From Candidatus Thorarchaeota archaeon (GTDB lineage Archaea > Asgardarchaeota > Thorarchaeia > Thorarchaeales > Thorarchaeaceae): a stretch of 64,000 nt of DNA. Under the pieces are notes generated by a model. It ran no database searches. It was not told the DNA's origin and saw only the letters and a program-made list of their open reading frames with translations. Shown here in pieces: positions 1 through 64,000 of this stretch. Positions within the stretch are counted from its first letter, which is position 1; the number at the start of each line of letters is the position of its first letter. The stretch spans positions 1,168,099 to 1,232,098 of the forward strand of contig JAIZWL010000001.1 in assembly GCA_021498125.1 (NCBI GenBank). Direction: 5' to 3'. The translations under genes were made by a program, and so were the position numbers.

Positions 1-1707
1 AAAAGCGCCACCGAATCTTTGCTACAAGATGAGGTCACAACTGATTTTCCAGTTGATACTGTTGATAATGTGGATTCAAGATACAAAGTCTTCGCACGCG
101 AGCACTACGTTCGGTTGTCAATACTAACTGCTCTGCTCGGGATCTTTTCAGTCTTGATGAATGTCGTATCTTTTTCTGCGACTATGGTGATTTTTGACTT
201 TGTTATTGCCGGGTCATCACTCAGTTTGCTTAGGTTCGCATATTCACGAGAGAAACAATTAATGACCATATTTCTCCTCTTCCAATTTTTCGAGAGTAGT
301 TTCTTCCTGGTGTTTTTCTTTTCGCCATATCAGGTTTTGGGATCTTCTTCTTTTCTTCTTATTACTCTCATGGCCCCATCAATGATCGCAATGGGCGCGA
401 CCTCTCTACTGAGCTTGATTGGCATAGGTGCTTTTCAACCGAGCACTACACCAAAGTTCAAGGCATTGCATCTGTCAATCTTTGGTCTAACAATAGGATT
501 TCTGTTCCCTCTACTTATTGACTACTCAGTATATAGCATATCCTTCATAATTACCTATATTCTGATGGCGCTTTATGTACCTGCTATAATCTTCTACAAG
601 GGCGCAAAAAGTGGCCGTAGAATTCTTATTTTCCCATCATCTCTGACAATATTGGCGTGTCTGAGTCTTCTATATCTTGGCTGGCTCCCGTCCCTTCCTG
701 ACCGTTTTGGGCATCCTGCTAATTTCTTCTTCTTGTCCTTGATCTTCATGCATCTGGTGACTGTTGTTGAATCATACTTGATCTCAGTTCGTATGGGTGG
801 CACCACACGTTTGCCACTCGGGCGGTGGTCACTTCATATTAAACCGACTTGGTCAATCGGATCGCGTTCAAAACATGGACTTACTATCTTGACCGGATAT
901 GATGCAATTGGCGAGACCCTCAAGATAGCGATCAAGGTGAAGAATGATCAATCTCTGTCGATCATGAATGTAGCAGTCTTACTGGACTTGCCCGATGGTC
1001 TTGAGCTCCGAGATGATTCCGAGCCTATTCAAAGACTGGGCAATATTCCCCCCGGAAAATTCCAGAGCGCAATCTTTTGGGCCCGCCCATTGAGATGCCT
1101 TGATGACGATTTTAGTGGAGTGGTTCGTTTTCAGGATGCAAGAGGTGTCAAGCAGACCATTGAGATCCCTCCCAAGAGGATCGTCAATATCTGCCCGATG
1201 CTCAGTTCGACGGAGAATGCTGAGAGTATTTTCAAGGAACTAAAGTACAACACACTAGCACGTAACTGTGCATCTTTCAAGTTCAATGGTGTTTCCCGCA
1301 CAGTGTTCGAGCTCGCCCAAGCACGTTTAACCGGTCTTAGTGCACTTGACCTCTCGGAGAAGACCTTCGAGGATGGAACGTATCTCGGATACTCCTATTA
1401 TGTTGGTGAGACCAAATACGGCCAACAACATTTTGCTGTAGAGATACAAGTCACTGGTCTGAATGGTTCGGGAATTCTCACTCTGACCGTGTACTCTGAA
1501 GATCAACGTATACTCAGTGGTTTCTTTGCAGATGTCATGCCTTCTATTCGTGAACACATCAGCATAATCGAGGAGCAGGCCTGTCCTCTGTTGACCTGTC
1601 CAAAATGCGGCGCGAGCATTGACCCCTCAAAGATTGATGACGAGCGATTATACCACTGTACCTATTGCGGTGTATACACAAAGATCGCGCCATGGCTCTT
1701 GGAGTAA
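1..1707 (+). CDS. Multi-pass membrane protein with cytosolic beta domain and C-terminal zinc ribbon (5' end open)
   Basis: I do not recognise a named family. The frame is open to the left edge of the window. A TTG at 19 is a possible start but has no visible ribosome site, so the gene may be truncated. Roughly residues 30-260 form about seven or eight hydrophobic segments, including runs such as LSILTALLGIFSVLMNVVSF. Residues about 290-400 look like a beta-sandwich of the appendage or CARDB kind (DGLELRDDSEPIQRLGNIPPG). The C-terminus is a rubredoxin-like zinc ribbon with two CxxC pairs (CPKCG and CTYCG). The polar part is probably cytosolic, because zinc ribbons rarely work outside the cell. 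The gene ends just before a shared hairpin facing the E1 beta gene. The function is unknown. Confidence 0.7.
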   Translation, partial: KSATESLLQDEVTTDFPVDTVDNVDSRYKVFAREHYVRLSILTALLGIFSVLMNVVSFSATMVIFDFVIAGSSLSLLRFAYSREKQLMTIFLLFQFFESSFFLVFFFSPYQVLGSSSFLLITLMAPSMIAMGATSLLSLIGIGAFQPSTTPKFKALHLSIFGLTIGFLFPLLIDYSVYSISFIITYILMALYVPAIIFYKGAKSGRRILIFPSSLTILACLSLLYLGWLPSLPDRFGHPANFFFLSLIFMHLVTVVESYLISVRMGGTTRLPLGRWSLHIKPTWSIGSRSKHGLTILTGYDAIGETLKIAIKVKNDQSLSIMNVAVLLDLPDGLELRDDSEPIQRLGNIPPGKFQSAIFWARPLRCLDDDFSGVVRFQDARGVKQTIEIPPKRIVNICPMLSSTENAESIFKELKYNTLARNCASFKFNGVSRTVFELAQARLTGLSALDLSEKTFEDGTYLGYSYYVGETKYGQQHFAVEIQVTGLNGSGILTLTVYSEDQRILSGFFADVMPSIREHISIIEEQACPLLTCPKCGASIDPSKIDDERLYHCTYCGVYTKIAPWLLE

Positions 1708-1730
1708 ATGAGCGGGGTTTAAAATAAATG

Positions 1731-1750
1731 GACGCCCCGTTGGGGGCGTT
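1731..1750. terminator. Hairpin between convergent genes
   Basis: A perfect 7-bp stem (ACGCCCC / GGGGCGT, 1732-1738 with 1743-1749) with a 4-nt loop lies in the 57-bp gap between the membrane-protein gene and the convergent E1 beta gene. It is probably a bidirectional transcript end. Confidence 0.5.
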
Positions 1751-1764
1751 TACTCTCCTCTATT

Positions 1765-2739
1765 TCAAAGGGCACTCCGAATCGCATCAGCGATTCTCTT
1801 GTGATCGGGAATAAAGAATTTCTCCAGTGGTGGGCTAAACGGTACTGGTGTGTCTGGTGCGTTCACACGCACGATGGGTGCATCCAACCAGTCGAAGGCC
1901 TCTTCTTGAACCATTGCAGCAATCTCTGCTGTTGTTGCTCCCGTCTTGGTCTCCTCAGTCACAAGTACAAGTCGTCCAGTCTTTTTCACTGAGTCCAGTA
2001 AGGTCTTCTTGTCGAGTGGGACAAGTGTTCGTGGATCAATGACTTCGACACTGATGCCCTCCTTGGCAAGTTCATCTGCGACTTCGAGGGCCTTGTGGAG
2101 CATAAACATGGTTCCCCATACGGTGACATCTGCGCCCTCACGACGGATCTTGGCCTCTCCGAAGGGGATCGTGTATTCCTCATCAGGCACCTCTTCTTTT
2201 TTGTCATAGACAAGTTTGTGTTCGAAGAACATGACCGGGTTTGGATCTCTGATGGCCGTCTTGATGAGACCCTTTACATCTGATGCAAAGGCCGGAAGGG
2301 CGATCTTGAGACCCGGTGTGTGCATGAACCATGCCTCAAGTGACTGTGAGTGATGGGATGCAATATTCTTGCCGCCTCCAAATACGGTACGCACTACAAG
2401 TGGCACTGAGGTCTGACCGCCGAACATGTATCTCATCTTGGCAGCCTGATTGCAGACCTGATCCATGGCCAATGTGATGAGGTCTCCAAACATGATCTCT
2501 GCGACCGGGCGTAGTCCAGTAATGGCAGCACCCACCGCAGCACCCACTATGGTGTTCTCTGAGATCGGAGTGTCTCTGACACGTTCATCTCCGAACTCTT
2601 CAGCAAGTCCCTTTGTGACCTTGAAGGCGCCTCCCCAGTTCTTGCCGACATCTTCTCCAAGAATGAAGACGCGCTCATCTCGCTGCATCTCTTCTCTGAG
2701 ACCCTGCTTCAATGCCTCTCTGTATGTCATCTCAGTCAT
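1765..2739 (-). CDS. pdhB: 2-oxoacid (pyruvate/acetoin) dehydrogenase E1 component, beta subunit
   Basis: This is the beta half of a thiamine-diphosphate E1 decarboxylase, which takes a 2-oxoacid and passes the acyl group to a lipoyl E2. At 324 residues it has the usual length. The N-terminal TYREAL and ILGEDVG blocks, RVRDTPISE, the GLRPVAEIMFGD segment and the C-terminal transketolase-like half (VEVIDPRTLVPLD, LVTEETKTG) are all present. The ATG follows the stop codon of the alpha gene directly (TAA then ATG), so the two are co-transcribed and probably translationally coupled. No E2, E3 or lipoate ligase gene is in the window. The true 2-oxoacid (pyruvate, branched-chain or acetoin) cannot be told from sequence. 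Confidence 0.92.
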   Translation of the reverse strand: MTEMTYREALKQGLREEMQRDERVFILGEDVGKNWGGAFKVTKGLAEEFGDERVRDTPISENTIVGAAVGAAITGLRPVAEIMFGDLITLAMDQVCNQAAKMRYMFGGQTSVPLVVRTVFGGGKNIASHHSQSLEAWFMHTPGLKIALPAFASDVKGLIKTAIRDPNPVMFFEHKLVYDKKEEVPDEEYTIPFGEAKIRREGADVTVWGTMFMLHKALEVADELAKEGISVEVIDPRTLVPLDKKTLLDSVKKTGRLVLVTEETKTGATTAEIAAMVQEEAFDWLDAPIVRVNAPDTPVPFSPPLEKFFIPDHKRIADAIRSAL

Positions 2740-3708
2740 TTAGGCAACCTCCTCTGCAAAGACATCCTCAAGTGCCTCTTCGGGCTTGGGATAATCCGAC
2801 TTGATAGCAAACTCGGCCGCTGCATTGACCTCTTTCTCTAGTTTCTTCTTGATCTTGTCAGCTTCCTTTTCCGTTAAAGCACCCTGTTCAATTGCAATCT
2901 TTCGTATGATCTCAACAGGGTCTTGGCTCAACCAGAATTCTGCCTCTTCTTTTGGTCTGTATTTTGCAGGATCGAATCGGGAATGTCCCTTCATCCTATA
3001 CGTTTGACACTCTATCAGTGTAGGACCCTCGCCTGCACGTGCTCTCTCAACAGCCTCGACCACTGCCTCATACACTTCAAGTGTATTGTTCCCGTTCACA
3101 ACCTTGTTCGGAATACAGTAGCCCTCTGCTCGCTGAGCGATTGACTGTGACGGACAGGTCCATTTGATCGGCGTTCCCATTGCATAGAAGTTGTTCTCCA
3201 CAACCCAGATGACCGGTAAATTCCAGATCGCCGACATGTTCAGTGACTCGCCAAAGGTACCGTTGTTCGATGCGCCATCTCCAAAGAAACAGGCGACCAC
3301 ATCCTTGGTTCCGCGCATCTTGCACGAGAGCGCTGCTCCCACTGCGATCGGTAGTCCGGAGGCTACTACACCAGTTGCACCAAGTACACCCGCATCAAAC
3401 TGGGTAATGTGCATGGAGCCACCTTTTCCCTTGCACGATCCTGTGGCCTTCCCGAGAAGCTCTGCAAATGCGTGCTTCATGTCTGCACCTTTTGCTACTA
3501 CGTGGCCATGGCCTCGATGCGTGCTCTGGATCCAGTCAGTCTTCTCCAATGCGGCAGTGACTCCGGCAGCCACAGCCTCCTGCCCAAGGTAGAGATGGAG
3601 TGTTCCGGGGATCAGATTCTGTCCAAAGATGTCCCAGACCTTTGACTCAAATAATCGAACTTTGAGAGTCCGTGTATAGAGGTCTACTAGCTTTTTCTTG
3701 TCAACCAT
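2740..3708 (-). CDS. pdhA: 2-oxoacid (pyruvate/acetoin) dehydrogenase E1 component, alpha subunit
   Basis: Alpha subunit of the heterotetrameric E1. The thiamine-diphosphate/Mg motif is clear: GDGASNN at about residues 143-149, ending in ENN at 171-173. The THRGHGH substrate/cofactor loop lies at about 63-69, and the regulatory-loop type segment YRMKGHSRFDPAKYR is near residue 240. At 322 residues it matches the short AcoA/PdhA group. It is first in a two-gene operon with E1 beta. The 209-bp region upstream separates it from the divergent fwd operon and holds no gene that I can support. E2 and E3 must be encoded elsewhere or replaced by another acceptor. Confidence 0.92.
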   Translation of the reverse strand: MVDKKKLVDLYTRTLKVRLFESKVWDIFGQNLIPGTLHLYLGQEAVAAGVTAALEKTDWIQSTHRGHGHVVAKGADMKHAFAELLGKATGSCKGKGGSMHITQFDAGVLGATGVVASGLPIAVGAALSCKMRGTKDVVACFFGDGASNNGTFGESLNMSAIWNLPVIWVVENNFYAMGTPIKWTCPSQSIAQRAEGYCIPNKVVNGNNTLEVYEAVVEAVERARAGEGPTLIECQTYRMKGHSRFDPAKYRPKEEAEFWLSQDPVEIIRKIAIEQGALTEKEADKIKKKLEKEVNAAAEFAIKSDYPKPEEALEDVFAEEVA

Positions 3709-3917
3709 TGTATCTCAACTGCCTGCATGACCGAGGACTTCTTTGGTTCGTGCGAGAGTAATCTGTGATAAAGGCTTCGAACTAGGACGAAACCGTTTGC
3801 AGCCACACTCTCTTTGATGGATTAGTGGGATTCTCATGGAGCAATTGGTTACTGCTGGCCAGTCATGGAGGCAACGGTTGATAAAGGCTAAAGTCTTCTT
3901 CAGAGATACACTCACGA

Positions 3918-4361
3918 TTGGAAACTATATCATGGCTCGTGAAGTTTGATGAAGGGATTAGTTTGAGTCGAGTCGGTGTCGATATTGTACTTATCTCTGG
4001 AAGAACCTTGAAGCAGGGGCGCGGGCTTGAGATCGGTAAGTTGAGTCGGGATTATTTCGAAGCCGTGTCCTACTGCGAGCTCGATAAGACGGTCATGTCG
4101 ATTCTCGATGTGAAATCTGGTGACCCCATCATTCTCGAAACCATTGATGGTGAAGTTGTAGTTTATGCGAAACTCGGACGCAACCTTGAGCCGGGTATGG
4201 GTTTCATACCTGCTGGGCCCTATGCCAATGCGATCATCAGTTCTGATACTTGGGAGAGCGGCATGCCTGATTTCAAGGGGATTCGGACGAAGGTGTTCAA
4301 GGCGACTGATAGACAGGTGCCCTCAGTTGAGGAGCTTCTGACTCAGATAATGGAGGAATAG
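3918..4361 (+). CDS. fwdD: Formylmethanofuran dehydrogenase subunit D (molybdopterin-dinucleotide binding)
   Basis: FwdD/FmdD carries the C-terminal molydopterin dinucleotide-binding domain of the tungsten or molybdenum formylmethanofuran dehydrogenase, which reduces CO2 to formyl-methanofuran in the archaeal Wood-Ljungdahl pathway. The family signature around residue 25 (SGRTLKQGRGLEIGK) and the late GMGFIPAGPYAN stretch are diagnostic. The listed start is TTG at 3918. A GTG at 3939 is an alternative, and neither has a convincing ribosome site. The next gene (subunit B) starts 3 nt after this stop. At 147 residues it is a little longer than usual at the N-terminus, which supports doubt about the start. 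Confidence 0.88.
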   Translation: METISWLVKFDEGISLSRVGVDIVLISGRTLKQGRGLEIGKLSRDYFEAVSYCELDKTVMSILDVKSGDPIILETIDGEVVVYAKLGRNLEPGMGFIPAGPYANAIISSDTWESGMPDFKGIRTKVFKATDRQVPSVEELLTQIMEE

Positions 4362-4364
4362 TGT

Positions 4365-5672
4365 GTGGCCGACGCTCATATCTTGGAAAATGTAGTCTGT
4401 CCCTTCTGCGGGTGTCTGTGCGATGATCTCCGACTCACAATCGAGAATGATGTGATCGTCCAGTGCGAGCGTGGCTGTGCCTTGGGTAAGGCCAAATTTC
4501 TCCACTATCGAGAAGACCGAATGTTATCCTCAACACTCCGACAGGGATCGAGCCAAATAGAAATCTCTCTGGAGACCGCAATAGACCACGCAGCAAGAAT
4601 ACTTGTTGAGGCTCGTCGGCCATTGATCTACGGACTGAGTTCGACTGAGAATGATGCCCATCGAGAGGCGTATCGTTTGGCCGAGTATATTGGTGCTGTT
4701 GTGGATAACACATCCTCTGTCTGTCATGGTCCCTCGATCATCGGCACACAGGCTTCCGGTGAACCCATGGCCTCGCTTGCAGAGGTTCGTAATCGTGCAG
4801 ATCTTGTCATTTATTGGGGCGCCAACCCTCTCTATGCTCACCCACGTCATGTGAACCGGTTTGTTCGAGCCCCGGGAGAATATATCCGGGATCCAAAGGC
4901 AGAACGTCAGATGTGGGTAGTGGATGTTCGAGAGTCCGTCACCTCGCGTATTGCAAACAGATCGCTGATCATCACGCCCGGCTCAGACCTTGAAGTGATT
5001 GGAACACTCCGTGCATTGGTCCGAGGTCATACCGTTGATGTGGCTTCTGTTGGCGGGGTCTCACTTGATACCCTGTGCGAGCTTGCTAATGCAATGAAGC
5101 GGGCAAAATATGGTGTTCTATTCTATGGTCTTGGCCTGACGCAATCGAGAGGGCGTCATAATAATATTGACGCGGCTATCCGGCTCGTTCAGGATCTAAA
5201 CAGTTTCACCAAGTGGTCGATGCTGCCCATGCGTGGGCATTATAATGTGACTGGTGCCAATAAGACTTCAACATGGACTACAGGGTATCCTTACGCCGTT
5301 GACTACTCACGAGGCTATCCACGATATCAACCCGGTGAATATACGGCAGTCGATCTGTTGCGTCGAAGAGAGGTTGATGCATTGCTCAATGTTGCAGCGG
5401 ATCCTGCGGCACACTTTCCACGAGATGCCATACGAGGTCTCAAGTCAATTCCCATCATCAATCTCGATCCGAAGAGAAACCTGACCTCACTGATCGCCTC
5501 GGTGAACATTCCCACTGCAATTGCAGGGATCGAGTGTGATGGCGCCGTTGCTCGCATGGATGGCCTCCCACTCTATCTCAAGAAGATCGTGGAACCCCCA
5601 GAGGGAATTCTCCCTGACCGAGAGGTGCTTCGAATGATCTTTGACAGAGTTAAGGAGGTCTCAGACAATTGA
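4365..5672 (+). CDS. fwdB: Formylmethanofuran dehydrogenase subunit B (W/Mo catalytic subunit)
   Basis: Catalytic subunit that holds the bis-molybdopterin metal centre and one [4Fe-4S] cluster. The N-terminal cysteines C12, C15 and C19 (CPFCGCLC) plus C38 form the cluster site. SVCHGPS at 118-124 contains the cysteine expected to ligate tungsten or molybdenum (C120), followed by the conserved His121, so this is a cysteine and not a selenocysteine form. GTG start at 4365, with GGAGG 8 nt upstream inside the end of fwdD. At 435 residues it is the normal length. It overlaps fwdA by 4 nt. Subunit C, and the polyferredoxin-type subunits F and G, are not in the window. Confidence 0.93.
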   Translation: MADAHILENVVCPFCGCLCDDLRLTIENDVIVQCERGCALGKAKFLHYREDRMLSSTLRQGSSQIEISLETAIDHAARILVEARRPLIYGLSSTENDAHREAYRLAEYIGAVVDNTSSVCHGPSIIGTQASGEPMASLAEVRNRADLVIYWGANPLYAHPRHVNRFVRAPGEYIRDPKAERQMWVVDVRESVTSRIANRSLIITPGSDLEVIGTLRALVRGHTVDVASVGGVSLDTLCELANAMKRAKYGVLFYGLGLTQSRGRHNNIDAAIRLVQDLNSFTKWSMLPMRGHYNVTGANKTSTWTTGYPYAVDYSRGYPRYQPGEYTAVDLLRRREVDALLNVAADPAAHFPRDAIRGLKSIPIINLDPKRNLTSLIASVNIPTAIAGIECDGAVARMDGLPLYLKKIVEPPEGILPDREVLRMIFDRVKEVSDN

Positions 5673-7408
5673 GCAACGAGATCCTTCTCAAGAATTGTAG
5701 CCTCTTTGATCCTGTTCAGGGCATCGACGGCGAGACCGTTGACATTGCAATACGTGACGGTCGCATTGTCGAGTCAGTAGGATCTAAGGCAACTATCATT
5801 AATCTTCACCATAGACTTGTGATGCCGGGTGGAGTGGATCTTCACTCCCACATTCTTGGAAGCAAGATTGGCATGGCCCGTACCATGATGCCCGAATATC
5901 ATAGGACCGATCCTGTCCCCCGAACCGACACGACTCGGGCTGGTATTGGTGCCATCGTTCCCAGTTCATTTGTCATTGGATATCGTTACGCTCAGATGGG
6001 CTACACGACTGTCATAGAGCCCGCTGTTCCTGCGCTCAAGGCACTCAATGTCTGGGAAGAGTTGGCAGATGTTCCCCATATCGATGTTGGGCTTCTCCCA
6101 ATGTTCTCTAACAGCATGATCACCTACCACTATCTTCAGAATGATGATCTCAGTGGTCTGGCTGCGTATATCGCATGGATTCTGAGAAAGACTGGTGGCA
6201 TGGGTGTGAAAGTCGTCAATCCCGGAGGCACCTATGCATGGGCGCATGGTATGAATGTTCGAGAGCTTGACACGACGATCCCTGATTGGGACCTGACTCC
6301 GCGAAAGATCATCCGAGGTCTCGTAGAGGCAGTTGAGAGCTTGGGACTCCCGCATCCGGTCCATCTCCATCCTAACAATCTCGGTAAGGTCGGAAACGTT
6401 GAGACCACTATTGCCCAATTGGAGGCAGTCCGCGATATCAAGGGTCACAACGGGCGCAAGCACATCATCCATCTCACTCACATCTCATTTGACAGTCTGG
6501 GAATGATGGACGAGGGGGTTCCCGAGTGGAAGTATGTCTCCTCTGGTGGGCTGGAACTCGCCGAGTATGCAAACAAGAATGATCACTTCACGGTGGACCT
6601 TGGGCAGATCACCTTTGGTCCCGCAATCACGATGACCGGTGATGGCCCGTTCCAGTTCTCCCTCTATCAGATGACTCACAACAAATGGTCCAATCTCTCG
6701 GTGGATGTGGAGCTGCCCGGTGGGGCTGGTATTGTTCCCTACATCTACAACCCCAGGTCGCCTGCAAATGCCGTTCAGTGGGCAATCGCTCTAGAATATG
6801 CGCTTAGTATCGATGATGTCTGGCGTTGTGTCATGACCACAGATAGCCCTAACGCTGGTCCGTTCACACAATACCCGCTAGTTCTCTCATGGTTGATGAG
6901 TCGTGAGCAACGTAAGATCTGGGCTGACAAGATCCATCCCTTTGCCAAGGAGCGGTCTACTCTCATGGACATAGAGCGTGAGTGGTCTTTCTATGATGTC
7001 GCCATCTCTACGCGGGCAGCCCCTGCTCGGATTCTTGGTCTTCAGAATAAGGGTCATCTTGGGGTGGGTGCAGATGCGGATGTTGCTGTATATGATATCG
7101 TCCCTGTGAAGATAGATCTGGCAAAGAACCCCGATAGAATCCTTTCCGCCTTCTCGACCAGTTTCTTGACTCTGAAACGCGGTGAGGTGGTGGCCAAGAA
7201 TGGTGTTCTTGCAGGCGATGGGCCTCGACAAGTCCATACAATTCATCCGCAACTCGATCCTGCTCTCTGGAATCGGATCAATCACGAACTGGAAGATCTG
7301 ATCAATCGGTTCTATGTTCACTCATTCCATAACTATGCTGTTCCGTCAAGATATCGAGAAAATATGGAACAGCGCTCAGTAATTCAATCTGAACGGATTT
7401 CCCCATAG
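5669..7408 (+). CDS. fwdA: Formylmethanofuran dehydrogenase subunit A (amidohydrolase-type formyltransferring subunit)
   Basis: FwdA is a dinuclear-metal amidohydrolase that condenses formate, delivered through a tunnel from FwdB, with methanofuran. Metal ligands are visible: the HxH pair at H59/H61 (DLHSH), the probable carboxylated lysine K181 (GMGVKVVNPGG), histidines in VHLHPNNLG and HLTHISFD, and the aspartate in TTDSPNAGPF. At 579 residues it matches the family (about 570). The TTG start overlaps the TGA of fwdB, with AAGGAGG about 10 nt upstream. It closes the three-gene fwdDBA operon. No clear terminator follows. Confidence 0.93.
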   Translation: MSNEILLKNCSLFDPVQGIDGETVDIAIRDGRIVESVGSKATIINLHHRLVMPGGVDLHSHILGSKIGMARTMMPEYHRTDPVPRTDTTRAGIGAIVPSSFVIGYRYAQMGYTTVIEPAVPALKALNVWEELADVPHIDVGLLPMFSNSMITYHYLQNDDLSGLAAYIAWILRKTGGMGVKVVNPGGTYAWAHGMNVRELDTTIPDWDLTPRKIIRGLVEAVESLGLPHPVHLHPNNLGKVGNVETTIAQLEAVRDIKGHNGRKHIIHLTHISFDSLGMMDEGVPEWKYVSSGGLELAEYANKNDHFTVDLGQITFGPAITMTGDGPFQFSLYQMTHNKWSNLSVDVELPGGAGIVPYIYNPRSPANAVQWAIALEYALSIDDVWRCVMTTDSPNAGPFTQYPLVLSWLMSREQRKIWADKIHPFAKERSTLMDIEREWSFYDVAISTRAAPARILGLQNKGHLGVGADADVAVYDIVPVKIDLAKNPDRILSAFSTSFLTLKRGEVVAKNGVLAGDGPRQVHTIHPQLDPALWNRINHELEDLINRFYVHSFHNYAVPSRYRENMEQRSVIQSERISP

Positions 7409-7633
7409 ACTCGAAACGGTTGTTCGCATAGTTGTCAGGCCCAAGAAATAACAAAACGTATCGAGGAGTACCGTTTGCAGTTACTGGTCTCACAAAAGAT
7501 ACAATAACACTTGCAGTGTTTGTATTTTAGGTAATGCAATGATCCTCTCTCTTTTAGGTCTGACATCTATCTTACAGCTTGATGATCTCTCACAAGCAAA
7601 TCGATGAGAAGTATGTGTCTAGTAGTATAACGG

Positions 7634-7852
7634 TCAGTTACGCGATCCCATTCTCCAACTCGTTCGCAGCATCTCTTCTTGTTCTTTCATCTTCTTTTTA
7701 CTATATGGCCAAGTTCCTGCTAAGTCGAGCATACTTGTCTTTCTTCTTTGGTTTATTAGACGCAGAATTAGTACATCAAATGACTCTCCCACCCTCTTCA
7801 TCGCTTTAAGGCGTGCATATATTTCATCGTCTATCATGATGTCCGGTGTCAT
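7634..7852 (-). CDS. VapB-like antitoxin (PF02697 type), orphan
   Basis: A small protein with the archaeal VapB antitoxin pattern IDDEIYARLKAMKRVGESFDVLILRLI, in which a short ribbon-helix region precedes a basic and acidic tail. I chose the ATG at 7852 (72 residues) because the family starts near this point. An upstream ATG at 7894 would add 14 residues. Normally VapB is followed by a PIN-domain RNase toxin. No PIN ORF lies downstream, where there are only 225 bp without a gene before fwdA. It may neutralise a toxin elsewhere or be a remnant. A second, divergent copy starts at 8051. Confidence 0.6.
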   Translation of the reverse strand: MTPDIMIDDEIYARLKAMKRVGESFDVLILRLINQRRKTSMLDLAGTWPYSKKKMKEQEEMLRTSWRMGSRN

Positions 7853-8050
7853 TATTGGTACTTCCCACGATTTACTATATACATTCATGTGCACATAAAT
7901 TTCTGCTATAGACTATGACACCTCTTCAATATGTCAGGCTGAATTAAGGGGAACATTGGCCTTTGTTAGCAACTTGATCTACAGGAACGCATGATTTACG
8001 ATTACAAAATCTCTATAGGTTGAATGATATATAGTGTTTCATGAATTAGA

Positions 8051-8254
8051 ATGGATCAAAAAATACTTGTTGATCAAAAGACCTATGAGATGCTGAAGTC
8101 GTTGAAACGGCCTGATGAATCTTTTAGCAAATTACTTCTTCGACTAATCCGAAGTCAACGTGCAAAAATACTGGATCATTACGGGCGTTGGAGTATGACC
8201 GACAAAGAAGTATATGACCTGATGAATCGACTTGAGGTAGGATGGTGCAGTTGA
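8051..8254 (+). CDS. VapB-like antitoxin (PF02697 type), second orphan copy
   Basis: A 67-residue protein closely related in pattern to the divergent neighbour at 7634-7852: VDQKTYEMLKSLKRPDESFSKLLLRLI followed by a basic stretch and GRWSMTDKEVYDLMNRLE. The ATG at 8051 is preceded by an AT-rich region (GAATGATATATAGTG) that could be a TATA box with a very short leader. No PIN toxin follows; the next gene is a DUF998 membrane protein. It is probably DNA-binding and self-regulating if it behaves like other VapB proteins. Confidence 0.62.
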   Translation: MDQKILVDQKTYEMLKSLKRPDESFSKLLLRLIRSQRAKILDHYGRWSMTDKEVYDLMNRLEVGWCS

Positions 8255-8376
8255 ACGCACCAATCTTGTATGTTTAATGCCGCAGTTCCAATCTCCTAAA
8301 AAAAAACATAGCCCTCCTTATTTTTAATATAACCACCTTAACAATCGAGCTGAAATCTTGGTATTGAGATTATGAT

Positions 8377-9084
8377 TTGAAGATACTGTCTTGTTTGCTA
8401 TTGTTCAGATTGATGGTTGTGACCCACGAGTTTTTTAGTACGCTTGCGAACTATCCCCTTATGCAGTTCCTTAAGACTTACCTCAGAGATCCCTTCTTCC
8501 TTGCTATTACGGGCACCATAATTGCACTTAGTTGTATCTTTTTAGCAATTGGTCTGTCCCCTTGGTTTGACTGGTTTGCCAATGCATTAAGTGATCTTGG
8601 CAATTATGATAACGGACTTGGTGCAGCGATCGTCTTTAACTCCGGCCTGATAATCGGTGGGCTAATGGCGACCTGGGCATCTATTCTCCTCCTCCGAATC
8701 ATTAAGGATGTGTATACCCGCGTTGGTATTGGCATCTATACGATCTCAGCAATCTTCCTTATCACCATTGGTATCTTTTCTGAGAACGTTGGACGTTTGC
8801 ACTACTATGTGTCAGTCGGCTTCTTTCTTACGTTCCCCTTTGCAATGTGGGCAATTGGCCTTAGCTGGCTCCGATTTCGTGGCCTGATTTGGTTCGCAAT
8901 AATATCGTTGCTCTTGCCTTTCGTGTCCTTCTATCTCTGGTCAATAACATTCGGGGGAACTGCTCCATGGACCCGTGTGGCAATTCCTGAGATTCTGACA
9001 GCCTCTACAATGATCGGTTGGTTGTGGGCTCTTGTGTTCTTGTTGAGGCAAGGGGTCTTGTCCCATTTGACTTCTGAGTCCTAA
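8377..9084 (+). CDS. DUF998-family integral membrane protein
   Basis: About six membrane helices. The DUF998 hallmark lies near the first extracellular loop: NALSDLGNYDNGLGAAIVFN followed by a glycine-rich helix (SGLIIGGLMATWASILLL). The function of DUF998 is unknown. The listed start is TTG at 8377. In-frame ATGs at 8413 and 8461 are possible, and the homologous region begins near the latter (MQFLKTYLRDPFFLAITG). It stands alone, with an alpha/beta hydrolase gene about 100 bp downstream on the same strand. Confidence 0.75.
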   Translation: MKILSCLLLFRLMVVTHEFFSTLANYPLMQFLKTYLRDPFFLAITGTIIALSCIFLAIGLSPWFDWFANALSDLGNYDNGLGAAIVFNSGLIIGGLMATWASILLLRIIKDVYTRVGIGIYTISAIFLITIGIFSENVGRLHYYVSVGFFLTFPFAMWAIGLSWLRFRGLIWFAIISLLLPFVSFYLWSITFGGTAPWTRVAIPEILTASTMIGWLWALVFLLRQGVLSHLTSES

Positions 9085-9190
9085 GATGTATGTGCTGATT
9101 GCTCTATCTGTTTAGTGTGTGGTCACTGGATAGAGCTCTCAGATATTACATACGCATACTATTGATATTCCTACTAGTATCTATTATCAT

Positions 9191-9988
9191 ATGGTCTCTG
9201 TTGAGGTTCTTTCAACATGGTTTGAGTCTGCGGGAGAAGTCATACGTGGTCATCTTGTGCGGCCAACAGGTACTGGTCCCTTTCCCGGTATTTGTAAACT
9301 TCATGGACTGCCGGGGTCTCCAGATCAAGTATCAGGTATCGCAACAGAATTGGCTCAAGCTGGGTTTGCCATGCTCACCTTTGATTTTCGGGGCTTCAGG
9401 TCCAGTGAAGGGATTTTCTCTCTTTCAGGCGAGATTGAGGACGCCCGAAATGCAATAACCCATCTCCTCTCGATTGAAGAGGTCACACAAGGGGGCGTTG
9501 CATTGTACGGCGCAAGTTTTGGTGGTGCAATTGCGATATGTACTGCGGCACGAGACCTTCGAGTGGGAGCGGTTGCAGTGAGAGCGCCCGTATTTGATAC
9601 AGAGTCATTTGCGCTGTCCAATCAGCTGTCTGAGATCTTTGCCTTTGTCGAAGAGATCGCTCCTGATGATATGCATGGCTTAGCCGACTCTACTGCACGT
9701 GAGGATATGACTCGCAGACTACTGGCCGATGTAAAAACGTACAATCCGATGGTTGATGTCATAGAGATCGCGTCCCGCCCATTTTTAGTCGTGACTGGTG
9801 ATGCCGACGAGTTGATTGATCTTGCTGGTGTGCGCCGCCTGTTTGCGCGAGCGGGTGAACCCAAGACTATGCATGTGGTTCATGGTGCCGATCATGTTCT
9901 CTCAGAGGCTCAAGCCCGTCGTGAGACCAATGATCTCATTGTTGCTTGGCTGAAACAAAATCATCCTAGTCTCCGTGTGGATAATTAA
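9191..9988 (+). CDS. Alpha/beta hydrolase (esterase/dipeptidyl-peptidase-like)
   Basis: Serine hydrolase of the alpha/beta fold, cytosolic with no signal peptide. The nucleophile elbow GASFGG places the serine at S109. The acid is probably D206 in TGDADELID, and the histidine is H235 in HGADHVL. The oxyanion-hole HGLPGSP segment is at 38-44, and FDFRGFRSSEG matches the DxRGxGxS motif of acyl-hydrolases. At 265 residues it is a minimal fold with a small lid. The substrate cannot be predicted. The ATG at 9191 has no strong ribosome site. A hairpin follows the stop. Confidence 0.85.
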   Translation: MVSVEVLSTWFESAGEVIRGHLVRPTGTGPFPGICKLHGLPGSPDQVSGIATELAQAGFAMLTFDFRGFRSSEGIFSLSGEIEDARNAITHLLSIEEVTQGGVALYGASFGGAIAICTAARDLRVGAVAVRAPVFDTESFALSNQLSEIFAFVEEIAPDDMHGLADSTAREDMTRRLLADVKTYNPMVDVIEIASRPFLVVTGDADELIDLAGVRRLFARAGEPKTMHVVHGADHVLSEAQARRETNDLIVAWLKQNHPSLRVDN

Positions 9989-10001
9989 AAAATAAGATTA
10001 A

Positions 10002-10024
10002 GAGGCCAGTTCAATGCTGGCCTC
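10002..10024. terminator. Hairpin between convergent hydrolase and GlcF-like genes
   Basis: A perfect 8-bp inverted repeat (GAGGCCAG / CTGGCCTC, 10002-10009 with 10017-10024) with a 7-nt loop sits in the 41-bp space between two convergent stop codons. It probably ends transcription from both sides. Confidence 0.55.
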
Positions 10025-10029
10025 ATAGA

Positions 10030-11334
10030 CTATTCAATCAGATCATCAAGTACTTCGAGAAGCTCCACGACTTTCAGGTCAGAGCCAGCCAATTTCTCTC
10101 CGGTCTCTTCTTCTTCCTTCTTGAGTGCCTTGACTGCATCTTGGAAGTTAGTTATGCAGAATGGGCACGATGTCATGAGGATCTCGGCACCAGTTGAGGC
10201 AGCCTCCCTAAGTCGCTCCTTAGAAGTAGACAATGCCATGTCCGGATACTGTGACTTGACACCGCCACCAGCTCCACAACAGAAGGAGTCACCCTTGATA
10301 CGATACATCTCATGTAGATCGAGGCCGGGGATATTGCTGAGCACTACTCGTGGAATGTTGTAGTGTTCCTCCTTTGCCTTCTCCGCCTTGCGGCTGTCCA
10401 TGAGCCAGTTGTCACTGTTGGCTAGAATCTCTTTCTCAATGGCGATTCCGACATGACGTACGCTATGGCATGGGTCGTGCCACGTGACCTTCTTCGCATA
10501 TTCCTTCTTGATGTTCAACTTTCCTTCTTGGATCAGGTCGTAGATCAATTCTACTGTATGCCTTACCTTGAATGGTAGTGGCTTACCACTGATTCTAGGA
10601 TAGTCATTTCTAAAGGTCTTGTAGCAACCTGCACAGCTAAAGACGAGCAGATCAAAGTCCTTGAACATCTCAAGATTTTCTTCCATGACCTGCTTGAAGA
10701 TCTCTTTCTGACCCGTTCTCAGTAGCGGTGAACCACAGCAGACCTCCTTACTCAGGATCGTAAAATCAATCCCGACCTTTTTCAGGATACTTGCGGTCCG
10801 CTGAGCGACATGTTGCTGTCGATATGCTCCAGTACAGCCAACAAAGTATGCGACCTTCTTCCCCGGTTCATCGGGTTTTCCATTATACCACGCAGTTCTC
10901 TGATCACGCGGTTCATTGTACGGGTTTCGCATGTCATCTCTTCGGACTCTCTCAGCCAGGGCCTTGTGCTTGCTGAGGGGTTCGATGCCCGCCTCGATAA
11001 TGGCTGCTCTCAGCTCCTCTGTCACATGAACAGTATCGATATAGTTCGGGCACTGGTTTTCACACATTCCACAAGTTGTACAGGCCTCTACCACTTCCAG
11101 CAGTTCTTTACTGGCCTTCATCTCACCGTTCAGAAATGCTCTGGCCATCCATTGTTTGCCTGAGTTGAAATAGCCTTCCCAGCCGTAGTAGATTCCCGCA
11201 GGACATCCTTGCAGCATTCCGGTGTATTCTTCGGTTTCGCCCTCACGATCAGGTTCTCCCGAATATGCATACTGGCACGCCCGGCAGTGAATGCAGCGCG
11301 AATTGATCTCTCGCAATTCTTCCAAACTTGTCAT
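10030..11334 (-). CDS. glcF: GlcF/HdrD-like iron-sulfur oxidoreductase with two CCG domains
   Basis: Electron-transfer partner of the flavin oxidase encoded just upstream. Residues 10-80 hold a ferredoxin-type part with CIHCRACQ, QGCP, and a second cluster set CTTCGMCENQCP. Two cysteine-rich CCG domains follow: VGCTG with EVCCGSPLL near residue 170-205, and HDPCHSVRH with FCCGAGGG near 290-355. These bind a cubane or noncubane cluster in the HdrB/HdrD, GlpC and LldE families. At 434 residues it resembles GlcF and the heterodisulfide-reductase-related proteins common in archaea. It probably takes electrons from 2-hydroxyacid oxidation to a membrane or cytosolic acceptor. It is 66 nt downstream of the GlcD-like gene in one operon. 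Confidence 0.87.
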   Translation of the reverse strand: MTSLEELREINSRCIHCRACQYAYSGEPDREGETEEYTGMLQGCPAGIYYGWEGYFNSGKQWMARAFLNGEMKASKELLEVVEACTTCGMCENQCPNYIDTVHVTEELRAAIIEAGIEPLSKHKALAERVRRDDMRNPYNEPRDQRTAWYNGKPDEPGKKVAYFVGCTGAYRQQHVAQRTASILKKVGIDFTILSKEVCCGSPLLRTGQKEIFKQVMEENLEMFKDFDLLVFSCAGCYKTFRNDYPRISGKPLPFKVRHTVELIYDLIQEGKLNIKKEYAKKVTWHDPCHSVRHVGIAIEKEILANSDNWLMDSRKAEKAKEEHYNIPRVVLSNIPGLDLHEMYRIKGDSFCCGAGGGVKSQYPDMALSTSKERLREAASTGAEILMTSCPFCITNFQDAVKALKKEEEETGEKLAGSDLKVVELLEVLDDLIE

Positions 11335-11400
11335 CTTGATTCATTCCTCCGTTTAATTTTAGGGCTATTAAGAGTTACGAGCTGTAACTTTATTCTCCTC

Positions 11401-12927
11401 CTACTTACCATCCTTAACGGGACTGGGCAAGTCAGTGACTGACTCCCATGGAATTGCAAGGCGTCCCGGATGCAGAATCAAGTTGGGGTCCAGAACCTTT
11501 CTGAACTTGAGTAACATGTTGTAATACTCGGGTGTCCGCGAGAAGGTCTCTGGCGCATGCACAAATGGATCTGGTCTGTAGTTCAACCATCCTTTCTTGA
11601 GGAAGGAGCGAGTCGTTTCAAGGTTGAACTCACGGATCTTATCATAGATTCCTGGCTCGGTGGAGTTGAAGCACAGAATGGGCATGACAATTGCCTGTCT
11701 TCCATGATCGATACTTGCGACCCACATAGTTGGTGGGAATCCGTACTCTTCCATCTTTGCACAGTACTCTTCCATCATTCTTGCGGATTCAAGCCATGGT
11801 GTGTACCATGTGATGAAGAGAAATCCAGCCTGCCACAGCGAATACGATACTGCAATCTTGTTCGGTTTCTTCAGTCGTGATGCGATCTGTTTTGGATGAA
11901 GCTTCCATTGCGGGCATTCGGTCTTCGCCTTGACTTCGTATGCCTTGTAGATCTCATCAATACCCTTCTTGGTATCTTCGAGTTCTTCTTCAGTCCACGC
12001 CCAGATCTCGTAGTTCATCCAATACTCACTGATTCCGATTTTCTTGTAGAACTCGTAGTCTAAGGGAACGTTGGTCTTGGGCCATCTGGTCATGACAAGG
12101 GGCCAGTTGCCACCCTGCACCATGACGGTGTGTTCCGCGATGCCCATCTCATGCTTCGAGACCTCCCATGTGGGTTTGATGATGTCGTCCCAGCTCTTTC
12201 CGCCATACGCCACCACCGTCTTGAAGTGTGGATGGGGGATCATCTTGATTGCAGCCTTTGTGATAATACCCATGGATCCTTGGGAGCCGAGGAATAGGCC
12301 ATCCGGGTTTGGGCCGGGTCCCCATCGATAGTATGGTTTTGCACCATCAAGGGCCCACGAGCCTGTCCTAAAGATCTCTCCTGTTGGAAGAACGACCTCA
12401 AGTCCCATGATCATATCTGCCTGTGGTCCATAGACACCAGTCACAAGTGAGAACCCTCGTTCGATAGCATCTCCAAGGACCGTAGCTGCGGGTGGTGCGC
12501 CATCTGGTATTGGTGGTGCCCATTCCGGATACTTGGTCTTGAAGATTCGCCATGCGTCCCCGGATTTCAGACCCGGCTCAACAATCATGACTCTGTTCTC
12601 TACATCTACTTGGAGTCCATTCATCCGGGTCATGTCCATGTAGATGCCACCCGGCTCGATGGCAGGGAGGGCGAATCCTCCGCTGAGTCCACCGGCTGCG
12701 GGGGTCACAGGTATCAGGTTTTCATTGGCAAGAACAAGGATCTCAGAGACCTGATGAGCGTCTTCCGGTCTGACTATTGCCTCGGGTAAGACTGCTTCTA
12801 GTCCCATGATGCCTCGTGCCATGTACGAGTGGCGAAGAGGTTCGCTAGTCGTGACGTATTTCTCGCCACATATGGAGACCAGCTTCTTGACCACATCGTC
12901 GGTCACGTGATTGTATTTCACAGTCAC
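11401..12927 (-). CDS. glcD: GlcD-like FAD-linked oxidase (glycolate/D-lactate dehydrogenase family)
   Basis: FAD-dependent 2-hydroxyacid dehydrogenase. The PCMH-type FAD-binding domain (residues about 30-250) shows IVRPEDAHQVSEIL, PAAGGLSGGF and the FLGSQGSMGIITKA pyrophosphate-binding stretch. The C-terminal substrate domain ends in DPNLILHPGRLA, typical of GlcD and vanillyl-alcohol-oxidase relatives. GTG start at 12927, with GGAGGA 6 nt upstream. At 508 residues it is normal length. With the downstream CCG-domain protein it forms a two-subunit enzyme. The substrate may be D-lactate, glycolate or another 2-hydroxyacid and cannot be fixed from sequence. Confidence 0.87.
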   Translation of the reverse strand: MTVKYNHVTDDVVKKLVSICGEKYVTTSEPLRHSYMARGIMGLEAVLPEAIVRPEDAHQVSEILVLANENLIPVTPAAGGLSGGFALPAIEPGGIYMDMTRMNGLQVDVENRVMIVEPGLKSGDAWRIFKTKYPEWAPPIPDGAPPAATVLGDAIERGFSLVTGVYGPQADMIMGLEVVLPTGEIFRTGSWALDGAKPYYRWGPGPNPDGLFLGSQGSMGIITKAAIKMIPHPHFKTVVAYGGKSWDDIIKPTWEVSKHEMGIAEHTVMVQGGNWPLVMTRWPKTNVPLDYEFYKKIGISEYWMNYEIWAWTEEELEDTKKGIDEIYKAYEVKAKTECPQWKLHPKQIASRLKKPNKIAVSYSLWQAGFLFITWYTPWLESARMMEEYCAKMEEYGFPPTMWVASIDHGRQAIVMPILCFNSTEPGIYDKIREFNLETTRSFLKKGWLNYRPDPFVHAPETFSRTPEYYNMLLKFRKVLDPNLILHPGRLAIPWESVTDLPSPVKDGK

Positions 12928-13034
12928 TCGGTTATCCTCCGTTCATCAGCAGCATATCATCTTCGATATAGTCACGGCCATGGGAATTCCCTCATAAATA
13001 GGCATCGCAAGACGGGAACTCGGCCACCGAACTG

Positions 13035-13043
13035 TTTTATATT
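13035..13043 (+). promoter_or_regulatory. Probable TATA box of the small GTPase gene
   Basis: TTTTATATT lies about 67-75 nt before the ATG at 13110, in a divergent gap shared with the GlcD-like gene. By archaeal spacing, transcription would begin near 13066-13070. Confidence 0.4.
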
Positions 13044-13109
13044 CCATTTTCATTGTATATTTTGTTCGCCACCTCCGGTTTCCAACAACAACCTCGGAAC
13101 AGACGAACG

Positions 13110-13706
13110 ATGACCGCACTAAAACCCTATGACTACAAAATCTATGTGACTGGGCCTTTTCAATCTGGAAAGACTACTCTGGTCCATACGTTAGATCCCC
13201 ATGCAATATCGGTAGACCGGCCGCTCCCCAAACCATATCGTGGCGAGCCAGGCTCAACCACGACTGGCTTCGATCTTGGTCGAATCATGTGGATTCGGAA
13301 GAGCGAAGATGAGGTTGGTCTCATAGTTCCAAAGAAGGACTATCTTGCCGAAACATATGATGGCTTTGTCATCAAGGAGATTGAACTACGTGGAGTACCG
13401 GGTCCTCTTCATTTCAAGTTTGTTCGGGACACAATGCGTAGTAACACAGATGTTGTGTTTCTTGTAATCGACTCGTCTGATGTTGACCAGCGTGATGATG
13501 CCATTGCCCACTTTCAGGAGGCACATCTCTCTTTTCGAGACCGACCGATCATTGTATTTGCAAACAAGCAGGACCGTGATGACGCTAAAGCACCTGAGGA
13601 GGTTGCAGCTTGGCTCGGTGTGGATGCTGTCTATGGATTGACAACTCGTGATGCTGAGAAATGTAGCGCGACCATAGTGCAGATCTTTAGAGAGGTTCTC
13701 ACATAA
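13110..13706 (+). CDS. Small Ras-like GTPase of the COG2229 (MglA/SRPRB-like) group
   Basis: A 198-residue G protein. Walker A GPFQSGKT is at 15-22, a switch-I-like STTTGFDLGRI at about 49-59, and the NKxD base motif is ANKQD. The STTTGFDLGRI and GVPGP pattern is that of the COG2229 family of prokaryotic GTPases related to MglA and SRP-receptor beta. The G3 motif is degenerate: where DTPGQ is expected it reads GVPGP, so the catalytic glutamine is a proline and intrinsic hydrolysis may be weak. I chose ATG 13110 over an upstream start at 13053 because homology starts at KPYDYKIYVTG. A 51-residue zinc finger gene and a surface protein follow on the same strand. Confidence 0.85.
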   Translation: MTALKPYDYKIYVTGPFQSGKTTLVHTLDPHAISVDRPLPKPYRGEPGSTTTGFDLGRIMWIRKSEDEVGLIVPKKDYLAETYDGFVIKEIELRGVPGPLHFKFVRDTMRSNTDVVFLVIDSSDVDQRDDAIAHFQEAHLSFRDRPIIVFANKQDRDDAKAPEEVAAWLGVDAVYGLTTRDAEKCSATIVQIFREVLT

Positions 13707-13782
13707 TCGGATCACTTCTATTAGTAGACTTGGTGTATCTGGCGTCTTTACTTCCGCCACTATCTCCTTATTCATATCAGGA

Positions 13783-13938
13783 ATGAGTAATATCATCGAT
13801 ATGTCATGTGAGAGCTGTGGAACAATTGAGCGCATTGGGAAGCGCGTTTTTGTTGGACGACGCGTGTGTATTGATTGTTGGCGTCTGAAAAAGAATGAAC
13901 CTGTGATCTCTGATAAAGAGCGCGTACCAACACGATGA
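13783..13938 (+). CDS. Small zinc-finger protein, 51 residues
   Basis: A short reading frame whose translation has two cysteine pairs, CESC (residues 9-12) and CIDC, in a compact beta-hairpin zinc ribbon (CESCGTIERIGKRVFVGRRV). AGGA lies just before the ATG, and the cysteine spacing is that of archaeal stand-alone zinc ribbons. It lies 76 nt after the GTPase gene. Its TGA overlaps an ATG of the next frame, although I prefer a later start for that gene. It may be a regulator or a GTPase partner. The function is unknown. Confidence 0.6.
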   Translation: MSNIIDMSCESCGTIERIGKRVFVGRRVCIDCWRLKKNEPVISDKERVPTR

Positions 13939-13994
13939 TTCATACAGTCTTCTTTTATTACTTCGCGCGGATATTATCTGTTGGTGAACACCAG

Positions 13995-15368
13995 ATGACA
14001 GGTCCGAGACTTCGTCTACTCGCGTTACTAGCTATGATTACTCTAGTCACGCCAATAGTTTATAGTCCAATGGCCGCCGCCTATACGCCAGGCGACGAAG
14101 CGGCAGTCTTCGGTCATACCTTTGCTGAAGAGTATTGGACTAATAGTTCGATTGTGCTCAAGACCTCCGGTGCAAACGCAACGTTTACCGCGTCCTATGT
14201 TCATGTCGATGACTTCCAAGCATTCCTTCTTGCCTTCAACAAGATCAATACAAGTGAAGGTAAGCAAATTATCCTCCCCTATCAATTGTTCGGAATGCAT
14301 TATGTCACTCCCGGTGGCGAGGATGTCTTCATAGGTGCGATCTTTGCGTTTTTGCTTATTCATAACGAGAGTTATGGAAACAACAATCTACCGGATGTCG
14401 GTAATGAACATGCATGGTATGTTGTTCCAATGAGCAATGACAATCCATGGCCAGAGTACACGCCTAATGTTGAATCCATTCCGGTTTCAAAGATTAGCGA
14501 TAATCATTACAGGTTTGGGATGAGATATACAAATCTGACTGCGCGTATCGTTTCTGCGGATTCAACTGGGGCCTTCCTTGCGACTCTGGCTATTCCCTTC
14601 CTGAGAGTTTTGATTAGTGAGCTGACCGTTCAATACGATATAATCATTGACGCTGATGGTACAGTTCACGCCGAGACCCTATACACAATTGGTCAGGTGG
14701 AGAAGGCGCAAGAGTGGAAACTTTTCCACTTCGTGGATGTCGACCCTCAAGAATTGATTATTCCCAGTATGGAGATATCCGCTGTCCACTATCTATCTGT
14801 CTTTACATCCAAGTATAATGTCACCAGTGCATCAACCGGACACACTCTGCAGCCTCCCACGGCTACAAAGCCACTTACTGATAACATCAGTATCAAGGTT
14901 GGTGACGACAACGAACGTGCCTTTGATATCGGTCTGGGTCGGAGCTATTCTCTGATCAATCAGACAACTAATCCTTGGACGACTGTATCAGATAATGAGA
15001 CCGCCTTGAATGCGTTAGTCGCCGCACCCAGTGCAGGATTCGCTCTTGTTGCATGGCAAGCGCCGTTTTCGGGATGGGTCTTTGCGCACATGGCCTATGG
15101 TCTATCGGAGCAGGTACGGACTCGCTATCATTCGGTACAAGGACTCATCAATAACTCCACGGCCGAATTTGCTAGTAGCCAGTGGTGGTATGCTGTGTCC
15201 TTCCCTGAATGGAATGGTCTGCGCATCTATCAGGATCCAACCTATACGGCTACTACTAATCTGGGCACGACCACGACTTCTACTGGGTTCAAACTAACTG
15301 GGACTCAGCTCATCATCATCGGTGTCGTTGTTGTTGTAATTGTGGCTATTGCCGCCAAAAAACGGTGA
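13995..15368 (+). CDS. Secreted or membrane-anchored surface protein
   Basis: A 457-residue exported protein of no family I recognise. I place the start at ATG 13995, because it gives a classic signal peptide (basic MTGPRLR, then LLALLAMITLVTP, then AAAYTPGDE). The frame also opens at 13935. The long middle is a beta-rich ectodomain with several NxS/T sequons and no cysteine pairs. The C-terminus has a short threonine-rich stalk (TTTTSTG) and one helix (LIIIGVVVVVIVAIAAKKR), the archaeal surface-anchor pattern also seen in four other proteins of this window. A strong terminator follows. Confidence 0.72.
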   Translation: MTGPRLRLLALLAMITLVTPIVYSPMAAAYTPGDEAAVFGHTFAEEYWTNSSIVLKTSGANATFTASYVHVDDFQAFLLAFNKINTSEGKQIILPYQLFGMHYVTPGGEDVFIGAIFAFLLIHNESYGNNNLPDVGNEHAWYVVPMSNDNPWPEYTPNVESIPVSKISDNHYRFGMRYTNLTARIVSADSTGAFLATLAIPFLRVLISELTVQYDIIIDADGTVHAETLYTIGQVEKAQEWKLFHFVDVDPQELIIPSMEISAVHYLSVFTSKYNVTSASTGHTLQPPTATKPLTDNISIKVGDDNERAFDIGLGRSYSLINQTTNPWTTVSDNETALNALVAAPSAGFALVAWQAPFSGWVFAHMAYGLSEQVRTRYHSVQGLINNSTAEFASSQWWYAVSFPEWNGLRIYQDPTYTATTNLGTTTTSTGFKLTGTQLIIIGVVVVVIVAIAAKKR

Positions 15369-15380
15369 TTCTTAGATTAT

Positions 15381-15406
15381 ATGGCAGACTCGTTCTGCCA
15401 TTTTTT
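15381..15406 (+). terminator. Rho-independent-like terminator
   Basis: A perfect 7-bp stem (ATGGCAG / CTGCCAT, 15381-15387 with 15395-15401) with a 7-nt loop runs straight into a T-rich tract (TTTTTTATTTTTAT). It ends the surface-protein transcript and faces the convergent mutase gene. Confidence 0.7.
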
Positions 15407-15459
15407 ATTTTTATGAGAATCGGACTTTTTTTAGTATTCTGTCACCCGATCCCTTACGG

Positions 15460-17166
15460 TTAGAATATCTTGGGTTCTTCCCACTCCCCGTAGACCTCTC
15501 GCCAGACATCACAGATCTCGCCCACCGAAGCGTACGCCTTGACCGCTTCAACAATGTGGGGCATGACATTCTCGGTCCCTTCTGATGCCTTTCTGAGTCC
15601 ATCGAGTGCTTCCTGAACTCGTTTGTTATCTCGCTCGCGGCGAATTCGTTGAAGTCGCTCGACCTGTTTCCGCTCGACCTCGGGGTCAATCTTGAGGACC
15701 GGAATCGCTATGTCCTCGCCTTCAAGAACGTACTCATTGACTCCTACAATGATCCTGCGTTTTTCTTCGATCTCTTTCTGATACCTGAAGGATGCGTTAG
15801 CGATCTCCTTTTGGAAGAATCCCTTTTCAATGGCGGGGATGACACCGCCAAGCGCATCAACCTGATCAAAGTACTTGTATGCCGCTTCTTCCATCTCGTT
15901 TGTCAGAGCCTCAACGTAGTATGATCCTGCAAGTGGGTCGATGGTATTAGCAACCCCACTTTCGTGAGCAAGCACCTGTTGGGTCCTCAGCGCTACTCGT
16001 ACAGCATCCTCAGTAGGCAGACAGAGAGCCTCATCCATGCTGTTTGTGTGAAGTGATTGCGTCCCACCAAGAACAGCGGCGAGTGCTTGATATGCGGTGC
16101 GAACGATATTGACCATGGGTTGCTGGGCCGTCAGTGAGCAGCCTGCCGTCTGTGTATGGAATCGCATCCAGAGGGATCGTGGCTTCTTGGCCCCGAATCT
16201 CTCTTTCATCTCGCGTGCCCATATCCTTCGTGCTGCCCGGTATTTTGCGATTTCTTCAAAGATGTCATTATGTGCATTAAAGAAGAATGACAGGCGAGGT
16301 GCAAAGGCATCAACATCAAGTCCCCTCTTAGTTGCCCACTCCACGTATGTGAGTCCATTCAGTAGAGTAAATGCAAGTTCTTGAACTGCGGTTGAGCCCG
16401 CCTCTCGAATGTGATAGCCACTGATGGAGATCGTGTTCCATCGTGGGATGTGTTCGGTCGAATATTCAATGATGTCAGTGATGATCCGAAGTGATGGCTC
16501 AGGTGGATAAATCCAGCTCTTTTGTGCCATGTATTCTTTGAGGATATCATTCTGGATCGTCCCGCCGATCTTGTCTGCTGGAACTCCGGTCTTTGCAGCA
16601 GCCACCATGTACATCGCAAGAAGGATTGACGCTGGAGCATTAATGGTCATTGATGTTGTGACCTTGTCAAGAGGTATGCCCGCGAATAAGATCTCCATGT
16701 CCTTGAGGGTGTCCACAGCAACGCCGAGTTTTCCAACCTCGCCGAATGCAAAGGGATGATCCGAGTCGCGCCCAAAGATGGTGGGCAAGTGAAAGGCAAC
16801 ACTGAGACCCGTCTGACCATTAGCGAGGAGAAATTTGTACCGCGCATTCGACTCTTCAGCAGTGCCCATTCCTGCAAATTGCCTCATCGTCCAGATACGA
16901 CCCCGATACATTGTGGGTTGTACACCACGAGTGTACGGGTACTGACTTGGAAATCCGAGATCTCTTAGGTAATCAAAATCCGGGATGTCTAATGGTGTGT
17001 ATATTCGTCGTACAGGTGTGCTCGACGTAGAGATGAATTCCTCCCTTCGCTCAGGATGACGCTCGATATGTTTGGCCAAGGTGGTGTTTTCCCATCCTTC
17101 TTTGGCCTCTCGGATCTTACGCAGCTCTTCTGCATATACAGGGTCGGTATCTGCCTTCTTGTCCAT
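15460..17166 (-). CDS. icmA: Acyl-CoA mutase large subunit with isobutyryl-CoA-mutase-type active site
   Basis: B12-dependent acyl-CoA mutase TIM-barrel subunit (568 residues) with no cobalamin domain of its own. ATG 17166 is preferred over ATG 17175 because AGGAG abuts the upstream ATG but sits about 9 nt from this one. The two specificity positions differ from methylmalonyl-CoA mutase. The tyrosine of TIRQY (Y89 in the Propionibacterium enzyme) is phenylalanine (TMRQF), and the arginine of KEFMVR (R207) is glutamine (KEYMAQ). This Phe/Gln pair is the known signature of isobutyryl-CoA mutase. Y243/H244 (SGYHIREAG) are kept. SVAFDL reads SVAFHL, an additional change next to the substrate pocket. 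No IcmB-like subunit is adjacent; the only B12 subunit in view is at 39647. It may act on isobutyryl-, pivalyl- or another branched acyl-CoA. Confidence 0.88.
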
Positions 17167-17221
17167 TGAGGGCATCTCCTCTTCTTGGAATTATTCTCTA
17201 AAATACGGGTTATTAAGTATT

Positions 17222-17232
17222 CCATTTATAAT
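17222..17232 (-). promoter_or_regulatory. Probable TATA box of the acyl-CoA mutase gene
   Basis: On the minus strand the sequence reads TATTATAAATGG, a good archaeal TATA element about 60 nt before the chosen ATG. It leaves a leader of roughly 30 nt that carries the AGGAG site. Confidence 0.45.
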
Positions 17233-17329
17233 AGTAATAGTTTGAATCATTTCGGTTTAGTTATTATGAGCGATGAAACTTGTCCGAAACACTAATGTTA
17301 TTCGCATAACTTAAATTAAGTGAACTGTA

Positions 17330-18859
17330 ATGGAATTGGAGTCAAACGTCGAATTAACTGGCCAATCACGTATGATTCGGATTAAGAATTTTGGTCCTAT
17401 AAAAAAAGCAGAGATTGAACTCACTCCTTTTACTATTTTTATTGGGCCAAATAAAGCCGGAAAATCTTATGCTGCGACATTGATAAATTCCCTCGTGAAT
17501 CTGTTTAATTATGGTCTTCTTACCTCATTTATCGTGTCCCCTCGGGCAGTTGACGATGAACATGTAGACTCCTCTCATATTTCGAACGATCTGATAAATT
17601 GGGTCTTGATGTTTTATGAAACCGTTTATGGTACTTCTGTTGATAAAAATGCGGTACGCAGAGAGATAGCGCTATTATTAGATTATTTGGAAGAAAATAT
17701 AACGAATTTACTTGTCCGTGGATTTGCCTGTGATCTGGATGATTTAATTAGACATGGCTCAGAAACCATGCAAGTGGAGATCGAAAGCAACAACTTGAAA
17801 TTGGATATTCTGTTTACGAGCGTTCCAAAGGCATCACCCCGTACAAGAGTTTCTGTAGCTGTGACGGATGTCCCCTCTTTTGATCGTGATGAAATTATTA
17901 AAGCAAAATCATCTGGTGATCTAGATGATATTCTTCAGCTCAATGAGGGCTTGGTAAATCTCTTGGCCAAAAATTATATGCTTCGCGATAACCAAGGACC
18001 TCCCTCAGTCGATTTCATTCGGATGATTGTTTTTATTCGGAATGCATTGGCTATTCTTTTTCATTCCGCCTTTGGAGATATTGCCTATTATCTTCCGGCA
18101 GCAAGGGGCGGGTCGTTACAAACGTATCGTTCTCTGACACGTACTATTTATGGGGATTTGCCTCTTTCTTTTGTAAAACGTTCACATCCACGAGAACCAA
18201 CACTTACGGGATCACTAGCAGATTTATTTGCAAATCTGGTTGATATGCCTGATAAGATGGGTCCTCTTGCAGAAATTGTAGGTAAATTCGAGGATGATAT
18301 TCTGAAAGGCCATATAGAATCGGTTCAAGATGGCTATGGTGCTACTCGGCTTGAATTTATTGAAGGCGCTTATCATATGGGTCTTCATAGAGTTTCTTCT
18401 GCGATTTCAGAGCTTGCCCCATTGTTTCTCTATTTGAAGTACTATGTCATACCTGATTCTCTTCTCATAATCGAAGAACCAGAGTCTCATCTACACCCTC
18501 ACAATCAGATGAAAATCGCATTCTTGCTCGCTCGTCTTTTGAGTGAGAACGTTAATGTTCTTATTACGACCCATAGCGAGTATATCCTAAATGCAATTGA
18601 TCTCTGTGTTATGGCATCTTCTCTCCCTGATGACGAGTTGGAAAAACTCTCACTTGATACATCGGTTCTGATTGACAGAGATGAGCTGGCAATCTTTTTG
18701 TTCGAATTTGATGATGATGGATTTGTGATTACGAAACCATTGGCGATTACAGAAGATGGAATCCCCGATGAGGAGTTTTCAAAAGTACACAGTGTATTAT
18801 ATGATAAATTATTACTAATTGACGCGGCACTAGCAAGACAACGGCATGACGAGGAATAA
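17330..18859 (+). CDS. AAA/ABC-type ATPase (AAA_15/AAA_21, OLD/PtuA-like) of a putative defence pair
   Basis: A 509-residue SMC/ABC-superfamily ATPase. Walker A is GPNKAGKS at 39-46, inside FTIFIGPNKAGKSYAA. Walker B with the catalytic acids is LLIIEEPESHLHP at about 380-392, and the histidine switch is ITTHSEY near 410. A long insertion of about 300 residues separates the two halves. There is no TOPRIM domain at the C-terminus. The layout is like PtuA of Septu and related ATPases that guard against phage. The region is clearly richer in A and T than its neighbours, which suggests acquisition. The stop overlaps a short frame, and the next gene, a nuclease-like partner, starts 3 nt on. An ATG at 17372 is an alternative start. 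Confidence 0.85.
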   Translation: MELESNVELTGQSRMIRIKNFGPIKKAEIELTPFTIFIGPNKAGKSYAATLINSLVNLFNYGLLTSFIVSPRAVDDEHVDSSHISNDLINWVLMFYETVYGTSVDKNAVRREIALLLDYLEENITNLLVRGFACDLDDLIRHGSETMQVEIESNNLKLDILFTSVPKASPRTRVSVAVTDVPSFDRDEIIKAKSSGDLDDILQLNEGLVNLLAKNYMLRDNQGPPSVDFIRMIVFIRNALAILFHSAFGDIAYYLPAARGGSLQTYRSLTRTIYGDLPLSFVKRSHPREPTLTGSLADLFANLVDMPDKMGPLAEIVGKFEDDILKGHIESVQDGYGATRLEFIEGAYHMGLHRVSSAISELAPLFLYLKYYVIPDSLLIIEEPESHLHPHNQMKIAFLLARLLSENVNVLITTHSEYILNAIDLCVMASSLPDDELEKLSLDTSVLIDRDELAIFLFEFDDDGFVITKPLAITEDGIPDEEFSKVHSVLYDKLLLIDAALARQRHDEE

Positions 18860-18862
18860 TGA

Positions 18863-19348
18863 ATGACTCTCTTGCCGCAGATACGTTCCTGCTACAATAA
18901 TGCATGCATTAAAAATCGTTGTGAAGAAAATCAAACGTGACTTGAAATCTCATCGACTAATCAAAACGGCTCGCAACCTTATCTCATCATTGATGGAGAT
19001 TGTGTTGACACAAATCACAAAAGTTGTGACTGTATTATTTACTTTGAGAGTAATTTGAACTTTTATGTTGCATGTGTTGAGTTAAAGTCTAGACGATTTA
19101 GAGCATCGGAAATTATTGAAAAATTCGAAAATAGTATTCAGTTAGTTGAAACGATGACGAAACCTCTTCTCACTCTTCGAGACATTCCTCTTTTATTTGT
19201 AGTTCTTCACAAGTCGGGTGTGAAACGAGAGATTCAAGAACTACGTAGACGTTATGTGCATTTTCAAAGTCGAAGATACGGGATAGTTCTCAAACGATCA
19301 GGTACAAATCTTTCAGATATGCTGAAATTTGCGTCATTTGGCAAATGA
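18863..19348 (+). pseudogene. PD-(D/E)XK nuclease-like partner protein, interrupted by one in-frame TGA
   Basis: A single frame of 162 codons runs from ATG 18863 to TGA 19346, broken only by TGA at 18938-18940 (codon 26). Before it comes a cysteine-rich start, MTLLPQIRSCYNNACIKNRC. After it, YLIIDGDCVDTNHKSCDCI continues into the pattern of a PD-(D/E)XK fold: the aspartate in DCIIYFES and, 15 residues on, ELK (CVELKS) as the ExK motif. It directly follows the ATPase gene and has the same AT-rich composition, so the two form a pair. The TGA may be a nonsense mutation, a recoded codon (selenocysteine or tryptophan), or a sequence error. A downstream TTG at 19055 could restart a 97-residue fragment that would keep ELK but lose the aspartate. 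The nuclease assignment is inference from motif spacing. Confidence 0.55.
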
Positions 19349-19358
19349 ACCAGCCTCA

Positions 19359-19928
19359 TCAGAATTCAAACCCTCTTCGTGCAAGAAGCTTCTTCGTCTC
19401 ATAGTAATGTTTGACCTCGGTCATCTCGGTGACCAGATCAGCAGCCTCAAGTATCTCCTGCCGCGCATATCGTCCGGTCATTATGAGTTCGACATCTGGA
19501 GGTCGCATCTTGATAAGGTCAAGTTGGTCTTCAAGAGATATGAGACCCCACTCCACTGCAACGTTGATCTCGTCAAGGATCAACATATCGCACTTGTGTT
19601 CCTGTAAGGCCTCTTGCGCCATCTTGAGGCCATCCTGCGCCATCTGAATGTCGACGGGGTCAGGGTTCTCTTTACTCACAAAGGACTGGCGTCCTACAGG
19701 GATTATGGTGAAGTTGGGAATGAGGTCCGTCGTCCTGAATTCACCGTAGTTCACATCAGTTCCTCCGCTCCGTTCTGCGACCTTTGCTTTCATGAAGCAG
19801 ATCATGAGCACTTCCAGTCCGTGTCCTGCTGCTCGAAGCCCTGCCCCAAGCGCGCAGGTGGTCTTGCCCTTTCCGTTGCCAGTATAGATCTGTACCTGTC
19901 CTTCAATCTCTGGTCTGGTGGGACTCAC
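19359..19928 (-). CDS. cobO: Cob(I)alamin adenosyltransferase (CobO/CobA/BtuR family)
   Basis: Transfers the adenosyl group of ATP to cob(I)alamin, giving the coenzyme used by the two mutases in this window. P-loop GNGKGKTT is at 17-24, in the IYTGNGKGKTTCALG context typical of CobA/BtuR. MLILDEINVAV and the C-terminal ELIMTGRYARQE segment are also family marks. At 189 residues it is the usual length. Its ATG overlaps the stop of the iron-sulfur flavoprotein gene by 3-4 nt, so a flavin donor and the adenosyltransferase are made together. The flavoprotein could supply electrons for Co(II) to Co(I) reduction. Confidence 0.93.
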   Translation of the reverse strand: MSPTRPEIEGQVQIYTGNGKGKTTCALGAGLRAAGHGLEVLMICFMKAKVAERSGGTDVNYGEFRTTDLIPNFTIIPVGRQSFVSKENPDPVDIQMAQDGLKMAQEALQEHKCDMLILDEINVAVEWGLISLEDQLDLIKMRPPDVELIMTGRYARQEILEAADLVTEMTEVKHYYETKKLLARRGFEF

Positions 19929-20563
19929 TTATCCGTTCCTCCAATCAATGCTGTGATCTCTGCGACTCTTCCACCGAGAAGTCTGCTTCCTTTGATTGCG
20001 AGTGTATCTTTTTTCGAAGATCTCCATGTTCCCTCATCCGTCTGCATACTTCCCTGACCCGCGATACCGTCTGTGATGGGATTACCTAGTCCCCCCACGA
20101 CGATCATTCCTTGGGTGAGGGCGTACCTGTTGAGATAGTCTGCAACGACTTCTTGGCCACCATATCGCAGTCCTGCAAATGTGACTGCTCCGAACACCTT
20201 GTTTCTCAGCTGATGATCCAGCATCTTCATTGGTCGAGACCTATCGATGAAGTCTTTCAAGATCCCCGGTACCGTTGTGAAATACGAGGGAGCTCCTATG
20301 ATGATCGCATCAGCCTGTCGAACTATGTCTTCTAGTTTATTCATATCGTCTCTGGCACTCTCAGGGCAGGGTTTCTTTTTGAGGCAGACATCACAGCCCG
20401 TGCATCTTCGGATTTCATAGTCTGCCAGATTCACAAGCATGGTCTTGCAATCGATTCCCAAGCTCTCCATTTTTTCCGAGGCCCCCTCAAGAGCCTGTTC
20501 CAACAGAAATCTGGTGTTCGAACGTTCTTTCTTTGGTGACCCATTAATCCCAACAATCAGCAT
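19925..20563 (-). CDS. Iron-sulfur flavoprotein (Isf, NADPH-dependent FMN reductase fold)
   Basis: Flavodoxin-like FMN protein of 212 residues. VGINGSPKKERSNT is the FMN phosphate loop. The compact cysteine set CTGCDVCLKKKPC (C54, C57, C60, C66, spacing CX2CX2CX5C) is the cluster motif of Isf proteins from anaerobic archaea. I chose ATG 20563, which has GAGGT about 7 nt upstream and begins at the conserved MLIVGINGSP, over ATG 20590. It overlaps cobO, which suggests that it may reduce cobalamin for that enzyme, though Isf-type proteins also reduce other acceptors. The cofactor calls follow from the motifs. Confidence 0.88.
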   Translation of the reverse strand: MLIVGINGSPKKERSNTRFLLEQALEGASEKMESLGIDCKTMLVNLADYEIRRCTGCDVCLKKKPCPESARDDMNKLEDIVRQADAIIIGAPSYFTTVPGILKDFIDRSRPMKMLDHQLRNKVFGAVTFAGLRYGGQEVVADYLNRYALTQGMIVVGGLGNPITDGIAGQGSMQTDEGTWRSSKKDTLAIKGSRLLGGRVAEITALIGGTDK

Positions 20564-20633
20564 AACAGTTACCTCGAACAGTATGTCCACTGTCGTTCAA
20601 GGTCTTCATCTACTTTTCTCTTTCTGCTCGCCT

Positions 20634-21371
20634 CTACGAAAAAGTCGCTTCAAGAAGTTGGGCGAGGTCTCCAACGGCCTGAACTGCTGCGAGTTTGCTT
20701 CCTTCTCGGTACGGTGCAGCCACAGCCGTCAGTGTTCGGACTCGGATGGCATGGACATTATACCCCTTCACATTAATGGTCGTGGGAACAAGATCGATGG
20801 ACGATTTAACAGAATCGTGGAGGATCTCAGCCCGAATTGTTTTGATATGGTCCTCGGGGACATTTCCCCCAATCATATTTCCTAAGGCGTCAAAGACACC
20901 TGCATAGGCTACAGAATATTTCGTGAGAATATTATCGACATTGATCTCTACCTTTTCTATGACCTTCTCCGCCGGAATGGAGAGATCCAACAGCACATAG
21001 TTGTCAATGGCTTTACTGAACCCTTCTATGTCCGCGGGGTTTCCTGGCCAAGTCGAAAAGGTTCCACTGAACTGTTCTACTATATGTCTTCCAAGTGACA
21101 GTGCACGTCTCTTCAGCCAGTCCACTCTCTCATCAGGAGTGCCCTCTAGAGCAACTACAAATGTATCAAAGAAGCAGTAGACCCAGATACTGTTGGGTTG
21201 TGATAACACATATGGACTGGCTGGTGCAACGCTTTTGCTAGAGTCCAAGAGAATAACACAGGCACGGATGGATGGCGGTAAAACAATATCATCTTCAGGT
21301 TTCTCCCCTATATACTTTCGGCCATAGATCGGCTCACCATTGCGTCTAATGATAAACGCCCGCCTTATCAT
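20634..21371 (-). CDS. Longin-like / roadblock-like fusion protein (Asgard signature type)
   Basis: A 245-residue cytosolic protein. Residues about 1-130 look like a longin domain: a beta-hairpin start MIRRAFIIRRNGEPIYGRKY, then RACVILLDSS, then a hydrophobic strand pair (IWVYCFFDTFVVALEG) and two helices (RVDWLKRRALSLGRHIVEQF). Residues about 150-245 resemble a roadblock/LC7 domain, with VAYAGVFDALGNMIGGNV as the first strands and a long C-terminal helix. Both folds regulate small GTPases in eukaryotes and are expanded in Asgard archaea. Domain calls are by pattern, not search. It is divergent from a small winged-helix gene and close to a solenoid protein. Confidence 0.6.
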   Translation of the reverse strand: MIRRAFIIRRNGEPIYGRKYIGEKPEDDIVLPPSIRACVILLDSSKSVAPASPYVLSQPNSIWVYCFFDTFVVALEGTPDERVDWLKRRALSLGRHIVEQFSGTFSTWPGNPADIEGFSKAIDNYVLLDLSIPAEKVIEKVEINVDNILTKYSVAYAGVFDALGNMIGGNVPEDHIKTIRAEILHDSVKSSIDLVPTTINVKGYNVHAIRVRTLTAVAAPYREGSKLAAVQAVGDLAQLLEATFS

Positions 21372-21457
21372 GGGACTCCCTGCTTACTTAGAGTACGTAT
21401 GATGCATCATAAGTCTATTCTGTAGGGACTATTTCTCTCTACAACGAGTTTTTATGA

Positions 21458-21793
21458 ATGCACTGTGTTCATATGTTGGTGCAGCTCGTGCCAAAGAAAA
21501 AATCAGAGACCCTAAAACGGACGCGGTACGACATCTATGCTGAGATTCTCCGAGTGATCTATATCTATGGAGAATGCCCCTTGACAAGAGCCGCCCGGTC
21601 AACAAATATGCCAGTGGATCGTGCTAAGGTGATCATCAATCATCTTCTAGAGCGTGGGCTTCTCGAGGAAGATGAGGAGGATGGGCGTCGACTCTACAAG
21701 GTGACCGTTCAGGGTCATCAATACTTGGAACTCTACAAGAGAATCGCCACACTGGTCGGTGTACCTATTCCCGATCCAATTGTTGGAATGTGA
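21458..21793 (+). CDS. Winged-helix DNA-binding protein (HTH_45-like)
   Basis: A 111-residue archaeal regulator of the single winged-helix type. RYDIYAEILRVIYIYG, LTRAARSTNMPVDRAKVIIN (recognition helix), HLLERGLLEEDEEDGRRLYK (wing) and VTVQGHQYLELYKRI match the HTH_45 layout. ATGs at 21458 and 21473 are both possible. It lies between the divergent longin-roadblock gene and the solenoid gene and may regulate one or both. That link rests only on position. Confidence 0.75.
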   Translation: MHCVHMLVQLVPKKKSETLKRTRYDIYAEILRVIYIYGECPLTRAARSTNMPVDRAKVIINHLLERGLLEEDEEDGRRLYKVTVQGHQYLELYKRIATLVGVPIPDPIVGM

Positions 21794-21889
21794 GACCGAT
21801 AGTCACAATTTGTGACCCTCATATGTGACGCCACCTTATATTCCCAAGTTCCTTTTCTTTTCTTGTAAATACATTGGAGCACATTCACA

Positions 21890-23131
21890 ATGAAGTTTGA
21901 GAAACAGAATACAGTTGAACTCGGAACTGTGGATGAGGACGTAGAAATCGTTGATTGCAGTTCCCTCATTCCTTCCGAGGGCGACACCATCACAATATCT
22001 GGGCGCCTCAAGATCAAGGGCGACCTTGACATCAGGGGTTCCCTTCGAGTTCATTCCATCGAGGCCAAGGGCAACATCACTATTGAGGGTAACCTTATCT
22101 CGGATGATGGGGTTGTCATCAAGAAGAACGATTTGGAGGTCGAGGGGTCTGTGAAGGCTCGGACTATAGATGTGGACAAGCAGCTCTTGATTCATGGTGA
22201 TATTGACTGTGATGCTGTAAAAGGAGGCGGCTCGGTCAAGGTCACGGGGAATGCGCGGGCCACAAAAATAAGTGGCGGCGGTTCTGTTGTCATTAAGGGC
22301 GATGTCACATCTGAGAGAGTGGCCGCAGGTGGTGCTATTCGACTTCATGGTAATGCGGATATTGAAGAGCTGGCCGTGGGCGGCAGTGCAAAGGTAATAC
22401 GTGGCAAGATCGAATCGGTCTCTGTTGGAGGCTCGTTCTCCGCGCAGGATGCAATTATAATTGAGCGGCTCTCTGTAGGTGGGAGTGCCTCAGTAGGATC
22501 GAATTCCGAGATTGAGCGTGTTAGTGTTGGAGGTTCATTCGAGGTAAAGGGGCAGCTCGAGTTTGGCCGAATCGATGTTGGGGGAACTGTCAAATTAGAA
22601 GGTGATGCTAAAGGCGACGAGATCTCTGTTGGCGGGGCAATCTCTGTGGACGGTAATCTCGCACTCGATCGCCTTGAGGTTGGGGGGCGCGTCACAGTAT
22701 CCGGGAACATTCATTGTGATGACCATTTACAGGTTGGTGGTACTCTGACTTGTGAAGGTGACGTGATTGCCGAGGATCTGATCATTGGCGGTTCAATTGA
22801 GGCGAAGTATATCAAGGCCGAACGATTTAGAATTGGGCGAAAAGGTGAGGTCATAGGTCCCGTCGAGGCCGAAGACATTCTCATCCGCGAGAAATCCCGT
22901 GTCGATCTTCTCTATGGGTCTCGAATTCGTGTTGAAGAGAAGAGCCGTGTGCGAGCAATCTATGGTGATGATGTAGTCATTGAACGTGATGTAAAAGTCC
23001 GTGACAAGGTCGTCTACACCAACACTCTTGATATGGAAGACGATGTTGAACTCCGAAATCCCCCCGAGAAGGTCGATACACTCCCATCAATTGATGATCT
23101 CATTAACAGAGACCCTCTGGGATTTCAATGA
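21890..23131 (+). CDS. Bactofilin-like (polymer-forming) beta-solenoid protein
   Basis: A 413-residue cytosolic protein built of short beta-solenoid turns, with no signal peptide or membrane helix. From about residue 35 to 370 it repeats units of 10-20 residues, such as ISGRLKIKGDLDIRGSL, and a central block of VGGS/VGGA turns (SVGGSFSAQD, SVGGSASVGS, SVGGSFEVKG). These are like the VxGxVxGxI pattern of bactofilins and DUF342-type polymers, but longer. Bactofilins self-assemble into filaments that shape cells. A similar role here is inference. The last 7 bp overlap the convergent methyltransferase gene. Confidence 0.72.
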   Translation: MKFEKQNTVELGTVDEDVEIVDCSSLIPSEGDTITISGRLKIKGDLDIRGSLRVHSIEAKGNITIEGNLISDDGVVIKKNDLEVEGSVKARTIDVDKQLLIHGDIDCDAVKGGGSVKVTGNARATKISGGGSVVIKGDVTSERVAAGGAIRLHGNADIEELAVGGSAKVIRGKIESVSVGGSFSAQDAIIIERLSVGGSASVGSNSEIERVSVGGSFEVKGQLEFGRIDVGGTVKLEGDAKGDEISVGGAISVDGNLALDRLEVGGRVTVSGNIHCDDHLQVGGTLTCEGDVIAEDLIIGGSIEAKYIKAERFRIGRKGEVIGPVEAEDILIREKSRVDLLYGSRIRVEEKSRVRAIYGDDVVIERDVKVRDKVVYTNTLDMEDDVELRNPPEKVDTLPSIDDLINRDPLGFQ

Positions 23132-23910
23132 TGTTGTAAGAGGAGAATTCTTCTTCCACAATCTGGAGAGTATGGTCGTCTGTCAAAGGCACCATACTCT
23201 TCGATGACTTGTAGTCCGGCCATCTTGATGAGGAGATTCGCCTCCCGGTTAAAGATGATCGCGGCATTAGTTTCACACTCGATGGTTTTGGTACTTCCAT
23301 CTTTTAATCTGACAGAGTATGTCAATTGCAGCCTCAATAGATGACTGACATAATCGCAGTCGATTATACCACGTTTTGTAACAATTCTTCCATCAGTCAT
23401 CTGGACTGGCCCATTCTCAAACTCGGCATGTTCTGGCATGGCTCCCCCTGGAAAGAGATCGAGAACGAATATTCCGTCTTTCGTAAGATGTTTCCGTACG
23501 CTCTTGAGCAGCGATATCTGTTCCTCGGTGGTCATGGCATGGCCAAATGATGCAGGTATGATTATTGTTGAAAATTGCATACCGATGTCAAAGTCAATCA
23601 TGTTTCCCTCTACAATTTTGATTTGTGACTGCTGCTCCTCGTCAAGTTTGGCACGTTTGCCTCTCATGATTTCTCGCATGGCTGGTGAGATCTCAAGTGC
23701 TGTAACGGTATGACCTGCTTGCGCCAGTGCTATTGCAATTCTCCCCGTTCCAGCCGCCAGATCAAGAACAGGGCCCCCGTATTCATCTGCAATAGTTCGA
23801 TAAAATGCTATATCATCATTTTCTGCAAAGAGGTCGTAGTATTCGGCTATCGCATCATAACCTTGATAATAATTCATGCGCTTGACTCTTACCATGTTCA
23901 TTTCGTCCAT
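23125..23910 (-). CDS. SAM-dependent class I methyltransferase
   Basis: A Rossmann-fold methyltransferase of 261 residues. Motif I is VLDLAAGTGRIAIAL, motif II TALEISPAMREI, and motif III FSTIIIPASFGHAM. The C-terminal half (VFVLDLFPGG and a seven-stranded sheet end) matches small-molecule methyltransferases with the YDAIAEYYDLF start. The substrate is unknown. ATGs at 23910, 23898 and 23877 are all possible; homology begins near the last of these. The 3' end overlaps the solenoid gene by 7 bp on the other strand. Confidence 0.85.
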   Translation of the reverse strand: MDEMNMVRVKRMNYYQGYDAIAEYYDLFAENDDIAFYRTIADEYGGPVLDLAAGTGRIAIALAQAGHTVTALEISPAMREIMRGKRAKLDEEQQSQIKIVEGNMIDFDIGMQFSTIIIPASFGHAMTTEEQISLLKSVRKHLTKDGIFVLDLFPGGAMPEHAEFENGPVQMTDGRIVTKRGIIDCDYVSHLLRLQLTYSVRLKDGSTKTIECETNAAIIFNREANLLIKMAGLQVIEEYGAFDRRPYSPDCGRRILLLQHH

Positions 23911-23968
23911 ATGAGGAAGTCTTGCTCCTGCCTATGTTAAGGCAGAGGATGGTAGGACTGAGAGCGTC

Positions 23969-24112
23969 CTACTCTTCCTCTTCACTCTTTTCGTTTTTTG
24001 TTAGGGGTATGAATGATTTCTCTGTTGACATTCTGTTGACTATGGCCCCCATTCGATCAAGTTCGGGCCACTCGCTAAGCGGCATCAGAATATTTATTAT
24101 TTCATTGCTCAT
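23969..24112 (-). CDS. Small acidic protein, 47 residues, with strong ribosome site
   Basis: The ATG at 24112 has AGGAGGTG about 6 nt upstream, one of the best ribosome sites in the window. This supports a real short gene over the longer frame from 24217. The peptide starts MSNEIINILMPLSEWPELDR and ends in a charged tail with four glutamates. I see no domain, cysteine pair or membrane helix. The function is unknown. Confidence 0.5.
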   Translation of the reverse strand: MSNEIINILMPLSEWPELDRMGAIVNRMSTEKSFIPLTKNEKSEEEE

Positions 24113-24350
24113 GTGGACACCTCCTGTATGATTAAGTTCCAATATTGGCCATTCCCTAACTGCGAAGAGTTGACGAGATGTGATAAAAAGTTGTTTTATG
24201 CGAACTATATCTTGCAACTTTATTCTTATAAAATTTATGCAGTTTCGTTCAAGTCTGATGCATTATATATTATTTCCAATCTTTTGCAACTAGATTTGAT
24301 TGAGACTTCAGTTTCACCAAGGAAATGGTTGTAGAGTTTCTGTCGAAGGA

Positions 24351-24789
24351 TTATTCAAATCCATGGTCTACCTCAATAACTAAGATACTAGAGGGCGTGC
24401 CCATCGCTTTGCATTGTTTCTCATATACTTTCAATGGCTCGTTAACTCCCTCTACTTTGGCAATTACCTCAAAGTAGGGAATAATGCTTGAGTTAAAATA
24501 GCATCTCGGAGAATCGGCTTGCCCCTCGTACTCGTCACCGAAAACCGCTGAGGGATTTTCAAGTTTGATTCTGAAGAGGTCTTTGCACATCTCTAATATC
24601 TTCATTTTTCCCCGATCCGGACAAAGCGATTATAGTTGCAAGTGCAGGGATTTTGTGTTCAAATGGTAAATCCTTGAACGCGCTCAATGTTCGCTCCGTA
24701 GGTTCGGTCTTTTCCGAAGTAGTATCAAACAAAGCATAGGTGCCGTCAACACCGATAATCTTCTCGGTCTCCATCATAACATCGCGCAT
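24351..24789 (-). pseudogene. Frameshifted hypothetical gene
   Basis: Two overlapping minus-strand frames join into one plausible protein if one A is removed from an AAAAA run at about 24604-24608. The upstream half (from 24789, VMMETEKIIGVDGTYALFD to ATIIALSGSGK) would then read on into KILEMCKDLFRIKLENPSAV and finish at 24351 (about 145 residues). The homopolymer position suggests a slippage mutation or a sequence error. Alternatively there are two genes, the second starting at ATG 24605. I recognise no family. Confidence 0.4.
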
Positions 24790-25210
24790 CCACGATGCTG
24801 ACAGTAAAAGATATCCGGTTTCTCCGAGGTAGATTTCTCTATTTCTGTATTATAGCCTTGAAATGAACTCCTTAAATTGTTCTACAGGCACTCAATTCAC
24901 TAACAACATATTCATTTTCAATAATTTGATTGATGCGGATGGTCACATAATGGTGTTATTAGTTTAGATTCGCTATTGAAAATCTGAACAAATATGTTGA
25001 TATCTGATCGTGGGCCGTTATTTTGAGAATGCAGTTGCTTACAATTTTCAAGCAAAAGTTCAGGGAATATACTAAATATTCGAGGATTGGTATAGTAATA
25101 TGAAATACCGTTTCTATATGAATTCAAGTTTGGTTCTGTAGATACAAGATTAGTTTTAAATGAACCATTCCATATTAATGCATACAATCCCCCTAGGTTG
25201 TGTATCTTCG
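24790..25210. other. Gene-poor AT-rich stretch
   Basis: About 420 bp without a gene that I can support. A 109-codon minus-strand frame at 24918-25247 overlaps the next real gene and has no family signal or ribosome site. I see no RNA gene, repeat or clear promoter. Confidence 0.4.
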
Positions 25211-25558
25211 ATGGCCGAACATGATGTATGCCCATATTGCGGAGCACCTATTGAGGATGTTCCATTCGGAAGTCCAGATGAGTCTGTAATGATCACGTGT
25301 TCCCATTGCGGGGGTCGCTTCGAATACATTGCTGGTTTTGGGGTCTTCAAACCCGAAGGAACTGTCACTTCCGAGGGGGCCGGAGCACCGATCCGTCCAG
25401 AATTTTCTAGACTGCGAGAGTTAACATCCCGACCTGTTGCCAAAATCGGCGAAAAGAGGCGAGGCAGTACTTGCTGTAAGTGTGCGATTGTGTTTTGTAT
25501 GTGCTGGTTTCTTCTCGTGTTGGTTGTTGCATTTATCACGATTATACGAGTGTTCTAA
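25211..25558 (+). CDS. Zinc-ribbon protein with a C-terminal membrane helix
   Basis: A 115-residue protein. An N-terminal zinc ribbon is made by CPYCGAP and CSHCGGR. A linker follows, and then a cysteine-flanked membrane helix (CCKCAIVFCMCWFLLVLVVAF). ATG 25211 is chosen because the ribbon starts six residues later. An upstream ATG at 25160 would only add a poor leader. The tail-anchored ribbon would face the cytosol. The function is unknown. It stands alone between the frameshifted gene and the CoA-transferase operon. Confidence 0.65.
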   Translation: MAEHDVCPYCGAPIEDVPFGSPDESVMITCSHCGGRFEYIAGFGVFKPEGTVTSEGAGAPIRPEFSRLRELTSRPVAKIGEKRRGSTCCKCAIVFCMCWFLLVLVVAFITIIRVF

Positions 25559-25716
25559 GTATTCTATTACCTGCACCTATGATGACATGTCTTCACAGTC
25601 ATCGAAACTCGGCAGCACTGGCCCTTTTCTGTAACTGGTCATGGCGCGTCAAAGATAAAAGGTAGGCTGCGATATTGGCTGGAAAGAGTATGTCCATGCA
25701 GGACGAGGTGCACTAA

Positions 25717-26631
25717 GTGACCGAAACTGAGGTCCATGATAAAATAATAACTCTTGAAGAAGCGGCCAAACTCATTCCTGACGGATCAGGGCTCTTTTGG
25801 GGTGGTTTTGGTTATCAACGGGCGCCCATTGCATTTGCCCATGAGCTGGTTCGCCAAAAGAAACGCAATCTGACGATATATACCTGTGGGTCCGAAGTTG
25901 ACATTGAGATAATGGTCGGTGCTCATGTTGCCAAACGGCTGGAAGTCGCATTTGTAGCAATCGAAGCTCTTGGGTTGGCTAATAATCTACGCCGACGAGT
26001 GGCATCTGGTGAGGTTGAGATGGAGGACTATTCCAACCTTGCAATGGCCATGCGTTTTCTTGGAGGCGCGCTAAATGTACCGTTCATGCCGTTACGGAGT
26101 CTCATGGGAACGGATCTTGTCACAAAGGTTCGGTATCGTGGTGATCAGAAGTTAAAGGTGATTGAAGATCCCTTTGGTGGTGGTAAGGTTTGTCTGGTGC
26201 CATCCGTCCAACCCGATTTTAGTATCGTTCATGTCCAACGAGTGGATGCCGAAGGCAATGCCCAGATTGATGGGATTGTTGGAGAGGACATCGAAGGTTC
26301 ACGCTGCGGGAAGAAACTGATTGTGCTTGCCGAAGAGGTCATCGGTTCCGAAGAGATACGTCACGCTCCTGATCGGACGCACATCCCTGCTATGTACGTT
26401 GATCACATTGTTGTGCTTCCTTTTGCGGCGCATCCGATGCAGTGTCACAATTACTATGACTATGACCTTGAGCATCTGATGATGTTTCATAAACTGACCA
26501 AGACCGAAGAGGGCTGGGAAGAGTATCTCAACGGGTACATTCTTAGTGTTGATGATCATTATGGGTATTTGAACATGGTCGGTTGGGAACGGCTCCACAG
26601 TCTGAGAGCCCGGAGACCGTGGGGTTATTGA
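25717..26631 (+). CDS. gctA: CoA-transferase subunit A (glutaconate CoA-transferase-like)
   Basis: Alpha subunit of a class I CoA-transferase (COG1788). LFWGGFGYQRAPIAFAHEL and the mid-protein CLVPSVQPDFSIVHVQRVD with GNAQIDG are typical of the glutaconate/3-oxoacid group. It moves CoA between acyl-CoA and a free acid. GTG start at 25717. At 304 residues it is close to GctA length. The beta subunit follows after 14 nt, with a GGAGG-type site in between. The exact acid pair (glutaconate, propionate/acetate, or isobutyrate) is not fixed, but the mutases in this window make short-chain CoA esters plausible. Confidence 0.85.
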   Translation: MTETEVHDKIITLEEAAKLIPDGSGLFWGGFGYQRAPIAFAHELVRQKKRNLTIYTCGSEVDIEIMVGAHVAKRLEVAFVAIEALGLANNLRRRVASGEVEMEDYSNLAMAMRFLGGALNVPFMPLRSLMGTDLVTKVRYRGDQKLKVIEDPFGGGKVCLVPSVQPDFSIVHVQRVDAEGNAQIDGIVGEDIEGSRCGKKLIVLAEEVIGSEEIRHAPDRTHIPAMYVDHIVVLPFAAHPMQCHNYYDYDLEHLMMFHKLTKTEEGWEEYLNGYILSVDDHYGYLNMVGWERLHSLRARRPWGY

Positions 26632-26645
26632 GGAGGTGTTAAGGT

Positions 26646-27416
26646 ATGGTTAAATATACAAAGATTGAATTCTTAGCGGCATGTGCATCACGTCACGTTC
26701 ATGATGGAGAGAATGTCTTTGGTGGGACTGGGCTTCCACTCCTTGCGGCTCTTCTTGCAAAGGAGACCCATGCACCTAACGCGAACCTGATCTCCGAGGC
26801 GGGCTTCATTGATGCCCGGCCAAAGAATGTTCCTCTCTCAGTTGCAGACTCGCGCTATTATTTCGGCTGCTCTGCGGCTATAGGTCTCATTGAGACCCTT
26901 GGCTTTATTCTACAGGCTGGCCGAATTGATGTGGGGTTCTTGGGTGCAGCCCAGATTGATGAGTACGGGAATCTAAACACGAGCTACATCGGCAGCTTTG
27001 AGAAGCCAAAGGTCCGACTGCCCGGAAGTGGTGGCGGCAACGATATTGCTTCTTCGGCCAAGCGCCTGATCATCATGATGACTCATGACAAGCGCAAGTT
27101 TGTGAAAAAGCTCGACTACATGACCAGCCCCGGGCACCTCGAAGGTCCAGGTTATCGTGAGAAATGGGGCCTCATTGGCGGGGGTCCACAGGTGGTGATC
27201 ACAGACATGTGTCAGATGGACTTTGATCCCGAGACCCTGAAGATCCGTCTAATGTCAGTTCATCCCGGCTATACGGTCGAAGACATCTTGGAGAACGTCA
27301 TGTTTGATCTCATAGTCCCAGACAAAGTGCCTGTGACGCCAGAACCGACAGAAGAGCAGATCACGATCATGCACAAGCTTGACCCGCACGGTGTCTATCT
27401 TGGAAAAGGCGAGTAG
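26646..27416 (+). CDS. gctB: CoA-transferase subunit B (glutaconate CoA-transferase-like)
   Basis: Beta subunit, 256 residues, COG2057. The likely catalytic glutamate is in LISEAGFIDARP, the position that forms the glutamyl-CoA intermediate in this class. GFILQAGRIDVGFLGAAQID and LPGSGGGNDIAS are family blocks. GAGGAGGTG lies about 7 nt before the ATG, giving tight coupling to subunit A. It is followed by an HAD hydrolase gene 18 nt away, so the three may be one transcript. Confidence 0.87.
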   Translation: MVKYTKIEFLAACASRHVHDGENVFGGTGLPLLAALLAKETHAPNANLISEAGFIDARPKNVPLSVADSRYYFGCSAAIGLIETLGFILQAGRIDVGFLGAAQIDEYGNLNTSYIGSFEKPKVRLPGSGGGNDIASSAKRLIIMMTHDKRKFVKKLDYMTSPGHLEGPGYREKWGLIGGGPQVVITDMCQMDFDPETLKIRLMSVHPGYTVEDILENVMFDLIVPDKVPVTPEPTEEQITIMHKLDPHGVYLGKGE

Positions 27417-27434
27417 ACTGGAGCTTAGATCTTC

Positions 27435-28199
27435 GTGACCTCTTCCTCCTCCTCCTCATCCTCTCCCCTCCTGAGCTACGATGCCGTCATCTTTGATCTC
27501 GACGGTACGCTTGTGGACACCAAACAATTTCCAATTGTTGCCAGCAAGTACATGTTTCAGAAACTCGGGCTGACCTCTGAAGTCATGTTCCAGCAATACC
27601 TTCAGGCTCTCGTAGCAGCATATTTCCAACAGATCGATGAAGTCGTGGGTGGAGCGCCCTACAAGACTCCTTACCATATCATACGTTCTGCCGTTGCCAG
27701 TGGTCTTCGCGTCATTGGTCTTGAGGTTGCTGATGACCTCTTGGACGCTGTTGCTGATGAGTTCTCCCGACTTCATCTCGAGTTGCCTGTGTTGTTCCCG
27801 GGAACCCTCAATCTATTGACCACTCTCAAGGCACACGGGATCAAGATGGGCGTGATCACCAACTCCTTTGAGGGTCATCCGGAGATCATCCTTCGCCGAC
27901 TAGGGGTCCATGAGTTCTTTACGGTCATGGTCGATGGAGGTGATGTTCATACTTACAAACCCGACCCCAGACCGTTTGAGTATGCCCTTGAGATACTGGA
28001 GGTTGACAAGTCGTCCGCGCTCATGGTCGGTGATGAATACTATGCTGATATTGTTGGTGCCTACAATGCAAAAATTGCATCTGTCTGGATCAATATGCAC
28101 AATGACCCGTTGGACAGGTTTCTGGACCAATATGGAAAAGATACGGCACCGAAAGTAATTGTCAACTCAATTTCTGGTCTTCTGGCCGATTTGACGTAG
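27435..28199 (+). CDS. HAD-superfamily hydrolase (phosphoglycolate-phosphatase-like)
   Basis: HAD phosphatase of 254 residues. Motif I is FDLDGTLVDT, motif II VITNS, motif III the lysine in YKPDPRPF, and motif IV GDEYYADI. The alpha-helical cap between motifs I and II places it in subfamily I, with phosphoglycolate phosphatase and related enzymes. The GTG start gives an odd serine run (TSSSSSSSS) from a TCC-rich tract. A later start near residue 14 (YDAVIFDLDG) is possible. The substrate is unknown. Confidence 0.85.
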   Translation: MTSSSSSSSSPLLSYDAVIFDLDGTLVDTKQFPIVASKYMFQKLGLTSEVMFQQYLQALVAAYFQQIDEVVGGAPYKTPYHIIRSAVASGLRVIGLEVADDLLDAVADEFSRLHLELPVLFPGTLNLLTTLKAHGIKMGVITNSFEGHPEIILRRLGVHEFFTVMVDGGDVHTYKPDPRPFEYALEILEVDKSSALMVGDEYYADIVGAYNAKIASVWINMHNDPLDRFLDQYGKDTAPKVIVNSISGLLADLT

Positions 28200-28285
28200 A
28201 AAACTGCCCCTGACTAGTACAAAGAATCTTAATTAGTAACAAATATGAAACATGATACTGGCTCAGAATTACAGGAGACTCTGTT

Positions 28286-28738
28286 ATGAGTGGAAACGAT
28301 GAGGCTGCCAAGCTTGCCCGAGCACGTACTGACCTAGTTGATATGATCCGTGCATCACCTGACGATATTGAACCCCTGCTTGAGATTATTGAGGGTGAGT
28401 TGAAGGGGATCAAGGAAGGAACGACATCTGATAATATTTCTGAGGCGGTCTCCAAAGTTGCTGAGGTTTCCGGTGCTGATGCCGACTCTGTATGCAATGT
28501 TCTCTACTGGCTGACAGAGTCCGGCCCTGATGCGCGACAGACGATCATAGTTCATACCATCGAGTCGTTGCTGAAAGACTCGTATACTCGCCATATCGCA
28601 CTAGCAGTTCTGACTCGTGTCTCTTCTCAAGACAATATTGACATCATGATGAAGTATGTCGATCGAGGTGTCCTGACATTGAGCCAGGCGATCTTCGTTC
28701 TGCTCTATCCCGATTCAGCTCAACTCTTTGACGAATGA
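28286..28738 (+). CDS. Hypothetical helical protein
   Basis: A 150-residue protein that looks wholly alpha-helical (ARTDLVDMIRASPDDIEPLL and later repeats with HEAT-like spacing). AGGAG lies about 12 nt before the ATG, which supports a real gene. I do not recognise the family. It has no cysteine pairs, signal peptide or membrane helix. It lies between the HAD gene and the surface-protein genes. Confidence 0.65.
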   Translation: MSGNDEAAKLARARTDLVDMIRASPDDIEPLLEIIEGELKGIKEGTTSDNISEAVSKVAEVSGADADSVCNVLYWLTESGPDARQTIIVHTIESLLKDSYTRHIALAVLTRVSSQDNIDIMMKYVDRGVLTLSQAIFVLLYPDSAQLFDE

Positions 28739-28963
28739 ACTGGTTGCTCTCGCTGAGTGGACTTCTGTCGTTAATTCTGTTCACGAAGTTTCCTATGCCA
28801 TTTTTTGAAATCTTATTTCATTAATACGGGCACTTGTTCCTATCGTTCTCTCCCCATTATGGCATCAATCTTCAGTGATTGGTCCGTTGTCGTAAGTTTC
28901 AGTGTCGCAAACAATTGCCTAATAGACCGATTTTTTCCATGCATCGCTCGTTTTAGCGGATAC

Positions 28964-28972
28964 CTATATATG
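28964..28972 (+). promoter_or_regulatory. TATA box of surface protein A
   Basis: CTATATATG lies 44 nt before the TTG start. The paralog downstream has an equivalent AT-rich box at the same distance, which supports the call. Confidence 0.45.
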
Positions 28973-29007
28973 AGGGATTTTTTTCGGGCTGCTTAGGAGT
29001 GGTTCAT

Positions 29008-31512
29008 TTGAAGGTATATACTTCGTTTGCATGTGGATTTCTGATTGCTTTTTTTGCGGTCATTCTAGCTACGGCCGTTCATCCTGCTCAGAGTCCAGCT
29101 TTTCTAAATACTGTGACTATGAACAACACTGAATTCTCTCACGATATCAGGCTCTCTCCAAGGTATGCTTCAGCCTATACCACGCATACTTCCATTACTA
29201 TTTCTTCGAATGCGGATTTTGCAACACAGGCCTGGCCCGGTAATGGTACTGCGAGTGATCCGTATGTGATTGAGGATCTAAACATCACAACCTCTGGTAC
29301 CTGCATTAGCATCAAAAATACAGATGCCTATTTTATGATTCGAGATTGTCTACTCACTGGTGGTATTAGTGGAACTGGAGTCCGGTTTAATAATGTGTCC
29401 AACGGAGAGATCACTGGTTGTCGAATCCATGGCAACTATGATGGTGTCTATTTCTACACCACGACCAATAGTAGTATTGTAAATTGTACGATTACTTCGA
29501 ATAAGAACTATGGTGTGTGTGGTATTTATACAACGAATAGCAGTATGAGAAACAACACGATCACCTTGAACAATGGGCATGGAATGCTTTTCTATGGCTC
29601 GTCGAATTGTAGTATCGAATGCAGCACTATTACTTCGAACGGGGAGGATGGTGCACTTCTCTTTAATACAAATCACTTTAGTATTGTGAACAGCACGATC
29701 ACTTCGAACCGTGTAGGTGGTATAACGTTTTATTTCTCCTCTAATAACACACTCACCCATAATATATTTTTCAATAATGGTCTCTATATTTCAGGCACTT
29801 CTGTGACCTACTGGCATCACTATATCAGTCCTGACAATACTGTGAACGGAAAGACCTTGGGTTACTTCTGGAATCAGACTGGTGCCACTGTAGATGGGCG
29901 TCAGTATGGGCAGGTGATTCTGGCCAACTGTACAGGAATGCGAGTGGAGAATGGTTGGTTCTATAATGTAACAGTGGGAATCGAACTAGGCTTTTCTTCA
30001 GACTCAATAGTACGGAACGTTACGATAACGTCGAACCAGCAAAATGGCGTGTACTTTCAATATGCGACGAATAGTAGTATTATGAACGCCACGATCACCT
30101 CGAACCAGCAAAATGGCGTGTACTTTCAATACGCGATGAATAGTAGTGTCGTGAATGCCACGATTACCTCGAACCGGCAAAACGGGATTTATTTCGAGTC
30201 CACAACGAACAGTAGTATAACTGGCAGCACGTTATCTTCGAACCAGCAGAATGGTATTGGACTTTGGTTCACCGCGAATAATAGTATCACGAACAATTCG
30301 ATTATTCAAAACTCGGTTGGTGTTATTATTGATCGTAATTCAACAGGCAACTCTCTTTGGCTCAATAGTTTTGTATTGAATCAAAATGCCAACGCCCAAG
30401 ATAATGGTACTGCCAATCACTGGAACGCTACAAACGTAGGGAACTATTGGTCTGATTATAGCGGAACTGGTGTCTACTATGTTTCCGGAAGTGCTGGTGC
30501 CATCGATTACCATCCCTCGGGCTGGAGTGATAGTGCGCCTCCCTCGATAGACCACCCTGCTGATCTTCAGTATAATGAGGGCACAACTGGTAATTCCATC
30601 ACGTGGCACCCAAGTGACAAGTATCCCTTAAGCTACAACGTCTACCGGAATGGGACACTTGTAGGATCTGGGAATTGGAATGGCAGTTCCATCACAGTAA
30701 ACGTGGATGGTCTGAGTATAGGGCGATACAACTACACGCTTGTCGTTTTCGACGCAGCAGGAAACAAGAATGATGATACTGTCTTCGTCACAGTTGTGGA
30801 TGGTACCCCGCCGGTCATCGATCATCCTACAGATGTGACCTATGCTGAAGGAACAACGGCTCACTCGATCACGTGGAACTCAAGTGATGCCCATCCTCTA
30901 AGGTATGAGATCTATAGGAATGGTACGCTCATCTTTTCAGGAGGCTGGACTGGTGGCACGCTCATGGTGAATGTTGATGGCCTGAGTATGGGCGTATACA
31001 ACTACACAGTGGTCGTCTATGATGTGGGTGGGAACTTTGCCCGTGATATCGTCTTCGTCACAGTTGAAGATGGAACTTCACCGACCATTGATCATCCCTC
31101 AGATGTAGGCTATGTCGAAGGAACGGTTGGTCACTCAATCACGTGGAGTCCGAGTGATGCCCATCCCTCACGCTATGAGGTCTACCGGAATGGTACCCTT
31201 GTAGGATTCGGAACTTGGGACTGCAGTTCCATCACCGTGAACGTGACCGGATTGGATGTGGGTGTGTACAACTTCACCGTAGTAGTCTATGATGCTGCTG
31301 GAAACCAGAACAGCGACACAGTCTTTGTTACGGTACTTGCCCATAGTTCTACTACAACTACCACGACCACCACGACCACAACCACATCCGGTACAACTAC
31401 GCCTACTCCGGGTGATCAGGGTGGACTAAGTATAGTGGTTATCATTGCTATTGCAGGCATCGGTGCTGTTGTGATCGTCATTGTAATTTTCCTGATGCGC
31501 AAGCGTACATAA
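29008..31512 (+). CDS. Surface protein A: parallel beta-helix, three Ig-like repeats, C-terminal anchor
   Basis: A secreted protein of 834 residues. TTG 29008 is chosen because AGGAG at 28995-28999 would otherwise overlap a GTG at 28999, and because the paralog begins at the same MK-YT position. A signal peptide (FLIAFFAVILATAVHPA) is followed by about 400 residues of right-handed beta-helix repeats rich in N and S (NSSIVNATITSN turns, NosD/PbH1 type). Three tandem Ig-like domains of 90 residues come next. A threonine stalk (TTTTTTTTTTTTSG) and a helix (VVIIAIAGIGAVVIVIVIF) ending RKRT anchor it. Many NxS/T sequons suggest heavy glycosylation. The role may be adhesion or an S-layer partner. 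Confidence 0.82.
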   Translation: MKVYTSFACGFLIAFFAVILATAVHPAQSPAFLNTVTMNNTEFSHDIRLSPRYASAYTTHTSITISSNADFATQAWPGNGTASDPYVIEDLNITTSGTCISIKNTDAYFMIRDCLLTGGISGTGVRFNNVSNGEITGCRIHGNYDGVYFYTTTNSSIVNCTITSNKNYGVCGIYTTNSSMRNNTITLNNGHGMLFYGSSNCSIECSTITSNGEDGALLFNTNHFSIVNSTITSNRVGGITFYFSSNNTLTHNIFFNNGLYISGTSVTYWHHYISPDNTVNGKTLGYFWNQTGATVDGRQYGQVILANCTGMRVENGWFYNVTVGIELGFSSDSIVRNVTITSNQQNGVYFQYATNSSIMNATITSNQQNGVYFQYAMNSSVVNATITSNRQNGIYFESTTNSSITGSTLSSNQQNGIGLWFTANNSITNNSIIQNSVGVIIDRNSTGNSLWLNSFVLNQNANAQDNGTANHWNATNVGNYWSDYSGTGVYYVSGSAGAIDYHPSGWSDSAPPSIDHPADLQYNEGTTGNSITWHPSDKYPLSYNVYRNGTLVGSGNWNGSSITVNVDGLSIGRYNYTLVVFDAAGNKNDDTVFVTVVDGTPPVIDHPTDVTYAEGTTAHSITWNSSDAHPLRYEIYRNGTLIFSGGWTGGTLMVNVDGLSMGVYNYTVVVYDVGGNFARDIVFVTVEDGTSPTIDHPSDVGYVEGTVGHSITWSPSDAHPSRYEVYRNGTLVGFGTWDCSSITVNVTGLDVGVYNFTVVVYDAAGNQNSDTVFVTVLAHSSTTTTTTTTTTTTSGTTTPTPGDQGGLSIVVIIAIAGIGAVVIVIVIFLMRKRT

Positions 31513-31531
31513 TGGTCTTACATCAGTATCA

Positions 31532-31582
31532 GTCTAGAAGGTGGTCTTGAGATCCAAAACTGCCTCTAGACCCGCTTTTTTC
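31532..31582 (+). terminator. Terminator of surface protein A (copy 1 of a shared element)
   Basis: A hairpin formed by GTCTAGAAGG and CCTCTAGAC (31532-31541 with 31563-31571) followed by CCGCTTTTTTCTTT. Nearly the same 45-bp element stands after the paralog at 36734-36784. Confidence 0.6.
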
Positions 31583-31941
31583 TTTATATCACATTGTTTC
31601 ATAAGATTGAGCACTTGTACTGTCTTTTTGAGAGTCACTGGGATTTGTAACAAGGTATGATCAGTCTGCTCCTACTGTACTTGGGACATATATTATTATA
31701 TTTTAGCGAGCAATTCACTATTTTATCCCGACTTAGTGCGCCTCTTTGAATGAATTGTGTGTTTATTCAGTTTGAGCGACAAACAGTTGTGAACAGTCCT
31801 TATTGTTATCAAGTTTCTGATATTGCGCATCTTGTTTTGACTCTCTTCCGATAGTTTGCTCACCTATTTTAGCTAGACCTTTTCCACTATGATGTCAATC
31901 TTTGGTGACTGGCCAATCTGATACTATTGAAACTCCGCACA
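31583..31941 (+). other. Long AT-rich intergenic with a shared 5' motif
   Basis: About 360 bp without a gene. A stretch at 31888-31914 (starting TATGATGTCAATCTTTGGTG) matches one at 28858-28885 upstream of the first paralog, so the two genes share upstream as well as downstream flanks. I see nothing else. Confidence 0.5.
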
Positions 31942-31958
31942 TTTTTATAAAAAAAGAG

Positions 31959-31972
31959 TAATATATATATAT
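31959..31972 (+). promoter_or_regulatory. TATA box of surface protein B
   Basis: An (AT)n run (TAATATATATATAT) lies about 45 nt before the ATG at 32007, the same distance as in the paralog. Confidence 0.45.
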
Positions 31973-32006
31973 GGCATTTACACACAGGTAGGACCCAGTG
32001 GTTGAT

Positions 32007-35000
32007 ATGAAGGCATATACGTTATTGGTGCGTATATCTCTGATTGTATTTTTTGCAATTTTGGTTTCTGCAGCAGTTCATCCTGCTCAGAGCCCAGCGC
32101 TTTTGAATACTGTATTTACAGATAATACTATGGAGTCCCTTCCCCGGACGGGAATTGTTCCAAGGTATGCTCCGGCCTATACTTCGCACAGCCCCATCAC
32201 TATCAGCTCGAATGCCGATTTTGCAGCACAGGGCTGGCCAGGAAATGGTAGCACGGGCAATCCCTATGTTATAGAGGGCCTGAACATCACAGCATCTGGG
32301 AATTGCATCTCCATTAGTAATACAAATGTTCATTTTGTGATTAGAGGTTGTCTACTCTCTGGTGACACCACTGGTGATGGAATCTACCTCTTTAACGTGA
32401 CCAATGGAAAGATCTCTGGTTGTCTTGTTCAGAACAAGTATTATGGTATCCGTCTGGAGTCCACATCAAATAGTACTATTGTAAATTCTACGGTATCTTC
32501 AAATGCTATTGTTGGTGTGGAATTCAATACGGTTACGAACAGTAGTATCGTCAATAGCACAATCAATTCGAATGGGCGTGATGGCGTCTACTTCTATTCT
32601 TCGACGAACAGTAGTATCGTCAATAGCACAATCAATTCGAACTCACAATATGGCGTGTTTATTTCATATTCCATAGGCTGTAGTGTCGAAGGTAGCACAA
32701 TATATTCGAACACATACCATGGTGTGCTTTTCTTTCACTCAACGAGTAGTCGGATCATAAATGGTGAATTTTATTCAAACGGGAATGATGGGATTTTCTT
32801 TGATTCCACAACTGAGAGTAGTGTTGTGAATTCCACCTCCTATTCAAATCAGCAAAATGGTGTGAACTTTGACTCCTCGACGGACTGTACGATCGTCAAT
32901 AGCACAATCAATTCGAATACGCAAAATGGTGTGAACTTTGACACTACGACGGACTGTAGTATCGTCAATAGTACGATTGGTCCGAACGAGAATAACGGAG
33001 TAGGCCTTTATCAAACTACGAACAATAGTATTGTAAACAGCACTATTGCCTCGAGTGGGTATAATGGTATATATTTATGGTACTCGACTGGTAGCTACTT
33101 ATCGCAGAACACGTTTTTGAATAATGGAATCTATATTTATGGGAGTCAGCCAAGTTACTGGCACCACAATATCAGTTCTGATAATATGGTGAACGGGAAG
33201 ATTTTGGGTTACTTTTGGAGTCAGAACGGTGGCACTATCGATGGGAGTCAGTACGGGCAAGTGATCTTGGCCAACTGCACAGGAATGCGTGTGGAGAATG
33301 GCTATTTCCATAATGCAACAGTGGGAACGGAATTAGGCTTTTCGACCAATATCACCCTCGCGGACAGCATTATCTCTTCGAATGCACATGATGGTGTCTA
33401 TTTCTATTCCACGTCAAACAGTAGCATCGTGAATTGTACTATTTCTTCGAGTGGTTTTGATGGTGCCCATTTCTCGTCAGCCGCGAATAATACGATCTCA
33501 CATAGCACCTTTATGAATAATGGTCTATTGGTTTTCGGATCTTCTATATTTCATTGGCATCAGACGGTTAGTTCTGACACGACTGTGAACGGAAAAACAC
33601 TGGGCTACTTTTGGAATCAGACTGGTGGCACTATCGATGGGAGTCAGTACGGGCAAGTGATCTTGGCCAACTGCACAGGAATGCGTGTGGAGAATGGCTA
33701 TTTCCATGATGCATCAGTGGGCTTGGAGATAGGTTATTCCTCCAACATAACGGTAGTGAACAGCATAGCCACATCTAATGCTCATTATGGCATGCTCTTC
33801 TCATACTCATCGAATATTGATATTGTAAATGCCACGATTAGTTCTAACCCGTTATATGGCACACTTCTCTATTACTTGACGAATAGTACTGTCGTGAATA
33901 GCACGATCAGTTCGAACGGGGATATCGGCATGTATCTCTATTCATCGACTGGCTGTAGTATCGTGGGCAGCACAATCTCGTCGAATGAGCAGCATGGTAT
34001 ATACTTCTATTACTCGACGGATTGTAGTATTGAAGACAGTACGATCAGTTCAAACGTGTACGAAGGAGTGTATTTCACATCCACAACGAACTGTAGTGTT
34101 GTGGAAAGTACAATATCTCTGAATTCGTATGGTATGTGGATCTCGTCTACAACGAGTACTAACATTGTTGGCAGTACTATAACTTCGAACAATATTGATG
34201 GTATGCATATTGTTTCTACAACGGATAGTAGTGTCGTGAACAACACGATCACTTCGAACGGGGAAGATGCTGTGGAATTTGTTTCCACAACGGATAGTAG
34301 TATCGTGAACAATACAATCGATTCAAATCAAGGTGTTGCAGTGTTTCTTTCTTCTTCCTCATATAGGAACATACTGGCAAACAACACTCTCAGTCTGAAC
34401 TCCGTTGGAGTTGTTATTGACAGCTCTTCGACTAACAACACACTCTGGTTCAACGTCTTTGCGTGGAATCGAAATAATAATGCCTACTCCGATGGCCCCG
34501 ACAATCAATGGAATTCTACAAGCGTGGGGAACTATTGGTCCGATTATTCTGGTACTGGTACCTACAACATCCCCGGTAGTGGTAACAATATCGACTACTA
34601 CCCGATGACGTGGACCGATACTACACCTCCGACGATTGATCATCCCGCCGATCTCCAGTATGACGAAGGGGTAAGTGGCAACGCGATCACATGGAACCCG
34701 AGTGACAGATATCCCTCACACTACGAAGTGTACAGGAATGGGACACTTGAAGAGTCTGGTGACTGGAATGGTAGTTCTATCACTGTGAACGTGGATGGCT
34801 TGAGTCTGGGAGTGTATAACTATACCATCGTAGTCTATGATGCCGCAGGAAATCACAACCAGGACACGGTCTTTGTCACAGTCGTGGATGGGACCGCCCC
34901 TACGATCGACCACCCTGCGGATGTAGAGTATGACGAGGGTACGACTGGTCACTCGATCACATGGGCTCCGAGCGATGCTCATCCCTCAAGCTACAAGATC

Positions 35001-36713
35001 TATAGAAACGGGACAGTAGTGGACTCAGGAAGTTGGGATGGTAGTTCTATCACTGTGAACGTGGATGGCTTGAGTCTGGGAGTGTATAACTATACCATTG
35101 TTGTCTATGATGTAGGTGGAAATCACAACCAGGACACGGTCTTTGTCACAGTCGTGGATGGGACCGCCCCTACGATCGACCACCCTGCGGATGTAGAGTA
35201 TGACGAGGGTACGACTGGTCACTCGATCACATGGACTCCGAGTGATGCTCACCCCTCACGTTATGAGGTCTACAGAAACGGAACAGTAGTGGACTCAGGA
35301 AGTTGGGATGGTAGTTCTATCACTGTGAGTGTGAACGGGTTGAGTGCGGGAACGTACAACTACACGATCGTGGTATATGACGTTGCGGACAATCATGTGA
35401 CAGATACTGTCTTTGTCACAGTTGAAGATGGGACCGCCCCTACGATCGACCACCCTGCGGATGTGGAGTATGACGAAGGCACGACTGGCCACTCGATCAC
35501 ATGGACTCCGAGCGATGCTCATCCCTCAAGCTATATCGTCTACAGAAACGGAACAGTGGTGGACTCAGGAAGTTGGGATGGCAGTTCTATCACTGTGAAC
35601 GTGGACGGACTGAGTGTAGGTGTTTACAACTACACACTAGTGGTCTACGATGAGGCCGGGAATATGAATAGTGACATGGTCTTTGTCACTGTTGTTGATG
35701 GAACCACACCGGCAGTTGATCATCCCGCAGATGTGGAGTATGACGAGGGCACGACTGGTCACTCGATCACATGGACTCCGAGCGACGCTCACCCCTCAAG
35801 CTATATCGTCTACAGAAACGGAACAGTGGTGGACTCAGGAAGTTGGGATGGCAGTTCTATCACTGTGAACGTAGATGGCTTGAATTTGGGAGTGTATAAC
35901 TACACACTAGTGGTTTATGATGAAACTGGGAATCACAACCAGGATACGGTCTTTGTCACAGTTGAAGACGGGACAGCCCCGACGATCGACCACCCCGATG
36001 ATGTGACCTATGATGAGGGCACAACTGGTCACTCGATCACATGGACTCCGAGTGATGCGCACCCATCACGCTACGAAGTATATCGGAATGGTACCCGTGT
36101 AGGTTCAGGAAGCTGGACTGGGACTCCCATCACTATGAACGTGGATGGACTGAGTGTGGGAACGTACAACTACACGATCGTGGTCTACGATGTTGGAGCG
36201 AATTACGTGACTGATACGGTCTTTGTTTCAGTCGTAGATGGGACAGCCCCGACGATCGATCACCCCGATGATGTGACCTATGATGAGGGCACAACTGGCC
36301 ACTCGATCACATGGACACCCAGTGATGCCCATCCCTCACGTTATGAGATATACAGAAACGGAACAGTAGTGGACTCGGGAAGTTGGGATGGCAGTTCTGT
36401 TACTGTGAGTGTGGACGGGTTGAGTGTAGGAGTGTACAACTACTCATTGGTGGTCTATGATGAGGCCGGACACCTGAACAGTGACATGGTCATTGTCACA
36501 GTACTCGCTCACAGTACTACTCCCACAACCACCACAACAACCACAACCACTACTACTACAACCACAACGGCAACGGGCACTACCTCCCCCACTACTACAA
36601 CCACAACAACGTCTACTCAAGGTGGGCTGAGCTTAGTAGTCTTGATCGGTATCGCAGGAATCGGTGCTGTTGTGATCGTCATCGTAATTTTCATGATGCG
36701 AAAGCGTCCATGA
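32007..36713 (+). CDS. Surface protein B: giant paralog with long beta-helix and seven Ig-like repeats
   Basis: A secreted, anchored protein of 1568 residues, twice the length of its upstream paralog. ATG 32007 (MKAYTLLVRISLIVFF) is preferred over GTG 31998. After the signal peptide, the beta-helix part runs to about residue 860, with two internal copies of a spacer segment around GQVILANCTGMRVENGYFH (33250-33330 and 33650-33720). Seven Ig-like domains of exactly 90 residues follow, and the middle ones are almost identical in DNA. The C-terminus is a threonine stalk plus the helix LVVLIGIAGIGAVVIVIVIF and RKRP. The size difference between the paralogs is due to repeat number. It is probably heavily glycosylated. 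Confidence 0.82.
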   Translation: MKAYTLLVRISLIVFFAILVSAAVHPAQSPALLNTVFTDNTMESLPRTGIVPRYAPAYTSHSPITISSNADFAAQGWPGNGSTGNPYVIEGLNITASGNCISISNTNVHFVIRGCLLSGDTTGDGIYLFNVTNGKISGCLVQNKYYGIRLESTSNSTIVNSTVSSNAIVGVEFNTVTNSSIVNSTINSNGRDGVYFYSSTNSSIVNSTINSNSQYGVFISYSIGCSVEGSTIYSNTYHGVLFFHSTSSRIINGEFYSNGNDGIFFDSTTESSVVNSTSYSNQQNGVNFDSSTDCTIVNSTINSNTQNGVNFDTTTDCSIVNSTIGPNENNGVGLYQTTNNSIVNSTIASSGYNGIYLWYSTGSYLSQNTFLNNGIYIYGSQPSYWHHNISSDNMVNGKILGYFWSQNGGTIDGSQYGQVILANCTGMRVENGYFHNATVGTELGFSTNITLADSIISSNAHDGVYFYSTSNSSIVNCTISSSGFDGAHFSSAANNTISHSTFMNNGLLVFGSSIFHWHQTVSSDTTVNGKTLGYFWNQTGGTIDGSQYGQVILANCTGMRVENGYFHDASVGLEIGYSSNITVVNSIATSNAHYGMLFSYSSNIDIVNATISSNPLYGTLLYYLTNSTVVNSTISSNGDIGMYLYSSTGCSIVGSTISSNEQHGIYFYYSTDCSIEDSTISSNVYEGVYFTSTTNCSVVESTISLNSYGMWISSTTSTNIVGSTITSNNIDGMHIVSTTDSSVVNNTITSNGEDAVEFVSTTDSSIVNNTIDSNQGVAVFLSSSSYRNILANNTLSLNSVGVVIDSSSTNNTLWFNVFAWNRNNNAYSDGPDNQWNSTSVGNYWSDYSGTGTYNIPGSGNNIDYYPMTWTDTTPPTIDHPADLQYDEGVSGNAITWNPSDRYPSHYEVYRNGTLEESGDWNGSSITVNVDGLSLGVYNYTIVVYDAAGNHNQDTVFVTVVDGTAPTIDHPADVEYDEGTTGHSITWAPSDAHPSSYKIYRNGTVVDSGSWDGSSITVNVDGLSLGVYNYTIVVYDVGGNHNQDTVFVTVVDGTAPTIDHPADVEYDEGTTGHSITWTPSDAHPSRYEVYRNGTVVDSGSWDGSSITVSVNGLSAGTYNYTIVVYDVADNHVTDTVFVTVEDGTAPTIDHPADVEYDEGTTGHSITWTPSDAHPSSYIVYRNGTVVDSGSWDGSSITVNVDGLSVGVYNYTLVVYDEAGNMNSDMVFVTVVDGTTPAVDHPADVEYDEGTTGHSITWTPSDAHPSSYIVYRNGTVVDSGSWDGSSITVNVDGLNLGVYNYTLVVYDETGNHNQDTVFVTVEDGTAPTIDHPDDVTYDEGTTGHSITWTPSDAHPSRYEVYRNGTRVGSGSWTGTPITMNVDGLSVGTYNYTIVVYDVGANYVTDTVFVSVVDGTAPTIDHPDDVTYDEGTTGHSITWTPSDAHPSRYEIYRNGTVVDSGSWDGSSVTVSVDGLSVGVYNYSLVVYDEAGHLNSDMVIVTVLAHSTTPTTTTTTTTTTTTTTTATGTTSPTTTTTTTSTQGGLSLVVLIGIAGIGAVVIVIVIFMMRKRP
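34621..36510 (+). repeat. Seven tandem 270-bp repeats encoding Ig-like domains
   Basis: Unit starts lie at 34621, 34891, 35161, 35431, 35701, 35971 and 36241, exactly 270 bp apart. Each begins near a GG(A)AC-(G/C)C-CC-T-C-GATCGA-CA block and encodes the phrase (D)EGTTGHSITW followed by HPS and YRNGT. The near identity of neighbouring units suggests recent unequal exchange or gene conversion. Surface protein A has three such units at 30532, 30802 and 31072. Confidence 0.85.
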
Positions 36714-36733
36714 TGGCTTCACATTAAGTACCA

Positions 36734-36784
36734 GTCTAGAAGGTGGTCTTGAGATTCAAGACTGCCTCTAGACCCGCTTTTTTT
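36734..36784 (+). terminator. Terminator of surface protein B (copy 2 of the shared element)
   Basis: The hairpin GTCTAGAAGG / CCTCTAGAC (36734-36743 with 36765-36773), then CCGCTTTTTTT. It is almost identical to the element at 31532-31582. Confidence 0.6.
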
Positions 36785-37163
36785 ACTCTCGTGTTGTACC
36801 ATGGATTGCATAATCGCATTAGCCTCGTGAGTACCTTCAAGAACTTCCGCAGTTTTACGCACTTTTCCCCGATCAGTTTTAATTATTTGGGATGATTCCT
36901 TTTCAGTACTGATCAATACGTGTTTCGAACTAGTACAGTCTGATGTTCCTCTTACTGATTCCATGTTCAAAATGGGCGCAATGCATGTTGCTTCCTCTCT
37001 CATACTACGTTATCTATGATCATCGCGTAAATCATTTTGAAGGGTCATAAATGGTTACTGTGGAGAATCGACTCTGATGATTTAGTATCTTCTGGGGCCG
37101 CTCATGTAATTCTATAACGTTGGTTAAATACAATCTGATTGGATGATGGGTCGGTGATCAATA
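36785..37163. other. Intergenic region
   Basis: About 380 bp without a gene that I can support. A minus-strand frame at 36719-37003 has no family signal and overlaps the terminator. A weak AT-rich box (GGTTAAATAC) near 37121 could be the promoter of the next gene. Confidence 0.4.
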
Positions 37164-38348
37164 ATGAAGAACCGATGGAAAATTGGACTTGGACTCCTGT
37201 TTGCAGTACTGATGTTGCAACCAACCTTTATTGCCGATGTTGCTGCACAGCAGAATCCAACTATGCCTACAACGATGCCCACACACCCACAATTCCCCAC
37301 GCCCCCAACACGGGAGCAGAGACCTGATGGGACTATGTTCATCAGAACGGATATTATTACAATTATGGCGACCAGCCAGATGCCCATGTTTCAGTTCTGG
37401 TTTGCTGCCGATGAGAATGGTACGATCGCCAAATTCTCACTTGCGTATCTTGGACTTGTAGAGTTCGAAGACGCTAACGGTGATGGTGCGTACCAGTCTA
37501 ACGAGACCCTCTACTATGCTCCTCTTGCAGCATATGACTGGACACTCCTATCAGGAACTGTCGAGTCTAACGGCACTACTACGGAAGTATGGCTGAAGTA
37601 CGTCAAGGGCGGAGTCCGTTCTGCTGGAATGGTTCCCGGAATCCCTGATGTTGATGTCCATAGTAGTTCTGCTGTCAATAGGTTCGCAGATGTGACGCTC
37701 CAGATCTGGGCACACATCTACCTCAATGATTACGAGGGCAATGTCACCGACGATCACGGTGTCAAGGCGACCTATCTTGTTCAGGGCAACTCTGAGCTCA
37801 AGATGGACATTGAGATTGGTAATTTCCCCTTCTCTACTAACACATCAAGTGTTGCTCTTCAGACCCTTCTCCGTGAGACCGAAGTCACAGGCGCACAGAA
37901 CCAGCTACGTCACAGATTCAGGGTTCATGAGCGGACTGGTGATCTAGTTGGTCATTCCGGAATCGATTGGAATTCCAAGCCTGGGAACGAGACCCGTTTT
38001 CAGGATGTGACCAACACTGCTGTCCAGAAGATCGATCTGACGGACGCAACGACTGGTGTCCCCCAAGGTTTCTACAGCTGGGTTGATCAGGCAACAGTCA
38101 CGTGGCCCGGTGGAGAGACCGAAGCTGTCAACGTCACTGCCTCCTACGTTCCCGCAGGCGTAGGTCTAGCTGTCTATCTTGCATACCCGAACTTTGATGG
38201 TGGATCTCTCCTCCATGACCCATCTATTGGTGTCTACCCCGATGCAGCTCCAACCACACAAGCTCCTCTGCTTGATACCACTCTCATCATTGGGATTGGT
38301 CTGTTTGCAGTCATTGCAGTTGCTGCTATCGTAATTCGACGCCGATAG
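37164..38348 (+). CDS. Anchored surface protein with calcium-loop-like motif
   Basis: A 394-residue exported protein. The signal peptide is MKNRWKIGLGLLFAVLMLQP, and a proline/threonine-rich linker follows the cleavage site. The ectodomain is beta-rich, with one EF-hand or dockerin-like loop (DANGDGAYQSNE, near residue 95) that may bind calcium. The C-terminus is a helix (LLDTTLIIGIGLFAVIAVAA) and RRR. I recognise no family. A strong terminator separates it from the next gene. Confidence 0.75.
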   Translation: MKNRWKIGLGLLFAVLMLQPTFIADVAAQQNPTMPTTMPTHPQFPTPPTREQRPDGTMFIRTDIITIMATSQMPMFQFWFAADENGTIAKFSLAYLGLVEFEDANGDGAYQSNETLYYAPLAAYDWTLLSGTVESNGTTTEVWLKYVKGGVRSAGMVPGIPDVDVHSSSAVNRFADVTLQIWAHIYLNDYEGNVTDDHGVKATYLVQGNSELKMDIEIGNFPFSTNTSSVALQTLLRETEVTGAQNQLRHRFRVHERTGDLVGHSGIDWNSKPGNETRFQDVTNTAVQKIDLTDATTGVPQGFYSWVDQATVTWPGGETEAVNVTASYVPAGVGLAVYLAYPNFDGGSLLHDPSIGVYPDAAPTTQAPLLDTTLIIGIGLFAVIAVAAIVIRRR

Positions 38349-38363
38349 TCGTAGCCCCCCATA

Positions 38364-38395
38364 GGCGGAGTGTAGGCTCACTCCGCCACCTTTTT
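38364..38395 (+). terminator. Terminator
   Basis: A perfect 9-bp stem (GGCGGAGTG / CACTCCGCC, 38364-38372 with 38379-38387) with a 6-nt loop, followed by ACCTTTTTG. Confidence 0.7.
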
Positions 38396-38447
38396 GTTTA
38401 GTAATGCTTTTAGAAAACTTGATGGAATGTTCTATGTTGACTCGGTG

Positions 38448-39437
38448 ATGTGCTTGAAGGTAAGAGTTTCCTTGATGGCTTTGCTGCTTCTGCTCGCAAT
38501 GTGTAGTATGTCTTCTCCCGTTAACGCTGCGACAGATAGTGATATTCTCCTCGATCCCCTCACGATTCAAGTGTATATCCATCCTAATGGCACAACTACT
38601 TTTTTCATTGATGCGACAGTACGGAACGTTGGAACAGACACCATAGACGTTCTGACTCTGAGAATAGATTCTCTAAAGCTGAGCCTTCAGTCATCCCTCG
38701 TAGATGGGCTTTCTACAAGCGCTTCTCTCAATCAATTGGACCGATACACTGAGGTGTTGATACCGTTACCGTCTTCGCTTGAATCCGATAGTTCTGTTTC
38801 TATTCATATTCAAGCGGTGGCTAACGATATTCAGTCAGAGGCGCTTGAGAGTGATGATGGCCTCTATTTACAAAGGAGTATGATCTATTATTTTCGACCA
38901 CAGACAACTATCCATAACTTTACCTTTATTGCAGTTCTCCCACCACACGCCTCCCTCAGTAGTGGTTCTGCCGCACCCCTATTTCCAACCGTGGACGGGA
39001 ACTATACGGACGGAGAGTCGCTGATCTTTTACTGGAATATTACCTCCATGGAACCTGGCCTAGAACAGGCTTTCATTGTCAAATATGAAATTCCGGACAC
39101 CCTTGTTACTGCACAAGTTTCTCCAGTGCTTCCTTCCTCATTGTTTCTTGGAATAGGCATTCTCCTCGGCATTGGTGGTGCCTTCCTTGCTCCCAAGATC
39201 TTTCGTCGTATTAAGAAAAGACGTTCTGTCAGATACGTCAGCATTTCTGATGATGAGCAAGAGGTCATTGATATCCTTCGGGTGAAGGGAGGTTCGTGTC
39301 CTCAGAAAATGATCGTTGACGAGCTTGGGGTCTCGCAAGCAAAGGCCAGTCTTCTCCTCAAAGCACTTGAAGAACGGGGAATAGTCCGGCGTTTTCGTGA
39401 TGGTCGAGCGAACATGGTCCACCTCGTTGAGGACTGA
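38448..39437 (+). CDS. Membrane-tethered winged-helix regulator with an exported sensor domain
   Basis: About 329 residues. ATG 38448 gives a clean signal peptide (MCLKVRVSLMALLLLLAMC); earlier starts at 38394 (TTG, inside the terminator) and 38427 are less likely. Residues about 30-225 form a beta-rich ectodomain with a few sequons. One membrane helix follows (LFLGIGILLGIGGAFLAPKIF), then a basic stretch and a cytosolic winged-helix domain at the C-terminus (DEQEVIDILRVKGGSCPQKM, then SQAKASLLLKALEERGIVRR). This order is that of archaeal membrane-bound one-component regulators. It may sense the surface and regulate nearby envelope genes. Confidence 0.78.
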   Translation: MCLKVRVSLMALLLLLAMCSMSSPVNAATDSDILLDPLTIQVYIHPNGTTTFFIDATVRNVGTDTIDVLTLRIDSLKLSLQSSLVDGLSTSASLNQLDRYTEVLIPLPSSLESDSSVSIHIQAVANDIQSEALESDDGLYLQRSMIYYFRPQTTIHNFTFIAVLPPHASLSSGSAAPLFPTVDGNYTDGESLIFYWNITSMEPGLEQAFIVKYEIPDTLVTAQVSPVLPSSLFLGIGILLGIGGAFLAPKIFRRIKKRRSVRYVSISDDEQEVIDILRVKGGSCPQKMIVDELGVSQAKASLLLKALEERGIVRRFRDGRANMVHLVED

Positions 39438-39589
39438 GTTATTCATTCGGCGGCTTTGTGAAATAACCCAATCTTGATTCAAATCAATCAGAGGAGATCG
39501 TATCTGAACTCAATCATGGCGTAATGATACAAGTTGTTCGGATACAATCTTGTCCATTGACTTTTTGCGCAGGTCTTTTCTTCGGCCAA

Positions 39590-39600
39590 GTATTTATATC
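39590..39600 (+). promoter_or_regulatory. Probable TATA box of the methylmalonyl-CoA operon
   Basis: GTATTTATATC lies about 50 nt before the TTG start at 39647, with GAGGTG close to the start. It would drive the B12-subunit, MeaB, mutase and epimerase genes as one transcript. Confidence 0.45.
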
Positions 39601-39646
39601 GGTCACACTGGTCTTAAACAGTCAAACACCGTATTGAGGTGTACTC

Positions 39647-40048
39647 TTGAGTTCGTCTAGGAAGATTAGAGTTCTTGTTGCAAAGCCCGGTCTGGATGGT
39701 CATGATCGTGGCGCGAAGGTCGTAGCCCGAGCCCTGCGAGATGCAGGAATGGAAGTCATTTACACAGGTCTACGGCAGACCCCAGAGATGATCGTTCGAG
39801 CCGCTGTTGATGAGTCCGTTGATGTCATTGGTCTCTCTATTCTCAGTGGAGCTCACATGGCCCTGTTCCCAAGAATTATGGAACTTCTTCGTGAAGAGGG
39901 TGCAGATGACATCATTGTCATCGGTGGTGGAATTATTCCTGAGGATGATGTCCCGGAGCTCAAGAAGGCGGGCATTGCTGAAGTCTTCGGTCCCGGTACT
40001 CCGCTGAACGAGATTGTTGACTTCATTAAGGAACACGTCAAAGTATAG
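39647..40048 (+). CDS. mcmB: Acyl-CoA mutase small subunit (B12-binding domain)
   Basis: A 133-residue stand-alone cobalamin-binding Rossmann domain. The DxHxxG motif is DGHDRG at 17-22, with His19 as the lower cobalt ligand (base-off/His-on). The SxL (SIL) and GG (VIGGG) motifs follow. It pairs with the large subunit at 41050 to form methylmalonyl-CoA mutase. It is the only B12 subunit in the window, so it may also serve the isobutyryl-type subunit at 15460. TTG start at 39647, with GAGGTG upstream. Confidence 0.93.
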
Positions 40049-40075
40049 CCTTTATCTTTAGAGAGGACCAGCACA

Positions 40076-41044
40076 GTGTCGATACCAGACTTAGTTGATG
40101 GCGTGCTTGCAGGACGGAGACGCGATCTTGCACGACTGATCACCATGATCGAGAATGAGGACCCCCACTCGGCTGAGGCCCTGAGTCTTCTTTACAAACA
40201 TACTGGGCATGCTCACATCATTGGGATCACAGGCCCCCCCGGTTCGGGAAAGAGCACTCTGGTGACTCGGATCACTGGTGAATATCGTAAGCGCGACAAG
40301 ACTGTAGGAATTGTGGCAGTAGATCCCTCCAGCCCGTTCAGTGGTGGTGCCCTGCTTGGCGACAGAATTCGTATGCAGGAACATAGTCTTGACAAGGGCG
40401 TCTTCGTGCGAAGCATGGGGACTCGTGGTCATCTAGGAGGGATCGCTCGTGCAACCTCTGATGTCGTTCGTGCAATAGATGCATCCGGACGCGATATCAT
40501 TATTGTCGAAACCGTCGGTGCTGGTCAGTCGGAAGTCGAGATCATCGATATTGCTCATACGGTCATAGTTACTGATGTGCCAGGAAGTGGTGACGACATT
40601 CAGGCGATCAAGGCAGGAATCATGGAGATTGCCGACATATTTGTCGTGAACAAAAAAGATCTTCCGGGTGCCGATAAGAAGGTCGTCGAGATCAATGCCA
40701 TGCTTGACCTAGACCAGAATATGGGTATGTGGCGGCCTCCTGTCGTTCTTACAAATGGACGTACTGGAGAGGGCATTCCCGAGTTAGTCGATAAGATTGA
40801 AGAGCACATGAAATATCTCATTGAGAGTGGCACGCTTGAGCAAAAGGGTCTCCAACGTAGCCGTGAAGAACTAGAGCAACTGATGGAATATCGGCTCACA
40901 CAAGAACTCCTCCGGCATCTTCAAGATCGTCCAGAGTATGATGATGCAATTCGAAAGATTGCCAAACGTGATGATGATCCTTACACCGTAGCACAACGAT
41001 TGATCGCTGAGTTCTTGGCTGGCTACTCGCGAGAGGAGGAATAA
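40076..41044 (+). CDS. meaB: MeaB/ArgK-type GTPase, mutase chaperone
   Basis: P-loop G3E GTPase that guards and loads adenosylcobalamin into the mutase. GPPGSGKST is at 53-61. [19 protein letters not shown], the switch ETVGAGQSE, and the NKKD motif (VVNKKD) are typical of MeaB. At 322 residues it is the usual length, with an N-terminal helix and a C-terminal dimerisation arm. GTG start. It lies between the small and large mutase genes, with 27 nt and 2 nt gaps, which confirms its partner. Confidence 0.94.
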
Positions 41045-41046
41045 TA

Positions 41047-42717
41047 ATGTCGGACAAGGGTGACCTGAGTGACGCTCTAAAGAAGTGGGAGGACACAACG
41101 GTATCTAAGACTATTAACAGATTTCCTGAACGGAAGCAGGAGTTCTCTACGCTCTCGGGTATCCCCATTAAGCGCCTCTACACCCCCCTTGACACGCAAC
41201 ATCTTAATTATGCGACATCTCTCGGATTTCCTGGTCTGTATCCTTTTACACGTGGCGTACAACCAACCATGTACCGTGGCCGCTTCTGGACGATGCGGCA
41301 ATACAGCGGTTTTGCAACAGCTCTGGAGACCAATCAGCGATTTAGATTTCTCCTAGAGCAGGGGCAGACAGGGCTCTCGGTCGCATTTGATCTGCCCACA
41401 CAAATCGGCTATGACTCCGATGACCCGTTGGCCAAGGGCGAAGTGGGAAAGGTCGGTGTCGCTATTGACTCGCTTGCAGACATGGAGGTACTGTTCCAAT
41501 CGATTCCCCTTGACAAGGTCAGTACCTCGATGACTATCAATGCTCCAGCCGCAGTACTCTTGGCCATGTATATAGCAGTTGCAGAAAAGCAAGGGGTTTC
41601 AATGGACAAACTTCGAGGGACTATCCAAAACGATATTCTCAAGGAGTACGTGGCACGTGGTACGTACATCTTTCCGCCGCAGCCCTCAATGAGACTCATT
41701 ACTGATATCTTCAAATTCTGTTCCGAAAAGATGCCCCTCTGGAACACGATCTCGATCAGCGGCTATCACATCCGGGAGGCTGGATCAACAGCCGTTCAAG
41801 AGGTCGCCTTTACAATAGCCAATGGGATCGCCTATGTGCAGGCTGCTCTTGATGTGGGTCTTGATGTTGACAAGTTCGCATCACGCCTCTCATTCTTCTT
41901 TGGGTCTCATAGTGACTTCTTCGAGGAGATTGCAAAGTTTAGGGCGGCGCGGCGCCTATGGGCTCGTATCATGAGGGAACGTTTTGGTGCCAAGAGTGAC
42001 AAATCTTGTCGAATGCGATTTCACACACAGACTGCGGGATGTACACTCACAGCACAGCAACCTGAGAACAATGTTATTCGAGTCACCCTTCAAGCGCTCC
42101 AAGCAGTTCTTGGCGGGACCCAGTCGCTACACACGAATTCCCGTGATGAGGCGCTCTCACTCCCGACAGAGGACTCGGTTCAGATCGCTCTCCGGACACA
42201 GCAGATAATCGCCTACGAGTCTGGTGTGGCTGACACGATTGATCCTCTGGCTGGTTCTTATTTCATCGAGCACCTGACAAATGAGATTGAGAGCAGGGCT
42301 ATGGAATACATTACAAAGATTGACGAACTCGGGGGGTCTCCAGTCGCTATTGAAAAGGGGTTCATTCAACGAGAGATCACTGCAAGTGCTTATGAGCATC
42401 AGCGATTGGTCGATGCAAAGGATCGCATTGTTGTTGGTGTTAACAAATTCACTGTAGATGAGGAGCAGAAGTTCGATTACATGCGTGTTGATCCTGAAGC
42501 CGAGCGCCGTCAGGTGGAGCGCGTTCAGAAGGTCCGCAAGTCACGTGATCGGTCCGTTGTAGATGCTGCACTTGCGGCGTTGCGTGAGGGTGCAAAGGGT
42601 GACGCAAATCTAATGCCGTTAATCTTGGATGCCGTTCGGGCTTATGCGACGTTAGGAGAGATCTGCGGCGTTCTTCGTGATGTCTTCGGCGAGTATCGTG
42701 CCCCTGATGTACTATAG
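41047..42717 (+). CDS. mcmA: Methylmalonyl-CoA mutase large subunit (canonical active site)
   Basis: A 556-residue TIM-barrel subunit that interconverts (R)-methylmalonyl-CoA and succinyl-CoA. Tyr86 of TMRQY and Arg204 of KEYVAR match the substrate-specifying Tyr89 and Arg207 of the Propionibacterium enzyme, so the substrate is methylmalonyl-CoA. [15 protein letters not shown] and SGYHIREAG are intact. The cobalamin domain is supplied by the separate subunit two genes upstream. It is 2 nt after meaB and 11 nt before the epimerase. Confidence 0.95.
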
Positions 42718-42728
42718 GTGATGAACTT

Positions 42729-43136
42729 ATGACGATTGAGAAGATTGACCATGTTGGAATTGCGGTAAAGAGCCTCTCCGAAACCTTGCCTTACTATCGA
42801 GATGTTCTCGGACTTGAATTTCTCGGTGATGAAGTTGTACCTGAACAGAAGGTCCATGTGGCATTCCTCAAGATTGGAGAGAGTCGTATCGAGCTCTTGG
42901 AACCGACCTCCGAAGACAGTCCCATCTCCGGTTTTCTAGAAAAGCGTGGTGGTGGTATTCATCATATTGCTGTTCTTGTGGATGATATCGTGTCAGCTCT
43001 TCAAGAGCACAAGGCAAAGGGCTCACGCCTGATAGACGAGTCGCCTCGTAATGGTGCCCACGGGATGAAGATTGCTTTTGTTCATCCCAAGTCTACTTCT
43101 GGTGTCTTGCTAGAGCTCTGTCAGATAGATCAATAG
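42729..43136 (+). CDS. mce: Methylmalonyl-CoA epimerase
   Basis: A 135-residue glyoxalase-fold enzyme that interconverts the R and S forms of methylmalonyl-CoA. Metal ligands are the histidine of DHVGIAV, the histidine of [10 protein letters not shown], and the glutamate in the C-terminal GVLLELCQ. The [17 protein letters not shown] block is diagnostic. It is the last gene of the B12 operon. No clear terminator follows. Confidence 0.94.
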
Positions 43137-43210
43137 TTGGTGGATATCCAACGCGCCTCTGCTCTTCTCACCGTTTTCATGCTCGAACATAGATTTATCT
43201 GAAAATTTTC

Positions 43211-43220
43211 GGATATATTA
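43211..43220 (+). promoter_or_regulatory. Probable TATA box of the TPR gene
   Basis: GGATATATTA lies about 23-32 nt before the GTG start at 43242. That spacing leaves almost no leader, yet a GGAGGTG site is present, so the exact start of transcription is unclear. Confidence 0.3.
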
Positions 43221-43241
43221 TCGTATTCGGAGGTGAGCAAG

Positions 43242-43520
43242 GTGACTGAAGAGTCGCTTGTATCTCATTTCGACTATTATCGGCTGGCCAAGAAGTATGA
43301 GGCTACTGGTCGGTATAAGGAGGCCATTGAGGCCTACAAGAAGGCTATTGAAAAGAAAAAGGACTATGCTCATGCATGGTATTACAAGGCCCTGTTGCAC
43401 CACAGACTCAGGCAGTACAATGATGCCAAGTGCTGTGCAGAGACCGTACTAAGACTCCAACCAAGCTGGAACGAACATGTTCGAAAGATCCTTGCGGACT
43501 GTGAAGCGCACATACGTTAA
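43242..43520 (+). CDS. Small TPR protein
   Basis: A 92-residue protein with two tetratricopeptide repeats: LAKKYEATGRYKEAIEAYKK (first unit) and AHAWYYKALLHHRLRQYNDA (second). GTG 43242 is preferred over GTG 43233 because GGAGGTG at 43229-43235 then sits about 7 nt upstream. It is probably a protein-binding adaptor. Its partner is unknown. Confidence 0.75.
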   Translation: MTEESLVSHFDYYRLAKKYEATGRYKEAIEAYKKAIEKKKDYAHAWYYKALLHHRLRQYNDAKCCAETVLRLQPSWNEHVRKILADCEAHIR

Positions 43521-43589
43521 TCCTATTCACGATGATCTCAACTGTTTCTTAATTCAAGGCCATGTCAGTGAGCGTTAGGTCTCATAGGT

Positions 43590-44645
43590 CTATTTTTTTA
43601 ATCCTGCCTTTTCGAGGATCTCTACTACGGCTCGTGCTGCATATTCAGTGTCCTCTCTTGAGACCATCCGGTTGAATGCAAATCGAACCCGTTCTCCATA
43701 TTCCCCATATACTAGCACGCCTCGTTTCTTTAGCTCCGCAGCAAGTCCAGCTGCATCAATGTTGAGGTTATCTAGACCAATGAACAGAAGATTAGTTTCA
43801 GGTCTGTTGAGAACGAGTCCCTCCACCTTTGTGAGTTCCTTGTAGAAGAGCTGTGCATTGTCGTGATCCTCTTTCAGACGGTCTATCATCTTCTCTAATG
43901 CAACGATTCCCGGGGCTGCAATGATGCCTGCCTGTCGCATTCCACCGCCCAGTCGCTTTCTGACCCTTAATGCGTCGTGTATGAACTCCTCTGTCCCCGC
44001 GACGAGGGAGCCAATAGGTGCGGAGAGGCCTTTGCTGAGGCATATCTGGACCGAATCGATTTCCTTGACAAGCCTACTAGCTGGGATATCAAGAGCCACA
44101 GCAGCATTGAACAGTCGTGCGCCATCGCAGTGTATTTTCATATCATGGTCATGGGCTACTCTAGCAAGAGCCTCCATTTTGTCTGGAGGCACAATGACGC
44201 CTCCTGCGTAATTATGCGTGTTTTCAATGACGACCATTGCGGTGCGTGCATAATGTGGATTATCCGGACTAATGACGCTCTCCAAGGTCTCAGGAGTGAT
44301 ATAGCCTCTGACCCCATCAACCGGCTTGGGAAAGAGTCCTCCTAACGAGGCCATGGCACCTGCCTCAAAGAGGAAGGTGTGTGACATTCGTTCCACAACG
44401 ACCTCTTCACCTGGTCGTGCCTGAGTCAATAACGAGATCACGTTGCCCTGTGTTCCTGATGTGACCAGCAGCGCAGCCTCTTTTCCAAGGATGCGCGCAG
44501 CCTTTTCCTGTAGCTCTATGACTACCTCATCTTCACCCGCGACATCATCACCGAGTCTTCCTTCTCTATGGGCCTGTACAATAGCATCGATCATATCGTC
44601 GGTCGGGAGTGTAAAGGTGTCACTGCGGAGTTCGATCTGCTTCAT
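43590..44645 (-). CDS. ltaE: Low-specificity L-threonine aldolase (PLP enzyme)
   Basis: PLP-dependent fold-type I aldolase that cleaves threonine or allo-threonine to glycine and acetaldehyde. The PLP lysine is in CLSKGLSAPIGS. MKQIELRSDTFTLPTDDM, the phosphate-binding SGTQGN and the HCDGARLFNAAVAL block are all family marks. At 351 residues it is normal length. It stands alone, divergent from an MFS transporter gene. Confidence 0.93.
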   Translation of the reverse strand: MKQIELRSDTFTLPTDDMIDAIVQAHREGRLGDDVAGEDEVVIELQEKAARILGKEAALLVTSGTQGNVISLLTQARPGEEVVVERMSHTFLFEAGAMASLGGLFPKPVDGVRGYITPETLESVISPDNPHYARTAMVVIENTHNYAGGVIVPPDKMEALARVAHDHDMKIHCDGARLFNAAVALDIPASRLVKEIDSVQICLSKGLSAPIGSLVAGTEEFIHDALRVRKRLGGGMRQAGIIAAPGIVALEKMIDRLKEDHDNAQLFYKELTKVEGLVLNRPETNLLFIGLDNLNIDAAGLAAELKKRGVLVYGEYGERVRFAFNRMVSREDTEYAARAVVEILEKAGLKK

Positions 44646-44724
44646 GTTCGATTCGCTTCGTTATGCTTTACACATGACAAACCATTCTATGAATTTAGGT
44701 TTGTGATTCGTGCCTTCTAAGTAA

Positions 44725-44733
44725 GCTATAAAG
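44725..44733 (+). promoter_or_regulatory. Probable TATA box of the MFS gene
   Basis: GCTATAAAG lies about 40 nt before the ATG at 44771. An AAGGAG ribosome site follows close to the start. Confidence 0.45.
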
Positions 44734-44770
44734 CCTTGAGGGCAGCAGGCGTGTAAGGAGATACACGGAC

Positions 44771-46063
44771 ATGGACTCTGAGCTGGGCTATCTTGACAAG
44801 GTCCGAAAATTCAGGCGCGATGCGCGTCTATACATTCTTACAGGTATGATGACGGCCTTCTCATTTGGTATCTCCAATGTGATCTTCAATCTCTATTTCT
44901 TAGAGGTCGGTTTTGGTGAGGACTTTATCGGGTTCTTTCTCTCGATTTCGCTCTTTGCCTCATCAGGCATCGCATTGATTGCTGGTGTTCTCTCGGATAG
45001 AGTCAGCAGGAAGAAGATGGTCATCATTGCTAATCTGGTTTCATTGATCGCCTTCTTTGTCCAGTATACATTTCTGAATCCGATCGGTCTTATTATCTCG
45101 CAGGCAGTTCTCGGGCTGGCGATTGCCTTTAACTCGGTTTCATGGTCTCCCTATATCACCGAGTTGACGACGAATGAAGAACGGGCCCATCTCTTTGGTG
45201 TCAGCGGTGGCCTGTCACTTCTCAGTGTGCTTGCAGGAAACATTCTTGGTGGTTTTCTTCCTGGACTACTGTTGCGAGGATTCGAACAGATCTCCAGTCT
45301 TGCTATTGCCTATCGATGGACTCTCTGGCTCAGTCTCATTCCCTATGCTATTGGGATCCTTGTCATATTCTCTATGACTGGTGACACTCCAGATGTTTCC
45401 AGTCTTGTTCGATTTAGTAGAAAGGACGTGAAACATTGGGGCTTTATCGGGCGCTATGCTCTTGTTGTAGCGACAGTGGGGCTTGGCGCCGGAATGATAG
45501 TGATGTTCTTCAACATCTTCTTCTCGGCAGAGGCCACCTTTGGCGCCAGTCCTGAACTAATTGGCATCATCTTTGGCATCAACACAATTGTCTTGGCCAT
45601 CGGGAATTTTGTTGCTCCTGCACTGGCTGATCGTTTTGGGAAGGTCCGTACTGTTGTAGTGACGGAACTGTTTTCGATTCCCTTTCTACTCATGATCGCT
45701 TGGGCAACGACCTTGGAGCTTGCAGTGCTTGCGTATGTATCTCGGACTGCATTGATGAATATGGCTGGTCCTGTGTCGCAAGCGTTCTTCATGGAGTCGC
45801 TGACAAAGAATGAACGTTCGACGGCCTCGGGAATTGTCAATACAGGCGATTCATTCGCACGAGGCATTGCAGCAAATATTGGCGGTTGGCTCTTAGCTCA
45901 GGGTTTCTATCGTCTGCCGTATCTCCTAGTTTCAGGTCTGTATCTCCTTGCTGTAATCCTATTCTATGTATTCTTCCATGACAAAGAAAAAGAGCTGAAG
46001 GCTCGTGAGAGTGCAGAGATTCTCAAAGAGCCATCAAAAGAGCTAGAGTTTGATTCTACCTGA
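44771..46063 (+). CDS. Major facilitator superfamily transporter
   Basis: A 12-helix secondary transporter of 430 residues. The MFS loop motif lies between helices 2 and 3 (GVLSDRVSRKKMV) and is repeated in the second half (ALADRFGKVRTVVV). The ATG has AAGGAG about 12 nt upstream. The cytosolic C-terminal tail is charged. The substrate is unknown. It ends 25 bp from the convergent Ntn-hydrolase gene. Confidence 0.85.
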   Translation: MDSELGYLDKVRKFRRDARLYILTGMMTAFSFGISNVIFNLYFLEVGFGEDFIGFFLSISLFASSGIALIAGVLSDRVSRKKMVIIANLVSLIAFFVQYTFLNPIGLIISQAVLGLAIAFNSVSWSPYITELTTNEERAHLFGVSGGLSLLSVLAGNILGGFLPGLLLRGFEQISSLAIAYRWTLWLSLIPYAIGILVIFSMTGDTPDVSSLVRFSRKDVKHWGFIGRYALVVATVGLGAGMIVMFFNIFFSAEATFGASPELIGIIFGINTIVLAIGNFVAPALADRFGKVRTVVVTELFSIPFLLMIAWATTLELAVLAYVSRTALMNMAGPVSQAFFMESLTKNERSTASGIVNTGDSFARGIAANIGGWLLAQGFYRLPYLLVSGLYLLAVILFYVFFHDKEKELKARESAEILKEPSKELEFDST

Positions 46064-46088
46064 TGAAGATGGAACTGGTCCATCCCGT

Positions 46089-46880
46089 CTACGGATACAT
46101 ATCGAAGGCCCGCTTTGAAATCTCCTCATCGGCCGGGAAGATGAGCGGTATCGACGTGTAGATCGTCTCACATGGGGATCCTTTAGCGACGTGGAAGACC
46201 ATCTTAGGTTTCCCGGTTTCCGATACATGATCGATCTCTACAACATAGCTCATGACGGTCTTTGCATCTCCATCCTTTTCGGGATGCATGCAAATACTGG
46301 ACTGTCCCTTCTGTTCACCGTGATCCTTGAGTAACTCAAAGATATCCTTGACATTGTCCACATTCTTGATCAGTTCATAGCCTCGCTCAACACGTCTGAC
46401 TGATGTGTCATACATGGTTTCGGTGTCAAGCATTATGTGATGGCTCGATCTGAGGACTTTACGTTTTGATGTCTCAACTGAATAATCATCAAGAGCTATC
46501 TCTATTGCAAGAACACTGTCAAGATCTGCGAGAATGAGGTTCCCCCATTGATATTTGCGCCCGCTCTTTAGATGATCCTCGACCATGCTTAGACCATCTT
46601 CTGCGTCCTTTGCAAACATTAGAATCTGTTCGGTTAGTTCATGGTACGATGGATTATCCGTGTTTCGTACATGAGTATTGGCAACAGTCAGACCGTACCG
46701 ATTTACACCAATCGCCAGTCCTGAAACATCACCTGTGACTACATTGATACCTTTGACGCCAAAGCAATCCACATCGTAGAACAGGGTATCCTTTTGATGT
46801 TCAGTATTCATGTCTCTGTTTTTGAACAGGAGTGTCTTTTGTAATTCCGGAAGAATCACAGCGCCGGCGAAACTTGTCAT
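46089..46880 (-). CDS. Ntn-hydrolase fold protein (AAT/C45-like)
   Basis: A 263-residue protein that resembles acyl-CoA:isopenicillin-N acyltransferase and C45 peptidases: LLFKNRDMN near residue 20, DVSGLAIGVNRYGLTVANTHV, and WGNLILADLDSVLAIEI. In that family the nucleophile is an N-terminal cysteine exposed by processing. Here the protein starts MTSF, so Thr2 (or Ser3) would have to serve after methionine removal, or the enzyme is inactive. The substrate would be an amide. The family assignment is by pattern and is moderate. Confidence 0.6.
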   Translation of the reverse strand: MTSFAGAVILPELQKTLLFKNRDMNTEHQKDTLFYDVDCFGVKGINVVTGDVSGLAIGVNRYGLTVANTHVRNTDNPSYHELTEQILMFAKDAEDGLSMVEDHLKSGRKYQWGNLILADLDSVLAIEIALDDYSVETSKRKVLRSSHHIMLDTETMYDTSVRRVERGYELIKNVDNVKDIFELLKDHGEQKGQSSICMHPEKDGDAKTVMSYVVEIDHVSETGKPKMVFHVAKGSPCETIYTSIPLIFPADEEISKRAFDMYP

Positions 46881-46973
46881 AATGTCTCACTCATTTCAAA
46901 CCTAAAACCAACCAATATAAGTCGTTATCTGTTGTTATATTTCACAAAATAGCATCTCCCAAGAGGGCATTTT

Positions 46974-47762
46974 ATGCCGAGTCTGTATGATGATCTTCTT
47001 GTAGAACCTGCTAAATTCAAGTCCTTCGCACCTCGGATCTTCTCTTATTCACTTGTAACCTCCACGAATGAAGTAGCTCGTGGGCTCATTGATCAAAATG
47101 CCGGGGACGGAACTGTTGTTGTTGCCGATTCCCAGTCACAAGGTCATGGACGATATGATCGCCGGTGGGAGTCACCCCTGGGCGGCCTCTACCTGTCATT
47201 ACTTCTCACGCCTCGAATAGATGTTGCGCACGCCCCGCTTCTCGGTCTTCTCTGTGCGGTTGGAGCAGCCTATACTGTGCATCAGATCTCACAGGAGGAT
47301 GCGCTCCTTAAGTGGCCAAACGATCTCTTGTTGAAAGGCAAGAAAATAGGTGGTATATTGAGTGAGCTTGTGATCGGGCAAGAACCACTTGCCATCATCG
47401 GAGTGGGTGTCAACATCAATATTGTGCTTCATGATCTCCCGCCGACAGTACGCGAAAATAGCACTTCTCTTGCTCATGAGACTGGTCGTAAATTTTCTCT
47501 CAGCGAGGTTCTGCTTGCTCTCCTAGAGAACGTTGACAAGCTGCTCGCGAGGGTCGAAGCAAGCAATAGTTTTGATTCTGTGCTGGCCGAATGGAGACGG
47601 CTGAGCGCTACACTTGGGCGGCAAGTGGTTGTTACCGGGCAATTTAGGGAGGTAGAGGGGTATGCTCTGGACATAGACGAGCTTGGTCGTCTGATCGTTC
47701 AACAGAGCGACGAATCCGAAGTGATCGTTTCCATCGGGGATGTTGAGCATCTCTCCATGTGA
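46974..47762 (+). CDS. birA: Biotin-[carboxylase] ligase, catalytic form without HTH
   Basis: Makes biotinyl-AMP and attaches biotin to the carrier lysine. The STN start of the fold (residues 30-32), GHGRYDRRWESPLGGLY at 58-74 (the biotin/AMP loop), LKWPNDLLLKGKKIGGIL and the C-terminal SH3-like domain (VEGYALDIDELGRLIV) are present. At 262 residues it lacks the N-terminal DNA-binding domain and so is not a repressor. Its target here is probably the carrier protein at 54401. Confidence 0.93.
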   Translation: MPSLYDDLLVEPAKFKSFAPRIFSYSLVTSTNEVARGLIDQNAGDGTVVVADSQSQGHGRYDRRWESPLGGLYLSLLLTPRIDVAHAPLLGLLCAVGAAYTVHQISQEDALLKWPNDLLLKGKKIGGILSELVIGQEPLAIIGVGVNINIVLHDLPPTVRENSTSLAHETGRKFSLSEVLLALLENVDKLLARVEASNSFDSVLAEWRRLSATLGRQVVVTGQFREVEGYALDIDELGRLIVQQSDESEVIVSIGDVEHLSM

Positions 47763-47950
47763 GTTTTGGACTCTCACCGTGTTGGCATGCATGTGACTAT
47801 CTTTGATGAACCGGGACAGGTGGAGCGATAGTATGAGTTGACTTGAAACATACCATAATTAGAGGCTCTGCCAGGTGATCTGGATAGATACAAATGTTCT
47901 CGTTGTTGTAACGTTTGCGTCCGTGCAAGAAGTCTGTGAGTTGGGTGTAG

Positions 47951-48793
47951 ATGGGTACTACTGTTGTAAAGGTGCGTCCGGAAGATCTTCGAAGGCTGAA
48001 AAAAATATTACTTGACCATACTGGTGTGTCTGAACGAAAGACAACGAATCAATATGAGGTGTTTCGACTCTCTTACGCAGGAGGGAACATTGTCGCCTAT
48101 ACCAGTGGCAAAGTGGTGACCAATTCTACCGATGTGGCCCGTTTGGTCCGTGAGGGGATCATGGCCCTTGGTGCAAAAGATACGCATACCATTATTGGAT
48201 CAGACGAGGCCGGAAAGGGTGAATGGATTGGTCCTCTTGTTGTAGCAGCTGTAGCTCTCTCTTCCCAACAGGCATTGGAGTTGCAGGGGTTCGGAGTCAT
48301 GGATAGTAAGGCGGTCCCACCACATCGGATGCAAGAGCTGGCTGCTGCTGTTCAACGTGCTGCACTTGCTTACAAGATTGTTCTGATCACTCCAAAGAAG
48401 TTCAATGAGATGTTTCGCCAGTTCCATGAAGAGGGGAAGAATCTCAACGATCTACTGGCTTGGGCCCACGCAAAGGCAATTGTCGAGACCCTTGAGCAAC
48501 TTGGTGCAAAGGACAGAACGCCCCTCACAATTATTGTAGATGAGTTTGCTCGTGCAAAAGCTCGCGAACGAATCAGTCGCGTAGTTAATCTCTCTTCAGT
48601 GAAGCTCATCCAGCGCCCACGGGCTGAAGATGCAATTGCGGTTGCCTCGGCGAGTATACTTGCTCGTGCAACACGTGACGACTGGCTCCTGCGTAAGTCC
48701 CGCTCCCTTGATATTGATCTGCTATCTGTTACTGTAGACTCTATTCGTTCTCATCCTGCCTTTGAAGAACTGGTGAAGATCGATTATATCTAA
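47951..48793 (+). CDS. rnhC: Ribonuclease HIII-like protein
   Basis: Cleaves RNA in RNA-DNA hybrids. Residues 1-75 form the TBP-like N-terminal domain that marks RNase HIII. The catalytic domain starts GSDEAGKGEWIGPL (D85, E86; GKG instead of the GRG of HII), with the third acid in VMDSKAV (D118) and the fourth in IIVDEF. At 280 residues it is HIII-length. HIII is mostly bacterial and uncommon in archaea, which makes this copy notable. ATG 47951. Confidence 0.85.
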   Translation: MGTTVVKVRPEDLRRLKKILLDHTGVSERKTTNQYEVFRLSYAGGNIVAYTSGKVVTNSTDVARLVREGIMALGAKDTHTIIGSDEAGKGEWIGPLVVAAVALSSQQALELQGFGVMDSKAVPPHRMQELAAAVQRAALAYKIVLITPKKFNEMFRQFHEEGKNLNDLLAWAHAKAIVETLEQLGAKDRTPLTIIVDEFARAKARERISRVVNLSSVKLIQRPRAEDAIAVASASILARATRDDWLLRKSRSLDIDLLSVTVDSIRSHPAFEELVKIDYI

Positions 48794-48849
48794 CAACCTC
48801 TATCATCCGATTTATTAAGGGACAAGTTTCAATTTGTAAATTGATTCCC

Positions 48850-49923
48850 ATGACAGAAACTCCAGCAGCAGGATTAGGCCGCCTCGACAAGCTACTTCCG
48901 GTATGGATTCTTCTTGCTATGATCTTGGGGATTCTATTGGGCCGATACGTCCCCGGTGTTGCAGTACTTCTGAACTCCCTAAGTGTTGGGACCACATCGA
49001 TTCCAATTGCCATCGGATTGCTTTGGATGATGTATCCTGTGCTTGCAAAAGTGAAGTACGAAGAGATGGGACGGCTGCGTGGAGAAAAACGTATGTTTGG
49101 GGTCTCGTTCATACTGAACTGGATACTCGGTCCCATCATTATGTTCAGTCTGGCCTGGTTATTTCTTGCTGATCTTCCCGAGTATAGAGTGGGACTGATT
49201 CTTGTGGGCCTTGCGCGATGTATTGCAATGGTGTTGATCTGGAACTTTCTTGCTGGTGGGGACTCAGAGTCCTGTGCCATTCTTGTAGCAATTAACTCTC
49301 TCATGCAGATTTTATTATATAGTTTTGAGGCGTGGTTCTACATCTCATTTCTATCTGCCCTCATTGATCCCGCCGCAGCGACTGTAGTGCAGGTGTCATT
49401 GATTGACGTTGCAGTCAGCGTTCTTATCTTTCTGGGGATTCCACTTGCCGGGGGAATGATTACACGGTCAATCTTGTTGAAGCGACGCGGTGCTGAGTGG
49501 TATGATCGAAAGTTTGCTCCCAAGCTCGGGCCAATAGCATTGATTGGTCTTCTCTACACAATTGTCATGATGTTCTCCCTGAAGGGAGACGCCATACTTG
49601 AACTGCCTCTTGATGTTCTCAGGATCTCTCTACCACTCCTCTCATACTTTCTCATCATGTTTCTGATTGCCTTTGGTATATCCTATGTTCTGAAATTTAA
49701 TTATGAGAAGAATGTGACGATCTCCTTTACTGCTGCGAGTAATAACTTTGAGCTTGCCATTGCAGTTGCTATTGGTGTCTTCGGGATCAGTTCTGGTCAA
49801 GCATTGGCAGCAGTAGTAGGGCCGCTCATCGAAGTCCCCGTTCTGGTTGGTCTGGTGTATGTTGCTATGTATTTCAAAAGACGTTTCTATGCTCTAGAGG
49901 ATTCGCGTGTGGCCTCATCTTAG
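48850..49923 (+). CDS. acr3: Acr3-type arsenite efflux permease
   Basis: A ten-helix membrane carrier that exports arsenite (and perhaps antimonite). LARCIAMVLIWN contains the conserved cysteine, and TAASNNFELAIAVAIG is the second conserved helix. ATG 48850 is more likely than TTG 48841. It is about 357 residues, normal length. Its stop overlaps by 3 nt the stop of the convergent arsR gene, a usual functional partner, here in an unusual tail-to-tail layout. Confidence 0.9.
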   Translation: MTETPAAGLGRLDKLLPVWILLAMILGILLGRYVPGVAVLLNSLSVGTTSIPIAIGLLWMMYPVLAKVKYEEMGRLRGEKRMFGVSFILNWILGPIIMFSLAWLFLADLPEYRVGLILVGLARCIAMVLIWNFLAGGDSESCAILVAINSLMQILLYSFEAWFYISFLSALIDPAAATVVQVSLIDVAVSVLIFLGIPLAGGMITRSILLKRRGAEWYDRKFAPKLGPIALIGLLYTIVMMFSLKGDAILELPLDVLRISLPLLSYFLIMFLIAFGISYVLKFNYEKNVTISFTAASNNFELAIAVAIGVFGISSGQALAAVVGPLIEVPVLVGLVYVAMYFKRRFYALEDSRVASS

Positions 49924-50213
49924 TCGGCCTCTTCCGCGAGCACCCGCCGAATCTTCTTTAACAGAGCTGCGATCTTTTCACTTGAGATCCAGTAGATCTT
50001 TCTTTGCCCCTCACGACGTTCTGACAATATATTTGCTCTCACTAACTGAGAGAGATATGACGAAATTGTAGACTGGGCTAATCCAATACGTGGCGCAAGT
50101 TCACATTGGCAGAGTTCGCCATCAATCAATTCTTCAACAATTTGTAGTCTGACCGGGTTACTAAGTGCCTTATGAAATTCAACACATCTGTTTACGGTCT
50201 TTTTATCCGCCAT
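49920..50213 (-). CDS. arsR: ArsR-family winged-helix regulator
   Basis: A 97-residue metalloid-sensing repressor. RLQIVEELIDGELCQCELA carries the Cys-x-Cys pair (C35, C37) in the recognition-helix region where ArsR binds As(III); Cys10 may be the third ligand. AQSTISSYLSQLVRANILSE is the winged-helix core. It is convergent with acr3 and divergent from the carboxyltransferase gene. A palindrome at 50274-50290 is a candidate operator. Confidence 0.88.
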   Translation of the reverse strand: MADKKTVNRCVEFHKALSNPVRLQIVEELIDGELCQCELAPRIGLAQSTISSYLSQLVRANILSERREGQRKIYWISSEKIAALLKKIRRVLAEEAD

Positions 50214-50251
50214 TCTACAGACCTCAATCTTACCGTTTCATTCTTCTCTAT

Positions 50252-50290
50252 TAACGTTTGTTAGACGGTCTTATAGGATATGTTATCCTA
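50252..50290. promoter_or_regulatory. Candidate operator region: two palindromes between arsR and the carboxyltransferase gene
   Basis: TAGGATA-TGT-TATCCTA (50274-50290) is a perfect 7-bp inverted repeat. TAAC-GTTT-GTTA (50252-50263) is a smaller one beside it. They lie 39-77 nt before arsR and 80-118 nt before the carboxyltransferase start, so a regulator, perhaps ArsR itself, could bind here. Confidence 0.4.
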
Positions 50291-50369
50291 CTATGGTGAG
50301 TTTGTGGTCAGGGGGAATATTCATATTCTCCTCCCGCGTTAAGCGATGAAGACCTGTGAGGACTCAAAG

Positions 50370-51917
50370 ATGCCGAATGATCCGTTCGAACGACTAAAGG
50401 AGATGCGTGAGCAGGCACGTCTGGGTGGCGGCCTTGAGCGTCAGAAAAAACAGCACGAGCAGGGGAAGTATACCGCGCGTGAGCGGATAGAGAAACTGCT
50501 TGATCCCGGTTCGTTTGTTGAGGTTGACGAGTTCGTTGTTCACCGTTGCACAGATTTTGGTATGGACAAGAAAAAGATACTCGGCGATGGCGTCATCACC
50601 GGTTTTGGAACGATCGATGGTCGAAAGGTCTTTGTCTTCAGCCAGGACTTTACTGTGTTTGGTGGTTCGCTCTCTGAGATGTTTGGCAAGAAGATCTGCA
50701 AGATCATGGATATGGCCATGGATGTGGGTGCACCAGTCGTTGGGCTTAATGATGGGGCCGGAGCACGGGTGCAGGAGGGCGTAAAGGCACTTGCTTCCTA
50801 TGCGGACATCTTCTATAGGAACACGATCGCCAGCGGAGTCATTCCACAGATCAGTGCAATTATGGGCCCCTGTGCCGGTGGTGCTGTCTATAGTCCCGCA
50901 GTGACAGACTTCACGCTCATGGTGAAGGAGACCTCGCATATGTTCATCACAGGTCCGGAAGTCATCAAGACGGTGACTGGCGAAGAGGTCACCTTTGAGG
51001 ACTTGGGCGGTGCAATGACTCATGCGTCAATCAGTGGTGTTGCTCATTTCGCTTCAGAAAATGAAGACGAGTGCTTCATACAGATTAAAAAACTATTAAG
51101 TTATATGCCAAGCAACAACTTGGAAGACCCACCACGAGTCGAGACAGGTCACAAACCCGATGATGTTGATACCTCAATTGATGAGGTGGTGCCTGATGAT
51201 CCAAACAAGCCCTACGACATGCGCGATGTTGTGGCGAAGGTTGTGGATAATGGCGAGTTCTTTGAGGTCCACGAGCACTGGGCCAAAAACATGATCGTTG
51301 GGTTCGCACGATTTGATGGACGGTCGGTGGGTATAGTTGGAAACCAGCCCGCTCATCTTGCAGGTACACTTGATATTGATGCCTCTGACAAGGTTTCGCG
51401 GTTTGTACGGTTCTGTGATGCCTTCAATATCCCTATCATCACCTTCATGGATGTACCGGGTTACCTCCCCGGAACGGCTCAGGAGTGGGGCGGAATCATT
51501 CGTCATGGCGCAAAGATCCTCTATGCGTTCAGTGAGGCGACAGTCCCCAAGATCACAATCATCACTCGCAAGGCCTATGGTGGAGCATATGATGTTATGA
51601 GCAGCAAGAACATTGGTGCCGATCTCGTCTATGCTTGGCCTACTGCTGAGATCGCCGTCATGGGACCACAGGGAGCATGCAACATCATCTTTCGCAAAGA
51701 GATCAATGCTGCAAAGGACCCTGAGAAAAAACGACAGGCACTCATCGCGGACTATCGTGAAAAGTTTGCTAACCCTTACATTGCTGCTGGGCTCGGGTAT
51801 ATCGACAAAGTGATCTTGCCGCATGAGACCCGTCCACTCATCTGTAAGGGGCTGGATGTCATCTCTAGTAAACGAAAGACTCGTCCGCCTAAGAAACATG
51901 GGAACATTCCTTTGTAG
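50370..51917 (+). CDS. pccB: Acyl-CoA carboxyltransferase (12S transcarboxylase / propionyl-CoA carboxylase beta type)
   Basis: Carboxyltransferase with two crotonase-like halves, 515 residues. ATG 50370 is chosen for its GAGGA site. The first half has [28 protein letters not shown] and [14 protein letters not shown]. The second has [41 protein letters not shown] and [13 protein letters not shown]. It transfers carboxyl between biotin and propionyl- or methylmalonyl-CoA. With the 5S-like and biotin-carrier genes downstream and no biotin carboxylase, it matches the 12S subunit of methylmalonyl-CoA transcarboxylase. A decarboxylase (MmdA) or carboxylase beta role is also possible. A hairpin follows. 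Confidence 0.9.
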
Positions 51918-51924
51918 CTTTTAG

Positions 51925-51954
51925 TGTCTTTGGTGTTATCCAGCACCAAAGACA
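51925..51954. terminator. Hairpin between convergent genes
   Basis: A perfect 11-bp stem (TGTCTTTGGTG / CACCAAAGACA, 51925-51935 with 51944-51954) with an 8-nt loop, at the joint of the carboxyltransferase gene and the convergent methyltransferase-like gene. It is probably a bidirectional terminator. Confidence 0.6.
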
Positions 51955-52625
51955 AAGGCGAATCCAATTGCAATTGAAACATTGAGCAATAGGATCATTA
52001 TGATGATTGAAGCGATTGTGTTTATACTCTCTCTTTGTACGCCTACTCTTGGAACGAAAAATCCGCTATTTCTCTTATACTCTTCATATTCTTGTCCATA
52101 CCTTTTGGACAAGTATGATTCCTCAACAAGTGCAAGGATCACGTAGATGAAAAGAATGCTATACCATGTTGCTATCATCATGGGTGGTTCGATCCACGAG
52201 ATTCCAAACGTGGTCATTTGTAACACATAAGATTGGGCAGTAAAACCAATAGTGACGAGTAACATACCAAAATATTGTGGATGTCGCATTCTTCGATATA
52301 GCCCTGTTGTCACAAGACCGTGTTTCTTGTGTTTATGCAGATGAATTGCCGATTGTATTATTATGACAGTTCCACCTATGACAGACCATGAATTGACGTA
52401 ATCTCCGACAAAGAGATTTACTATTGCTCACGGCAATGTTCCTATATCCGATGCCATGAAGATGATGTACCAAATGAATGGTATTGCCATAAGGCCGATC
52501 CAGATTTGTAATGGAGGGATCGATGCGACCAATGGTATTAGATGACCTACAAAATCAGTGATGCGCTTCAGCACCATCTGAACTTTTCCGTTTTGTGTTT
52601 CGGCGGATACCATATAATCTCCCAT
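51936..52625 (-). pseudogene. Isoprenylcysteine-methyltransferase-like (ICMT/PEMT) membrane gene with one in-frame TGA
   Basis: One minus-strand frame from ATG 52625 to TAA 51936 codes for about 229 residues, broken only by TGA at 52428-52430. The first part (MGDYMVSAETQNGK, then a helix LQIWIGLMAIPFIWYIIFMA) reads on after the TGA through AIVNLFVGDYVNSWSVIGG and HLHKHKKHGLVTTGLYRRMR. The latter is the RHPxY core of ICMT-fold methyltransferases, followed by VEESYLSKRYGQEYEEYKR, the conserved C-terminal cap. A TGG-to-TGA change is the simplest cause, since proline-tryptophan would suit this loop. Readthrough or a sequence error are the alternatives. A GTG at 52313 could restart a truncated form. 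Confidence 0.6.
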
Positions 52626-52644
52626 TTATCCATACTATGGTTTG

Positions 52645-52692
52645 ATTTTAATCAGATTTGTTGAACGTAATCTGGTCCTATCTGATTAAAAT
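52645..52692. promoter_or_regulatory. Perfect 13-bp inverted repeat in a divergent promoter region
   Basis: ATTTTAATCAGAT (52645-52657) and ATCTGATTAAAAT (52680-52692) are exact inverted copies with a 22-nt spacer. They lie just upstream of the methyltransferase-like start and about 125 nt before the 5S-like gene. They look like a spaced dimer operator. A hairpin is less likely, with no T run. Confidence 0.45.
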
Positions 52693-52817
52693 GTGGTGTA
52701 TCCCAGGGGAATAAATTTATTTAAAAGGTTAAACATATTAATAATTCCCTTACGAATTTTCACAGCCTAAAGTCAATCTCTATATACTCCCTGTTCACAC
52801 CTTTTTTTGACTGAACA

Positions 52818-54401
52818 ATGACGAAACTGAAGATCACCGATACCGTGTTACGAGATGCACATCAGTCTCTGCTTGCAACGCGCATGCGAACAGAAGATAT
52901 GCTTCCCATTTGTGACAAGCTCGATCAGGTCGGCTATCACTCTCTTGAGATGTTCGGTGGTGCAACATTTGACTCAATGATGCGATTTCTTGATGAGGAT
53001 CCATGGGCTCGGTTGGAGGCCCTGCGTGATGCATTGCCTCATACAAAGTTACAGATGTTACTTAGAGGGCAAAACTGTGTCGGGTATCGAGCGTATCCTG
53101 ATGACGTACTTGAGGCATTCATTGGATATGCTGTCGAAGCCGGAATGGATATCTTCCGAATATTTGATGCGCTTAATGATGTTCGTAACATGGAGGCCTC
53201 GATGAAATTTGTCAAGCGAGCTGGTGGTCATGTTCAGGCCAGCATCTCCTATACGATCAGTCCGGTTCACACTGTTGACAAATTTGTGGACATGGCCTCT
53301 GAACTTGCTGCACTTGATGCGGACTCGATCTGTATCAAAGACATGGCAGGTCTGATCACGCCGCAGGTGGCCTATGATCTCGTCAAGCGTCTGAAGGAGG
53401 ACGTTGGGCTTCCAGTCCAGCTTCATTCACACTATACCAGTGGAATGGCCTCGATGGCCTATCTCCGCGCAGCCGATGCAGGAGTGGACGTTGTGGACTG
53501 TGCGATCTCCTCATTGGCACTTGCAACATCGCAGCCTGCTACAGAATCAATTGTTGAGGCATTACATGGGACCCCCCGTGATACCGGACTTGACGTTAAT
53601 CTTCTTGCTGAGATCGCCGATTATTTCCGCAAGGTCCGAACCAAATATTCCGCCTTTGAAGGAAGCCTGAAGGGTGTCAATCCCCGAGTGCTGGTATTTC
53701 AGATCCCGGGTGGGATGCTCTCTAATCTTGATAATCAGCTTCGTGAACAGAATGCTCTTGATAGGTATGATGAGGTTCTCGAGGAGGTTCCCAGAGTGAG
53801 AGCAGAACTCGGGTACCCCCCATTAGTGACCCCGTCCAGTCAGATCGTCGGCACGCAGGCCACACTCAATGTCATCACTGGTGAACGTTACAAAATCATC
53901 CCCCATGAGGTCAAGCAATACGTTCGAGGGTATTATGGTCGGCCTCCTGCACCGATTGACCCTGAAATCAAAAAGCTGATAATCGGCGATGAGGAACCGA
54001 TTGACTGCCGACCTGCTGATCTCCTTGAGCCAGAGCTGCCCGAGGCAAGAGAGGCATTGAAAGACATTCCGCATCACCCGCGAGATGAGGTCTCGTACGC
54101 TCTCTTCCCACAGTACGCACTTGATTTTCTTAAGCGTAAGGCGCAACGGCAGACACAGGGCAGTCTAAGCCCCGAAAAAGAAGCGGCGATTATTGCCGCA
54201 GTGTTGCATATGGGCATTATGACAACAGGCATCACCGCCTCTGGTACTTATGGATCTGCTTGGTCTCAGGGAGGTCGTGAGGGACTTGTTGCACAGGCGA
54301 CAAATTATAATGCAGGCCGATGGGGCCATAGTGAATCCATCTGGGCAATCGCGGGACGGAAGGATCTCATGCGCCGGAATCTCAATGGAGGCACTGTTTA
54401 A
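52818..54401 (+). CDS. oadA: Pyruvate/oxaloacetate carboxyltransferase (5S transcarboxylase / OadA-PycB type)
   Basis: HMGL-like TIM-barrel carboxyltransferase, 527 residues. ITDTVLRDAHQSLLATRMRT with the metal aspartate, KDMAGLITP with the carbamylated-type lysine, and HSHYTSGMA for the metal histidines are diagnostic, followed by the conserved carboxylase domain (KVRTKYSAFEGSLKG). It moves carboxyl between biotin and pyruvate/oxaloacetate. The last 75 residues (SPEKEAAIIAAVLHMGIMTT onward) form an extra helical tail that resembles OadG-type ends. It overlaps the biotin-carrier gene by 1 nt. Pyruvate carboxylase B or a decarboxylase are the alternative roles. Confidence 0.92.
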   Translation: MTKLKITDTVLRDAHQSLLATRMRTEDMLPICDKLDQVGYHSLEMFGGATFDSMMRFLDEDPWARLEALRDALPHTKLQMLLRGQNCVGYRAYPDDVLEAFIGYAVEAGMDIFRIFDALNDVRNMEASMKFVKRAGGHVQASISYTISPVHTVDKFVDMASELAALDADSICIKDMAGLITPQVAYDLVKRLKEDVGLPVQLHSHYTSGMASMAYLRAADAGVDVVDCAISSLALATSQPATESIVEALHGTPRDTGLDVNLLAEIADYFRKVRTKYSAFEGSLKGVNPRVLVFQIPGGMLSNLDNQLREQNALDRYDEVLEEVPRVRAELGYPPLVTPSSQIVGTQATLNVITGERYKIIPHEVKQYVRGYYGRPPAPIDPEIKKLIIGDEEPIDCRPADLLEPELPEAREALKDIPHHPRDEVSYALFPQYALDFLKRKAQRQTQGSLSPEKEAAIIAAVLHMGIMTTGITASGTYGSAWSQGGREGLVAQATNYNAGRWGHSESIWAIAGRKDLMRRNLNGGTV

Positions 54402-54919
54402 TGAGCCAAGAGTACAAGCTGGCAATTGATGGTCAGCAGTTCAAAGTGGCCGTACAGCGACTTGATGAGGGCGGGCTCCTGATAATTCGTGTTGGTGACC
54501 AGAGTTATACCCTCAAGCCAGAGGCCTCTGATGATGGTACTTGGATCGTGAATGACACTTCCACCGACCACACTCTAAAGATCAAGAGCCGTTCTGGCAA
54601 AAAGATCGTTGTAGAATTGAACGGCGTGACCAAAGAAATCGAATGGAGTCGCATACGCAAAGAGACCGCTTCTCGTACGGTCCGTGCAAGCTCTGGCAAG
54701 AAAGTCGAGGGTGGTGTCTATGCGCCCATGCCTGGAAAGATCACAGAGGTACATGTGAAGGTCGGCGACTCGGTACAGAGTGGGGACACAGTCTGTGTTC
54801 TGGAGGCCATGAAGATGTTCAATGAACTAAAGGCCCCTCGTGATGGTACTGTCAAGGAGGTCAATATCGAATCAGGTTCTCCCGTGACGCCTTCAGACCT
54901 ACTCATATTGATAGAATAG
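54401..54919 (+). CDS. Biotin carboxyl carrier protein (1.3S type)
   Basis: A 172-residue swinging-arm protein. The C-terminal biotinyl domain has the site EAMKM with K138 as the biotinylated lysine, within YAPMPGKITEVHVKVGDSVQ. A longer beta-rich N-terminal part (residues 1-95), as in acyl-CoA carboxylase carriers, probably docks it to the two transferases. ATG 54401 shares a base with the stop of the 5S-like gene (TAATG). The thiolase-like gene follows. No biotin carboxylase (AccC) is adjacent. Confidence 0.94.
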   Translation: MSQEYKLAIDGQQFKVAVQRLDEGGLLIIRVGDQSYTLKPEASDDGTWIVNDTSTDHTLKIKSRSGKKIVVELNGVTKEIEWSRIRKETASRTVRASSGKKVEGGVYAPMPGKITEVHVKVGDSVQSGDTVCVLEAMKMFNELKAPRDGTVKEVNIESGSPVTPSDLLILIE

Positions 54920-54932
54920 TTTGGTGATACTC

Positions 54933-56099
54933 ATGAAACCAGTCTATGTGATTGGCGTAGGAATGACTCGATTTGGCCGTCTTGAGGAATCCATTGTCGA
55001 ACTTGCTCGACAGGCTGCCGTTGAAGCACTTCGAGACGCAGGTGCTGTTGATGTCAGACCTGATAGACTCGTAGTAGGTTCTCAAAATCCTGATGAGTTT
55101 ACTGGCATCGGTCATCTCTCCACACTATTGGCCGATCAACTCGGTCTCGTACCAGCAGGGGCCACACGAGTTGAAACCGGTCCTTCTGCCGGGTCTAGTG
55201 CCTATGAGACTGGTGTTGCTCTTGTGGGATCGGGGCTCTCAGAGTTAGTGCTTGTCATTGGCGTCGAAAAGATGTCCGATGTAGACCGCGGGACTGCTTC
55301 TAAGATTTTAGCAAAGATGATGTCCCAATCAAATGAGACCCTATATGGAGGAACTCCTGCTGCACTTGCCGCACTTGTTGCTCGAAGATATATGCACGAT
55401 TATGGTCTCACACGTGAGGATCTTGCTCTCTTGCCCGTGAAGGCCCACCGGAACGGGGCGAAGAATCCACTCGCTCACTTTCAGAAAGAGATCACGGTCG
55501 AAAAGGTCCTCGCATCCCCCGTTGTCGCCGATCCACTCACGCTCTATGACTGCTGTCCGACCAGTGATGGAGCAGCGGCTGTAGTCCTCGCCTCTAAGGA
55601 GACCATGCGTGAGTTGGTTCCGGAAGATCATGCAATGAGAATTCTTGGGATCGGCCACGCTACTGACTATCTTGCAGTCCAGCATAGACTGCATGTCACT
55701 TCACTTAATGCCACTATTGAGGCCGCAAATTTGGCTTTCAGTATGGCCGGACTCACACCCAATGATGTTGACGTATGGGAACTGCACGATGCTTTTTCAA
55801 TACTCGAACTGATCAATATGGAAGACATAGGTCTGGCAGAGCGTGGCCGGGCTATCGAGATGATCCGTGAGGGTGCTACTGAAGTTGATGGTTGTTGCCC
55901 TGTCAATACGACTGGGGGTCTCAAAGCACGAGGCCACCCTACTGGTGCGACGGGAATTGCTCAGATCCATGATCTGGTACTTCAGCTCCGTGGGGACGCT
56001 CCTCCTGCGCTCCAAGTCAGTGAACCTGAGATAGGGGTGAGCCATAATATCGGTGGCTTTGGAAATAACATGGTGGTCTCAATCATTGGTACAGTCTAA
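54933..56099 (+). CDS. Thiolase-like protein (SCP2 type) lacking the catalytic cysteine
   Basis: A thiolase-fold protein of 388 residues (ATG 54933; GTG 54921 is an alternative). Conserved parts include YVIGVGMTRFGR, ELHDAFSILELIN, GLKARGHPTGATG (catalytic His) and VSHNIGGFGNNMVVS. Where active thiolases have VEAACASG, this one reads VETGPSAGSS, so the nucleophile position is proline. It may be a non-catalytic acyl-CoA binding partner, as seen beside DUF35 or HMG-CoA synthase proteins in archaea, or use another mechanism. It is co-directional with the biotin carrier, about 13 nt away. Confidence 0.82.
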   Translation: MKPVYVIGVGMTRFGRLEESIVELARQAAVEALRDAGAVDVRPDRLVVGSQNPDEFTGIGHLSTLLADQLGLVPAGATRVETGPSAGSSAYETGVALVGSGLSELVLVIGVEKMSDVDRGTASKILAKMMSQSNETLYGGTPAALAALVARRYMHDYGLTREDLALLPVKAHRNGAKNPLAHFQKEITVEKVLASPVVADPLTLYDCCPTSDGAAAVVLASKETMRELVPEDHAMRILGIGHATDYLAVQHRLHVTSLNATIEAANLAFSMAGLTPNDVDVWELHDAFSILELINMEDIGLAERGRAIEMIREGATEVDGCCPVNTTGGLKARGHPTGATGIAQIHDLVLQLRGDAPPALQVSEPEIGVSHNIGGFGNNMVVSIIGTV

Positions 56100-56169
56100 C
56101 TCGTTGTTATCGTACATGAAGTAAGGGAAAATAATTCGGCATGATATTCTCTTTTTTCACTCCCTATAC

Positions 56170-56325
56170 ATGCGAGCTTTTCTTAATAATTCATCGAGTC
56201 GATTACAAGAAGAATTAGCGCAGATTGCAGAGTCCATGATCGATGTCATACGTCATCAAAACTGGGACCTCTTGACATGTCGTATTGACGACCGACCTGG
56301 ATGCTCAAGTATCTTACATACTTAA
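56170..56325 (+). CDS. Possible small protein, 51 residues
   Basis: A short frame upstream of the longin gene. It starts MRAFLNNSSSRLQEELAQIA and ends with a cysteine-poor tail. Its TAA is within the ribosome site of the next gene, so it could be a leader peptide or coupled gene. There is no clear ribosome site of its own and no family signal. Confidence 0.3.
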   Translation: MRAFLNNSSSRLQEELAQIAESMIDVIRHQNWDLLTCRIDDRPGCSSILHT

Positions 56326-56339
56326 GGAGACTGACTAGT

Positions 56340-57506
56340 ATGCCGTTAGGCCTTGCTGTATTGAAATGGGATGATGAACTGGGGCCAGTGGTGACAGCCA
56401 AGACTCCCAAGGGTCTGAACAAAGGACTTGATCCTACCACATCTATGCGTATCTATGGTATCGCAACCCTTGGAGAGACCGAGGAGTCACAACGCCCGGG
56501 ATTTAATGCTCTTGCTTTTGATGAGTTCAAGCTCGCCGTATATTATGGTGGGCTCAACATGCACCTGAAGGGTCTTCCTTCTATGGTGTTTTTAGTTCTC
56601 GAGTCCGATGAAGATCCGGATGTCTACAAGGACGCTTTGCCCGAGATCGCCACGCAGATCTTTCTCAATGCTGCGGGTGACAAGTACAAGAAGATGGTGC
56701 CCAAGCTCTATGGTCAGCTTGCACGCTACACGCAGATGACCCCCGAGCAGCGTCAAGCCTCTGTACTGAGCGATCCCGTGCGACGGGCAATCCTTGAGAC
56801 CTTGACCAGGAATGGTACCGTTGAGTCGGCCGATCTTGAACAGTTGATTTTTGAAGAGGTCGGCAAGAAGATCGATGTGGACATTGTGTTACGGCCTCTG
56901 GTCAAGATGGGCGTCATCGCAACGGGCTGGGTTGAGGGGCTCTCCTCCGAAGTGGTCTATCTCACGCGAGCGATCTTTATACTCCGTACCATACCTCATG
57001 ACACGGTGCGGGCAGTACGTGGTGGACAGCTTCCGTCCGACGTTGCGGCTCAGTATTTGGACTCAACAAAGAAATATCATAAAGATTACATTGTGCGGCT
57101 CAGACGCGACCTCACTGAGGCGATCTGGTCTGAGGCAGCCGAGCTATCACAGCATCTCCTCGATTTTGACGAGTACGACCTGATCTCGATTTTGAGAGAG
57201 GGGCCACAACAGACGGAGCATCTTCCCAGTCTTCTTGACACGACTAAATCGAATCTTCGTAAGGTGGTTAAGAAGTTGGAGAAGGCACATATCTTGATGA
57301 AGGTGAACGATGAGGAGGGTCGTGAGCACCTTCTTCTCAAATGTGACCCACAAGTCGCTACGGTCTATCCCGAGTGGTTGATTGAGCGGACCGTGGAGCA
57401 GTACAATGACGAGGCAATTCCAAGCAGGCAGGCCATTCACTACTTAGAGGTCTTGAAGCGGTTCCATCCGAGCATGGCCGCCAGCGCAGCATTGGAGGTG
57501 GAATAG
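56340..57506 (+). CDS. Longin-like N-terminus with two winged-helix domains
   Basis: A 388-residue cytosolic protein. ATG 56340 is chosen because AAGGAGA lies about 9 nt upstream and homology begins at MPLGLAVLKWDDELGPVVTA. Residues about 1-130 look like a longin or profilin-like domain (a strand with WDDELGP, then an LPSMVFLVLES helix-strand). Residues 140-215 form one winged helix (SDPVRRAILETLTRNGTVES), and about 285-350 another (YDLISILREGPQQTEHLPSL, then SNLRKVVKKLEKAHIL). The stop is 1 nt before the start of the giant surface-protein gene, with GGAGGTGG in the overlap. A signalling adaptor or regulator linked to that receptor is an inference. Confidence 0.65.
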   Translation: MPLGLAVLKWDDELGPVVTAKTPKGLNKGLDPTTSMRIYGIATLGETEESQRPGFNALAFDEFKLAVYYGGLNMHLKGLPSMVFLVLESDEDPDVYKDALPEIATQIFLNAAGDKYKKMVPKLYGQLARYTQMTPEQRQASVLSDPVRRAILETLTRNGTVESADLEQLIFEEVGKKIDVDIVLRPLVKMGVIATGWVEGLSSEVVYLTRAIFILRTIPHDTVRAVRGGQLPSDVAAQYLDSTKKYHKDYIVRLRRDLTEAIWSEAAELSQHLLDFDEYDLISILREGPQQTEHLPSLLDTTKSNLRKVVKKLEKAHILMKVNDEEGREHLLLKCDPQVATVYPEWLIERTVEQYNDEAIPSRQAIHYLEVLKRFHPSMAASAALEVE

Positions 57507-57507
57507 A

Positions 57508-60500
57508 ATGCGAAAATTACAACTCTCATTTGTTATGATCTTTTCAGTATTGATGCTGTTGACGTTAGCAGGTCCAACTGGCTCAAATCCCGATAATTTG
57601 TTTACACCAATAAGCATGAGTCAATCAGGTGCATCGCATAGTGTTGCAAACCTAGATGAGTCATCTTGGTGGAATGTATCATATCATTATCGTCGCTATG
57701 TCAACCTGACGGACACGAATTCGACGGTCAGGTATGATGCACCTATCCACATCTCTGTGGACTTTGCAAACAATACCTGCTTCAAGAATTCGATTCGTAT
57801 AGTGGACTCTAACGGGAATGAGGTTCCCTCACAAGTATACAAGGTGACCTACTGGGAAGACCCCGATTATGTAAAGAGTGCCACAATCTTTTGGTATGCA
57901 AATATTCCTGCTGACTCTACTGCGGTCTATTGGATTTACTATTCCGAAGACAAAAGCATCGAAGCAGCAAGCTACGACAATGTCGTCTGGTTTGCTCGGA
58001 CCACAGGGACTCTTTCGGGCAAATTCAATCCTAATTATTGGAGTTTCCGTGGCGATTGGTATAATGTGACCATGTATAATGAGGCTGGTGGGAAGATCAC
58101 TAATGGTGCCCACTTACGACAAGGTGCGTCGGGTTGGTATTGGGACTGGAATTGGGGCACAAACCGGGGGAGTATGCATTGGAACCCTGATGGTCTTGGT
58201 GGTCAGGGGACTTCCGGGATCGCACCCAATCCTGATACAACTTTTGTTAATGTGGAAGGCCCTCTTTTCATCAATTACACAACTCAAGTAAACTTTGGTA
58301 GTTATGCCAAGATGAATGTGACTTACACGTTCTACAAGTGGGGTTGGATCTTCAACACCTACATCAAATATACTGGCACTACAAGCGGAAGTGGACGTAC
58401 TGATGAATGGGTCTTCTATCCATATCTTACTACTCATGCAGTGGAAGTAGCTGAGGATGGTACTCAGACCTATTATGATAATTGGGCTGCATCAAGCAAT
58501 AAAGGGAAACCTGCCGGATTTGGTTGGTGGAACGATAACGGTATCTCTCACGGTACAGTGCGAATCTCTCACAATAGCTGGAACACCAATCCTGCATATG
58601 CCAACAACTATGACAATTACTACTATCGTTGGCGGGATACCAGCTCGTACGAGTACTGGGATACTTATATTCCGACAGTCTATGCAGTAGATGGGACTGT
58701 TCTCGAGGAGACCTGTGTGACTGCTGTTTGGAACGGCACTGAAGGACTTGACGGCTATATGCGGATCTTCAATGCCACCTCACGCTATCTCCCTATCTTC
58801 AAAGCAATGGGTAATGTTTCCTCTTACTCGTTTAGGATCAATGTGAAAGATCTTGGCGGTGCTAATGTCGCCAACGCAAATGTGACTCTTCTTAATGCTA
58901 CTACTGGTGAGCGCCTCTACATGAGTACAGGCTCTCCATACACTGCCCTTACCGACTCGAATGGTAATGTGACCTTTATCGGTCTCCAGAACGAAACCTA
59001 CAGAATTTTCGTATGGATCGACAGTCGTACTTGGCTTGACGAGCAGACAGGTGCTACTGGGATGAATGTGACATGGTCGGGTGATCGTGTTGCTGATGGT
59101 CCGTTCACTCCTGTATCTGTGACATTGGATCTTGCCAGTATTACGATCCATTTGGACGACCTGATGGGCCATTCTATGGGCACTGTGGGTGCGGAATCGG
59201 TCCAAGTTCGAGTGTATAATGCCAGTGATCCGAATCCCAATAACTGGCGATATCTGGACTACGAGTACACCGATGCGAGTGGTGATCTCACATTTACCAG
59301 ACTGCCAAAGTGTCGATGGGTATTCAATTTCTCCTATTCCGATACCGATACAGGTCATATCTACCAGTGGGCCGACTTTGGAAAGTACGTGTCATATGAG
59401 GTGGCTGAGTCTGCTATCACAGGCGATCTCACACGGAGCTGGGAGTTGCCACTTGTCACAATAGACTTCAACGTCATCGCTTATGATGACAATCCCGTTG
59501 AAGATGCCTATGTCCGGCTCTCGAAGAGAGGTACTGGAGATCCTATTCCAACGAGTCGTGCAGACAATTACAACGTGACCCATTTGACCGATGCGAGTGG
59601 TGATGTTACCTTCTATCGCGTGCTCAATGGCACATGGAACGTCTATGTGTACAAGACGGATGATTTTGGTCAGACGGCTTTCAATAGTACTATCCCGTTG
59701 ACCGACATTCAGAACTACTATAGCACGCAGGCAGTGCTTCCATTGACCAGCTTGCGTGTTCATGTCAAAGACACTTCAGGCAACAATGTTCCTAATGCCA
59801 AGATTAGAGTAACGGCCAATGGTGAAACGTTGGTGACTGCTTATTCCGATTCAAGTGGTTGGTATAATTTCACATTCATACGGGCGAATGATACCTCTCT
59901 CTCGTACTATGTCTATGTGTCTAAATTGAGTTCTCAGGACCAAGGACCCGCTATTGCAGGTAGGGACTTTTTGGCCTATACAGAATTTGAACTTGCTCCA
60001 TTGACTTACGATGCTGAATATAACGAATTGAATTGTACAATAACTACTGGTGTGTGGGCATACGGTGACAATCAGACATTTACAATTGGATGGTACAATC
60101 GAACAGATACACCACCTACGGGTTATCGTGACGATCCCCTAAGTGATTACACTCATGGATGGCTTAACTTCACAATCAAATTCAATTCGGTTGTGATTGG
60201 CCGTGGCACATGGAACAGTAGCGGTGGCGACTTTATTATCCACTCTACAGGCATCAACTTCACCGTAGTGATAGATACGATTTACTTCCATATGAATGCC
60301 AGCAACACACCGTATGTGATTGAATTTAATTCATATCATCCTGATTACAATGGTCGCAATGCGACTTACACAGTAACAGTCATCATAACTGTGGCTGATA
60401 CTACTGCAAAGGGATCGACTTCCGGATCGGTGTATTGGAGTGATGGATTTGCCCGCAACTATTCGCTCTACACAACCCCTGAAGGGCGAGATGCCTATAA

Positions 60501-63500
60501 TCTCACTGAACTGAGCTATGCAAACTATACGATCTATGATTCAGTTCCGTTCAGTAGTGCCACGAAGATCTCAAGTGGCGTGCTGGTCCACCTCGGTAAC
60601 GGAATCTACCGATTCTCAGATGCGGTTCTCAACGGCTCCGATGTTGGTACTTACTATGTCTACATCTGGTTGTACAAGTACAATTATGTCAACCAGACCG
60701 TGACTGTGGAAGTGACCATCAAGGCGATACCGACTACGATAAGCTGGACTACGCCTCCTACTGATTACACATGGGGCCCGCTAACAGGTTCCGCTATTAT
60801 TCAGTTCAATGACATGATCCACGGTATGACCATTAGTGCAACTGGTGCTACTATCACAATGCAGTGGATCAATACTGCAACTGGTGAAGTTGTTGTGACT
60901 GAGAATCCCTCTTCCTTTACCTACCTATTCTTGGAGACCATCGTATACAACGGGACATGGCGACTTCACGCCTATGTTTCTAAGGCAAACTACATCTCAG
61001 CGGACAACTTGAGTGCTGTATTCACGGTATCTCCACAAAATGCTGAGTTGCTTGTGACTTCTGCCACCGTAGTCACTATTGATTGGGGTACGACCGCAGT
61101 GTTTGATCTGACCTATAGGACAAGCTCCGGTCATGCGCCAATTCCTGGTGCCTCAATTATTGACATCGCATGGGATGGTGAGGTCTCGCTGATTGACAAT
61201 GGCGCTGGAACGTATAGTCTTAGACTGCTTGCGACTCAGCCTGCTGAGAATGCCACAGTCACTTTCATCATGTGGCTTGCCAACAGGACCTCTGATACCC
61301 AGTCTGTGACAGTGAACATCTTGATTCCACTGGCCGTTCAGGCTGTAGAGGGTCAGTCAATCCAAAATCCGGTGCAAGAATACTGGACTCACAATTTCAC
61401 GGTTCATGTCATTAGTGGTGATGAGTCTAATGGTTCCGTCTTTGTTTCAGGTGTCACGATCACCTATGACTTTCCAGCAGGTGGCTCTAGTGGCGTGCTG
61501 ACCGAGAATACCAGTGGCGGGTACTACTGGCTACAGTTCCCTGCTTCTGATGCCCCCGGTCCCGGTGTCTATTCGATCACACTTACAGCATCTCGTGCTG
61601 GGTGCATGACGCAGACTGCCACACTGTACATTGAGGTACTGGCAACTCCAACGGTCGCAGCAGCTGAGAACCAGCTTCTCACCGTCTACTATGCGGATGC
61701 CTATCTCTTGAACTTCAGCTGGTTCACGGAGATCGATGGCAACGTTGGGATCGATAATCCTGATGGTGTTCAAATCGAGCTGTGGAAAGGCACGACCAGA
61801 CTCAATGACAGTATCAATGGAGTCGTGGGTCTAGGCAGTGGTGACTATCAATTCCTGATGGACACACGAGCTCTCGGAATGTCTGCCGATTCGCCGATCT
61901 ATCCAACCAGTTACTACTTCATCATCACGATCCACAAGGTTGGCTATGCAAATCCGTTGGCAGTGACCATTATCATACTGGTTCTACAGACACCGGTTAA
62001 GATGACTGTGGACTCGGTGAATCCCGTTGTGTGGTCAGAGCAGTTCACGATTAGGGCGCATCTTCGCGATGTGATCCATGACGAATATGTCTGGACAGAT
62101 GCAGAGGTGACTCTGAAGTATGGTTCCTTCAGTGGTCTGTTCACATCACTTGGGAACGGTACCTTTGTGTACACAGGTGACTCTTCACAAGTCTTTCCAT
62201 CATCGGCAACACCCCTAGAGTTCACTATTGAGTACACACTGCCCAACTACATTGATGGTTCAGTCACCAGTACGATTGTGGTCAATCCACGACCCGCCTA
62301 CATCACAATGATTGATGCGCCTGACTCATCTTACGACTGGCGTGACGATTTCACTGTCCGGCTCCAGATCTATCTTAATGGAACAACCACTCAGGTCAAT
62401 ATGACCGCCTATTACTACTGGGTTGAATTTCCGAGTATTAACGGTACCATGACTTACAATGGTGTCTGGTACGAGGCAACTATTGACACTGGTAAAGTTC
62501 CTGCCGGAAGCTGGACTCTACGGCTGCACGGCCTTCGTGACAACTACACGGTGACGGCCTATGATGTCCCCATCGTAGTACGTTCTCTAGAGGCAACTCT
62601 TGTGTCTACTACTGGCAATTCGATCTCAGCCATCTTTGGTGTAAATCACAGTGCTGAGGTTCGGCTGGTCTTCTCATACGACTCAAATGTGCTTGAGGGC
62701 GCAGATGTGACCTTCACTTGGGCAGGCCTCTTGAGAACTGCCTCCTATGCTGATGGTGCTTACGTGTTCCAATTCGATCCATCAGGGGATTCATCTTTGA
62801 CAGTGCCTGGCACATACATCTTGAACTTCACAGCCAAGTTGATGAACTACACCACGGTATCAAAGCTTGTGACTCTCAGACTGGCTGCGGCCACCGAGAT
62901 TCAGGGCGGCCCATACCGAGTCGAGGCTGAGCAGACACTTCAACTTGTCTTCAAATATTGGGACACGGTCAATGATCGTGCTGTTGCTTCAGCTGCCACT
63001 GCGCAACTGTACTATCAGATCGGTGACGGTGCCAAGATTCCCCTCACAGCGGATCAGTTTGATGGCGAGAAATATACGATTTCGCTTGCTGCATCTGACA
63101 TTGGTGGTGTCTCCCCAGATCCATATCTGATACGGATCTATGCATCAGCACCGGGTTACCAGAATTGGACCGAGTCCAATGCGGCTTACATCCAAGTCTA
63201 TGTTGACTCACCCACAGTTGATGTTCTGGGCTATCGTGTGCAGCGTGATACGCTGTTCTTGGTCCTTCTCATGACCGGAGCATTTGTTGGTCTTGTGGCG
63301 GGCGCGACAGCAATCCGCCGATGGAGAATCCCATACCAGATCAAGCAGATTAACCGTGCTCTCAAGGACATTGAGCGCAGCAAGCATGCATCCGTTGAGA
63401 ACATCAAGTCGATGGGACAAGTGATCTCCGAGCTACTCGCTCCGGGTCTTGCGGAACTCGATATTCCAGCTCCTACGATTGAGATGGTCCATGTCGAGGA

Positions 63501-64000
63501 ATACGAAGAGATCCTTGGTGGCGAGACCGAGGACCTCCTTGAGGGACTTGATGCACTTGATGCGATTGGTGCCGAGGAAGAGGCCGAGGTTGTTACAGAG
63601 ACCGATATCGAGTCCGAACTTGCGGCTGAGATAGAATCCGAGATTGCAAAGGATGAAGAGGCCGCACGTGAGACCTCTGTTGAGGAATCTTCTGAGGCAG
63701 CTCCTGTCGAGTCCGAAGTTGAGCCAGAAGCGGAGTCTGATGAGGGTGATCTGTCTGAGGCTGAGGAGCCCGAAGTCGAGTCCGAAGATGAGGCCGAAGC
63801 CGAAATAGACGAGGGCCCCGTTTCTGAAGAGACTGAGGGTGCCGTCGAGGATGTGGACTCTGAATCGACAAGTGCTCCGGACGAGAAAGATGGTGAGATC
63901 TCCGAACCCGAGGAAGATGATGAGGCAGAGGATGCGATCTCCGACGCGGAAGACGTTTCCGAGGCCGAAGATGGCGACTCTGATTCTGATGAGATGGTTG
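57508..64000 (+). CDS. Giant single-pass surface protein with acidic cytosolic tail (3' end beyond window)
   Basis: An open frame of more than 2160 codons continuing past the right edge. ATG 57508 has GGAGGTGG about 6 nt upstream, inside the preceding gene. A signal peptide (VMIFSVLMLLTLAGP) is followed by a DUF2341-like beta domain at about 55-190 (RYDAPIHISVDFANNTCFKN and then WYANIPADSTAVYWIYYSED). A long series of Ig-like and carboxypeptidase-regulatory-like beta domains follows, with more than twenty sequons. A single membrane helix lies at about 1915-1936 (TLFLVLLMTGAFVGLVAGAT), then a basic helix (RRWRIPYQIKQINRALKDIE). The cytosolic tail from about residue 2005 is extremely rich in Glu and Asp. 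A structure of this kind fits an adhesion receptor that contacts cytosolic partners. Confidence 0.85.
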   Translation, partial: MRKLQLSFVMIFSVLMLLTLAGPTGSNPDNLFTPISMSQSGASHSVANLDESSWWNVSYHYRRYVNLTDTNSTVRYDAPIHISVDFANNTCFKNSIRIVDSNGNEVPSQVYKVTYWEDPDYVKSATIFWYANIPADSTAVYWIYYSEDKSIEAASYDNVVWFARTTGTLSGKFNPNYWSFRGDWYNVTMYNEAGGKITNGAHLRQGASGWYWDWNWGTNRGSMHWNPDGLGGQGTSGIAPNPDTTFVNVEGPLFINYTTQVNFGSYAKMNVTYTFYKWGWIFNTYIKYTGTTSGSGRTDEWVFYPYLTTHAVEVAEDGTQTYYDNWAASSNKGKPAGFGWWNDNGISHGTVRISHNSWNTNPAYANNYDNYYYRWRDTSSYEYWDTYIPTVYAVDGTVLEETCVTAVWNGTEGLDGYMRIFNATSRYLPIFKAMGNVSSYSFRINVKDLGGANVANANVTLLNATTGERLYMSTGSPYTALTDSNGNVTFIGLQNETYRIFVWIDSRTWLDEQTGATGMNVTWSGDRVADGPFTPVSVTLDLASITIHLDDLMGHSMGTVGAESVQVRVYNASDPNPNNWRYLDYEYTDASGDLTFTRLPKCRWVFNFSYSDTDTGHIYQWADFGKYVSYEVAESAITGDLTRSWELPLVTIDFNVIAYDDNPVEDAYVRLSKRGTGDPIPTSRADNYNVTHLTDASGDVTFYRVLNGTWNVYVYKTDDFGQTAFNSTIPLTDIQNYYSTQAVLPLTSLRVHVKDTSGNNVPNAKIRVTANGETLVTAYSDSSGWYNFTFIRANDTSLSYYVYVSKLSSQDQGPAIAGRDFLAYTEFELAPLTYDAEYNELNCTITTGVWAYGDNQTFTIGWYNRTDTPPTGYRDDPLSDYTHGWLNFTIKFNSVVIGRGTWNSSGGDFIIHSTGINFTVVIDTIYFHMNASNTPYVIEFNSYHPDYNGRNATYTVTVIITVADTTAKGSTSGSVYWSDGFARNYSLYTTPEGRDAYNLTELSYANYTIYDSVPFSSATKISSGVLVHLGNGIYRFSDAVLNGSDVGTYYVYIWLYKYNYVNQTVTVEVTIKAIPTTISWTTPPTDYTWGPLTGSAIIQFNDMIHGMTISATGATITMQWINTATGEVVVTENPSSFTYLFLETIVYNGTWRLHAYVSKANYISADNLSAVFTVSPQNAELLVTSATVVTIDWGTTAVFDLTYRTSSGHAPIPGASIIDIAWDGEVSLIDNGAGTYSLRLLATQPAENATVTFIMWLANRTSDTQSVTVNILIPLAVQAVEGQSIQNPVQEYWTHNFTVHVISGDESNGSVFVSGVTITYDFPAGGSSGVLTENTSGGYYWLQFPASDAPGPGVYSITLTASRAGCMTQTATLYIEVLATPTVAAAENQLLTVYYADAYLLNFSWFTEIDGNVGIDNPDGVQIELWKGTTRLNDSINGVVGLGSGDYQFLMDTRALGMSADSPIYPTSYYFIITIHKVGYANPLAVTIIILVLQTPVKMTVDSVNPVVWSEQFTIRAHLRDVIHDEYVWTDAEVTLKYGSFSGLFTSLGNGTFVYTGDSSQVFPSSATPLEFTIEYTLPNYIDGSVTSTIVVNPRPAYITMIDAPDSSYDWRDDFTVRLQIYLNGTTTQVNMTAYYYWVEFPSINGTMTYNGVWYEATIDTGKVPAGSWTLRLHGLRDNYTVTAYDVPIVVRSLEATLVSTTGNSISAIFGVNHSAEVRLVFSYDSNVLEGADVTFTWAGLLRTASYADGAYVFQFDPSGDSSLTVPGTYILNFTAKLMNYTTVSKLVTLRLAAATEIQGGPYRVEAEQTLQLVFKYWDTVNDRAVASAATAQLYYQIGDGAKIPLTADQFDGEKYTISLAASDIGGVSPDPYLIRIYASAPGYQNWTESNAAYIQVYVDSPTVDVLGYRVQRDTLFLVLLMTGAFVGLVAGATAIRRWRIPYQIKQINRALKDIERSKHASVENIKSMGQVISELLAPGLAELDIPAPTIEMVHVEEYEEILGGETEDLLEGLDALDAIGAEEEAEVVTETDIESELAAEIESEIAKDEEAARETSVEESSEAAPVESEVEPEAESDEGDLSEAEEPEVESEDEAEAEIDEGPVSEETEGAVEDVDSESTSAPDEKDGEISEPEEDDEAEDAISDAEDVSEAEDGDSDSDEMV

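What the first reader, a model, noticed from the sequence alone, without database searches (positions are those of the whole stretch)
17330..19348. Candidate two-gene defence system: OLD/PtuA-like ATPase plus PD-(D/E)XK-like small nuclease
The ATPase has an uncommon pairing: directly after it, and in the same AT-rich block, is a small protein with a D-x15-ExK motif, not an HNH or TOPRIM nuclease. PtuA-PtuB (Septu) uses HNH and Gabija uses TOPRIM with a helicase, so this would be a different effector. The composition suggests import. The nuclease call rests on motif spacing alone.
Basis: partly seen in the sequence, partly recalled or inferred. Interest (0 to 1): 0.65.

Follow-up and report, generated by a model that had tools for sequence, protein, structure and literature searches.

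The report
Archaeal ATPase–nuclease defence pair, nuclease broken
An Asgard archaeon (Thorarchaeota) carries a probably imported two-gene virus-defence cassette of a kind already known from bacteria (PD-T4-4/WonAB type: an OLD-like ATPase sensor plus a small PD-(D/E)XK nuclease), but in this genome the nuclease gene is cut by an early stop codon.

Summary
The pair is real. Gene A (17330-18859, 509 aa) is an OLD/PtuA-like ABC ATPase with intact motifs. Gene B (18863-19348) starts 3 bp after A and, read through, has the motif D56-x16-E73-x-K75. B is interrupted by TGA at codon 26 and the next common start lies beyond D56, so B is probably inactive here. Intact A+B pairs occur in two same-genus Thorarchaeota and two other Asgard genomes; all five full-length B matches in 228 Asgard genomes adjoin an A. 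The nuclease call now rests on weak hits to the partners of A's best hits (PDC-M47B, PD-T4-4_B), hhalign 95% to bacterial PD-T4-4_B, an AlphaFold2 model whose nearest solved folds are mostly PD-(D/E)XK enzymes (none individually significant), and relatives hitting restriction-endonuclease Pfams. It is an archaeal branch of the published OLD-ABC ATPase + REase kind (PD-T4-4, PDC-M47, WonAB), not a new effector type. Import is supported: A and B have the lowest GC3 of 44 ORFs and occupy a cobA-mcm spacer that is empty in most relatives and holds other cassettes in a few. Likely mechanism, by analogy: abortive infection through an ATPase-gated nuclease; untested in archaea.

The parts
17330..18859 (+). 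Gene A: OLD/PtuA-like ABC-type ATPase, 509 aa; no TOPRIM, helicase or nuclease domain detected
   Evidence: Pfam AAA_15 7e-23, AAA_21 7e-14; PADLOC best PD-T4-4_A 7.7e-35, PDC-M47A 7.6e-27; AlphaFold2 model pTM 0.78 with nearest solved structures PtuA of Septu and retrons
17444..17467 (+). Walker A, residues 39-46 GPNKAGKS
   Evidence: invariant G39, N41, K45 across 12 ATPases
18461..18484 (+). Walker B, residues 378-385 LLIIEEPE, followed by D-loop-like SHLHP
   Evidence: invariant E383-P384-E385 and L388-H389-P390
18566..18577 (+). H-loop, residues 413-416 TTHS
   Evidence: invariant H415, S416
18863..19348 (+). Gene B: PD-(D/E)XK-like nuclease partner, 161 codons if read through; interrupted
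   Evidence: intact homologues of 156-169 aa directly after A in G001, G003, G178, G203; hhalign to bacterial PD-T4-4_B 95.3%, E 2.4e-8; AlphaFold2 pLDDT 77.5
18938..18940 (+). Premature in-frame TGA, codon 26 of B
   Evidence: the only interrupted one of five full-length B matches in the phylum
19028..19087 (+). Nuclease motif: D56 (19028), E73 (19079), K75 (19085), within KSCDCIIYF...VACVELKS
   Evidence: D56 invariant in 15 homologues, K75 nearly so
19055..19057 (+). First common in-frame start codon (TTG) after the premature stop; lies downstream of D56
19359..19928 (-). Flank: CobA/CobO-type corrinoid adenosyltransferase (one edge of the insertion spot)
   Evidence: Pfam PF02572 3.9e-54
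15460..17175 (-). Flank: methylmalonyl-CoA mutase-type large subunit (other edge of the spot)
   Evidence: named from the sequence and general knowledge, no family search run; found in 45 of 47 family genomes; adjacent to cobA in most relatives

Best explanation
The locus is a horizontally acquired two-gene antiviral cassette of the OLD-ABC ATPase + PD-(D/E)XK nuclease kind (PD-T4-4 / PDC-M47 / WonAB-like), in a branch found in Asgard archaea. Likely mechanism: the ATPase A dimerises, binds ATP at composite sites and senses an infection cue. Through its C-terminal region it holds B and, on ATP-dependent activation, licenses B's metal-dependent PD-(D/E)XK centre (D56, E73, K75) to cut nucleic acid, stopping infection by abortive shutdown of the cell. 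In WonAB the inferred target is rRNA or tRNA, because translation stops while DNA stays intact. In this genome B carries a premature stop, so the cassette is probably recently inactivated, while same-genus copies are uninterrupted. Shown here: both genes, motifs, conserved pairing, homology to the bacterial systems, the broken frame, the variable site. Inferred: complex formation, trigger, cleavage target, defence function in archaea.
For: A: PADLOC PD-T4-4_A 7.7e-35; profile-profile match to bacterial PD-T4-4-type ATPases 100%, E 4.6e-62 over 427 columns. B: weak hits PDC-M47B 0.0067, PD-T4-4_B 0.0086, PDC-M29B 0.0099, i.e. the partners of A's hits; the homologue in L007 hits PD-T4-4_B at 3.5e-5; hhalign 95.3%. 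Nuclease fold: helix-strand-strand-strand(ELK)-helix-strand model, pTM 0.76; nearest PDB folds are mostly Bse634I, HincII, MunI, FokI, Cfr10I, BsmI, EndoMS, Hjc and cap-snatching endonucleases; more distant B relatives hit RE_EcoO109I above its cut-off and HSDR_N_2 just below it. Pairing: all five full-length B matches among 228 Asgard genomes adjoin an A, and a B-sized gene follows A in nine annotated plasmid and phage records. Mobility: lowest GC3 in the window; cobA-mcm spacer empty in most relatives, occupied by A+B in G000 and G001 and by other genes elsewhere. Mechanism by homology: WonAB experiments in PMC12137116.
Against: No experiment exists for an archaeal copy. No single Foldseek hit for B is significant (best E 0.025). 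The window B's own profile hits are weak. The B frame is broken. WonA/WonB sequences could not be fetched, so similarity to WonAB rests on shared architecture and the paper's statement that WonAB resembles PD-T4-4. The one characterised archaeal OLD ATPase, Cran1, is a cell-cycle protein and apparently not a defence protein (PMC12796447).
Confidence: 0.8

Rival explanations
1. The system is fully functional here: the TGA is a sequencing or assembly error, or it is read through or recoded (for instance as selenocysteine), so an intact B is made.
For: The rest of B keeps the motif residues and stays open for 135 codons after the TGA; the genome has a strong tRNA-Sec match (62.4 bits); the assembly is a draft in 14 contigs.
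Against: No Rfam element in the region and no unusual RNA fold around the TGA (z 0.09). Only 10 bp separate B's end from cobA, leaving little room for a 3' SECIS element. The aligned residue in relatives is not a conserved Cys. None of this excludes a sequencing error.
Confidence: 0.2
2. Septu, Gabija or PARIS variant: the ATPase belongs to one of these OLD-family systems and B is incidental.
For: A's nearest solved structures are PtuA, and AriA, GajA and PtuA models match members of this ATPase group more weakly.
Against: PD-T4-4_A scores higher (118.7 bits against 94 for AriA and 46 for GajA). There is no HNH, helicase or TOPRIM partner; B-type partners recur instead.
Confidence: 0.05
3. Housekeeping archaeal OLD ATPase (Cran1-like, genome maintenance or cell cycle), with B an accessory nuclease and no role in defence.
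For: The characterised archaeal OLD protein Cran1 acts in cell-cycle progression (PMC12796447). The flanking genes here are metabolic.
Against: Sporadic presence (3 of 47 family genomes; 8 of 228 in the phylum), different sites in G001 and G003, atypical GC and a tolerated broken B argue against an essential role.
Confidence: 0.08
4. Toxin-antitoxin pair: A restrains a toxic nuclease B.
For: Adjacent small toxin-like nuclease and larger partner; another cassette in the same spacer of G002 has a GNAT protein of a kind common in toxin-antitoxin modules (the last point from general knowledge).
Against: In WonAB, B is toxic only when A is present and ATPase-competent, which rules out simple sequestration (PMC12137116). 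A large ABC ATPase encoded first is unlike usual antitoxins.
Confidence: 0.05

Closest known systems
PD-T4-4 (Vassallo et al. 2022, PMC9519451; PADLOC PD-T4-4_A/_B)
   Same: Two-gene operon, OLD-type ATPase then small PD-(D/E)XK-like protein; best PADLOC hit of A; B homologous by profile-profile comparison
   Different: Enterobacterial B is about 200 aa against 156-169 aa here and aligns only over about 49 core columns; the Asgard ATPases form their own clade
WonAB (Vibrio cholerae WASA-1 prophage, PMC12137116)
   Same: OLD-ABC ATPase plus small PD-(D/E)xK nuclease (16.1 kDa); the paper calls it closely related to an 'OLD-ABC ATPase + novel REase' operon and similar to PD-T4-4
   Different: Sequences not compared here (primer search gave no locus); the paper surveys bacteria only
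PDC-M47 (PADLOC candidate system)
   Same: A hits PDC-M47A 7.6e-27; B's top PADLOC hit is PDC-M47B 0.0067
   Different: To my knowledge an experimentally untested candidate; the B match is weak
Septu (PtuA-PtuB)
   Same: ATPase fold: nearest solved structures of the A model
   Different: Effector is HNH in Septu; B here has no HNH match and a D...ExK motif
PARIS (AriA-AriB)
   Same: AriA-like ATPase, A hits AriA 3.9e-27
   Different: PARIS effector AriB has a TOPRIM-type (DUF4435) domain (own knowledge); none found here

Membership tests
PD-T4-4 / OLD-ABC ATPase + REase kind | OLD-type ABC ATPase matching the family model, with Walker A, Walker B and H-loop intact | tested here: met
   PD-T4-4_A 7.7e-35; motifs conserved; profile-profile E 4.6e-62
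PD-T4-4 / OLD-ABC ATPase + REase kind | Second gene is a PD-(D/E)XK-type nuclease homologous to PD-T4-4_B | tested here: met
   hhalign 95.3%, E 2.4e-8 over 49 core columns; L007 B 3.5e-5; window B alone only 0.0086; fold class by AlphaFold2 and Foldseek, no single significant hit
PD-T4-4 / OLD-ABC ATPase + REase kind | Genes adjacent in conserved order A-B | tested here: met
   nine bacterial or phage records
PD-T4-4 / OLD-ABC ATPase + REase kind | Both genes intact at this locus | tested here: not met
   TGA at codon 26 of B
PD-T4-4 / OLD-ABC ATPase + REase kind | Anti-phage activity needing ATPase and nuclease | not testable with these tools
   Shown for WonAB in the literature only (PMC12137116)
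WonAB (strict) | Sequence membership in the WonA/WonB subfamily | not tested
   Reference sequences not obtained
Septu | HNH endonuclease partner PtuB | tested here: not met
   No HNH match in window B or relatives
Gabija | TOPRIM-containing GajA plus UvrD-like helicase GajB | tested here: not met
   Pfam finds only ATPase-type domains in A; the downstream gene is 161 codons
PARIS | AriB (DUF4435/TOPRIM-type) partner | tested here: not met
   No such match for B

The most novel reading that the evidence does not exclude
An Asgard-archaeal branch of ATPase-gated nucleases, distinct from bacterial PD-T4-4/WonAB in nuclease sequence and size and exchanged as cassettes through a cobA-mcm hotspot, in which this genome makes the effector only by reading through or recoding its TGA, as a brake on a toxic nuclease.
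Probability: 0.03. Interest if true: 0.7.

Novelty: new member of a known kind. Interest (0 to 1): 0.36.

Why it matters
The WonAB paper surveys this ATPase-nuclease kind in bacteria only, and the passages read in two archaeal/Asgard defence surveys do not name it. Asgard defences are of interest for the origin of eukaryotic immunity. The finding extends the kind to another domain of life, gives intact archaeal pairs that can be tested, points to a chromosomal spot where cassettes turn over, and shows one copy that has lost its presumably toxic half.

Tried and rejected
Frameshift instead of a nonsense codon: an alternative-frame start at 18900 gives a peptide not similar to relatives' N-termini (z 0.3-1.9); the in-frame N-terminus is also only z 1.5-1.8, so the exact N-terminus is uncertain. 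Selenocysteine: tRNA-Sec is present, but no RNA element or supporting residue was found. Terminal repeats or target duplication at the cassette edges: longest shared word 8 nt, as expected by chance. PDB sequence search with the B profile: no hit. NCBIfam: no informative match. wonA primer search in viral contigs: none. Scan of viral contigs with the B alignment not possible, alignment too divergent. The 2020 ABC-ATPase survey paper is not held.

Full report
Observation. Gene A (17330-18859, +) encodes 509 aa. B reads from ATG 18863 to 19348 in the same frame, 3 bp after A's stop, with one in-frame TGA at codon 26. The motif is D56-x16-E73-x-K75. A and B have the lowest third-position GC of 44 window ORFs (0.324 and 0.290; median 0.489).

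Organism. The window is on contig 1 of a 3.1 Mb, 98% complete genome. The copies found in same-genus genomes G003 and G001 correspond to records of Candidatus Thorarchaeota (L006, L007), so the host is a Thorarchaeote (Asgard archaea).

Gene A. Pfam finds AAA_15/AAA_21 and weaker SMC-like ATPase matches only. PADLOC's best models are PD-T4-4_A (7.7e-35), NsnB, AriA and PDC-M47A. Walker A, Walker B and H-loop are intact. The AlphaFold2 model (pTM 0.78) is nearest to PtuA of Septu and of retrons, then to Rad50, RecN and SMC heads. Profile-profile comparison with bacterial PD-T4-4-type ATPases gives 100%, E 4.6e-62. In a tree of 42 ATPases six Asgard proteins group together (SH-aLRT 94, drawn open, long branches present), apart from the bacterial PD-T4-4 group.

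Gene B. No Pfam hit. Its only PADLOC hits, all weak, are PDC-M47B, PD-T4-4_B and PDC-M29B, the partners of models that A hits. Uninterrupted relatives of 156-169 aa lie directly downstream of A in G003, G001, G178 and G203; the L007 copy hits PD-T4-4_B at 3.5e-5, and more distant B proteins hit RE_EcoO109I above its cut-off (L027) and HSDR_N_2 just below it (L009). Asgard B against bacterial B by hhalign: 95.3%, E 2.4e-8 over the KxCD...ELKS core. The AlphaFold2 model of B read through (pLDDT 77.5, pTM 0.76) has the order helix, strand, strand, strand carrying ELK, helix, strand, helix. No single Foldseek hit is significant, but most of the 50 best PDB matches are PD-(D/E)XK enzymes (assignment to that superfamily is from my own knowledge of the named enzymes). 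The nuclease call therefore rests on concordant, individually modest evidence.

Pairing. The B profile finds six matches in 228 Asgard genomes; the five full-length ones all adjoin an A, and the sixth is weak and partial. In the nine plasmid and phage records read, the ATPase is always followed by a protein of about 184-212 aa; seven of the eight scanned hit PD-T4-4_B or PDC-M47B. Around viral-contig and other relatives, 47 of 79 ORFs directly downstream carry a motif of this form against 21 of 704 others.

Broken B. TGA 18938-18940 is followed by no common start codon before 19055, which lies beyond D56, so any ordinary product lacks part of the motif. This is the only interrupted full-length B in the phylum. 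A conserved C-x-E in the N-terminal part (C20, E22) is in frame before the TGA, which favours a simple nonsense codon, but similarity before the TGA is not significant on its own. Sequencing error, read-through and recoding are not excluded; the genome has a tRNA-Sec match, but no supporting element was found.

Site. cobA and mcm are adjacent (about 84-200 bp) in most of the family genomes examined. The spacer holds A+B in G000 and G001; a three-gene cassette with a GNAT acetyltransferase in G002, a close same-genus relative by mcm; a C39-peptidase-like pair in G014 and G015; and single genes in G006, G032 and G033. The mcm proteins of G000 and G001 are 88% identical, but the same-site A proteins only 37%; the G001 copy is closer to the off-site G003 copy (50%). 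This suggests repeated acquisition or replacement rather than simple inheritance, though fast divergence is not excluded. No terminal repeats were found.

Mechanism. WonAB is the best studied relative by architecture: both genes are needed, ATPase and ExK mutants lose protection, the nuclease is toxic only with an active ATPase, DNA stays intact and translation stops (PMC12137116). I infer the same logic here: ATPase sensor and gate, nuclease effector, abortive outcome. The target (rRNA or tRNA) is inferred even for WonB.

Novelty. The WonAB paper describes that system as part of a larger, as yet uncharacterised family of ABC-ATPase sensors paired with nuclease effectors (PMC12137116). A term search of PMC12988326 found no mention of PD-T4-4 or WonAB, and the passages found in the Asgard survey PMC11291487 name other PD systems but not PD-T4-4 (supplements not read). 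The archaeal branch is a new member of a known kind, with a broken effector in this genome.

Noticed in passing
window 17176-19358; L188, L190, L191, L192, L193, L194, L195: The cobA-mcm spacer of Thorarchaeota is an insertion hotspot: empty in most genomes, otherwise holding A+B, a GNAT three-gene cassette, a C39-peptidase-like pair or other small genes.
   Followed up: partly
L195 3362-4936: Close relative G002 carries in this spacer a GNAT acetyltransferase (164 aa), a 141-aa and a 227-aa protein without Pfam match; looks like a toxin-antitoxin-type module.
   Followed up: partly
L188 1903-3429 and L190 1867-3375: C39-like peptidase (188 aa) plus a 319-aa protein without Pfam match inserted at the same spot in G014 and G015; function unknown.
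   Followed up: no
genome G000 contig C3 129645-129731 (L203): Strong tRNA-Sec match (62.4 bits, above the family cut-off), so this Thorarchaeote may use selenocysteine.
   Followed up: no
window 28999-36713: Two large proteins (837 and 1571 aa) with right-handed beta-helix/NosD and PKD-like domains, probably surface proteins.
   Followed up: no
window 21890-23131: Bactofilin/FapA-like beta-solenoid protein in an archaeon; similar proteins lie near cobA in relatives.
   Followed up: no
L007 6495-6962: The uninterrupted G001 B has VELR in place of VELK at the motif lysine, so its catalytic state is uncertain.
   Followed up: no
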